From Candidatus Uhrbacteria bacterium (GTDB taxonomy: Bacteria; Patescibacteriota; Patescibacteriia; 2-12-FULL-60-25), in the NCBI GenBank assembly GCA_018499965.2, contig JAHBAS020000029.1:1-33694 (forward strand): a stretch of DNA of 33,694 nt. The letters are read 5' to 3'. Within the stretch, counting starts at the first letter, position 1. Each line of letters starts with the position of its first letter. The position numbers and the translations under genes are program-made. This document shows, one piece after another, positions 1-33,694 of the stretch. The notes below the pieces were generated by a model. That model searched no databases. It saw only the letters and a program-made list of their open reading frames with translations, and was not told the DNA's origin.

Positions 1-339
1 GCGTTCCTTTGGTTCAATGTTCCGAAAGCCTCTGTCTTCATGGGTGATACCGGATCAATGGCGCTGGGATCGGTTCTGGCTGCCGTAGCGATGATCACAA
101 ATACCGCGCTCTTGCTTCCGATCATCGTGTTGCCGTTTGTGATCGAATCCTTGTCGGTATTGATTCAGTTGACGTCGAAGAAGTTTTTCAAGCGAAAAGT
201 CTTCAAGTCAGCGCCGATTCACCATCATCTTGAAGCGATCGGTTGGGGAGAAGCTCAGATCGTGATGCGTAGTTGGATTATCTCCATCATGGTTGCTTCC
301 TTAGGTGTTATCATAGCGTTGGTAGATGTCTCTCGATAA
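1..339 (+). CDS. mraY: Phospho-N-acetylmuramoyl-pentapeptide-transferase (MraY), C-terminal part
   Basis: This gene is cut by the left edge; the reading frame is open from base 1 and ends with TAA, leaving 112 residues. MraY transfers phospho-MurNAc-pentapeptide from UDP to undecaprenyl phosphate at the inner face of the membrane, giving lipid I. The visible part has the family's GDTGSMALG motif (the Asp-containing active-site segment), two or three hydrophobic segments, and the diagnostic triple histidine in APIHHHLE of the last cytoplasmic loop, followed by the final membrane helix. The next genes, ftsW and murG, are its usual dcw-cluster neighbours, which supports the call. The usual mraY-murD-ftsW order is not kept: murD lies about 4.7 kb downstream. 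The identification is firm; the N-terminal two thirds cannot be judged. Confidence 0.95.
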   Translation, partial: AFLWFNVPKASVFMGDTGSMALGSVLAAVAMITNTALLLPIIVLPFVIESLSVLIQLTSKKFFKRKVFKSAPIHHHLEAIGWGEAQIVMRSWIISIMVASLGVIIALVDVSR

Positions 340-343
340 GAAA

Positions 344-423
344 GTGGGTAGGGGGTAGAGCGGAGAGGGTAGAGAGTAGGAAGTTTCTTTCATACCACTA
401 CCCACTGCCCATTACCCACCACC
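344..423 (+). repeat. Imperfect short tandem repeats in the mraY-ftsW spacer
   Basis: The spacer is low complexity. Its first half (344-383) is purine-rich and reads as drifting GGGTAG-type units about 8 bp long. Its second half (396-423) is four 7-mers in register: CACTACC, CACTGCC, CATTACC, CACCACC. The two halves are partly complementary (343-351 pairs with 398-406), so the transcript could fold into a hairpin. The ftsW start follows a pyrimidine-rich tract with no Shine-Dalgarno motif. Confidence 0.6.
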
Positions 424-432
424 CTTCCCCTC

Positions 433-1560
433 ATGTCTCTCCATCTCGCTCCTCGTCCGATTGATCGACTGCTTGTCGGGCTTTTTATTGGCTTGTCCTT
501 GTTTGGATTGGTGATGCTGCTTTCTGCTTCGGGTCCGATTTCTTTTCAACACTATAGCGATCCCTTGTACTTCTTGCGGCGTCAGATTTTGCTAGGTCTT
601 GTTCCGGGCGTGCTTGCATTCTTCATCTTCTCCCGCTTCCGCGTGCAACTGATCCAGCCGTACGCCTTGCCGTTTTTGATCGTGTCTTTGATTTTACTTG
701 CCCTCGTTTTCATTCCTGGCTTGGGTCATAAAGTAGGTGGTTCCACCTCGTGGTTGGATTTGAAACTGTTCCGCGTACAGCCATCGGAGTTCGTGAAGGT
801 AACGTTCATCGTGTATGCCGCGGCTTGGCTTGCGAGCAGAGGTCAACGTGAAGGAAGGACGCTTCAAGGCGCCATGCCTTTTTTGTTGGCGATCTTGTCC
901 ATTCTTCTTCTCTTGATTCTTCAGCCGGATACTGGAACTACAGCCGTGATCGTACTTACGTCGCTTGCCATGTACTTCGTGGCCGGTGCGCCCTTGGCGT
1001 GGTTTGCGGGCATCGGAGCATTGATCGCCATGGGATTGTTTTTCTTGATCAAGGTCACTCCGTATCGCGCCACTCGTTTCATGACGTTCTTGCATCCAGA
1101 GCTTGATCCGCAGGGCGTGGGGTATCACATTAACCAAGCCTTCTTGGCGATCGGGAGCGGGGGATTGTTTGGATTGGGATACGGGCAGTCTCGCCAGAAA
1201 TATCTTTACCTCCCGGAGGTTCAAGGCGATTCAATTTTCGCGGTCATGGCCGAGGAGCTTGGTTTCGTGATCATCCTTTTCTTCATCGCGGCCATCGGTG
1301 CGCTCGTGTGGCGATGTTTTACGATCGCGCGATCCGCGAGTTCTGATTTTGAGAAATATCTTTGCATCGGCGTCGGTTCCTGGGTTGCGTTGCAGACTGC
1401 CGTGAATATCGCATCCATGACTGGTTTGATGCCGATGACCGGTGTCACGCTTCCATTTGTGAGCTATGGAAACAGCGCCACGGTAAGTTTGTGCGTGGGT
1501 CTTGGTCTCGTTGCTTCCGTGAGCCGACATTCGTCATCAGGTCGTGAACATCGGGTATGA
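433..1560 (+). CDS. ftsW: Lipid II polymerase FtsW (SEDS family)
   Basis: This 375-aa multi-pass membrane protein belongs to the FtsW/RodA/SpoVE family of peptidoglycan glycosyltransferases, which polymerise lipid II at the septum together with a class B penicillin-binding protein. About ten hydrophobic segments are visible. Family signatures include GGSTSWLDL near residues 98-106, VQPSEFVKV, LQPDTGTTAVI, the long extracytoplasmic loop ending in LPEVQGDSIFAVMAEELGF, and GVTLPFVSYGNSA near the C terminus (usually FVSYGGSA). The position between mraY and murG favours FtsW over RodA. The stop codon overlaps the murG start by ATGA, so translation is probably coupled. There is no Shine-Dalgarno sequence; the ATG follows a C-rich tract. 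Confidence 0.93.
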   Translation: MSLHLAPRPIDRLLVGLFIGLSLFGLVMLLSASGPISFQHYSDPLYFLRRQILLGLVPGVLAFFIFSRFRVQLIQPYALPFLIVSLILLALVFIPGLGHKVGGSTSWLDLKLFRVQPSEFVKVTFIVYAAAWLASRGQREGRTLQGAMPFLLAILSILLLLILQPDTGTTAVIVLTSLAMYFVAGAPLAWFAGIGALIAMGLFFLIKVTPYRATRFMTFLHPELDPQGVGYHINQAFLAIGSGGLFGLGYGQSRQKYLYLPEVQGDSIFAVMAEELGFVIILFFIAAIGALVWRCFTIARSASSDFEKYLCIGVGSWVALQTAVNIASMTGLMPMTGVTLPFVSYGNSATVSLCVGLGLVASVSRHSSSGREHRV

Positions 1561-2627
1561 GCACGGTTCTCTTTGCCGGAGGTGGAACCTTGGGTCCGGT
1601 GACTCCGCTCCTTGCGGTCATTGATCGATTGCGCGAAAAAGATTCCACGCTCACCTTTGCATGGGCTGGAACGGATCATGGGCCGGAACGGGAATTGATT
1701 CAGAAAAAAGGCATCCCTTTCGTTTCGATTCCAACCGCAAAGCTCCCGCGATTTTTTACGCCAAAACTCGCGACGCTTCCGTTTGATCTCTTGCGCGCCC
1801 GAAAAGCCGCGAGCCTCACGCTTGATGTCTTTAAACCTCGTCTCGTGATGTCTGCTGGCGGATTTACTGCCGTGCCAATTGTTTTTGAGGCCGGGATGCG
1901 TGGGATTTCGTGTATGACGCATCAGTTGGATGCCAAGCCATTGTTAAGCAATCGGCTGATCGCGAACATGTGTCGCTACGTGACCACGTCGTTTCCCTAC
2001 GATCGTGCGCCATTCGGATCAAAAGTCGTGACGTATCAAGTTCCAACTCCGGTTCGCTCCGCATTCCACGAACTTCCGTCGCGCGAAGCCGCGTGTCGAC
2101 ACTTCGGATTATCTCCAGATCGTCCGGTGATCTTCGTGACCGGCGGGGGAACGGGTTCTTTGCATCTCAATGAGGCGATGTCTGCGATCGCGCATATGCT
2201 CCCGCCGAATGTTCAGGTGATTCACGCGACGGGCAAAGGCAAGACGGTCGGATTCTTAACCGAACGCTCCGGCTATATCGTCACCGAGTTTTTATCCGAC
2301 GATATGACTACTGCGGTCGCCGCGGCTGACATTATCGTTTCCCGCGCGGGTTTCGGCGCCATGTCAGAATTCGCCGCAGCCTCAAAAGCCGTCATCTTCG
2401 TGCCACTTCCAAACTCTCCGCAAGAGGTCAACGTTACATCTATCGGAGATGCCGCCATCGCCATCCACGAACATCAGCATGGCTGGCACAGGCTTCTCTT
2501 CGACGCTATCGAGGATCTTCTCCACCGCCCAGAAGAACGAGAACGCCTCGGGCGAGCTTTACACGAGTGCATCCCCACGGATGACGGGGAAGTGATCGCG
2601 AATCTAGCGATGAGCGTGATGGTATAA
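1557..2627 (+). CDS. murG: UDP-GlcNAc:undecaprenyl-PP-MurNAc-pentapeptide GlcNAc transferase (MurG)
   Basis: The 356-aa protein is a GT28 family enzyme that adds GlcNAc to lipid I to form lipid II on the cytoplasmic membrane face. It has two Rossmann domains. The N-terminal glycine loop reads AGGGTLGPVTP (residues 7-17), where the family normally has GGTGGHxxP; the conserved histidine is a proline here (P14). The acceptor-side motif, usually HEQN, is THQLDAKPLLSNR (H122, Q123). The C-terminal donor site is better kept: a TEFLSDDM segment, SRAGFGAMSEFAA, and VPLPNSPQEVNV in place of the usual Q-rich loop. The 4-nt overlap with ftsW indicates an operon. The length fits the family. The call is secure from context and the C-terminal domain, although the glycine loop is divergent. 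Confidence 0.92.
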   Translation: MSTVLFAGGGTLGPVTPLLAVIDRLREKDSTLTFAWAGTDHGPERELIQKKGIPFVSIPTAKLPRFFTPKLATLPFDLLRARKAASLTLDVFKPRLVMSAGGFTAVPIVFEAGMRGISCMTHQLDAKPLLSNRLIANMCRYVTTSFPYDRAPFGSKVVTYQVPTPVRSAFHELPSREAACRHFGLSPDRPVIFVTGGGTGSLHLNEAMSAIAHMLPPNVQVIHATGKGKTVGFLTERSGYIVTEFLSDDMTTAVAAADIIVSRAGFGAMSEFAAASKAVIFVPLPNSPQEVNVTSIGDAAIAIHEHQHGWHRLLFDAIEDLLHRPEERERLGRALHECIPTDDGEVIANLAMSVMV

Positions 2628-2633
2628 CTAATC

Positions 2634-2993
2634 ATGTTTAAAAATAATCTCACGAAGAGTTTAGTCGTTCTTATTTTAATTTTCGTTTCTTTTATTGGTA
2701 TTTTTATTCCATCTTTCATTGCACGAACATACATGAAAACTGAGCGAGGGGAATTCGAGCGGGGTCAGCTTGCGCTCGTTATGGAGGATTGGCGTTTCTT
2801 ACGTCCTTGCTTGCCTTACAAAAGTTCTTCTCTAAAATATGTGAGTGGACCATCTTGCGCTTCTGAAGAAGATGGAAGAGTTATTGAAAGTATTTGTTGG
2901 TTTGGCATTCCTGGGCCGAAACTAAGAATTTGTTATAAGGGAATGTCAGGATTAGATCTTGGGATTGAGCGACCGGTGGAGATTCGTGAATAG
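2634..2993 (+). CDS. Small single-pass membrane protein, unknown function
   Basis: I do not recognise this 119-aa protein. It starts 6 nt after murG with no Shine-Dalgarno site. Residues 9-31 form one hydrophobic helix preceded by two lysines, so it is probably anchored with the C-terminal 85 residues outside. That part has four cysteines (C59, C75, C88, C100), which could form two disulfides. Its DNA is visibly richer in A and T than that of murG or the following glycosyltransferase, which may mean a recent arrival or relaxed selection. It lies just before a strong bidirectional terminator and so would be the last gene of the mraY-ftsW-murG transcript. Confidence 0.6.
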   Translation: MFKNNLTKSLVVLILIFVSFIGIFIPSFIARTYMKTERGEFERGQLALVMEDWRFLRPCLPYKSSSLKYVSGPSCASEEDGRVIESICWFGIPGPKLRICYKGMSGLDLGIERPVEIRE

Positions 2994-3013
2994 CGAAGAG
3001 AGTTGATTCAAAT

Positions 3014-3044
3014 AAAAACACCCCGATATTCTCGGGGTGTTTTT
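3014..3044. terminator. Bidirectional intrinsic terminator between murG operon and tRNA-Lys
   Basis: A 13-bp perfect stem (AAAAACACCCCGA with TCGGGGTGTTTTT, 5-nt loop TATTC) has a T run on both strands. It ends the murG-side transcript on the plus strand. On the minus strand it begins right after the CCA end of tRNA-Lys. Confidence 0.92.
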
Positions 3045-3045
3045 A

Positions 3046-3121
3046 TGGTGACTCGGGCGGGGTTCGAACCCGCGACCGTTGGCTTAAAAGGCCACTGCTC
3101 TACCAGCTGAGCTACCGAGTC
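3046..3121 (-). tRNA. tRNA-Lys (UUU)
   Basis: On the minus strand this folds as a complete cloverleaf: acceptor stem GACTCGG/CCGAGTC, D arm GCTCAGCTGGTAGAGC, anticodon loop CTTTTAA with anticodon UUU, and T arm with the GGTTCGAACCC core. The discriminator base is A and the CCA end is encoded (3048-3046). The body is 73 nt. The anticodon stem is closed by a G-A opposition at 27-43; the other four pairs are normal. Confidence 0.95.
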
Positions 3122-3168
3122 ATGGATGAAGAAGCGGTGAGATAAGCGATCTTTCTCTTATTTCTTAG

Positions 3169-3189
3169 CTTCTGCCTTCTGCTTTCTTC
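3169..3189 (+). repeat. Heptamer tandem repeat upstream of tRNA-Lys
   Basis: Three 7-mers in register read CTTCTGC, CTTCTGC, TTTCTTC, preceded by TTCTTAG. This is the same kind of short-period repeat as in other spacers here. On the minus strand it would lie in the 5' leader of the tRNA precursor. Confidence 0.45.
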
Positions 3190-3203
3190 CTGAATGCGCT
3201 ACA

Positions 3204-3232
3204 ATTCTAGCTGAAAATGGTATTTTAATCAA
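3204..3232 (-). promoter_or_regulatory. Predicted tRNA-Lys promoter, overlapping the divergent GT4 promoter
   Basis: On the minus strand TTGATT (3232-3227) and TAGAAT (3209-3204) are separated by 17 nt, giving a transcript with about 75 nt of leader before the tRNA. On the plus strand the same DNA carries TTTAAT at 3224-3229, six bases before the glycosyltransferase ATG. The two divergent promoters would therefore occlude each other. Confidence 0.5.
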
Positions 3233-3235
3233 GCT

Positions 3236-4369
3236 ATGCGTATTGCGATGATCGGATGCAAGGGGATTCCTGCCACCATGGCGCATGGCGGCGGCGTGGA
3301 GCGCCATGTGGAAGACCTTGCGCCTCGCTTGGCGGCTTTGGGGCATGACGTGAGTGTTTACGTGCGCCCGTATACGAATCCTCGCAAGCAAAAGACCTGG
3401 AAAGGGGTCAGAATCATCACGACGACCACCTTGCGAACCAAACATCTTGAGGCCGTGGTGCATACGTTTATTTCGACGATACACGCCCTGTTTCGAGGGT
3501 ATGACATCATTCACTATCACGGGGTCGGACCTTCCACACTTGCCTGGATCCCGCGTGTGTTTGCGCCGAAAACGAAAGTGGTCGTGACCTTCCATTCCCG
3601 CGATCAATTCCATGAGAAGTGGAATCTGTTCGCGCGTTGGTACTTGGCGCTAGGGGAGTGGACCGCGATCCGGTTCCCGCACGCCACGATTGCGGTGTCG
3701 CATATCATCCAGCATTTCTGCTGGGAGATGTTCCATGTGAAGCCGTATCTCATTCCAAACGGCGTTGAGATTCCAAAAGGGAGTATTGGAACGGATGAAA
3801 TCGAAAAACTGGGATTACAAGATGGACGATACTTTTTAACGCTTGGACGATTGGTACCTCATAAAGCGTTTGATGTTGCGATCGAATCTTTTACGACGCT
3901 CCCAACGGCAATGGGTCTCGCTATCGTCGGTGATGCAGGATATGACACGGATTATGCGGAACGGCTGTTGGCGATGAGTGAGCGGGATAGTCGCGTGCGC
4001 TTACTCGGTTTTCAATCCGGCGAAGCGTTGAAGCAATTGCTCGCGCATTGCTACGCGATGATCCATCCAAGTCGAAGCGAAGGTCTTTCCATGGCTGTGC
4101 TTGAGGCTATGGCCTATGGGAAGTTGGTGGTCATGAGCGATATCCCGGAGAACTTAGAATTGATTGATCACTCCGGCATCCGATTTAAGACGGATGACGT
4201 GGACGATCTCCACCGCGTATTAACCCGAACCTTGGATGAACCCGAAATGGTCAAAGAACGCGGGGATCGAGCCCGCGAGCACGTGCGTGATCATTACGAC
4301 TGGAGCGCTATCGCCGAGAAGACGCTTTTGGTTTATCGTGCGCTGATGAACAGGTCCGTAGGTCCGTAA
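3236..4369 (+). CDS. GT4-family glycosyltransferase
   Basis: The 377-aa protein has the GT-B fold of retaining GT4 enzymes. The N terminus MRIAMIGCKGIPA followed by a GGGVERHVEDLA segment is the acceptor-domain start common in rhamnosyl-, mannosyl- and capsule-type transferases. The C-terminal donor domain contains LTLGRLVPHKAFD, AIVGDAG and an EX7E motif (E282 and E290 in SEGLSMAVLEAMAYGK), which binds the nucleotide sugar. The sugar and acceptor cannot be read from sequence; a role in cell-surface glycans is likely given the mur genes on both sides. There are no membrane helices. The start sits 6 nt after a TTTAAT box with no Shine-Dalgarno, consistent with leaderless initiation. The last codons run into an 8-bp tandem repeat, so the C terminus NRSVGP is partly repeat-encoded. 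Confidence 0.88.
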   Translation: MRIAMIGCKGIPATMAHGGGVERHVEDLAPRLAALGHDVSVYVRPYTNPRKQKTWKGVRIITTTTLRTKHLEAVVHTFISTIHALFRGYDIIHYHGVGPSTLAWIPRVFAPKTKVVVTFHSRDQFHEKWNLFARWYLALGEWTAIRFPHATIAVSHIIQHFCWEMFHVKPYLIPNGVEIPKGSIGTDEIEKLGLQDGRYFLTLGRLVPHKAFDVAIESFTTLPTAMGLAIVGDAGYDTDYAERLLAMSERDSRVRLLGFQSGEALKQLLAHCYAMIHPSRSEGLSMAVLEAMAYGKLVVMSDIPENLELIDHSGIRFKTDDVDDLHRVLTRTLDEPEMVKERGDRAREHVRDHYDWSAIAEKTLLVYRALMNRSVGP

Positions 4370-4391
4370 GTGCGTGGGTCTGTAGGTCTAA
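4352..4391 (+). repeat. Five imperfect 8-bp tandem repeats at the end of the GT4 gene
   Basis: The units in register are AGGTCCGT, AGGTCCGT, AAGTGCGT, GGGTCTGT and AGGTCTAA. The first two and part of the third encode the end of the glycosyltransferase. The rest is spacer before the translin gene. Confidence 0.8.
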
Positions 4392-4421
4392 CTCAAAAAT
4401 CTCTCTTCGAATATCGTCTCT

Positions 4422-4997
4422 ATGTTAAACCGTGCTTTTTTTGAACCATTGAAACAAATCCATACTTCTCGTGCTCGGGAGCGACGTTCGTTGCAGGAAT
4501 GTGCGGGGCAGATTTTGTCTGCGGCCAAGCGGTCTATTTTTGCCACGCAGCGATCCGATGCCAAGATGGCAGCGAATGAGCTCAAGACATGCGTGGAGTA
4601 TTTAAAGAAAGGGAAGTCACTCATTAAGAAGTTTCAGAGCTTGGAGAACGAAGGCATGTGGCGAAGCGCTTTAGAGGAATACGCGGAGGCATCACTCTAT
4701 GCCATGGTGATGGGCGGAAAAGATATCGGTGCGGTTCGAGAGATCGCGCCGGATGATGCGGGGACGTATGTTGGTGCCTTATCCGATCTTACAGGCGAGC
4801 TCACGCGATCGTGCGTACTCGTTGCCACGGAACGGAATCTCAAAGAGGTGAAACGCCTCTCGGGCCTTGTGCGAGAAGTGGTTGCCTTTTTGCTCGAAAT
4901 GGATTTAACTGGTTCCGATCGCCAAAAGTTCGATCAAGCCAAGCAAAACCTCCGAAAGATCGAAGAAATCGCGTTTGATTTGTCGCTGGTTGGGTAA
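4422..4997 (+). CDS. Translin/TRAX-family protein, possible RNase
   Basis: This 191-aa, largely helical protein matches the translin superfamily along its length. The clearest blocks are ALEEYAEASLYAMVMGGK (residues 83-100), like the family's EYVEA helix, a YVGALSDLTGELTR block (116-129), like the family's GLADLTGELRR, and a C-terminal helix like the family's DxxRxxLEKTR end. In the TRAX subunit of the RNA-processing C3PO complex four acidic residues form the nuclease site; the equivalents here are E86, E89, D122 and E126. By family knowledge such proteins form octameric barrels that bind or cut single-stranded RNA. Activity here is inferred. It has its own spacer on both sides and sits between a glycosyltransferase and murD with no obvious functional link. 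No Shine-Dalgarno is seen; the ATG follows a pyrimidine-rich stretch. Confidence 0.82.
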   Translation: MLNRAFFEPLKQIHTSRARERRSLQECAGQILSAAKRSIFATQRSDAKMAANELKTCVEYLKKGKSLIKKFQSLENEGMWRSALEEYAEASLYAMVMGGKDIGAVREIAPDDAGTYVGALSDLTGELTRSCVLVATERNLKEVKRLSGLVREVVAFLLEMDLTGSDRQKFDQAKQNLRKIEEIAFDLSLVG

Positions 4998-5022
4998 CCC
5001 TCCACCAACCTTTCTTCTCGTC

Positions 5023-5054
5023 AACCCGCAAACCCGTTAACCTGCCAACCTAGA
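5023..5054 (+). repeat. Four imperfect 8-bp tandem repeats before murD
   Basis: The units in register are AACCCGCA, AACCCGTT, AACCTGCC and AACCTAGA; two more AACC blocks lie upstream at 4996 and 5007. Read on the minus strand the unit is RGGTT plus three variable bases, close in style to the RGGTC units at 4352-4391. Confidence 0.7.
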
Positions 5055-5073
5055 GGCGGGGAAACATCGCCTC
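5053..5073. repeat. GC-rich palindrome before murD (REP-like)
   Basis: GAGGCG pairs with CGCCTC around the loop GGGAAACAT. It has no T tract, so it is not a good terminator. The core TAGAGGCGGGG resembles the palindrome at 13160-13178 read on the minus strand (TAGGGGCGGGG), suggesting a dispersed palindromic repeat. Confidence 0.5.
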
Positions 5074-5098
5074 CACTCTCCCCCTACTACTCATCCCT

Positions 5099-6499
5099 AT
5101 GTCCCTCCTCCACGCCCCGTTCACCCGTACGCTTTGGAAAGATAAGCGCGTGCTTATTCTTGGTCTCGGACAGTATCCCAAAGGGAGCGGGGTAAGTGCG
5201 GCATTGGCGTTTGCGAAGCTTGGGGCGAAGGTGGTGGTGACGGATGAAAAAGAAGAAGCGGATCTAAAAGCGAACGTTGATCAATTGCGGAAGTATAAGA
5301 ACGTTCGTTTCGTACTTGGGAAGCATGAGCTTTCTGATATCGATGAAGCGGAAATCGTGGTTGCGAATCCTCGCGTGCGCCCAACGAGTCCGATGATGCA
5401 GCGCGCGCGGAAAAAGGGGATTCCGGTGACGTCAGATATCGCGCTCTTTTTGGATCGCTGTCCGGCGCAAGTCGTTGCGATCACTGGAACGCGTGGAAAG
5501 AGTACGACAACCACGTTGATCGCGGAGATGTTGAAGGCGAGCGGGAAAAAAGTTTGGCTTGGTGGAAATATTTTGGTCTCGCCGCTCACGTTTGTCTCAA
5601 AGGTGAAAGCGAAAGATATCGTCGTGCTCGAACTTTCGAGTTGGCAGTGCGAGTCGCTTGGGATGTCCTCGCATCAGCCGCATGTTTCCGTGGTGACGAA
5701 TCTCATGCGCGATCATCTGAATGCCTACGAAGGCATGGAAGATTATGCCGAAGCGAAGGCGCAAATTTTCCGCCATCAAGGACCAGATGATGTTGTTATT
5801 TTCAATGCTGATGATGCGCTTGGAAATCGCTGGACGAAAGAAGCTCCAGGACGCGTGTTGACGTTTGGAAAGAAAGGAAAGATCGCACGCGTCAAAAATG
5901 GCGTGCTTCTTTTAGATGGAAAAGAAGTCATAAAAGAAACGCAGATGCAACTCATGGGTGAGCATAATGTGATGAATGCCCTTGCAGCTATGGTTGCAGC
6001 ACGAGAAGCGGGTGCGAGCATCAAAGGCATTAAGACGGTTTTGAAAACGTTTAAAGGTTTGGAAAATCGCTTGCAGGTAATTCGTGAGCATCAAGGCGTC
6101 ACGTATATCAACGATACGACCGCAACGACACCGGATGCGGCCATTGCCGCGTGCAAGGCAATGCTTCCGCGCGCGAACTTTTTATTTTTCATTATGGGTG
6201 GTGCGGATAAAGAATTGGAATACGCGGAACTCGGAGTTGTTTTGAAGAAAGCAAAAAAGCGTATCGGCATTTTTCTCTTCCCAGGAAAAGCTTCGGAGAA
6301 GATGGTAAAAGAATTCAACCGTAACGGCATCGCATACGAAGAAGTGGGAGATATGAAAACGGCGGTACAGCGCGCATCCGAAGTCGCTCAAAGTGGTGAC
6401 GCGATCATCCTTTCCTCAGCCGCTGCTAGCTTCGGGCTTTTCAAGAATGAATTCGATCGAGGCGAGCAATTCGTGAAGGCGGTAAAACATCTAAAATAA
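5099..6499 (+). CDS. murD: UDP-N-acetylmuramoyl-L-alanine--D-glutamate ligase (MurD)
   Basis: The 466-aa enzyme adds D-glutamate to UDP-MurNAc-L-Ala in the cytoplasm, using ATP. All three Mur-ligase domains are visible: an N-terminal Rossmann-like UDP-binding domain (VLILGLGQYPKGSG), the central ATPase with a P-loop ITGTRGKSTTTT around residues 128-139 (GTNGKTT in most relatives), and a C-terminal domain ending LSSAAASFGLFKNEFDRGEQF, the MurD version of LSPACASFDMFKNxxERG. The motif usually NDSKATN reads NDTTATTPDA here, so the usual lysine is a threonine. The length is normal. It is separated from the mraY-ftsW-murG group, and the ATG follows a pyrimidine-rich leader with no Shine-Dalgarno. 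Confidence 0.94.
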   Translation: MSLLHAPFTRTLWKDKRVLILGLGQYPKGSGVSAALAFAKLGAKVVVTDEKEEADLKANVDQLRKYKNVRFVLGKHELSDIDEAEIVVANPRVRPTSPMMQRARKKGIPVTSDIALFLDRCPAQVVAITGTRGKSTTTTLIAEMLKASGKKVWLGGNILVSPLTFVSKVKAKDIVVLELSSWQCESLGMSSHQPHVSVVTNLMRDHLNAYEGMEDYAEAKAQIFRHQGPDDVVIFNADDALGNRWTKEAPGRVLTFGKKGKIARVKNGVLLLDGKEVIKETQMQLMGEHNVMNALAAMVAAREAGASIKGIKTVLKTFKGLENRLQVIREHQGVTYINDTTATTPDAAIAACKAMLPRANFLFFIMGGADKELEYAELGVVLKKAKKRIGIFLFPGKASEKMVKEFNRNGIAYEEVGDMKTAVQRASEVAQSGDAIILSSAAASFGLFKNEFDRGEQFVKAVKHLK

Positions 6500-6545
6500 G
6501 GAAAATTTTAAAATAAGCGTATCCGGCAATGAGCGTCATTTTTTA

Positions 6546-6573
6546 GCCGTTGACCGTAAGCCGTTGGCTGGTA
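6546..6573 (+). repeat. Heptamer tandem repeat between murD and the hrcA promoter
   Basis: Four 7-mers in register read GCCGTTG, ACCGTAA, GCCGTTG and GCTGGTA. Units one and three are identical. I see no convincing terminator for murD in this spacer. Confidence 0.5.
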
Positions 6574-6581
6574 TTTTTACC

Positions 6582-6611
6582 TTGACACCTTGGCACTTTA
6601 TTTATTATAGT
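6582..6611 (+). promoter_or_regulatory. Promoter of the hrcA-grpE-hsp20-dnaK operon
   Basis: TTGACA at 6582-6587 is a perfect -35 box. The -10 is either TATTAT (6603-6608, 15-nt spacer) or TATAGT (6606-6611, 18-nt spacer). Transcription would start inside the CIRCE element. Confidence 0.8.
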
Positions 6612-6612
6612 G

Positions 6613-6639
6613 CTAGCACTCTCTCGTATTGAGTGCTAA
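6613..6639 (+). promoter_or_regulatory. CIRCE operator (HrcA binding site)
   Basis: The inverted repeat CTAGCACTC-N9-GAGTGCTAA matches the CIRCE consensus TTAGCACTC-N9-GAGTGCTAA at 17 of 18 positions. It lies directly downstream of the -10 box and ends one base before the hrcA ATG. Bound HrcA would block the promoter, and the hairpin could also cover the translation start. Confidence 0.96.
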
Positions 6640-6640
6640 T

Positions 6641-7315
6641 ATGGAGCAACGGATTGAACGCATCCTCACCCACCTCATCGAAGATTATCTTCGCTCTGCT
6701 GAGCCGATTAGCTCGCAGGGATTAGTGCGAGAACATCAATTAGATGTGAGCTCAGCGACGATTCGTAATTGGTTTGCGCTCCTTGAAGAAGAAGGGTATC
6801 TCATACAGCCCCATACCTCTGCCGGACGCATTCCATCGGAACTTGCGTGGAGGTGGTATGTGGAACGTTTGGGGGACGGTGCCATTTCCGAATCGGAACA
6901 TGATGTCCTTCAAGTGGTCGCAAAAGATGCGAGCGATTCTACTGATCGCGTAAAGCGCATCGCTAAGGCTTGTGCAGGGATGACGAAGCTAGCCGCGTTG
7001 GTTGGCACGAATCGGTCAGACACGTACTACACGGGTTTGACGGATCTTTTTTGTCAGCCGGAATTTAAAGATTGGTCTCGTGTCATCTCGATGACGTCGA
7101 TGTTCGATCGCATGGATCATCAGCTGGACGAACTTCGTCGACGAACGTATCCGGAACCTGTCATTTTACTTGGAAGTACCTGTCCATTCGGAAATGCCTG
7201 CGGAAGCCTGTTACTCACCACGTCGAACGGAGATCTTCTGGCATTGCTTGGTCCGATTCGTATGGATTATCAAAAAGCAAAAACAATCATGAATGTTGTT
7301 AAACACATGCTATGA
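6641..7315 (+). CDS. hrcA: Heat-inducible transcription repressor HrcA (short form)
   Basis: HrcA represses heat-shock genes by binding CIRCE, and such a site lies directly upstream. The N-terminal winged helix is clear: an SSATIRNWFALLEEEGYLIQ recognition region followed by PHTSAGRIP, the HrcA wing motif. The C-terminal part has the GAF-like core remnants VILLGSTCPFG and LLALLGPIRMDYQKA. The protein is 224 aa from the ATG at 6641, about two thirds of the roughly 340 residues usual for the family, so the inserted dimerisation region is reduced. An in-frame TTG at 6629 would lie inside CIRCE, so the ATG is preferred. The stop overlaps grpE (ATGA). The repressor is probably autoregulated. Confidence 0.93.
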   Translation: MEQRIERILTHLIEDYLRSAEPISSQGLVREHQLDVSSATIRNWFALLEEEGYLIQPHTSAGRIPSELAWRWYVERLGDGAISESEHDVLQVVAKDASDSTDRVKRIAKACAGMTKLAALVGTNRSDTYYTGLTDLFCQPEFKDWSRVISMTSMFDRMDHQLDELRRRTYPEPVILLGSTCPFGNACGSLLLTTSNGDLLALLGPIRMDYQKAKTIMNVVKHML

Positions 7316-7857
7316 ACGAAGAACAGAAAGAAGAAGGTCAACAACCAACAGTCGACGGTCAGAGCGCGGGAGAGGGAAATGATATTTCAAAATTAACGGC
7401 AGAGCGAGATGAATACTTGGATGGATGGAAACGGGCGAAGGCGGATTATGACAATCTCGTGCGCGACACGGAACGGAAGCGATCGGAATTTGCGGATTGG
7501 GCCACGGAACGCGTGCTCACGCAGTTGATCCCGGCGCTTGACCAGTACGAAGTCGCCTTGAAGTTTACCCCGGCGCTTGATGCGATTCCTGTTGATCAGC
7601 GCAGACCATTTGAAAACTGGATCGTTGGTCTCGAAGCCGTGCGGTCGCTCTGGTGGGATGCGGCGAAAGATCTTGGTTTGGAGCGCGTACGGATCACCGG
7701 AGCCTTTGATCCAACTCTCCATGAAGCGGTCGGCGAAGAATCTAGCGATACGGTCCCTGCGGGTGAAATCATCCGAGCTACGATGAACGGATATCTCCTT
7801 AAAGGAAAACTTATTCGGCCAGCGAAGGTTGTAGTGAGCAAATCCGTAGATGCGTAA
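7312..7857 (+). CDS. grpE: Nucleotide exchange factor GrpE
   Basis: GrpE releases ADP from DnaK. The 181-aa protein has a charged disordered start, a long coiled-coil helix (about residues 22-60, with RDEYLDGWKRAKADYDNL), and the C-terminal beta domain with the family signature FDPTLHEAVGEESSDTVPAGE through GYLLKGKLIRPAKVVVSK. Its start overlaps the hrcA stop by ATGA, so the two are probably translationally coupled and under CIRCE control. The length is usual. Confidence 0.95.
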   Translation: MNEEQKEEGQQPTVDGQSAGEGNDISKLTAERDEYLDGWKRAKADYDNLVRDTERKRSEFADWATERVLTQLIPALDQYEVALKFTPALDAIPVDQRRPFENWIVGLEAVRSLWWDAAKDLGLERVRITGAFDPTLHEAVGEESSDTVPAGEIIRATMNGYLLKGKLIRPAKVVVSKSVDA

Positions 7858-7864
7858 ATCTTCC

Positions 7865-7892
7865 ATTCTTTATTCTAAATCTTAACCTTTAA
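7865..7892 (+). repeat. Heptamer-period spacer between grpE and hsp20
   Basis: The spacer can be read as four degenerate 7-mers: ATTCTTT, ATTCTAA, ATCTTAA, CCTTTAA. It is AT- and pyrimidine-rich and carries no Shine-Dalgarno motif for hsp20. The repeat call is weak on its own and rests on similar spacers elsewhere. Confidence 0.35.
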
Positions 7893-7897
7893 CCAAT

Positions 7898-8338
7898 ATG
7901 CGTCTTGTCCCATGGAAGCCTCTCTTAGATGGATTCGATGGCATGGAACTCTTCATGCAGCCATATCGATCCATGATGTCGATGACAGAAAACGGCATTG
8001 TGCCGCCTGTCGATATGTATGAACATGGAAACGTCCTCATCGTCGAAACCCCGCTTGCCGGAATCGATCCGGCGCAAGTGGAGGTCACGGTTGATGGAGA
8101 TGTGTTGACGATCAAAGGTTCGACGGAACGGAAAACGGAAATCGACGAAAAGAACTATTACCGTAAAGAAGTCCGCAGCGGTTCCGTCTTCCGTCAGATT
8201 CCTCTTCCGATTCGCGTGCTCGGTGAACAGGCGAGTGCCTCGTATGAACAAGGTGTCTTGAAAATTGAGATCCCGAAAGCTACGGCGGATCATGCGAAGA
8301 GCATCAAGATTCAAGTTAAAGGTGATGATCAAAAGTAA
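7898..8338 (+). CDS. Small heat-shock protein (Hsp20/alpha-crystallin family)
   Basis: This 146-aa protein is an ATP-independent holdase that binds unfolding proteins and hands them to the DnaK system. The alpha-crystallin domain spans about residues 38-130: [19 protein letters not shown] at its start, the DGDVLTIKG strand, [12 protein letters not shown], and the hallmark GVLKIEIPK near the end. The N-terminal arm is short and methionine-rich, and the C-terminal tail is charged without an obvious IxI motif. It lies between grpE and dnaK, an uncommon place, and most likely shares the CIRCE-controlled transcript. The ATG at 7898 has no Shine-Dalgarno upstream. Confidence 0.93.
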
Positions 8339-8361
8339 GTTATTTTTTCTCTAAAACTCCT

Positions 8362-10269
8362 ATGCCTAAAATTCTCGGAATCGATCTTGGAACGACCAAC
8401 TCTTGTATGGCCATCGTTGAAGGTGGTCAGCCAAAGGTGCTTGAAAACGCCGAAGGAAATCGAACCACGCCTTCGATCGTTGCCTTTGCGAAGAGCGGGG
8501 AAAAACTCGTGGGTCAGCAGGCCAAGCGTCAGTCGGTGGTGAACCCAAAGAATACCTTCTATTCGATCAAGCGATTGATCGGACATCGTTGGAATGATAC
8601 GCAGGTGCAGGGGGATCTTTCGCATCTTCCGTACGCCTTGGTGCAAAAAGGCGATGGCGTGCGCGTGACGGATGAGAACGGCAAGGAATACGCTCCGGAA
8701 GAAATTTCCGCCATGGTCTTGCAAAAGTTGAAGCAAGACGCGGAGGCCCGCGTTGGTGAAAAGATCACGCAAGCCGTGATCACAGTACCAGCATACTTCG
8801 ATGACTCTCAGCGTCAGGCTACGAAGGTCGCTGGAGAAATCGCTGGTCTTGAAGTGCTTCGCATCATCAACGAACCGACGGCTGCGGCGCTCGCATACGG
8901 ATTCGATTCGAAGAAGGATCAGAAGATCGCGGTATACGATCTTGGAGGTGGAACATTCGATGTGTCTATCCTTGAGGTCGCATTCGATGCGGCGACGGAA
9001 CAGAATACGGTTGAAGTCCGGGCGACGAACGGAGATACGCACTTGGGTGGCGATGACTTCGACAAGGTGATCATTAATTGGATCATCGACGAGTTTAAGA
9101 AAACGGATGGTATTGATCTTTCGAAAGATCATCTCGCTTTGCAGCGTATTAAAGAAGCGGCAGAGAAGGCGAAGATCGAACTTTCTTCCGCCATGGAAAC
9201 GGAAATCAACCAGCCGTTCATGACGAGCGATGCGAACGGTCCTCGTCACCTCTTGCAGAAGCTCACGCGAGCTAAGCTCGAAGAATTGGTCGGCGGATTG
9301 ATTGAGAAGACGCTTGAACCGTGTCGCAAGGCATTGGTAGACGCCGGAATGACGGTTGGGGATATCAACGAAGTCATTCTCGTTGGTGGAATGACGCGCA
9401 TGCCTTCGGTGCAGCAGGCCGTGGAAAAGTTTTTCGGTAAGAAGCCGAATGTCAGCGTGAACCCGGATGAAGTGGTTGCCGTCGGCGCCGCTATCCAGGC
9501 CGGAAACCTCCAAGGTGATATCAAGGGTGATCTTCTTTTGCTCGACGTAACCCCGCTTTCGCTTGGTCTTGAGACCCTCGGTGGCGTGTCTACGAAATTA
9601 ATCGAGCGCAATACGACCATCCCGACATCGAAGAGCCAGGTCTTTTCAACAGCAGCGGACAATCAGCCGAGCGTGGAAATCCACGTGCTCCAAGGTGAGC
9701 GCGAAATGGCTGCGGACAACCGTTCGCTCGGACGCTTCATGTTGAACGGCCTTCCGCCAGCGCCTCGCGGCGTTCCACAGGTTGAAGTGACGTTTGATCT
9801 TGATGCGAACGGGATCTTAAGCGTAAAGGCAAAAGATCGCGCTACGGGTAAAGAGCAGAGCATTACGATCACTGCTTCTACGAACTTGAGCAAGGATGAA
9901 ATCGAACGCATGAAGAAGGATGCCGAAGCGAATGCCGAAGCGGATGCGAAGCGCAAAGAAGGCGTCGAAGTCCGGAACATGGGTGAAACTATGGTCTACA
10001 CCACGGAAAAGATGCTGAAGGACGCCGGAGACAAGGTTTCCGCGGAAGACAAGAAAGACGTGGAAGAAAAATTGACGGCTTTGAAGGAGGCCTTGAAAAC
10101 GGATAATTTGGAAACGATCAAGAGCACGGCGGATGTGTTGGCAACGGCTGCGCAGAAAGTCGGAGCCGCTATGTATCAGCAAGAACAGCAGCAGACGCCG
10201 CCGGAAGGTGGTGCAACGGAAGCTCAGGAACCCCCGGCACCGGAGAATCCGGAAGGCTCGACAAAATAG
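8362..10269 (+). CDS. dnaK: Chaperone DnaK (Hsp70)
   Basis: The 635-aa protein is a full-length Hsp70. The nucleotide-binding domain begins [14 protein letters not shown] and contains [12 protein letters not shown], the [10 protein letters not shown] phosphate loop (from D193) and [11 protein letters not shown]. The linker [20 protein letters not shown] leads into the substrate-binding domain with [14 protein letters not shown] and the [15 protein letters not shown] segment. The helical lid follows, then a Q/P/E-rich tail ending PENPEGSTK; the EEVD-like end of other Hsp70s is absent. GrpE upstream and DnaJ downstream supply its partners. The 23-nt gap after hsp20 is T-rich without a Shine-Dalgarno. 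It is probably part of the CIRCE operon. Confidence 0.98.
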
Positions 10270-10281
10270 TTTATCCATGCC

Positions 10282-10321
10282 ATCCGTGGAGCGCTTAGGT
10301 GTATACTTGCGCTCCACGGAT
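10282..10321. repeat. Perfect 13-bp inverted repeat between dnaK and the HD gene
   Basis: ATCCGTGGAGCGC (10282-10294) and GCGCTCCACGGAT (10309-10321) are exact reverse complements around a 14-nt loop. No T tract follows, so it is not a standard terminator. The loop contains TATACT (10302-10307), a good -10 box, without a clear -35. It may be a processing or attenuation hairpin at the end of dnaK, or an operator around a promoter for the next gene. Confidence 0.7.
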
Positions 10322-10334
10322 CGTCCATATCTCT

Positions 10335-11120
10335 ATGCCCGTACGTAAAACAACACCCGCCAAAAAGCGCCAGTCTACGACAAAAGCTCCGGTCCAAAGC
10401 TCGCGGTCTTCGCGCGCTCCAAAGGCGGTCAAGGCTTCGGTCGTAAAGAAGCCGGCGGTCAAGAAGGCTTCCAAGCCTCGGGCATCAGCGCTTCCGAGCG
10501 AAGCGTTTTATCCCTATGGGATTGAGCGTCATGGAGATCTTGTATGGCACATGGCTCGTTTCCGCAAGAACGTTACGAAGTTGGGTGAAGAAGGGTCTGT
10601 TCTTGCGTTGAAGGCTCTTACGTTTGCGGAAGAAAAACATAAAGACCAGGTTCGTGCAGATGGTTCGCTATTCATCATTCATCCGGTTCGTATCGCGAAT
10701 ATTCTTTTAAGCGAATGGGGTGAGCGCGATGCATCGATCGTTTCTGCGGCTATTCTTCACGACGTGATCGAAGATACGCATGCGACCACGCGGGAAGTGA
10801 AGGATGCATTCGGCGACGTGGTCACGAAGCTCGTTGACGGCATGACGATGTGGAAGGGAAGCGAGACGCATGAGGTCTATCTCCAACGCATCACGCGCGG
10901 TACGGATGCCTTGCGTCGCATCAAATGCGCAGATGCATTGGACAATCTTCGTTCATGGCACGAGTGTCCTCCGAGTATCGCGGATCGTTTTCCACGCTGG
11001 TGGCGCCAAACGAAAGATTATCTTATCCCGATCGCAGAACGATCATGTCGTCCGGCTGCCGTGATGTTCAAGCAAATGATTGAAGATCCATGGTACTTGG
11101 GACGTGCAGGCATGAATTAA
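10335..11120 (+). CDS. HD-domain protein, ppGpp-hydrolase type (RelA/SpoT hydrolase domain only)
   Basis: The 261-aa protein has two parts. Residues 1-50 are a basic Lys/Ala/Pro/Ser tail like histone H1 tails. Residues about 85-235 form an HD domain matching the hydrolase half of Rel/SpoT: R107, H116 (IIHPVRIA), H142-D143 and E146-D147 (LHDVIEDT), D200 and N204 (CADALDNL). The 9-residue spacing from R107 to H116 and the 4-residue spacing from D200 to N204 equal those in Rel enzymes. A Mn-dependent (p)ppGpp 3'-pyrophosphohydrolase is the likely activity (inference). No synthetase, TGS or ACT domain follows, so it is a small alarmone hydrolase. I chose the ATG at 10335 because a GTG at 10299 lies in the inverted repeat. 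It sits between dnaK and dnaJ. Confidence 0.82.
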   Translation: MPVRKTTPAKKRQSTTKAPVQSSRSSRAPKAVKASVVKKPAVKKASKPRASALPSEAFYPYGIERHGDLVWHMARFRKNVTKLGEEGSVLALKALTFAEEKHKDQVRADGSLFIIHPVRIANILLSEWGERDASIVSAAILHDVIEDTHATTREVKDAFGDVVTKLVDGMTMWKGSETHEVYLQRITRGTDALRRIKCADALDNLRSWHECPPSIADRFPRWWRQTKDYLIPIAERSCRPAAVMFKQMIEDPWYLGRAGMN

Positions 11121-11143
11121 TGTTTGCATAAACGGTGTAGCCT

Positions 11144-12052
11144 ATGAAGCGTTTTTCTGTTTCTTCCGATGTCGTGACGATGATCGTACTCATCGTTGCG
11201 GTGATTGTTGGAATCGGGTACTGGTTTGTAGCGTTGCGCGGCAATGAATCGTCAATGAACGGACCGGAAACGAAGATCGAAGAAGATACGAAGACGTATA
11301 GCAAGGTGTTGGACTTTCCAAATCCGGAAAAAGGGGATCGGGCTGAAATTGAGCAAAAGCTTCTCGCGGCATTCATCGGTGGAACGTTGATGGAGGGCGG
11401 ACGTTTCCCTGTTCCGCAAAATTCAGGTCAGGAGCTTGTGTTCGCATCACCTTCGTTGAGTGGAAAAGCGGAAAAGATCGATTGTGGCGTTCAGAGCCAT
11501 GCGTTATGCGCCCTATATCTTGTCGAAAAGACGCGTCCGCCTCGTTTGCTCCTCTGGGGTTCTCGAATGACGGGATTCACTGGCATTGAGCGGTTTGTCG
11601 ATGAGCGGCATGCAATGATCTCTACAACGTGGACGCTATACAACTTCACGTCAATCGAACGTCATGTACTTGATCTTTCCACGGGCGATCTCCAACCGAA
11701 ACTTCTCATTGAAATCGATAAAGGCGATACGTTCGTTGAGATGCGCGCAAGCGGATTCGGTGGCGTGGTTACGCTTTTATTGAGGGGTGAACGTGGAGGC
11801 ATGGGATTAATTCCTCAAGAAATCGCGGTACGTAATCAAGGCGGACAGACTACGGATGTCGTGACAACAGAAAGGGTGAAAGCGTATGCCGATATGGTTA
11901 CAAAGAGCCAGAGCCGCATCGAAGCGCTCGCGGTTGAGGCGATTGATATCGATACGGACAAGCTTCTCATCCCATTATCGCTGTACGGTGAATCAATGAC
12001 GCTTGATCTTCAAAAAGGATCGCTTACGTCGACATCAGCATTCTCTCGTTAA
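11144..12052 (+). CDS. Membrane-anchored protein, unknown function
   Basis: I do not recognise this 302-aa protein. Residues 9-31 form a single hydrophobic helix after a short basic start, followed by a charged linker, so most of the protein would lie outside the membrane. The exported part alternates short beta-prone stretches, for example HALCALYLVEK, LLLWGSRMTGF and HVLDLSTGDLQPKLLIEI, suggesting a beta-rich, possibly propeller-like fold, with two cysteines close together that may pair. It is 23 nt after the HD gene and 12 nt before dnaJ, so it is probably co-transcribed. The link to the chaperones may be only positional. Confidence 0.75.
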   Translation: MKRFSVSSDVVTMIVLIVAVIVGIGYWFVALRGNESSMNGPETKIEEDTKTYSKVLDFPNPEKGDRAEIEQKLLAAFIGGTLMEGGRFPVPQNSGQELVFASPSLSGKAEKIDCGVQSHALCALYLVEKTRPPRLLLWGSRMTGFTGIERFVDERHAMISTTWTLYNFTSIERHVLDLSTGDLQPKLLIEIDKGDTFVEMRASGFGGVVTLLLRGERGGMGLIPQEIAVRNQGGQTTDVVTTERVKAYADMVTKSQSRIEALAVEAIDIDTDKLLIPLSLYGESMTLDLQKGSLTSTSAFSR

Positions 12053-12064
12053 TTTTTTTCTATC

Positions 12065-13150
12065 ATGGCTCGAGACTACTACGATATTCTTGGTGTCCCA
12101 AAGGGGGCGAATCAAGACGAGATCAAAAAAGCCTTTCGCAAAAAGGCGCACGAACTCCATCCAGATAAGGGCGGAGACGCTGCGGCGTTTAAAGAAGTGA
12201 ATGAGGCGTATCAAGTTCTCGGTGATGCGAAAAAGCGATCGACATACGATCAATTCGGACACGCAGCGTTCCAGGGTGGGGCTGGATCTGGTGGCCCAGG
12301 AGGTTTTGGCGGGTTTGACATGAATGGGATGAATATTAATTTTGATGATTTGGGTGATCTTGGTGATGTGTTGGGAAATATGTTCGGATTCGGCGGGGGA
12401 CGATCTTCCGGATCTCGATCATCACGAGGCGCGGATAAGGAAATCGCGGTGACGCTTTCGTTTTTGGAATCGTTTACGGGTGTAACAAAGCAGGTTTCGC
12501 TGCGAATGCATGTGGCATGCGCTGCGTGTAGTGGAAGTGGAGCCGAGCCAGGATCGAAGATTGCCACCTGTTCTACCTGTCATGGGCAAGGTCGCGTGAT
12601 GCGCGTTCAACAAACGCCATTCGGAGCGTTTCAAACGGCCGCGACCTGCTCCGCTTGTCATGGACAGGGGAAGATGCCGGAAAAAGCGTGCAAGGCCTGT
12701 GGCGGCGAAGGGAAGAAGGTCGAAGAAAAGACGATTTCTTTTTCGATTCCCGCAGGTATTTCCGATGGCGAGACATTGAAGATCTCCGGCTCCGGTGAAG
12801 CGGGATCGCATGGTACGCCTGCTGGAGATTTGTATGTGCATATTCGCGTGTCGAAAGATTCTCGCTTTGTTCGAGAAGGAAATGATGTGATGAGCGAGGT
12901 CTTTATCCCGTATTCAACCTGCGCGCTCGGTGGAAGTGCAACGATTGATGTGGTCGGAGGTTCTGCAGACCTCGTCATCCCGAGCGGAACCCAGAGCGGG
13001 ACGGTTCTCAAGATGAAAGGAAAAGGATTCCCGTTCCTCCATGGTCATGGCCGAGGAGATCATCACGTCACGGTCTATCCGGATGTTCCGGTTCGACCAT
13101 CCAAAGATCAGAAGAAGGCATTGGAGGAATTGAAAGGATTGGGATTATAG
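12065..13150 (+). CDS. dnaJ: Chaperone DnaJ (Hsp40, type I)
   Basis: DnaJ delivers clients to DnaK and stimulates its ATPase. The 361-aa protein shows the full type I layout: J domain (residues 3-68) with HPD at 32-34, a Gly/Phe-rich linker with [12 protein letters not shown] and a serine/glycine run, a zinc-binding region (residues 152-216) with four CxxCxGxG repeats ([32 protein letters not shown]), then two beta-barrel client-binding domains. The length is slightly below the usual 370-380. It closes the heat-shock block, 12 nt after an unknown membrane protein, with no Shine-Dalgarno visible. Confidence 0.97.
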
Positions 13151-13159
13151 GCGAACTCA

Positions 13160-13178
13160 GGGCGGGAAAACCCCGCCC
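13160..13178. repeat. GC-rich hairpin after dnaJ (REP-like palindrome)
   Basis: GGGCGGG pairs with CCCGCCC around AAAAC. There is no T run afterwards, so it is at best a weak terminator. The minus-strand reading TAGGGGCGGGG resembles the palindrome before murD at 5053-5073. Confidence 0.6.
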
Positions 13179-13202
13179 CTACTGATACCAATACTGATTT
13201 CC

Positions 13203-13211
13203 TGCTATACT
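13203..13211 (+). promoter_or_regulatory. Extended -10 promoter element, TGCTATACT
   Basis: TGC-TATACT ends 9 nt before the ATG at 13221. The predicted start of transcription is two or three bases before the start codon, so the mRNA would be essentially leaderless. No good -35 is visible. The same nine bases at the same distance precede the gene at 13861. Confidence 0.65.
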
Positions 13212-13220
13212 ATTCCCCGT

Positions 13221-13745
13221 ATGAACTTCCTTAATCAGATCAATTGGTCTGTTCCAACGTGGGATCTTTTTATCGCGATTCTCTTTGCTGTTGGCGCGCT
13301 TCTCTACGGACTTTCAATGGGGCGTGATCGCGTGATCGTGATTTTGATTTCGGTTTACATGGCACTTGCCGTTGTAGGGAATGCGCCGATCTTGCGAGAT
13401 ATCAATGCTTTTCAGATTAGTTTGAATGGGAATTATGCAATCAAGATTGGATTTTTCCTCGGAGCATTTTTAGTTCTCTTCTTTTTAATCTCACGTTCTG
13501 CGCTTATCCGAACGATTGGCTCCAACTCCGCTCCAGGATCTTGGTGGCAAACGTTGGCATTCAGCATCTTACAAGTTGGTTTGTTCATTTCTATCGGCTT
13601 GTCCTTTTTGCCAACGGATCTTTCTTCGCATCTTACGCCGATTACGCGTGAAATTTTCCTTTCCTATTGGGGGCGTTCAGCTTGGCTGATTCTCCCGATC
13701 GTATTCATGGCAATTGCTCCAAAGCAAGCGTCGAGCATTGGGTAA
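13221..13745 (+). CDS. Multi-pass membrane protein, unknown function
   Basis: This 174-aa protein has about five hydrophobic segments (near residues 15-33, 38-57, 74-92, 108-128 and 150-167) joined by short loops, and no recognisable catalytic motif. Small polar loops with arginine (GRDRV, SRSALIRT) fit an inner-membrane protein. I cannot assign it to a family. It has its own promoter element right before the start codon and no Shine-Dalgarno. No clear terminator separates it from the next gene, so read-through is possible. Confidence 0.8.
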   Translation: MNFLNQINWSVPTWDLFIAILFAVGALLYGLSMGRDRVIVILISVYMALAVVGNAPILRDINAFQISLNGNYAIKIGFFLGAFLVLFFLISRSALIRTIGSNSAPGSWWQTLAFSILQVGLFISIGLSFLPTDLSSHLTPITREIFLSYWGRSAWLILPIVFMAIAPKQASSIG

Positions 13746-13842
13746 ATAGGGTACAGGGTCTATCTCGGTCGGTTCGTGATGTTTTATTCACGGCTCCCCG
13801 TTGATATCTACAGAGCGGATTGTATATTCTATTTTCTGCATA

Positions 13843-13851
13843 TGCTATACT
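13843..13851 (+). promoter_or_regulatory. Extended -10 promoter element, TGCTATACT
   Basis: Identical in sequence and distance (9 nt to the ATG at 13861) to the element at 13203-13211. No clear -35 lies at 16-18 nt. It supports the ATG at 13861 over an in-frame upstream start at 13801, which lies before the promoter. Confidence 0.65.
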
Positions 13852-13860
13852 CTTCGTCAT

Positions 13861-14580
13861 ATGCTTATGTCTCAAACGCAATCAAACTCATCGAGGAAAA
13901 TTCTCGTCATCCTCGCGCTGAGTCTTTTTATCATTGCGCTCATCCTCGTGATCGTTTCGAGCATGACGCCGGGATCAAAGCGCTCGCTTGTGAGCGGTAG
14001 TTCGTCTTTTGCCGATGGCTATAAGGCGGCACGCGATCAAGCTGCGAGTTTCGGTTTTCCAGGGGTCTCAGATCCTGTCACCGTATTGACCGGACCTGTC
14101 CTCGAGGTAAAGAACGGCGCTGTCGTCATCGATACGAAGATCTTTGTTCATGAAAAAGTTGATGGAATCGGCACCAAACGCGTCATCGCACTCGCAAAGG
14201 GAGGAAAGGTTTCCCTTCGCGCCCCGATGGATCAAGAGAAGTTCGCCAAGGCCATGAAGGAGTTCGAGGCAAAAATCAAGAATGCCGATCCAGGGACGAT
14301 CACGCCTCCAGCGATGTATGAGGATACGGAAATAAAGATTTCGGATATCGCGGTTGGAGACACGGTGATGATCGAAGGTGACGGATCTGATCTCCGTTTA
14401 AAGGCATCCGTTGAGGCAAAGACGATCGTGGTTTATAAGAAGCCGATCATTTCGGACATGAAAACAGGGGAAGCGCCACCGATGCCTGTTGTAGATTCGA
14501 CGAAATCACCAACGGAAACGAAGCCATCGGCTACATCTGGCTCTAATACGGCTACGCCACCGCCAACTGAGGCAAACTAG
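13861..14580 (+). CDS. Membrane-anchored beta-rich protein, unknown function
   Basis: The protein is 239 aa from the ATG at 13861 (a second ATG follows at 13867). After a short polar start, residues 13-34 form a strongly hydrophobic helix. The exported part begins with a SSFADGYKAARDQAASFGF segment, then a domain with VLTGPVLEVKNGAVVIDTK and EIKISDIAVGDTVMIEGDG. That pattern resembles small OB-like DUF5666-type domains, in which a metal- or ligand-binding role is not established. The last 40 residues are Pro/Thr/Ser-rich and probably disordered. A strong terminator follows, so the gene appears monocistronic or the end of a two-gene unit. Confidence 0.78.
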   Translation: MLMSQTQSNSSRKILVILALSLFIIALILVIVSSMTPGSKRSLVSGSSSFADGYKAARDQAASFGFPGVSDPVTVLTGPVLEVKNGAVVIDTKIFVHEKVDGIGTKRVIALAKGGKVSLRAPMDQEKFAKAMKEFEAKIKNADPGTITPPAMYEDTEIKISDIAVGDTVMIEGDGSDLRLKASVEAKTIVVYKKPIISDMKTGEAPPMPVVDSTKSPTETKPSATSGSNTATPPPTEAN

Positions 14581-14598
14581 GATTTTACTGTCATTGAA

Positions 14599-14629
14599 AA
14601 AAATCACCGCAGGACATGCGGTGATTTTT
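14599..14629. terminator. Intrinsic terminator
   Basis: AAAAATCACCGCA pairs with TGCGGTGATTTTT (13 bp, loop GGACA). T runs on both strands make it usable in either direction. It separates the preceding gene from the lipoprotein island. Confidence 0.92.
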
Positions 14630-14660
14630 AATAGATCGCCATTTTAAACGTATAGATGGT

Positions 14661-14689
14661 TTGACATTTTGTTGAATTTATGGCAAACT
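14661..14689 (+). promoter_or_regulatory. Promoter of the first knottin lipoprotein gene
   Basis: TTGACA (14661-14666) lies 17 nt before CAAACT (14684-14689). The sequence TTGACATTTT is shared with the promoter of the third lipoprotein at 16645. A near-perfect inverted repeat, CTCTCGAT/ATCGCGAG (14688-14695 and 14708-14715, one mismatch), overlaps the predicted transcription start and could be an operator or 5' hairpin. Two small hairpins (GAGTA/TACTC, CTCAT/ATGAG) lie just before the start codon. The leader is about 100 nt. Confidence 0.65.
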
Positions 14690-14800
14690 CTCGATCTGTT
14701 TATTGAAATCGCGAGCAATACGGCTTTGTCGATGGAGATAAATTGGTTACGCACATTACAACTCGACGAGTAGATATACTCATTGAAATGAGGCATGTCC

Positions 14801-15592
14801 ATGAATAACGTTCTACGGTTTTCGTGTTTTTCTCTCGTGACGTTCGTCATCGCCATCGGCTGTTCTGGCAGCGATGTTTCGCATGGGAATGATTCAGGCG
14901 GAGATGGTGGCCAGGATTCGCCCTCAGGCACCGGTGGAAAGAGTTCCGCTGGCGGCAAGAGTGCTATTGGCGGATCGAGTTCAACGAATTCGTCCGGTAC
15001 CGGAGGAACGATGACGAATGCTGGAAATACTTCGACTGTTGGTGGCACGCTCGGGATCGGCGGAAGCAGCGGCGGATCCGGAGCAGTAACTGGCGGATCG
15101 AGTAGTCTTGGTGGCTCTTCTTTTGCGAGTGGAGGCACGGGTACCGGAGGACTTCCTTTGCTTCCAATCACCGGCGGATCGAGTTCGATTGCCGGATCTC
15201 CCTCTACGGGTGGAACGACGACTAACCCAGGCGGTATTTGTGCCTATCGTGGTCAGTTTTGTAATGAAACTGGAAATTGTTGCAGTGGCAACTCTTGCGT
15301 CAACCACATATGCGAATCCAATAGCGGTACTGGTGGTACGGGTACGGCGGGTACAAGTAGCGGCGGAATGAGCACGACGGCTGGTACGACAAGTGCAGCC
15401 GGTGGTACGGGATTCGCCGGCTCATCAACGAGCGGCGGAACGACTTCAGCTGGCGGCACGAATGCCTCCGGTGGGACTGTGTCAACTGGCGGCACCACGG
15501 GACTTCCTGCATGTATGCCGAATGGCTATAAGCAATGCAGTCTATACGCGTGTTGCAGCGGGCGTTGCGTGAATGATACTTGTGCCCCATAA
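14801..15592 (+). CDS. Secreted lipoprotein with Gly/Thr/Ser stalk and two knottin-like modules
   Basis: The protein is 263 aa from the ATG at 14801, which is 7 nt after a GAGG; an ATG at 14795 is too close to it. Residues 1-20 are a hydrophobic signal ending AIG before Cys21, a plausible lipobox. Residues 22-145 are a low-complexity Gly/Ser/Thr stalk with GG roughly every 4-9 residues. Then come two six-cysteine modules: C147, C154, C160-C161, C166, C171, and at the very C terminus C238, C246, C251-C252, C256, C261, with a second stalk between them. The C-C-CC-C-C order and spacing equal the inhibitor-cystine-knot pattern (disulfides inferred). The style resembles Gly-rich secreted proteins of myxobacteria. 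Function unknown; surface adhesion or a small-protein effector are possible. It has its own promoter and terminator. Confidence 0.85.
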   Translation: MNNVLRFSCFSLVTFVIAIGCSGSDVSHGNDSGGDGGQDSPSGTGGKSSAGGKSAIGGSSSTNSSGTGGTMTNAGNTSTVGGTLGIGGSSGGSGAVTGGSSSLGGSSFASGGTGTGGLPLLPITGGSSSIAGSPSTGGTTTNPGGICAYRGQFCNETGNCCSGNSCVNHICESNSGTGGTGTAGTSSGGMSTTAGTTSAAGGTGFAGSSTSGGTTSAGGTNASGGTVSTGGTTGLPACMPNGYKQCSLYACCSGRCVNDTCAP

Positions 15593-15631
15593 ACTCTTGT
15601 GAGCGTGATCTATTCGTCGATTCTCGACGCG

Positions 15632-15675
15632 AAAGACTGGGAAGTCGGTACTCCGATGCCTAGTCTTTTTGTTTT
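15632..15675 (+). terminator. Intrinsic terminator of the first lipoprotein gene
   Basis: AAAGACT (15632-15638) pairs with AGTCTTT (15662-15668); an inner stem GTCGG/CCGAT strengthens it, and TTTTTGTTTT follows. A small extra hairpin, CGTCGA-TTC-TCGACG, precedes it at 15615-15629. Confidence 0.85.
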
Positions 15676-15686
15676 GTGTAAAGAAG

Positions 15687-15715
15687 TTGACTTTTGGGGT
15701 ATGTATGTCATCATG
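15687..15715 (+). promoter_or_regulatory. Promoter of the second knottin lipoprotein gene
   Basis: TTGACT (15687-15692) is a good -35. The -10 is poor, near ATCATG (15710-15715) or CATGAA (15712-15717). The predicted transcript begins at about 15722, right at the 40-nt structured element. Confidence 0.5.
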
Positions 15716-15723
15716 AAAATACG

Positions 15724-15763
15724 TCCATCAACGTCGGGTTTTTCCGACGAAGGGGGTGGATGA
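15724..15763 (+). promoter_or_regulatory. 40-nt conserved structured 5' leader element, copy A
   Basis: This stretch is identical to 16682-16721 at 39 of 40 positions, while the DNA on each side is different. It folds as an inner stem CGTCGG/CCGACG with a 6-nt loop (GTTTTT), an unpaired CAA side against AAGGGG, and an outer stem TCCA/TGGA. It lies at the predicted 5' end of the mRNA, about 55 nt before the gene's AAGGAGG and start codon. I do not recognise a known riboswitch. Possible roles: mRNA 5' stabiliser, regulatory RNA element, or operator. Confidence 0.75.
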
Positions 15764-15817
15764 GTATCGCACCTTTGATAAATTACGGGTTTAGAACCTA
15801 GCAAGGAGGCACGTATC

Positions 15818-16474
15818 ATGAAGAAGTATCTCTGTAACCAGATTACGTTTTTGGTCCTTTTGGGACTTTCACCATCATGCTCTCCAGATGAAACCAATGA
15901 TCCTAGCGGTCACGGATCCACAGGAAATGATCCTGCGGCTGAAGGACTTGGTGGAAATGCATCGGGTGGTACGAACTCTGCAGGTGGTGCAGTGCAAACT
16001 GGCGGAAGGAGTGGCTGTGTCGTTGATAATCTGGTTTGCACGGAAAGCGCTCAGTGTTGTTCGGGCTATTGCAATATGGAGAATGGAACGAATGGTTCTT
16101 GTAGGCCTGATCCAGCTGGGATTGGCAATTCTGGCAAGTGCTACGAATACGATAGTAACTGCCTCTTCACGGAAGAGTGTTGTGAAGGATCCTGTACTCT
16201 TGGTTTTTGTTCGAGATACGACGGTTGTCGTATCTTGGGCGCCTCGTGTACGGGTCGTGATGTGTGTTGCGCTGGCCTAGTCTGTCAAAATCGCCTTTGC
16301 GTTTCGGAGGCATCGGTCGCAACTGGCGGAGCTTCTTCGGTTGGCGGTGCAACGGGAACTGGTGGTATGGCGATCACGTGTATACCAGGTGGCCAGTCTT
16401 GTGCCGGGTCGCTTTCGAATGCATGCTGTACAGGGCTGACTTGCGTAAATTCGATTTGTACTTCCGCTACGTAA
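15818..16474 (+). CDS. Secreted lipoprotein with four knottin-like modules
   Basis: This 218-aa protein has a strong Shine-Dalgarno (AAGGAGG, 8 nt upstream). The signal peptide ends LGLSPS before Cys21; the lipobox is slightly off consensus, but the paralogue at 16870 has a perfect LPAC there and the same following SPD. A short Gly/Asn/Ser stalk is followed by four modules: C67-C74-C80-C81-C85-C95, C108-C115-C121-C122-C126-C131, C137-C144-C150-C151-C156-C161, then a TGG-rich spacer and C188-C195-C203-C204-C209-C214. The first loop is always six residues; the spacing fits inhibitor cystine knots, with disulfides inferred. No enzyme domain is present, so binding is the likely activity. It has its own promoter, 5' element and terminator. 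Confidence 0.85.
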   Translation: MKKYLCNQITFLVLLGLSPSCSPDETNDPSGHGSTGNDPAAEGLGGNASGGTNSAGGAVQTGGRSGCVVDNLVCTESAQCCSGYCNMENGTNGSCRPDPAGIGNSGKCYEYDSNCLFTEECCEGSCTLGFCSRYDGCRILGASCTGRDVCCAGLVCQNRLCVSEASVATGGASSVGGATGTGGMAITCIPGGQSCAGSLSNACCTGLTCVNSICTSAT

Positions 16475-16483
16475 GATGCGAGG

Positions 16484-16504
16484 TTAATCCGTGATTGAGC
16501 AGCA
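16484..16504 (+). other. Conserved 3' UTR motif after the second lipoprotein
   Basis: The TTAATCCGTGATTGAGCAGC region here aligns with 18743-18765 after the third lipoprotein gene (AGTAACCCGTGGTTGAACAATC). It lies just before each terminator. Together with the 5' element this shows that the two whole transcription units, not only the coding parts, are paralogous. Confidence 0.55.
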
Positions 16505-16506
16505 AA

Positions 16507-16558
16507 AACGGTGGGGTGATTGGTGCATATGCGCTATATCATTCCACCGTTGATTTTA
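16507..16558 (+). terminator. Intrinsic terminator of the second lipoprotein gene
   Basis: A 14-bp stem (16507-16520 with 16538-16551, two G-U pairs) formed by AACGGTGGGGTGAT and ATCATTCCACCGTT, followed by a T-rich stretch. Confidence 0.82.
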
Positions 16559-16644
16559 TTTCCTGCGCTTTTTAATAAGAGGTATCTGTGCATAGATATT
16601 GATTTTTGGCTAAAATTGGCTTATTTTGCAAAAGACGGCCAGGC

Positions 16645-16673
16645 TTGACATTTTCTTGCATCTGTGTCATGAT
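16645..16673 (+). promoter_or_regulatory. Promoter of the third knottin lipoprotein gene
   Basis: TTGACA (16645-16650), a 17-nt spacer and CATGAT (16668-16673). Transcription would begin near 16680-16681, exactly where the 40-nt element starts. The TTGACATTTT start is shared with the first lipoprotein promoter. Confidence 0.68.
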
Positions 16674-16681
16674 AGTACTTA

Positions 16682-16721
16682 TCCATCAACGTCGGTTTTT
16701 TCCGACGAAGGGGGTGGATGA
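16682..16721 (+). promoter_or_regulatory. 40-nt conserved structured 5' leader element, copy B
   Basis: Copy B differs from copy A (15724-15763) only by T for G in the hairpin loop (six T's here). The inner stem CGTCGG/CCGACG (16690-16695 and 16702-16707) and the outer AUCCA/UGGAU stem (16681-16685 with 16715-16719) are intact, and the AAGGGGG side is invariant. It lies at the predicted +1, with 148 nt between it and the coding start. Confidence 0.75.
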
Positions 16722-16869
16722 CAATCGTCCATTTCGAGCGGGCAAAGAGGCGGCAATGGTGTTGCCTTATTCGCGTACCTCAAACTGTACCTTGGACAAC
16801 TCGGGTTACAACAAGAAAATTATGTGCGGCCATTTCGGTCGCGCAATAGAAATATCCTAGGAGGAAGTC
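16722..16869 (+). other. Long 5' leader of the third lipoprotein gene
   Basis: This completes the 395-nt gap between the second and third lipoprotein genes, which otherwise holds a terminator, a promoter and the 40-nt element. I see no gene in the leader. It contains short self-complementary pieces (for example GGCAA/TTGCC near 16751-16768) and ends in a strong Shine-Dalgarno, AGGAGG at 16859-16864, 5 nt before the ATG. Confidence 0.6.
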
Positions 16870-18723
16870 ATGACGAGCACAAAACGGACGATCAAGAGTC
16901 TGCTCTTCGCGGTTCTCCTTGGGCTTCCGGCGTGTTCGCCGGACGATCCCCAAGAGCCTACCGCGATCCATCACGGATCGATTGGAAACGAACCTGTTGC
17001 CGGTGCCGCTGGCATCGCTGCAGGCGGAACGTCGACGTCTTCCGGTTCAAAGACCGGAGGGTCCTCAAATGCGACTGGTGGCAATACCAGTATCACCGTT
17101 GGCGGAAGTGGAAACACGGACGTCGGCGGAACGAGCTCAGCGAGTGGATCTTCTTCTGTTGGCGGCAACGCTGACGTTGGCGGATCTGCCCCTGTGGGCG
17201 GAGCTTCTTCTTCAACCGGTGGCGCGAGCGCAACTGGTGGGAAGAGTTCAACGACCGGCGGAGCTACGGGAACTGGTGGAAACACCGGAACCGGTGGTGC
17301 CCCAACTGGCGGATCAAGTGTAACGGGAACTGGTGGCGGTGCACTCACGTGTCAGCCACTTGGTCTTAGTTGCTGGCAGAATATCATGTGCTGTTCTGGC
17401 GTATGTCAGAATAATGCATGTGTTGCACCTGGAACTGGTGGAAACACCGGAACCGGTGGTGCCGCAACTGGCGGAGCCTCTTCTTCAACCGGTGGCGCGA
17501 GCGCAACTGGTGGGAAGAGTTCAACGACCGGCGGAGCTACGGGAACTGGTGGAAACACCGGAACCGGTGGTGCCGCAACTGGCGGAACGACTGCCGTGGC
17601 ATGTACGCCTGGACTCACCCCGACCACGGAGACGGCAAAACCGTTTGCGTGTACCGGTGAATTCGTACGCAATACTGCGTTCGACACGATGAACACCGCT
17701 CGGGGCAATGATCTGAGATTCATGGAGGACGTCTGGAAAAAGGATGGCGTAAAGTACGCTGTTGCTAGTACGATTAGCGCGACATACGCTTTTCAGTCCT
17801 CTGGTGCAAACTGGAGTCTGATGAGCGATTTGCCGAGCGATTTCGGGCCCAAGCTCTTCCGTGACATTGAAGGCGACCTCTGCGTTGGTGGACATGCTCC
17901 CAATAGTCTGAACGGTCAAGTGACTGCGCGACTTATCTGTAAAAAGAATGGGACGTGGTCAACTCAGTCTGTTCCGTTCTGTGTAACGGCAGACTGTTCA
18001 GATGCAGGCGTAATCGATGTAAATGTCATTGGGATCTCTTCAGCGGGTCAAACGACGGTTATGCTCGTGACGGCTCTTCATGAAGCGACACGGAATGATG
18101 CTTCTCAAATTTTCCTAAAGAAGCAGGGCGGATCTTGGGCGCGTCAAACGCTCCCCATGACCACCGGTCTGCGACTACAGGGAGTATGGGTTCATTCGGA
18201 CTGTGACGCATATGCCGTGGGGCAATATGGCAACGATGCCGTTGCGCTCCACTACAATGGCTCGACGTGGTCTACGTTAACGACGCCGAGTGGAATTACC
18301 ACTTTTAATTCCGTTCACGGAAATGGGAGTGAAATTTACATCGGTGGAAGCGTACTTGTTGCAGACAATACCTTCAAGGCCGTGACCATTTTGAGTTCAA
18401 ATCTTGTGAATTGGCAAACACAGGAAGGATCAGTGTATGAAAGTGCTGGCACGGCTCTTTCGGCCGTATGGACTCCTCGAATAGGCGCGGCGCTTCTAGG
18501 CGAGAGTCATCTTGTACAGCAGGATGACGCATGTCCGTGGAAGGGTGGATTCGTAAGCGTCTACTCTGGCGGAGTTCAGCAGATCGGCGCATCCATACTC
18601 GGCCATGCAATGCGCGTTCGTAGTCTCTTCGGAGATGTGAATGGTAACGTCATTGCGGGTGCAGATGGAAAGGATGATGCTTGTAACGATGTTGCCGGCG
18701 TATACGAAGCGATGTGTCAGTAG
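16870..18723 (+). CDS. Large secreted lipoprotein: stalk, one knottin-like module, C-terminal beta-propeller-like domain
   Basis: This 617-aa protein begins with a basic N terminus, a hydrophobic core and a perfect lipobox LPAC (Cys22) followed by SPDD, as in the paralogue at 15818. Residues 45-158 are a Gly/Thr/Ser/Ala stalk with repeated TGG units. One six-cysteine module follows (C161, C168, C174-C175, C179, C184), then a second stalk (188-234) that copies part of the first. The C-terminal 380 residues are beta-rich, with repeats such as LQGVWVHSDCDAYAVGQYG and VALHYNGSTWSTL, the pattern of bacterial propeller-type repeats with GVW, AVG and W positions; several cysteines there may pair. 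I infer a tethered binding domain on a flexible stalk. The strong Shine-Dalgarno and long leader set it apart from most neighbours. Confidence 0.85.
   Translation: MTSTKRTIKSLLFAVLLGLPACSPDDPQEPTAIHHGSIGNEPVAGAAGIAAGGTSTSSGSKTGGSSNATGGNTSITVGGSGNTDVGGTSSASGSSSVGGNADVGGSAPVGGASSSTGGASATGGKSSTTGGATGTGGNTGTGGAPTGGSSVTGTGGGALTCQPLGLSCWQNIMCCSGVCQNNACVAPGTGGNTGTGGAATGGASSSTGGASATGGKSSTTGGATGTGGNTGTGGAATGGTTAVACTPGLTPTTETAKPFACTGEFVRNTAFDTMNTARGNDLRFMEDVWKKDGVKYAVASTISATYAFQSSGANWSLMSDLPSDFGPKLFRDIEGDLCVGGHAPNSLNGQVTARLICKKNGTWSTQSVPFCVTADCSDAGVIDVNVIGISSAGQTTVMLVTALHEATRNDASQIFLKKQGGSWARQTLPMTTGLRLQGVWVHSDCDAYAVGQYGNDAVALHYNGSTWSTLTTPSGITTFNSVHGNGSEIYIGGSVLVADNTFKAVTILSSNLVNWQTQEGSVYESAGTALSAVWTPRIGAALLGESHLVQQDDACPWKGGFVSVYSGGVQQIGASILGHAMRVRSLFGDVNGNVIAGADGKDDACNDVAGVYEAMCQ
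17197..17586 (+). repeat. Near-perfect internal duplication of stalk DNA
   Basis: 17197-17313 and 17470-17586 (117 bp each, offset 273 bp) differ at only two bases, by direct comparison. A 45-bp block starting GGAACTGGTGGAAACACC occurs three times (about 17269, 17430 and 17541); the last two are 111 bp apart as a tandem unit. The knottin module lies between the stalk copies. All offsets are multiples of three, so the frame is kept. Confidence 0.9.
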
Positions 18724-18767
18724 GGTGCGAGTGTCCTAAAGGAGTAACCCGTGGTTGAACAATCAGG

Positions 18768-18818
18768 CGGTGAGGAGCTAGGCTAGAAAAGCCAAAGCTC
18801 CTCACCGCTATTAATTTT
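18768..18818 (+). terminator. Terminator of the third lipoprotein gene
   Basis: A perfect 12-bp stem, CGGTGAGGAGCT (18768-18779) with AGCTCCTCACCG (18796-18807), encloses a second small hairpin GGCT/AGCC and is followed by the AT-rich TATTAATTTTAT. The T run is interrupted, but the stem is very strong. Confidence 0.78.
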
Positions 18819-18839
18819 ATCTCCTTGTGGATGATTTAT

Positions 18840-18871
18840 TTGACGCGTTTTTTACATGAGTGTGTTATAAT
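18840..18871 (+). promoter_or_regulatory. Promoter of the S74 surface-fibre gene
   Basis: An extended -10, TGT-TATAAT (18863-18871), lies 11 nt before the ATG at 18883. TTGACG at 18840-18845 is a possible -35, but its 20-nt spacer is long. The predicted leader is only about 4 nt. Confidence 0.65.
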
Positions 18872-18882
18872 TGTTTCAAACT

Positions 18883-21561
18883 ATGAATACGCGCAAATTT
18901 TCTATCTTCGCGGCAATCGCTGTTATTGCATTGCCGATCGCTGCATGGGCTGCTTATACCGCGCCTACAGGAGCTCCGACAACAGGGAATCCTCCGGGAC
19001 CGATTTGGCTTACGCCGTCGTCCGCACAGACTGGTACGATAAGATTGAATGGAGATTTTTATATTTCGACTGGCAAAGCGATTCAGGTGCCTCTTGCGAG
19101 CTATGGAAGTGTATTAAATATCGGCAACTGGGAAACCGGTTCAACCGGAACGAATGCCATGGTGTATGGAGATATTTACGCCAAGGGATACAGTGCAACT
19201 GCGAACAGGGGTCGTGTTAATACATATGAACTCTGTCTAAACAACGGAGCGACTCCGGCGACGGATTGTAAGACCGCCTGGCCAGCCGGTGGAACGATGG
19301 GTGGATCTGGAACGGCCAATTATCTTCCGTTGTTTTCAGCGGGAACGACGCTTGGAAACTCGACGTTGTATCAGAGCGGTACGAACGTTGGATTGGGGAC
19401 AACGGGTCCAAATGGACGATTCACCATTTCGAATAACGTCGCAACCGGTTTTCTTGATACGTATCCTGAATACCAGATCATGTTATATGACGGAGGAACG
19501 GGTCCAGCCTCATACGGATTGGGCGTTAAGGGTAATACCATGGTTTTTAATAGCGGTGCAGGAGCGTACAGCTTTGATCGAGCAGGAGGAGCGACTTCGA
19601 TGGCGCTCGATACGGCTGGCAATGTCTCGATAAGCGGAGTGGCAACTGTTGCAGGTGGTATCGCTGCTAATAGATTTAGTAGCGTCGGAACCTTTTCTGG
19701 GTTTGCCAACACGTTTAAGGTATACGACATTCTTTCAGCGACGGATGCGCCAACAGCGGATTCTTGGCATAGGGTTCTTGCGATGCCAAGCTCGGATTCG
19801 AACTATCCTAGCGCTATCGTCGGAACGATGACGAATAACCAGGCGAAGCTTTTCTATCAAAGCAAGGAATCTGCTTGGTCAAGCGGTTGGAAAGAATTTA
19901 TCTTGGCTAATTCGGCCGGAAATGTCGGTATTGGAACAACGGCTCCAGCTTATAAAGTTGATGTAAACGGTGATGTTATTGCGAACTGGGTACGTACGCG
20001 TGGCGCAACGGGTTGGTACAATGAAACGTATGCTGGTGGTTGGTATATGAGTGATCCGTCTTGGATTCGTTCATATAATGCAAAAAACGTGTGGACCAGT
20101 ACCGGATTACTTGGATCGGATGGTGGTTTAACCATTGGGTACGGTGGCGCTACGCCTCCGCAGCCAACCGGGCAGGCTGGTGCGATTATCGCAGGTACAG
20201 TGGGTATCGGAACATCAAATCCAACGAATGGCCGACTTGACGTTCGATCGACTGGCGGAGATGCAGTATATGGATATACACCAGGCGGAACTGGTGTTCG
20301 AGGTATCGCCGCTTCTGGTTGGGGTGTGTACGGCATTGCTCAGAGCTCTGGGGATGGTGTTCATGGAGAAAACCAGAGTTCGGGAGGTAATGGCGTTTAT
20401 GGTCAAGCGACAGGTGCGAGTGCAGCGAACTCCAACGGCGTGAGAGGGGATACGGTTGCTCCGAATGGTTCGGGTGTATACGGATATGCAAATGCCGCCG
20501 GTGCTTACGGTGTCTGGGGAAATAATCCTGCAGGAAATGGCGTACGAGGAACTTCAGCTCATTATTCGTACGCGGGCGTGTATGGTGACAATACTTCCGG
20601 CTCCGGTCCTGGAGTGCGCGGCGTGAATACGAACGGCGGTGGCATGGGAGTCGAGGGTGTAGGTACTATGTATGGAGTATACGGTTCATCTGATGGTTTT
20701 GGTGTGTATGGTTATAGCGCCGGTGGGCGTGGCGTCTATGGAAGTGGAGGCACGTACGGTGTTCAGGCGAGTAGTAACTATGCGGGTATCTATTCTTATG
20801 GAAATAGTTACAGTTTTTACGGCGGCGGTGGGGAATTGTATAACGCCGGATTGATTCGAGGCGCGGTAAACGGCGGAGCATATTTCTGCGGAGGCGATGA
20901 TGCTTGTTTATATGATGTCAACCAGGCGAATATGGTGGGTATCTATGGCGCGCAGGATAGTACTCGAGGCGCGGTTCGTTTAGGATCGAATGGTGGTACG
21001 CTTTACGGATTCTCCGGAAGAATCGGTATTGGAACTTCAAATCCAGCGACCGCCTTGTCACTTTATAGTGGCTCTGAGGTGTATACCCAAACCTGGTTGC
21101 AGCAAAATGATGCTAACTGTGGTTATGCGGCAACCGCATGGACAGACGGAAACTTCTACCTTAATCGATGGTGCGGCGGACCTTCTGCAAGCGCATACAT
21201 GACTGCTGCCGGAGCTTGGGTTCAATATTCCGATCGTGACTTGAAGGAAGATATCAAGGTCTTGAGCTACGGAATTGACGATGTGATGAAGTTGAAGCCG
21301 GTGACCTATACTCGCAAGGATGATAAGGAAAATAAGGAGCTTATCGGCTTTATCGCTCAAGATGTTCAGAAGGTGATTCCTGAGTTGGTGAGCGGTAAGG
21401 CGATTAGCGAAGGGGGTACGGGTCTTGGCTTGAATTATCAGAACATGACAGCGGTACTCACGAGTGCCATCCAGGATCAGCAGAAGGAGATCGAAGCGTT
21501 AAAAGCGCAGAACGGCGATCTTCTCAAGCGTCTCGAAGCTATTGAAGCGAAGTTGAAATAA
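18883..21561 (+). CDS. Secreted surface fibre with C-terminal Peptidase_S74 (intramolecular chaperone) domain
   Basis: This 892-aa protein has a cleavable signal peptide (hydrophobic residues 7-22, AWA-AYT cleavage site). Four copies of the tail-fibre motif GIGTxxP or GLGTTGP occur through the shaft. Residues about 457-650 are a dense run of GVYG, GVRG and GVHG repeats every 10-15 residues, as in trimeric beta-helical fibres. The C terminus is an S74 domain starting at S783 (SDRDLKEDIKVL), continuing GIDDVMKLKPVTYTRK and LIGFIAQDVQKVIPELV, and ending in a coiled coil. In phage fibres this domain trimerises the shaft and then cuts itself off just before that serine; the same is inferred here. 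The likely role is a host- or surface-binding fibre. The ATG at 18883 is chosen for the signal peptide and promoter spacing. Confidence 0.88.
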   Translation: MNTRKFSIFAAIAVIALPIAAWAAYTAPTGAPTTGNPPGPIWLTPSSAQTGTIRLNGDFYISTGKAIQVPLASYGSVLNIGNWETGSTGTNAMVYGDIYAKGYSATANRGRVNTYELCLNNGATPATDCKTAWPAGGTMGGSGTANYLPLFSAGTTLGNSTLYQSGTNVGLGTTGPNGRFTISNNVATGFLDTYPEYQIMLYDGGTGPASYGLGVKGNTMVFNSGAGAYSFDRAGGATSMALDTAGNVSISGVATVAGGIAANRFSSVGTFSGFANTFKVYDILSATDAPTADSWHRVLAMPSSDSNYPSAIVGTMTNNQAKLFYQSKESAWSSGWKEFILANSAGNVGIGTTAPAYKVDVNGDVIANWVRTRGATGWYNETYAGGWYMSDPSWIRSYNAKNVWTSTGLLGSDGGLTIGYGGATPPQPTGQAGAIIAGTVGIGTSNPTNGRLDVRSTGGDAVYGYTPGGTGVRGIAASGWGVYGIAQSSGDGVHGENQSSGGNGVYGQATGASAANSNGVRGDTVAPNGSGVYGYANAAGAYGVWGNNPAGNGVRGTSAHYSYAGVYGDNTSGSGPGVRGVNTNGGGMGVEGVGTMYGVYGSSDGFGVYGYSAGGRGVYGSGGTYGVQASSNYAGIYSYGNSYSFYGGGGELYNAGLIRGAVNGGAYFCGGDDACLYDVNQANMVGIYGAQDSTRGAVRLGSNGGTLYGFSGRIGIGTSNPATALSLYSGSEVYTQTWLQQNDANCGYAATAWTDGNFYLNRWCGGPSASAYMTAAGAWVQYSDRDLKEDIKVLSYGIDDVMKLKPVTYTRKDDKENKELIGFIAQDVQKVIPELVSGKAISEGGTGLGLNYQNMTAVLTSAIQDQQKEIEALKAQNGDLLKRLEAIEAKLK

Positions 21562-21574
21562 ATCGCTTAGATAT

Positions 21575-21603
21575 AAAAAGAGCCCCTCCTGGGGGCTCTT
21601 TTT
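21575..21603. terminator. Intrinsic terminator of the fibre gene
   Basis: AAAAAGAGCCCC pairs with GGGGCTCTTTTT (12 bp, loop TCCTG), followed by ATTTTTATTT. It is AT-flanked on both sides and so may act in both directions. Confidence 0.95.
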
Positions 21604-21673
21604 ATTTTTATTTCATCTTCCATTTTTTGTTTTATACGTGTCTTATTCGGGTTGTTTTCTGGTAGGCATTTTC

Positions 21674-21702
21674 TTGACCGAGGGGGTGATTTAATGTTAT
21701 AT
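21674..21702 (+). promoter_or_regulatory. Promoter of the deaminase-synthetase-cysS group
   Basis: TTGACC (21674-21679), an exact 17-nt spacer and TTATAT (21697-21702), 8 nt before the ATG at 21711. The transcript would start one or two bases before the start codon, so it is leaderless. Confidence 0.75.
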
Positions 21703-21710
21703 CATTGCTA

Positions 21711-22187
21711 ATGAATGCAGACGAGTTTCTCATGTATAGGTGCATTGAACTTGCTCAGGAGAGCTTGCGAATCGGTGACTTACCATTCGGGGCACTTCTT
21801 ACGCGAGGAGGAGACGTCGTCGCTGAGGCTGTAAATACGGGTTTAAAAGATATCACGGGCCACGCGGAAATAAACGTGATTAAAAAGGCGCTTGAAAACG
21901 ATCCGGAGATCGATTTTTCTCAATGCTCACTATATACGAATTTTGAACCGTGTGCGATGTGTTCTTTTGTGATTAGGGATTATGGAATAGGAAGGGTTGT
22001 CTTCGGTGTGCCGTCCCCTCATTTGGGAGGATTTTCCAAGTGGGATATTTTGAAAAATAGCCCATTGCCAGCAGAGTTCACTTCTCGAACATATGCATCT
22101 CCGCCAGAGATCATTCCTGGCGTATTGCGTGATGAAGCGCAAGCCATATTCGATCGCCTTGATTGGCGTATGCACAAATGGTCATGA
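21711..22187 (+). CDS. Nucleoside/nucleobase deaminase (CMP/dCMP deaminase fold)
   Basis: The 158-aa protein has the zinc deaminase signature: HAE at residues 51-53 (GHAEINVI) and PCxxC at 80-84 (FEPCAMCSFVIRD), which bind zinc and hold the catalytic glutamate. The PCAMC form and the RVVFG segment that follows are most like guanine deaminase, TadA-like and related purine deaminases rather than cytidine deaminase, but the substrate cannot be fixed from sequence. I chose ATG 21711 over the TTG at 21705 because of the promoter. The stop overlaps the next gene's start (ATGA), so it is translationally coupled to a RelA/SpoT-type synthetase, an unusual partner. Confidence 0.85.
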   Translation: MNADEFLMYRCIELAQESLRIGDLPFGALLTRGGDVVAEAVNTGLKDITGHAEINVIKKALENDPEIDFSQCSLYTNFEPCAMCSFVIRDYGIGRVVFGVPSPHLGGFSKWDILKNSPLPAEFTSRTYASPPEIIPGVLRDEAQAIFDRLDWRMHKWS

Positions 22188-22981
22188 AAACGCTTCTTCG
22201 ATCCCTTTCGTCAATAAGCGCGATCGCTCAAGGGTCGGATATGCGCGTTATCTCCGATACGCTTCATGCGTACGAAAAAATACCGAAGGTAAAAAGGAAT
22301 CTCGTTCTCTTGCGAAGGGAATTGAAGAAGAAATATCCGTTCTTTTTTCAAAGGCGACCTCGGCATGGAGCGAAGGAATTGCGGCTTCAGTGCGTTCCGA
22401 CGCGCGTATCTTCGCATACGACTATGCTATCCAGCTTCACAAAAGACCGCATGAAGACCTTTGTAAAAACGCATCGAGGAGATATCATGCGACTCCGAGA
22501 GGAAGTCCGAAAAGCATTTCCCATTAAGAGTTATAAGCATGCGTTTCGAGTGAAGGATTACGGGAGTTTTTTAGAAGCTTCAAGAAAGTATCGTGATCGA
22601 CGATCCATGATGGATATCGTTGGCATGAGGATCGTACCAAAAAAAGCTCTATTTTTTCCTGATGCGATTCGGCGGATGGAGGATGTTTTCCGAGGTCGGA
22701 TTGATTTTCGGTTGAATACGTTCGCATATACCGATTTAGAAATAAAGAAGGTGTTGGGAAGGTATTCTTTATACCATCATGCAATTCATTATTATTTTTC
22801 ACTAGGAGATTTTTATATCGAGATCCAGATGAAGACCCCGGCGATTGATCAATGGAGCATGCTGCATCATGATACATTGTACAAAAGAAAGGTGATGATC
22901 ACGGCGCAAGAAAAGCGAGCAATTATGGCCTTTGGCCGGATAAGTAATATCGTTGATTATCATCGCATGCTTGAGGGATAG
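22184..22981 (+). CDS. RelA/SpoT-type nucleotide pyrophosphokinase (small alarmone synthetase-like)
   Basis: This 265-aa protein carries the synthetase fold of RelA/SpoT enzymes without a hydrolase, TGS or ACT domain. Visible motifs: R122, K124, S128 and K135 (FRVKDYGSFLEASRKY), the nucleotide-binding basic stretch; D144 in MMDIVGMRIV; a YHHAIHYYF block (197-205), like the usual GYxxxH; and YIEIQMKTPAIDQWSMLHHD with E213 and Q215, the magnesium-binding and catalytic region. The key residues are present, so pyrophosphate transfer from ATP to a nucleotide is plausible (inference). The first 100 residues are basic, helical and unassigned. Its ATG at 22184 overlaps the deaminase stop; an earlier in-frame ATG at 22163 is less likely. 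With the HD protein at 10335 it would complete a split alarmone system. A toxin-type synthetase is the main alternative. Confidence 0.75.
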   Translation: MKTLLRSLSSISAIAQGSDMRVISDTLHAYEKIPKVKRNLVLLRRELKKKYPFFFQRRPRHGAKELRLQCVPTRVSSHTTMLSSFTKDRMKTFVKTHRGDIMRLREEVRKAFPIKSYKHAFRVKDYGSFLEASRKYRDRRSMMDIVGMRIVPKKALFFPDAIRRMEDVFRGRIDFRLNTFAYTDLEIKKVLGRYSLYHHAIHYYFSLGDFYIEIQMKTPAIDQWSMLHHDTLYKRKVMITAQEKRAIMAFGRISNIVDYHRMLEG

Positions 22982-23064
22982 GCGTGCTGTGTGATTTTTT
23001 TAGAATCTTCGCTTTTTCTTCCAACTTTGCTACTCTTTCCTTAACATCGATGCTGATGCCGACT

Positions 23065-24441
23065 ATGCTTTCCCTCTATAATACCGCCTCTCGTTCCGTG
23101 CAGCCGATTAAGCCAATTGTTCCTGGAAAAATCGGGATGTACTGCTGTGGACCGACGGTATACCAACGGGCGCATATCGGTAATCTCCGGGCATACGTGA
23201 TGGAAGATATCTTGAGGCGCGTTTTAGAATCCGTGGAGGGTTATGAGGTGAAACACGTGATGAATATCACGGATGTTGGTCACTTGGTCGGGGACGAAGA
23301 TGAGGGTGAAGATAAGATCGAAAAGAGTTCACGGGAACAGGGGAAAGATGCATGGCATATCGCCCGGGAGTACGAGAAGCTTTTTCGAGCTGATATCGCC
23401 ATGCTCAACGTCCTTGAACCGAGCGCGATGCCTAGAGCGACGGAACATATCGCGGAACAAATTGAGCTCGTAAAAGCTTTGGAAGAAAAAGGGTATACCT
23501 ATCGTACGAGTGACGGGATCTATTTCGATACGTCGAAGATGTCTTCTTATGGTCGACTAAGTGGTCAGCGCTTGGAGGATAAGCAAGGCGGGGCGCGCGT
23601 AGAGATAAATCAGGAAAAGAGAAATGCAACCGATTTTGCGCTCTGGAAGTTTTCGCCAGCGGATCAGCAGAGGCAGATGGAATGGGATAGCCCATGGGGA
23701 AAGGGATTTCCTGGGTGGCATATCGAATGCAGCGCCATGAGTCGTAAGGAGCTTGGACAGCCTTTTGATATCCATTGCGGAGGCGTGGATCATATTCCGG
23801 TGCATCATGAAAATGAAATCGCGCAGAGCGAATGCGCGTATGGCGTGCCATACGTCCAGCATTGGGCGCATGTTGAGTTCTTGACCGTTGAAGGTCAAAA
23901 GATGAGCAAGTCGATCGGAAACGTGTTCAATCTCGATGATCTTCGGGGTGGCGGCATCGACGCTCGGGCGTTGAGGTTGTTCTTTTTGGGGGCGCATTAT
24001 CGAAGCAAGCAGAATTTTACGTGGGAGGCTGTTAAGGGCGCGCAGAGTGCGTTTATTCGCTTGGAACGTATCGTTCGAACATGGGCGAAACCGACGAATG
24101 GCATTGCGCTTTTAGAAGAGAAGTTCCGGAACGCGCTTTTGGATGATTTAAATACGCCGAGTGCGCTCGCTGTGATGTGGGAAATTGCAGAGTCCTCCTA
24201 TGATGATGGGGCAAAGGCGGCTTCCATGATCTTTATCGATCGTGTACTCGGACTAGGTCTTGCCGATGTTATTTCAAGACCTCTTCTCGTCCCTGCAGAT
24301 GTGCAGGCATTAGCAGAGCGTCGTCTGAAGGCGCGACAAGCCAAGGACTGGGTGGAATCGGATCGCGTACGTGATGAAATGGCGGCATTAGGTTGGGTTG
24401 TTCAAGATACGAAAGACGGGTATACGATTGAACGCCTATGA
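23065..24441 (+). CDS. cysS: Cysteine--tRNA ligase (CysRS)
   Basis: This 458-aa class I aminoacyl-tRNA synthetase charges tRNA-Cys. It shows the zinc-site cysteine and HIGH region [20 protein letters not shown] (HIGN at 37-40), the tRNA-dependent MNITDVGHL segment, GWHIECSAM and [20 protein letters not shown] with further zinc ligands, and KMSKSIGN (from residue 279). The C-terminal anticodon-binding region is short. The frame is open from 22984, but homologues begin at MLSLYNT, so I use ATG 23065; ATGs at 23050 and 23056 remain possible, and a TGC-TACTCT box ends at 23036. The stop overlaps the transporter gene by ATGA. Confidence 0.96.
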
Positions 24442-25718
24442 GTTCCTCGAAAAAAGAAAAAAAGACGCTTCTTCAGCGCATCGGTCCGGGATTCGTCACA
24501 GGTGCGGCGGATGACGATCCGTCTGGCATAGGAACATATTCGCAAACAGGCGCGCAATTCGGGTATAGTCAATTGTGGCTCGCGTTTTTTTCAATGCCGT
24601 TCATGATCGCGGTGCAGGAGATGTGCGGTCGTATCGGTATGGTTGCAGGAAAAGGGTTGGCAGGTGTGCTTCGGGAACGATATTCAAAGTGGGTGCTGTG
24701 GACGATTGTTTCCCTTTTATTTTTTGCGAATTCCATCAATATCGGGGCAGATATCGGAGCTATGGCCGCAGCGGCGCAAATGCTTTTCGGTTTGCCCTTG
24801 TACGTATGGCTATTCGGGTTCGTGTTTTTGATTTTGGGGCTTGAACTTTTCCTCTCATATTCGACGTATGCGCGAATTTTGAAGTGGCTGAGTTTTTCCC
24901 TCGTGGCGTATATCATCACGGCTTTCATCATCAAACAGCCTTGGGATCGTATTGTGCTGGCCACATTGATACCGCATTTTTCGTTCACGCTCCCGTACAT
25001 GATGAATATCGTCGCTGTTCTTGGGACGACGATTTCCCCGTACCTTTTCTTTTGGCAGGCGGATGAAGAGGTGGAAGAAGAAATTGTTCGAAAAAAAATC
25101 CTTGGTTTTGGTAGCTTGCGAAGACCCTTCGTAACTAAAGGCGATGTGTCAGATATGCGACAGGATACGTTTATTGGAATGATTTTTTCCAATATCGCCA
25201 TGTTCTTCATTATCGTGACGGCGGCATCGACGTTGCATGCGAATGGCATTTTTGAGATTCAGACGGCGACGGATGCGGCTGAAGCCCTGCGTCCGCTTGC
25301 TGGTCAATTCACGTACCTTCTTTTTACCCTTGGTATTATTTCCGTGGGCTTATTGGCGGTGCCGATTCTAGCCGGATCTGCATCATATGCTATTGCGGAA
25401 GCTTTTGGATGGAATGAAGGCTTATCGAAAAAAGTGAGAGAGGCACCGGCATTTTATGCCGTCATCGCGGCGGCGACGGTTTTCGGTCTTTCGGTGAATC
25501 TTATTGGTATTCCGCCGTTTAAGATGTTGTACTATTCGGCGATCCTGAACGGTCTTATTGCGGCGCCATTGCTGTATTTTATTGTTCGAGTAGCGAGCAG
25601 TAAGGAGGTTATGGGTTCATATGCGAATGGGCGATGGTCGAATATTCTCGGATGGACGATTTTTATTTTAATGTCTATTGCAGGCCTCTCATTTGTCGGG
25701 TTAAGCATCTTCGGATAG
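24438..25718 (+). CDS. NRAMP-related divalent metal transporter
   Basis: The 426-aa membrane protein has about eleven hydrophobic segments and the NRAMP (LeuT-fold) layout. The TM1 metal-site motif, DPGN in classical NRAMPs, reads DDDPSGIGT (D25-T33), keeping aspartate and proline but not the asparagine. The TM6 MPH region reads VAVLGTTISPYLFFWQ, with no methionine, followed by an acidic loop DEEVEEE. Loss of Asn and Met is known for NRAMP-related magnesium-type transporters, so Mg or Mn is more likely than Fe. Transport is presumably proton-coupled or passive import (inference). The gene overlaps cysS by 4 nt and may share its transcript. Confidence 0.85.
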   Translation: MSSSKKEKKTLLQRIGPGFVTGAADDDPSGIGTYSQTGAQFGYSQLWLAFFSMPFMIAVQEMCGRIGMVAGKGLAGVLRERYSKWVLWTIVSLLFFANSINIGADIGAMAAAAQMLFGLPLYVWLFGFVFLILGLELFLSYSTYARILKWLSFSLVAYIITAFIIKQPWDRIVLATLIPHFSFTLPYMMNIVAVLGTTISPYLFFWQADEEVEEEIVRKKILGFGSLRRPFVTKGDVSDMRQDTFIGMIFSNIAMFFIIVTAASTLHANGIFEIQTATDAAEALRPLAGQFTYLLFTLGIISVGLLAVPILAGSASYAIAEAFGWNEGLSKKVREAPAFYAVIAAATVFGLSVNLIGIPPFKMLYYSAILNGLIAAPLLYFIVRVASSKEVMGSYANGRWSNILGWTIFILMSIAGLSFVGLSIFG

Positions 25719-25751
25719 CGTCGTCGTTCACTTCTCCCTGTTTTACGCTCG

Positions 25752-25760
25752 TGGTAAGAT
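25752..25760 (+). promoter_or_regulatory. Extended -10 element before the 25767 gene
   Basis: TGG-TAAGAT ends 6 nt before the ATG at 25767, so transcription would start at about the A of the ATG. No convincing -35 is visible. Confidence 0.5.
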
Positions 25761-25766
25761 GCGAGT

Positions 25767-26294
25767 ATGACGAATGGTCTTCCGACGCCAGAAATGCCAA
25801 AGATTTCTCCAGAAATGATTCCTGGAGAAGACTTGAGCGACATTGAAGCAGATCAGCAAGCATACGAACGATCTGCGGAGCGTTTGGATGATGTTCTGCA
25901 CGCAGAGCAGGCAGGATCTTCACCAGTACGAATAGCAAAGGATGGCGATGATGAAGTCGTTGCTCAGCCGCGTGTTGCTATTTCACCGAAAGATCCGGTT
26001 GTGATCGAGGTCGAAAAAATTCTTGAAGATGGTATCGGTCCTTTTTATGCAGCCATGCCTCAAGAGGCGAAGGATGAATTTAAGAAAAAAGGAGAAGCGG
26101 TTGCACAGGAAGTCTCAGACATGGTCCGTACATTTCACGTTCGTTTTCGTCGATTGATTTCGTTGATCACGAGTTGGCTCAAGACGATTCCGGGCGTTAA
26201 TAAGTATTTTTTGGAGCAGGAGGCGAAGATCAAGGCAGATCGTATCGTACAATTGATCGAAGCTCGTAAGAATGACATGACGCATTCCGTATGA
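25767..26294 (+). CDS. Conserved-type hypothetical protein paired with the TraG/HerA-like ATPase
   Basis: I do not recognise a functional domain in this 175-aa protein. The first 80 residues are acidic and probably disordered. Residues 85-170 are mostly helical, with an amphipathic stretch (VRTFHVRFRRLISLITSWL) followed by a PGVNKYFLEQEAKIKADR segment, suggesting membrane association and helix bundling. Its stop overlaps the start of the large ATPase gene (ATGA), so the two are translationally coupled and probably work together, for example as an anchor or regulator of the ATPase (inference). Confidence 0.8.
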   Translation: MTNGLPTPEMPKISPEMIPGEDLSDIEADQQAYERSAERLDDVLHAEQAGSSPVRIAKDGDDEVVAQPRVAISPKDPVVIEVEKILEDGIGPFYAAMPQEAKDEFKKKGEAVAQEVSDMVRTFHVRFRRLISLITSWLKTIPGVNKYFLEQEAKIKADRIVQLIEARKNDMTHSV

Positions 26295-28861
26295 TCCCAC
26301 TTTTTCAAGTTGGCGTTCTCCCGGGCGGAGAAGATGCTATTTCGCAAGCGATGAACGTGAGCGTCTCATCTCCGGCGGATATTTTATTACATCCAATCGC
26401 TATCGTCGTGTACGTTGTTCTCGCGATCGTTTTTTTGTTCGTATCTATTGTAAGCGTGATTCGTTGGTACGCCCGAAAGTATCGAACGGCCGCCTCGTCT
26501 CTAGGGATGGATATTTTGCGGGTCTCCGTTCCGAAGGATTTAAAGGGAGGTGAATCGAGCAATGATACTGGAACGCAGAAGATCCATGAAATGATTTCCG
26601 TAATGGAAACGATCTTTTCTACGATCGGATCGTTGAAGGCGGAGCGTGGGTTTATGTCATGGCTGTATGGGCGGTCGGATCATTTTTCATTTGAAACCGT
26701 ATTCGAGCACCAAAAAATCCGTTTTTACGTTGCTGTCCCTCAGCGATATCGGCACTTCCTTGAAGAGCAGATTCATGCGCAGTATCCCGATGCTTCTATT
26801 GAAGAAGTTCCGGATTACAATATCTTTACCCCAACGGGTATTATCATGGGAAGCTACGTGAATTTTCGTCGATCATCTTGTTTTCCGATTAAGACATATG
26901 CAAAATTGGAATCTGATCCTTTGAATTCGCTTACGAATACGTTGGCGAAGTTGAGCGATACCGAAGGAGCGGCGATTCAGGTCGTCTTGCGATCAGCTCC
27001 TGCAAAATGGCGTGATGAAGGTCTGCGCATTGCACGAGCGATGCAGCAGGGGAAGAAGCTTTCTGATGTAAGTGGAGGCGGGAGCGGCGGGGCGTTTAAA
27101 ATGGTTGGAAAGGAAATAAAGAACGTAGCGTTCGGGTCAAAACCGGATGCGCAAAAAGAAGCATATCGACTCTCTCCATTGGAAGAAGAAATGGTGAAGG
27201 GATTGGAAGAAAAGGCGTCAAAGGCTGGTTTGGACGTAAATATTCGCGTTGCGGTATGCACGGCGTCTCCGCAACGTTCGCAACTCGTTTTGAATAATAT
27301 CTTGCAGTCTTTCGGACAATATAATATTTATGAGTACGGCAACTCTTTCGTAAAGGCTATGCCGCGCCGACGAAGCGTGTTGATCGAGGATTTTATCCAC
27401 CGTGCATTTTCTGAACCGTATCGTATCGTTTTAAACGCCGAAGAAGCGGCTTCGATTTACCATTTCCCGCTTTCAACCACGGAAACGCCGAAGATTGATT
27501 GGCTTACATCCCGTAAGGCGCTTCCACCATCGAATATTCCTGAAGAAGGGTTGGAACTTGGTTTTTCCGAGTATCGTGGGCATCGTTATGCGATTCGGAT
27601 GAAGCAACAGGATCGTCGACGGCACATGTACATCATCGGAAAGTCTGGTTCTGGTAAAACCGAGCTCATGAAAGGCATGGCCAAACAGGATATCGAAGCT
27701 GGACGTGGCGTATGTATCATGGATCCTCATGGCGAGTTCGCTCGGGATATGCTGGAATTCGTTCCTCGGGATCGTGCGGATGATGTGATCTACTTCTCTC
27801 CGGCGGATGTTGATCGACCGATGGGATTGAACATGTTGGAATACAATCCTGCTTATCCGCAGCAGAAGGAATTGGCTGTGGCGGAGATGTTAAAGATCTT
27901 TGATCGTTTGTTTGACCTCAAAGCCACGGGCGGTCCAATGTTCGAATACTACATGCGTAATGCGCTGTTGTTGATCATGGATCATCCGGAATCAGGATCG
28001 ACGCTGCTAGATATCCCGCGCGTGTTAGCGGATGAGGAGTTCCGCCGATTAAAGCTCTCAAAATGTAAGAATCAGCAAGTGAAAGATTTCTGGATCAAAG
28101 AAGCACAGAAGGCTGGCGGTGAAGCATCGCTTGCGAATATGGTGCCGTATATCGCATCAAAACTCGCGCCATTCATTACGAACGATTTCATGCGTCCGAT
28201 TATCGGCCAGCAGAAATCGGCCTTTAATGTCCGCGAGGCCATGGATTCGCAAAAGATCCTCTTATTGGATCTCGCAAAAGGAAAAATCGGTGATCTAAAT
28301 GCCTATCTGGTCGGCATGGTCTTGGTTGGAAAGATTTTAAATGCCGCCCTTGAGCGCTCGGATATGGCGTCGGCGGATCGAAAGGATTTCTATTTGTATA
28401 TTGATGAGTTCCAGAATTTCTTAACGGATTCGATCAGCTCAATCCTTTCCGAAGCTCGTAAGTACGGATTGAATCTTATCGTCGCGCATCAGTTTATCGG
28501 TCAACTTGAAAAAATGCAGGAAATCCGGGATGCGATCTTCGGAAACGTCGGATCCATGGCCGCGTTCCGCATCGGGCCTGACGATGCGGAATTCATTGAA
28601 AAAGAATTCACGCCGGTTTTTTCCCGATACGACCTCATCAACGTAGAGGCGTTTAGCTGCAATGCGAAAATCTTGATCGATAATGCGGCGTCTCGGCCGT
28701 TTAATTTCAAGCCGGTCTTGCAGGTTCCGGCCGGGGATAAAGAACTTCCAGAGCTCATTAAAGAACTTTCTCGATATAAGTACGGTCGTAAGCGTGAGCT
28801 CGTTGAAGCAGAGATTCGTGAACGCGTTGCCGCGGTAGATGTTTTCTTGGACGCGGAATAA
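26291..28861 (+). CDS. Membrane-anchored TraG/VirD4/HerA-like ATPase
   Basis: The 856-aa protein has a membrane helix at about residues 36-58, an N-terminal cytoplasmic domain of some 380 residues, and a C-terminal RecA-like motor. Walker A is GKSGSGKT (450-457), followed by a CIMDPHGEFARDML stretch typical of HerA/TraG-like ATPases. Walker B is LYIDEFQNF (D705-E706), then a sensor-like segment, NLIVAHQFIGQL. Relatives are type IV secretion coupling proteins that pump DNA or protein. No relaxase, VirB4 or other conjugation gene is in the window, so a conjugation role is unproven. Chromosome handling or a type IV pilus/competence-linked export role are alternatives. It is coupled to the 25767 gene. 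A GGGSGG linker lies near residue 260. Confidence 0.88.
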   Translation: MIPLFQVGVLPGGEDAISQAMNVSVSSPADILLHPIAIVVYVVLAIVFLFVSIVSVIRWYARKYRTAASSLGMDILRVSVPKDLKGGESSNDTGTQKIHEMISVMETIFSTIGSLKAERGFMSWLYGRSDHFSFETVFEHQKIRFYVAVPQRYRHFLEEQIHAQYPDASIEEVPDYNIFTPTGIIMGSYVNFRRSSCFPIKTYAKLESDPLNSLTNTLAKLSDTEGAAIQVVLRSAPAKWRDEGLRIARAMQQGKKLSDVSGGGSGGAFKMVGKEIKNVAFGSKPDAQKEAYRLSPLEEEMVKGLEEKASKAGLDVNIRVAVCTASPQRSQLVLNNILQSFGQYNIYEYGNSFVKAMPRRRSVLIEDFIHRAFSEPYRIVLNAEEAASIYHFPLSTTETPKIDWLTSRKALPPSNIPEEGLELGFSEYRGHRYAIRMKQQDRRRHMYIIGKSGSGKTELMKGMAKQDIEAGRGVCIMDPHGEFARDMLEFVPRDRADDVIYFSPADVDRPMGLNMLEYNPAYPQQKELAVAEMLKIFDRLFDLKATGGPMFEYYMRNALLLIMDHPESGSTLLDIPRVLADEEFRRLKLSKCKNQQVKDFWIKEAQKAGGEASLANMVPYIASKLAPFITNDFMRPIIGQQKSAFNVREAMDSQKILLLDLAKGKIGDLNAYLVGMVLVGKILNAALERSDMASADRKDFYLYIDEFQNFLTDSISSILSEARKYGLNLIVAHQFIGQLEKMQEIRDAIFGNVGSMAAFRIGPDDAEFIEKEFTPVFSRYDLINVEAFSCNAKILIDNAASRPFNFKPVLQVPAGDKELPELIKELSRYKYGRKRELVEAEIRERVAAVDVFLDAE

Positions 28862-28978
28862 GCCTTGTTTTGTGAGGTGTTTAGATTCGGAATAGGTCAA
28901 GTGAGTTATCCACTTCTCAGGTCTTTTGGTCGATGTTACTCTGATTGTGGACATATTGATCCTAGAAAGGGTGGGGTC

Positions 28979-29623
28979 ATGAAATCCAAAACAAAAAACA
29001 CTATGCCGGAGATAAACCCGGCCGATCAATATCACGCAGGCGATAGCACTGATCCGGGCGGTGCATCCGCGCCTGTTACAGCGAGCGAAACACGATACGC
29101 CGTTGCAAGAAAACTTATCACGAACCTCAAAGAGGAGCTCGCGAATTTAGAGCGTTTACTTGCGGGCGATGCCGATCCGGCGCAGATCGAAGATCTCATT
29201 ATCCGTAAAGAAACGGACCAAGGGGATCTTATCGGTCCGGCGCAGGAAGGAAAGATTCTTGAAGGCGTTTTCGACGGTCAGCACATGATCGGTTCGGATG
29301 GAAAACAGTATCTCGTCCCTCCGAATTACGCCTCCAAGTCTAAGCTCGTTGAGGGAGATATTTTAAAACTCACCATTGCCCCAAATGGCACGTTTCTGTT
29401 TAAGCAGATCGGTCCAATTGAGCGCAAGCGCGTGATGGGTATTCTCATGCAGGATGAGCAAACGGGCGACTGGAAGGTGGTCGCGGACGGGAAGAAATAC
29501 AATATTCTGACCGCTTCCGTAACCTTCTTTAAGGGAAACCCTGGTGACGACGTTGTCATCCTCGTTCCGAAATCCGCTCCATCTCGATGGGCTGCGGTTG
29601 AGAATGTCATTAAGCGCCAATAA
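28979..29623 (+). CDS. Conserved hypothetical protein, about 50-residue N-terminal tail plus beta-rich domain
   Basis: The protein is 214 aa from ATG 28979, which has a purine-rich AAAGGGTGGGG upstream; the frame is open from 28865, but that part does not look coding. After a disordered start, a helix (about residues 38-60, LITNLKEELANLERLL) precedes a beta-rich domain with EGVFDGQHMIGSDGKQYLVP, SKSKLVEGDILKLTI, IGPIERKRVMGIL and a final WAAVENVIKR segment. The alternation of short strands suggests two small barrel-like subdomains, perhaps for nucleic acid binding (speculative). A TGT-TACTCT box at 28934-28942 is a possible promoter. A terminator follows. Confidence 0.8.
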   Translation: MKSKTKNTMPEINPADQYHAGDSTDPGGASAPVTASETRYAVARKLITNLKEELANLERLLAGDADPAQIEDLIIRKETDQGDLIGPAQEGKILEGVFDGQHMIGSDGKQYLVPPNYASKSKLVEGDILKLTIAPNGTFLFKQIGPIERKRVMGILMQDEQTGDWKVVADGKKYNILTASVTFFKGNPGDDVVILVPKSAPSRWAAVENVIKRQ

Positions 29624-29646
29624 GATCTTTTTGACAGGGTGAAGCG

Positions 29647-29682
29647 AAAGTGGGTGGGGAAGGGCCTGCCCACTTTTGTTTT
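29647..29682 (+). terminator. Intrinsic terminator before dnaX
   Basis: AAAGTGGG (29647-29654) pairs with CCCACTTT (29669-29676) and is followed by TGTTTTTC. The loop contains GGGGAAGGGCCTG with some further pairing. Confidence 0.82.
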
Positions 29683-29696
29683 TCATACGAATACTC

Positions 29697-29702
29697 TATA
29701 TT
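29697..29702 (+). promoter_or_regulatory. -10 box before dnaX
   Basis: TATATT ends 9 nt before ATG 29712, the same spacing as at 13221 and 13861. It supports this start over ATG 29706, which would be only 3 nt away, and over the upstream in-frame start at 29676 inside the terminator. Confidence 0.5.
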
Positions 29703-29711
29703 CCGATGCGT

Positions 29712-31421
29712 ATGCCGATCTCTCGCTCTTATCGACCAAAACTTTTTGCGGATGTCACTGGCCAGTCCCATATTACGGAAACCCTTCGAAAAGAGGTTGC
29801 ATCCGGAGTATTGGGGCATGCTTTTCTTTTCTCCGGACCTCGTGGCGTCGGAAAAACGACGACGGCCCGCATTTTTGCAAAAGCGTTATTGAATGAAACA
29901 ACGACAAATGGCGAACCGCCGCTAGATAGCGAAGCGAGTAAAGACGTTGATGCCGGATCTTGCATTGACTTGATCGAAATGGATGCGGCGTCACATACAG
30001 GCGTGGATCACGTTCGAGAGTCGATTATCGAGCACGTGCGCTTTTCTCCTGCGCGCTGGAAGCGAAAAGTGTATATCATCGATGAATGTCACATGCTGAG
30101 TCCCAGCGCCTGGAATGCGTTGTTAAAAACGCTTGAGGAGCCGCCGTCGTACGCCTTCTTCATTCTCGCGACCACGGAGCTGCACAAGGTTCCAGAAACC
30201 ATCAAATCTCGATGTCAGCGTTTTGAATTTCGACGTATCGAACCAACTGAACTTGCGGATCGTATCCGATCGCTCGCAAAATCTGAAAATGTCGCTATCG
30301 ATGAAAGCGTTGTCACGCGTATCGTCCGATCTAGTGACGGCTGCCTACGCGATGCGGAAAGCCTTCTGGATCAGCTCATTTCCCTCGGAGGTTCCACGAT
30401 TACGGATGATATTGCGAGCTTGCTCCTTCCAGCCTCCAGGCTTCCGGCTGCCGTCGGCATCTTAACGCATTGTGCAGATCGGAGCTTTTCCAAGGCACTA
30501 GAGGTGATGAGAGCTATTGTTGAAGATGGCATTGCTCCGATACACGTTCTATCCGATCTCTTGCATGTTATTCGTCTTCTCCTGACTTCCTCGGATTCCA
30601 TTGAACGTCGTCGGCTTGAAGAAGGGGATGAAGGCGAGCGCGCCATTGCTGGCCTGATTGGCCGCTATGGCGCTGGAGAGCTTTCTGATGCAGCATTGAT
30701 GCTTCTTGAACGTCGTCGTGATGTAAAGCAGGGGACGGATCCGATTTTCTCCCTAGAACTGGCCATTCATGCGCTCGCTATGGGTATCCTTCCTCATGCT
30801 GGAGGCGTAGCCGCTGCTTCACCTCCTCCGATCCCTTCACCTCCACCATCACCTCCTCCGCAACCGGCAAATGACGAAAAAAAAGAGCAGACAAAAACAA
30901 ATAAGGATGAGTCGGTGAGTGAAGAAATCGTTTTAGAGGTGAAGGCGGATGAATCTGCGGCGGTCGCGTTAGGATCGGAAGATGCGGCACTGAACCAGGG
31001 TGTTGAAATACCTTCCGCTCCAGCCGTCGAAACGGTTGCAGAGATCCGACGAAACGATGGTTCAGTTCTGGATATTCACGAGGTACGAAAATACTGGACG
31101 GTGATTACGAGAGAGGTGGAACAGCATAACCATTCCATTCCGTTCATCTTAAAAATTTGTCGGCCGGAACGTGTGGAAGGAAAAACGATCATCATTCGAT
31201 TCCAGTATGCGTTCCATCGGGAAAAGCTCCTGGAAGACATGAAGACCAGGCATCTCGTTGAGGAGGCTGTTCGCCTTGTTTTACGTGATAATGAATTATT
31301 GATCGACGGATTTTGCGCGAGCGGATCAACGGAAGATTCTACAGAGAGGGATTTGACGCAGGCACCGGTAGATATCGTCAGCAAGGTCCTTAATGCTTTT
31401 GGCGGCCAAATCGTCGAATAG
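29712..31421 (+). CDS. dnaX: DNA polymerase III subunit gamma/tau (DnaX)
   Basis: The 569-aa clamp-loader ATPase loads the sliding clamp. Motifs: RSYRPKLFADVTGQ at the start, Walker A GPRGVGKT (42-49), VDLIEIDAAS-like CIDLIEMDAASHTG (84-97), Walker B IIDECHML (D124, E125), sensor 1 ILATTE, and SRC (167-168 region) with the arginine finger. The four zinc-binding cysteines normally between Walker A and the DAAS motif are absent; only C84 remains in that stretch, so the zinc module is lost. A Pro-rich linker (PPPIPSPPPSPPPQP) and an acidic region lead to a compact C-terminal domain starting near VRKYWTVITREVEQ. No frameshift signal for a shorter gamma form was noticed. Confidence 0.93.
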   Translation: MPISRSYRPKLFADVTGQSHITETLRKEVASGVLGHAFLFSGPRGVGKTTTARIFAKALLNETTTNGEPPLDSEASKDVDAGSCIDLIEMDAASHTGVDHVRESIIEHVRFSPARWKRKVYIIDECHMLSPSAWNALLKTLEEPPSYAFFILATTELHKVPETIKSRCQRFEFRRIEPTELADRIRSLAKSENVAIDESVVTRIVRSSDGCLRDAESLLDQLISLGGSTITDDIASLLLPASRLPAAVGILTHCADRSFSKALEVMRAIVEDGIAPIHVLSDLLHVIRLLLTSSDSIERRRLEEGDEGERAIAGLIGRYGAGELSDAALMLLERRRDVKQGTDPIFSLELAIHALAMGILPHAGGVAAASPPPIPSPPPSPPPQPANDEKKEQTKTNKDESVSEEIVLEVKADESAAVALGSEDAALNQGVEIPSAPAVETVAEIRRNDGSVLDIHEVRKYWTVITREVEQHNHSIPFILKICRPERVEGKTIIIRFQYAFHREKLLEDMKTRHLVEEAVRLVLRDNELLIDGFCASGSTEDSTERDLTQAPVDIVSKVLNAFGGQIVE

Positions 31422-31431
31422 TGCAGGTGTT

Positions 31432-31470
31432 ATAAAAACAATCGGAGGAAATACCCCCGATTGTTTTTAT
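31432..31470. terminator. Bidirectional terminator between dnaX and gpsA
   Basis: A 14-bp stem, ATAAAAACAATCGG with CCGATTGTTTTTAT, carries T runs on both strands. It serves the converging dnaX and gpsA transcripts. Confidence 0.93.
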
Positions 31471-31487
31471 ATTTTTCTAGACGGCGT

Positions 31488-32381
31488 TTACGAGAAGAGC
31501 TTTAGAATAGCCGAAGCGTCTTTTTTCTTACTTACGATGTCTAAAATGACTTTGAAGACAGGGGTTTCCTTGGTGAACGATCCGAGTCTCTTTGCGAGGG
31601 GTTTTACGGAAACTGATCCTTCTGAATCAAAATCCGGTTTTCCGGTTTGCACAAGCGCATTGCCGTAAGAATGGTTCTTCGAGTGCTTGCTAAAACCCGT
31701 TGCAATTAAGTCTCCGATACCTGCATACGAACAGACCGTCTCTTTCTTAGCCTTTAGGTGAGCGAGAATTCGCATCATTTCGTCTATCGTGGCGTATGCG
31801 AACATGCCCCGGAAATTATCACCTGGATGAAGGGCTTGCGCCGCGCCAAGTCCGATGGAGTAAATGTTCTTCAAGATGCCGCAAAGCGCTACGCCCCGAA
31901 CGTCGCCACTCGTCATGACGTGAAGATTTGTTTTTTCAAAAATCTTCGCAACCTCTTCTCGGAACGCTTTGTTCGGGGAAGCGATCACGGCAGCGCCTGG
32001 CTTATCGTCCATGATCTCGGAAGCGAGCATCGGACCTGAGAGGAGGGCGATTTTTTTGGCTTTCGGAAAGACTTCCGCGAGAAGCTCATCGATCGTCGAT
32101 TCCGAAGTTCGATCAAGTCCTTTTGAGATAGATACGATGCCCGTGGTCGGCGATAAGAGATGCCTCAGATCTTTTGCAGCTACGCGAATAGCCCAAGATG
32201 GGATACAGAGCAGGATAATATCGGCTTTTGGAATGATTTCTTCAAGCGGGCGACGAGTTGGACAGGCTTTGATGTCGATATCCCAGCACTCGATGGAGAT
32301 ATCATACTTCGTATGTTGAAGGAGGCGGGCGATGGATTTTCCGGCCGGACCCTGACCGACGATCACGATGCGTTTTTGCAT
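31488..32381 (-). CDS. gpsA: Glycerol-3-phosphate dehydrogenase [NAD(P)+] (GpsA), short form
   Basis: GpsA reduces dihydroxyacetone phosphate to sn-glycerol 3-phosphate, the backbone of phospholipids. The 297-aa minus-strand protein has the dinucleotide-binding loop VIVGQGPAGKSIA (G9, G11, G14), SISKGLD, the LLSGPMLASEI motif (GPxxAxE), the catalytic lysine K171 in GILKNIYSIGLG, and the substrate motif GIGDLIATGFSKHSKNHSYG. It is about 30 residues shorter than typical GpsA. The loss falls between the first Rossmann strands, where the usual NPxYL loop is missing. An NAD-binding relative with another substrate cannot be excluded, but the C-terminal motifs favour GpsA. A TACACT box lies 10 nt before the ATG. 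Confidence 0.88.
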   Translation of the reverse strand: MQKRIVIVGQGPAGKSIARLLQHTKYDISIECWDIDIKACPTRRPLEEIIPKADIILLCIPSWAIRVAAKDLRHLLSPTTGIVSISKGLDRTSESTIDELLAEVFPKAKKIALLSGPMLASEIMDDKPGAAVIASPNKAFREEVAKIFEKTNLHVMTSGDVRGVALCGILKNIYSIGLGAAQALHPGDNFRGMFAYATIDEMMRILAHLKAKKETVCSYAGIGDLIATGFSKHSKNHSYGNALVQTGKPDFDSEGSVSVKPLAKRLGSFTKETPVFKVILDIVSKKKDASAILKLFS

Positions 32382-32391
32382 ATGCGCCAGT

Positions 32392-32397
32392 AGTGTA
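32392..32397 (-). promoter_or_regulatory. -10 box of gpsA
   Basis: TACACT on the minus strand, 10 nt before the gpsA ATG at 32381, again leaves almost no leader. No convincing -35 is visible. Confidence 0.45.
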
Positions 32398-32428
32398 GCG
32401 GATTGCTGGAACGTGGTACAGGGGACCG

Positions 32429-32457
32429 TTGACGGAAAGGCGAGTATCCACTAACGT
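32429..32457 (+). promoter_or_regulatory. Possible promoter of the 32477 gene
   Basis: TTGACG (32429-32434), a 17-nt spacer and TAACGT (32452-32457). The region 32446-32471 (ATCCACTAACGTCG, then CACTGGAGG) loosely resembles the start and end of the 40-nt lipoprotein leader element. Confidence 0.45.
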
Positions 32458-32476
32458 CGATGCACTGGAGGTTTCT

Positions 32477-33244
32477 ATGCACCTTGAACAGGTCTCGTAT
32501 GAGGCAGAAGACTACAAAGCGAGTGAAACAAATCTTCGTAACATCCTCTTTCAGAGAATGTTGCCGGATTCGGTCATGAAGCATCCTGCGGGGATGCCGG
32601 AATATTGGGGAGAACACGTTCTGGATGCGCTTGTGAAGCACGGATACCAATCCTGCACGCGCGTTGCCATTCAGGACGCGTTTACAGGTACGGAAGCGGG
32701 TGAAGATGATTCAAAGCCCGTTGAACCAAGGCTTCTCAATCCTGAAACGGGGATTGCCGTTTTCTCTAACAATGACTTGAATCGTTCCGCGATACAGTGG
32801 CTGGAACATGCCGGCGAGATCGTCAAAGCGGCGAATGCGATAAAAGGCCAACTCCTTGAAACGTATGAGTCGTTGAATGCCTTTTTTGGCAAGACGCGAT
32901 CCATGGCCCCTATTCGGTTAACGGAATATGGCGACGTCCTCGTTTTCGCAGACCCGGTTACTTTCGATGGCGACCGGATCAATCCCGGGAGTAAACTTGG
33001 GAGCTATTACCTTGGACGTCATGTGCATTGTGGTGGTTGGATCATCAGGTGTGGGCGGTCACTTACGCACGATGTCTTGAGATGCGTTCCGCGTCTGCCG
33101 GATCATGACACGAAAAATATTCCGCAGTTGAGTTTGTGCGGACTCTGCGTGCCCGTTCCGAGTGGTCTTGTTTTCTACGAGGATCTCCTTCGGCACTTGC
33201 ACTTGCAGATGCTACGCCTCAATTCCGATTCTTATCTCTGCTAG
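32477..33244 (+). CDS. Hypothetical protein
   Basis: I do not recognise this 255-aa protein. It is soluble-looking, with no signal peptide or membrane helix. The start at ATG 32477 is supported by GGAGGT 4 nt upstream; an earlier TTG at 32429 lies in the predicted promoter. The C-terminal third is cysteine-richer, with CGGWIIRCGR and a CGLC pair (LSLCGLCVPVP), which might bind a metal. A helical middle (HAGEIVKAANAIKGQLLETYESLNAFF) precedes it. It stands alone between gpsA, which points away, and a terminator. Confidence 0.72.
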   Translation: MHLEQVSYEAEDYKASETNLRNILFQRMLPDSVMKHPAGMPEYWGEHVLDALVKHGYQSCTRVAIQDAFTGTEAGEDDSKPVEPRLLNPETGIAVFSNNDLNRSAIQWLEHAGEIVKAANAIKGQLLETYESLNAFFGKTRSMAPIRLTEYGDVLVFADPVTFDGDRINPGSKLGSYYLGRHVHCGGWIIRCGRSLTHDVLRCVPRLPDHDTKNIPQLSLCGLCVPVPSGLVFYEDLLRHLHLQMLRLNSDSYLC

Positions 33245-33272
33245 ACGCCTTGCGTTCCTTATGACTTCGTTC

Positions 33273-33299
33273 GAAGGACTCTCATCTCGAGGGTCCTTC
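33273..33299 (+). terminator. Probable terminator of the 32477 gene
   Basis: GAAGGACTCTC pairs with GAGGGTCCTTC (11 bp with one T-G pair, loop ATCTC). The following TGGCGTTTTAG is only weakly T-rich. Confidence 0.6.
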
Positions 33300-33315
33300 T
33301 GGCGTTTTAGGGGAT

Positions 33316-33349
33316 AATAAAAATCCACGTTTGCACGTGGATTTTTATT
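33316..33349. terminator. Terminator of tRNA-Gln, also usable from the plus strand
   Basis: A perfect 15-bp stem, AATAAAAATCCACGT with ACGTGGATTTTTATT, loop TTGC. On the minus strand it begins at the last base of the tRNA's CCA, with a T run after the stem. Confidence 0.94.
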
Positions 33350-33422
33350 GGCTCGGGGACAGGGATTCGAACCCCGGTTACTTGGGCCAGAACCAAGCGT
33401 CCTACCACTAGACGATCCCCGA
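33349..33422 (-). tRNA. tRNA-Gln (CUG)
   Basis: The minus strand folds as a cloverleaf: acceptor TCGGGGA/TCCCCGA, D arm GTCTAGTGGTAGGAC, anticodon stem CTTGG/CCAAG with loop TTCTGGC (anticodon CUG), and T arm CGGGG-TTCGAAT-CCCTG with one G-U pair. The U1-A72 pair and G discriminator are typical of glutamine tRNAs. CCA is encoded (33351-33349). The body is 71 nt. Confidence 0.95.
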
Positions 33423-33490
33423 ACGGATCTCTTTGATTGTGGGATATTCGCCTTTGGCAATCCTGGTAAGGATGCTCAAAAGCGTGCGGA

Positions 33491-33519
33491 ATCATACCGA
33501 ACCTTGGGCATTTTGTCAA
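33491..33519 (-). promoter_or_regulatory. Promoter of tRNA-Gln
   Basis: On the minus strand TTGACA (33519-33514), a 17-nt spacer and TATGAT (33496-33491) form a near-consensus promoter, giving roughly 60 nt of leader before the tRNA. Confidence 0.8.
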
Positions 33520-33566
33520 AATGACTGGATACGAGGGAAAAATCGGACGTTTTTCATGCGATGTTG

Positions 33567-33572
33567 TATACT
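33567..33572 (+). promoter_or_regulatory. -10 box of the last gene
   Basis: TATACT ends 6 nt before ATG 33579, so the transcript would start at about the start codon. No good -35 is visible. Confidence 0.5.
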
Positions 33573-33578
33573 ATGCGC

Positions 33579-33694
33579 ATGCAAAGGGGCAATCTTCGTT
33601 ATGATGACGAAAACTTGTTTTCGTCTCATGTTGGAAAAAGCGGTGTCGCACTTACCGAGTGGAGAAAGATCCATCCGCGTCTTCGAAAAGCCAA
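33579..33694 (+). CDS. Start of a protein-coding gene cut by the window end
   Basis: From ATG 33579 (or the in-frame ATG 33573) the frame stays open to the window end, giving 38 residues beginning MQRGNLRYDDENL and containing a GVALTEWRKIHPRLRK segment. It is too short to assign. The LRYDDENLF start followed by a charged helix is reminiscent of glucose-6-phosphate isomerase N termini in this group, but that is a weak guess. The promoter box directly upstream supports it as a real start. Confidence 0.55.
   Translation, partial: MQRGNLRYDDENLFSSHVGKSGVALTEWRKIHPRLRKA

Follow-up and report, generated by a model that had tools for sequence, protein, structure and literature searches.

A duplicated 40-nt 5' stem-loop on paralogous lipoprotein messages of a reduced-genome bacterium: a candidate mRNA stabilizer

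RNase J degrades RNA in the 5' to 3' direction and is hindered both by structure at the 5' end and by bound ribosomes. Stem-loops that stabilize messages from their 5' ends and STAB-SD sites are each already known, and the precedents, the ompA and papA 5' stem-loops and STAB-SD, are listed or discussed in earlier work (PMC3997798, PMC7509114). Here we describe a 40-nt element of Candidatus Uhrbacteria in which the two appear to be combined. As far as a limited literature search of partial coverage shows, it is the union of both in one 40-nt module, duplicated on paralogous lipoproteins, that is new, together with the finding that, in a genus of reduced genomes, 5' hairpins of unrelated sequence favour lipoprotein leaders; the same search returned nothing on such control of lipoprotein messages in reduced-genome bacteria.

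The window, the whole 33,694-nt stretch of DNA that was analysed (contig JAHBAS020000029.1), holds three predicted lipoprotein genes in tandem, of which the second and third are preceded by the element (Table 1). A preliminary description of this DNA had given the coordinates and the near-identity of the two copies correctly, and had rightly placed their only difference in the hairpin loop, where it is a G/T mismatch at element position 15. Its inner stem, CGTCGG/CCGACG, also stands, but the outer stem, described as the four base pairs TCCA/TGGA, had been understated and comprises at least 6 bp, TCCATC/GGTGGA, with one G-U pair. Folded alone over 50 nt, both copies adopt one common two-stem structure (-21.1 kcal/mol for copy 1, -20.1 kcal/mol for copy 2; z about -3.9). 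As there are only two copies, in which the twelve pairs never vary, the pairs provide no independent evidence for RNA pairing and no covariation support.

Table 1. Positions in the window of the lipoprotein genes, their predicted promoters and the two copies of the element
Feature	Position	Strand	Details
Gene 1 of the cluster, lipoprotein	14795-15592	+	TTTGACATTTT-type promoter; without the element; weaker 5' hairpin only, z = -1.4
Predicted promoter, gene 2	15687-15714	+	TTGACT-16-CATCAT, TG before second hexamer; 9/12
Element, copy 1	15724-15763	+	39/40 identical to copy 2; fold z = -3.98
Copy 1, outer stem	15724-15729/15755-15760		
Copy 1, inner stem	15732-15737/15744-15749		
Copy 1, apical loop	15738-15743		GTTTTT; internal loop AA/AAGGG
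SD-like stretch, copy 1	15750-15758	+	AAGGGGGTG; 9 pairs with assumed anti-SD CACCUCCUU
Candidate leader ORF, copy 1	15760-15801	+	MSIAPLINYGFRT-stop, 13 codons; ends 16 nt before lipoprotein ATG; not conserved in copy 2
SD, gene 2	15803-15809		AAGGAGG
Gene 2, predicted lipoprotein	15818-16474	+	218 aa; downstream of copy 1; lipobox around LSPSC; Gly/Thr/Ser-rich, Cys-rich modules
Predicted promoter, gene 3	16645-16673	+	TTGACA-17-CATGAT, TG before second hexamer; 10/12
Element, copy 2	16682-16721	+	39/40 match to copy 1; fold z = -3.87
Copy 2, outer stem	16682-16687/16713-16718		
Copy 2, inner stem	16690-16695/16702-16707		
SD-like stretch, copy 2	16708-16716	+	AAGGGGGTG; same anti-SD complementarity
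Candidate leader ORF, copy 2	16718-16849	+	43 codons, same ATG; ends 20 nt before lipoprotein ATG
SD, gene 3	16859-16864		AGGAGG
Gene 3, predicted lipoprotein	16870-18723	+	617 aa; downstream of copy 2; lipobox around LPAC; gene 2 paralogue

The DNA around the two copies had been called unrelated. This is true of the immediate flanks, where in-register identity is at chance level (10/40 directly upstream and 12/40 directly downstream, against 39/40 in the element), but not of the genes, which N-terminal protein alignment (LLGL.P.CSPD...HGS.GN.P) reveals as paralogues whose DNA similarity is down to one short stretch; neither lipoprotein has a match in Pfam or NCBIfam. It could be argued, since the genes are tandem paralogues and the element pair is private to this genome, that the element has no selected function, being either a remnant of the tandem duplication that recent gene conversion has homogenized or the product of two insertions of a small mobile hairpin. 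Such an origin is improbable, however, as coding and promoter DNA retain little more than chance similarity, yet the identity stops exactly at the structural boundaries, and a 40-nt conversion tract confined to a hairpin is unlikely; a mobile hairpin of the REP or MITE kind would be expected elsewhere, whereas there are only two copies, at the same distance from the promoters of paralogues. The element is a conserved island inside an otherwise diverged duplicated promoter-leader region, and we infer that selection accounts better for an island bounded by structure than does conversion or insertion. Right after the lipoprotein cluster, at 18871-21561, the window encodes an 896-aa phage-tail-fibre-like protein that ends in a Peptidase_S74 (endosialidase chaperone) domain.

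Both copies lie at exactly 37 nt, start to start, from a TTGAC -35 hexamer, and the second, -10-like hexamers end 8-9 nt upstream of the stable stem-loop. The earlier proposal that the element begins where transcription starts is therefore reasonable, the start site being predicted from promoter consensus only. The fixed distance to both promoters would also suit a DNA operator, in which the dyad CGTCGG-N6-CCGACG just past +1 is the site of a transcription factor co-regulating the two genes, and the high conservation, which includes unpaired bases, and the restriction to two genomic sites are in keeping with such a role. It should be emphasized, however, that the conserved block is asymmetric (AA versus AAGGG, and a G-U pair in the outer stem) and reaches beyond the dyad, while the hairpins of unrelated sequence that relatives carry at the same place (see below) point to RNA; an operator thus seems quite improbable. 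Elsewhere in the window, CTAGCACTC-N9-GAGTGCTAA at 6613-6639 forms a near-perfect CIRCE (HrcA operator) site right after a TTGACA-TATAGT promoter (6582-6611).

The 1.11-Mb assembly contains two copies only, genome sizes across the class being 0.7-1.6 Mb, and a 38-nt pattern allowing three mismatches matched exactly these two places, with 0.00 matches expected from shuffles. The preliminary description had proposed a covariance-model search seeded with both copies. In the other 40 genomes of the family this returned nothing acceptable (one 20-nt partial match, E 0.15), and in 381 sampled genomes of the class it gave three weak matches only (L052-L054, E 0.02-0.05), none convincing on inspection. 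IMG/VR yielded no homologue, and a relaxed pattern with the inner hairpin left free found three chance matches in GTDB contigs, all in unrelated bacteria. Of the BLAST matches that were inspected, L021 was dismissed as a homologue of the element as it sits within a coding region. No Rfam family matches the element, the only Rfam match being a chance-level sX6 elsewhere, which bears out the view that no known riboswitch class fits. Between the two copies unpaired positions are conserved as much as paired ones, and this would favour a small riboswitch, or an RNA that binds a protein, responding to some signal for the expression of surface proteins. The lack of any match in Rfam or homologue in the family, class, viral and GTDB collections argues against such a sensor, as does the lack of a terminator that could serve as expression platform, and a metabolite sensor would not be expected to occur as a single pair of paralogous copies confined to one genome. 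With no homologue outside the genome, no compensatory change within the element and weak alternative pairing (see below), the signal sensing suggested in the preliminary description finds no support, and we regard it as highly improbable.

The 3' side of the element resembles a ribosome-binding site. The stretch AAGGGGGUG would form nine pairs with the anti-SD at -15.3 kcal/mol, compared with -12.7 for the best of the 206 leaders surveyed below and with -11.8 and -12.5 for the main SDs of genes 2 and 3, which are weaker; the anti-SD was assumed to be standard, and the genes' own SDs (AAGGAGG and AGGAGG) agree with this. AAGGGGGUG lies 59-153 nt upstream of the lipoprotein ATGs, apart from the genes' own SDs, and in both copies an ATG, located on the 3' arm of the outer stem, follows after 3 nt (counted from AAGGGGG). 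Folding of the leader leaves AAG(GG) largely unpaired, whereas GGUGGA takes part in pairing. Other lipoprotein leaders are not clearly enriched in the SD-like motif (p = 0.07).

It could be argued that the element acts in translational control, the hairpin sequestering the SD-like AAGGGGGTG and the ATG of a short leader ORF. Opening of the stem by temperature, a protein or the 30S subunit would then allow translation of the leader ORF, which would be coupled to, or would open, the lipoprotein start; in a two-state version, the 5' arm and downstream RNA would compete for pairing with the G-rich arm. In both copies the frame from this ATG ends shortly before the lipoprotein start (by 16 and 20 nt), the probability of the outer stem within full-length leaders is only 0.6-0.7, and an alternative downstream hairpin is favourable in both copies despite their differing sequence. 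The signal for this alternative pairing, however, is not significant (p 0.10 and 0.08 by shuffling, per copy), and a switch by pairing with the downstream segment was not retained. The SD-ATG spacing is short. A conserved leader peptide was likewise rejected, as the peptides of copies 1 and 2 are unrelated and the analogous frame of a tandem lipoprotein pair in a relative (G002, see below) shows mostly non-synonymous changes together with a frameshift, and an intrinsic attenuator was rejected as there is no terminator-like site. Translational control by the hairpin is thus rather unlikely.

In each of the four congeneric genomes (G000, the genome of the window, and its relatives G001-G003) a match to RNase J exceeded the cut-off, so that the host has a 5'-end-dependent mRNase, while a search with positive controls found RNase E/G to be absent from all four. 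The reading we prefer, to which we give about an even chance (0.5), is that the element is a 5'-terminal stem-loop and ribosome-binding mRNA stabilizer of the ompA/aprE/STAB-SD type. We infer where transcription starts, that the element stabilizes, that ribosomes bind it and that RNase J is involved, as follows. To judge from promoter spacing, transcription would start no more than a few nucleotides from the element, and the two-stem hairpin would hold the nascent 5' end, so that RNase J could not easily begin there. On the 3' side, the purines of the strong SD-like stretch AAGGGGGUG could recruit a 30S subunit; with the next ATG only 3 nt away and half of the stretch sequestered in the outer stem, the site should be better suited to binding than to efficient translation. 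A 30S subunit bound there would form a further obstacle to decay, translation of the lipoprotein would be driven by the downstream SD and ATG, and the element would set the lifetime of the two messages. In favour of this reading are the 39/40 conservation between flanks at chance level and in register with the promoter, the strong fold, the hairpin bias of lipoprotein leaders and the separate leader shared by a G002 pair (both below), the RNase complement and the anti-SD match. Against it, conservation of nearly every base, unpaired ones included, exceeds what a generic stabilizing hairpin needs, the outer stem has a probability of only 0.6-0.7 within full-length leaders, the SD-like motif shows no clear enrichment in other lipoprotein leaders, and 39 of 187 other leaders likewise have a hairpin at the predicted 5' end.

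In G000, G001 and G003 the gene for RNase J too appears to have a structured leader. A strong 5' stem-loop comes after the promoter immediately upstream of the gene in the genome of the window (L056/L218, G000:C3, promoter at 15221-15249, minus strand; z -4.2) and in G003 (L208, G003:C3:390559; z -3.4), and the G001 leader (L150, G001:C19:22117) has a long hairpin, GATGATCCCGTTC...GAACGGGTCATC, visible by eye. RNase E is known for an autoregulatory leader, and by analogy the RNase J stem-loop is possibly one too. In G002 an identical 29-nt promoter, TTGACAATTTCCCCATACTCCCCTATACT, is found at C7:18283-18311 and C24:49-77, one of them upstream of RNase J; the doubling is either a repeat or an assembly duplicate.

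The three relatives' lipoprotein homologues contain no sequence similar to the element, but several begin with a different hairpin at the corresponding place. A G003 homologue has the 5' hairpin ATCTGCC...GGGCAGGT, and a tandem pair in G002 (L047 4791 and 6415) has a common two-stem 5' leader, TTGTCC...GGACAA, that is unrelated to the window element. The preliminary description had taken homologous genes without the element as grounds for refutation; such genes are found as regards sequence, but not as regards the presence of a 5' hairpin. The G002 pair (G002:C23, L047 4648-4790 and 6270-6414) shares promoter and leader, and also has a hairpin, TGTGTG...CACACA, just before the SD.

This pattern was surveyed in 206 leaders downstream of TTGACA-N16-18-TANNNT promoters in the four genomes, using promoter-centred stretches; in the genome of the window the promoter pattern gave 69 matches, against 10 with a reversed control. 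A 5' hairpin was scored at -9 kcal/mol or better when it started no more than 7 nt from the predicted start. Lipoproteins were called with PROSITE PS00013, which takes in a few doubtful calls (L081, L151) and replaced a first lipobox rule (p = 3e-5) that missed the obvious lipoproteins L242 and L250. The two window copies are left out of the counts because their promoters differ from the survey pattern. A 5' hairpin is present on 13 of 19 predicted lipoprotein leaders and on 39 of 187 others (Fisher 3.7e-5). The association was first noticed in the genome of the window, so that the three relatives form the test set, and in these alone the counts are 10/15 and 27/132 (p 4e-4), although G001 and G003 tested singly give no significant association. 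Shuffle z scores agree, with medians of -1.7 for lipoprotein and -0.3 for other leaders (p 2e-4 overall; p 0.005 in the relatives), and the two kinds of leader are alike in G+C content. At 65 nt further downstream there is no lipoprotein hairpin signal in the pooled leaders (p 0.78; G002 alone, p 0.03). The 5' hairpin is not lipoprotein-specific, as the 39 other leaders demonstrate. The proposed tie between an mRNA 5' structure and surface lipoproteins is supported by the hairpins of the four genomes, though their sequences differ, and the expected association with secreted proteins extends to lipoproteins but not to other membrane or exported proteins, which show no 5' hairpin bias (p 0.85).

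Another lipoprotein leader of the window's genome (G000:C14, L048 7491-7540) has the hairpin CGAGTTGCT...AGCAACTCG followed by GGGGGTGGAGGATGTAG, which recalls the G-rich arm of the element and includes the start-stop ATGTAG. A hairpin GACTCGTTC[loop]GAACGGGTC comes right after the promoter of a gene with a NusA-like start (L078, G000:C15:12921-12949, minus strand; L125, G001:C4:7933, plus strand); it is conserved in two species, with differing loops.

That relatives have different hairpins at the same place suggests a widespread protecting or tuning of lipoprotein messages rather than a new sensor. Tentatively, and with clearly less than even confidence, we propose that in a reduced-genome lineage that has RNase J but lacks RNase E/G, lipoprotein messages are systematically capped by 5' hairpins conserved in position and not in sequence, the present genome having fixed one hairpin together with a half-occluded ribosome-recruiting site. 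Were this so, surface-protein dosage would be set through the survival of the mRNA, governed from its 5' end, and a pattern that held across the genus would offer a simple rule, open to test, for how reduced-genome bacteria control their surface proteins post-transcriptionally. Leader structure that is conserved in position but free in sequence can escape covariance-model searches, so that the present element looks orphan although its role may be common.

Several characterized systems resemble the element in part. Like leader-peptide and SD-sequestering attenuators, it has a hairpin that covers an ATG as well as an SD-like motif, and a short ORF that stops just ahead of the gene, but its peptides are not conserved and it has no alternative terminator. 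With the ompA and papA stabilizers of E. coli it shares a stable stem-loop at the extreme 5' end, here predicted, of a surface-protein mRNA with a separate SD downstream; those, however, act against RNase E/RppH, whereas the present host has RNase J and no RNase E/G, and the sequences are unrelated. In Bacillus subtilis, likewise an organism with RNase J, the aprE leader of an exported protein's message joins a 5' stem-loop to ribosome binding, as the element is predicted to do. The ribosome-binding part of aprE is the gene's own RBS; the element, in contrast, has an additional SD-like stretch within its stem-loop, and the leader begins 94-188 nt upstream of the gene. STAB-SD, of cry3 and other Bacillus leaders, is likewise an SD-like run of purines that lies close to the 5' end of the mRNA and does not serve to translate the gene. 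It is described as single-stranded and outside any conserved stem-loop, whereas about half of the SD-like stretch of the element is paired in the outer stem.
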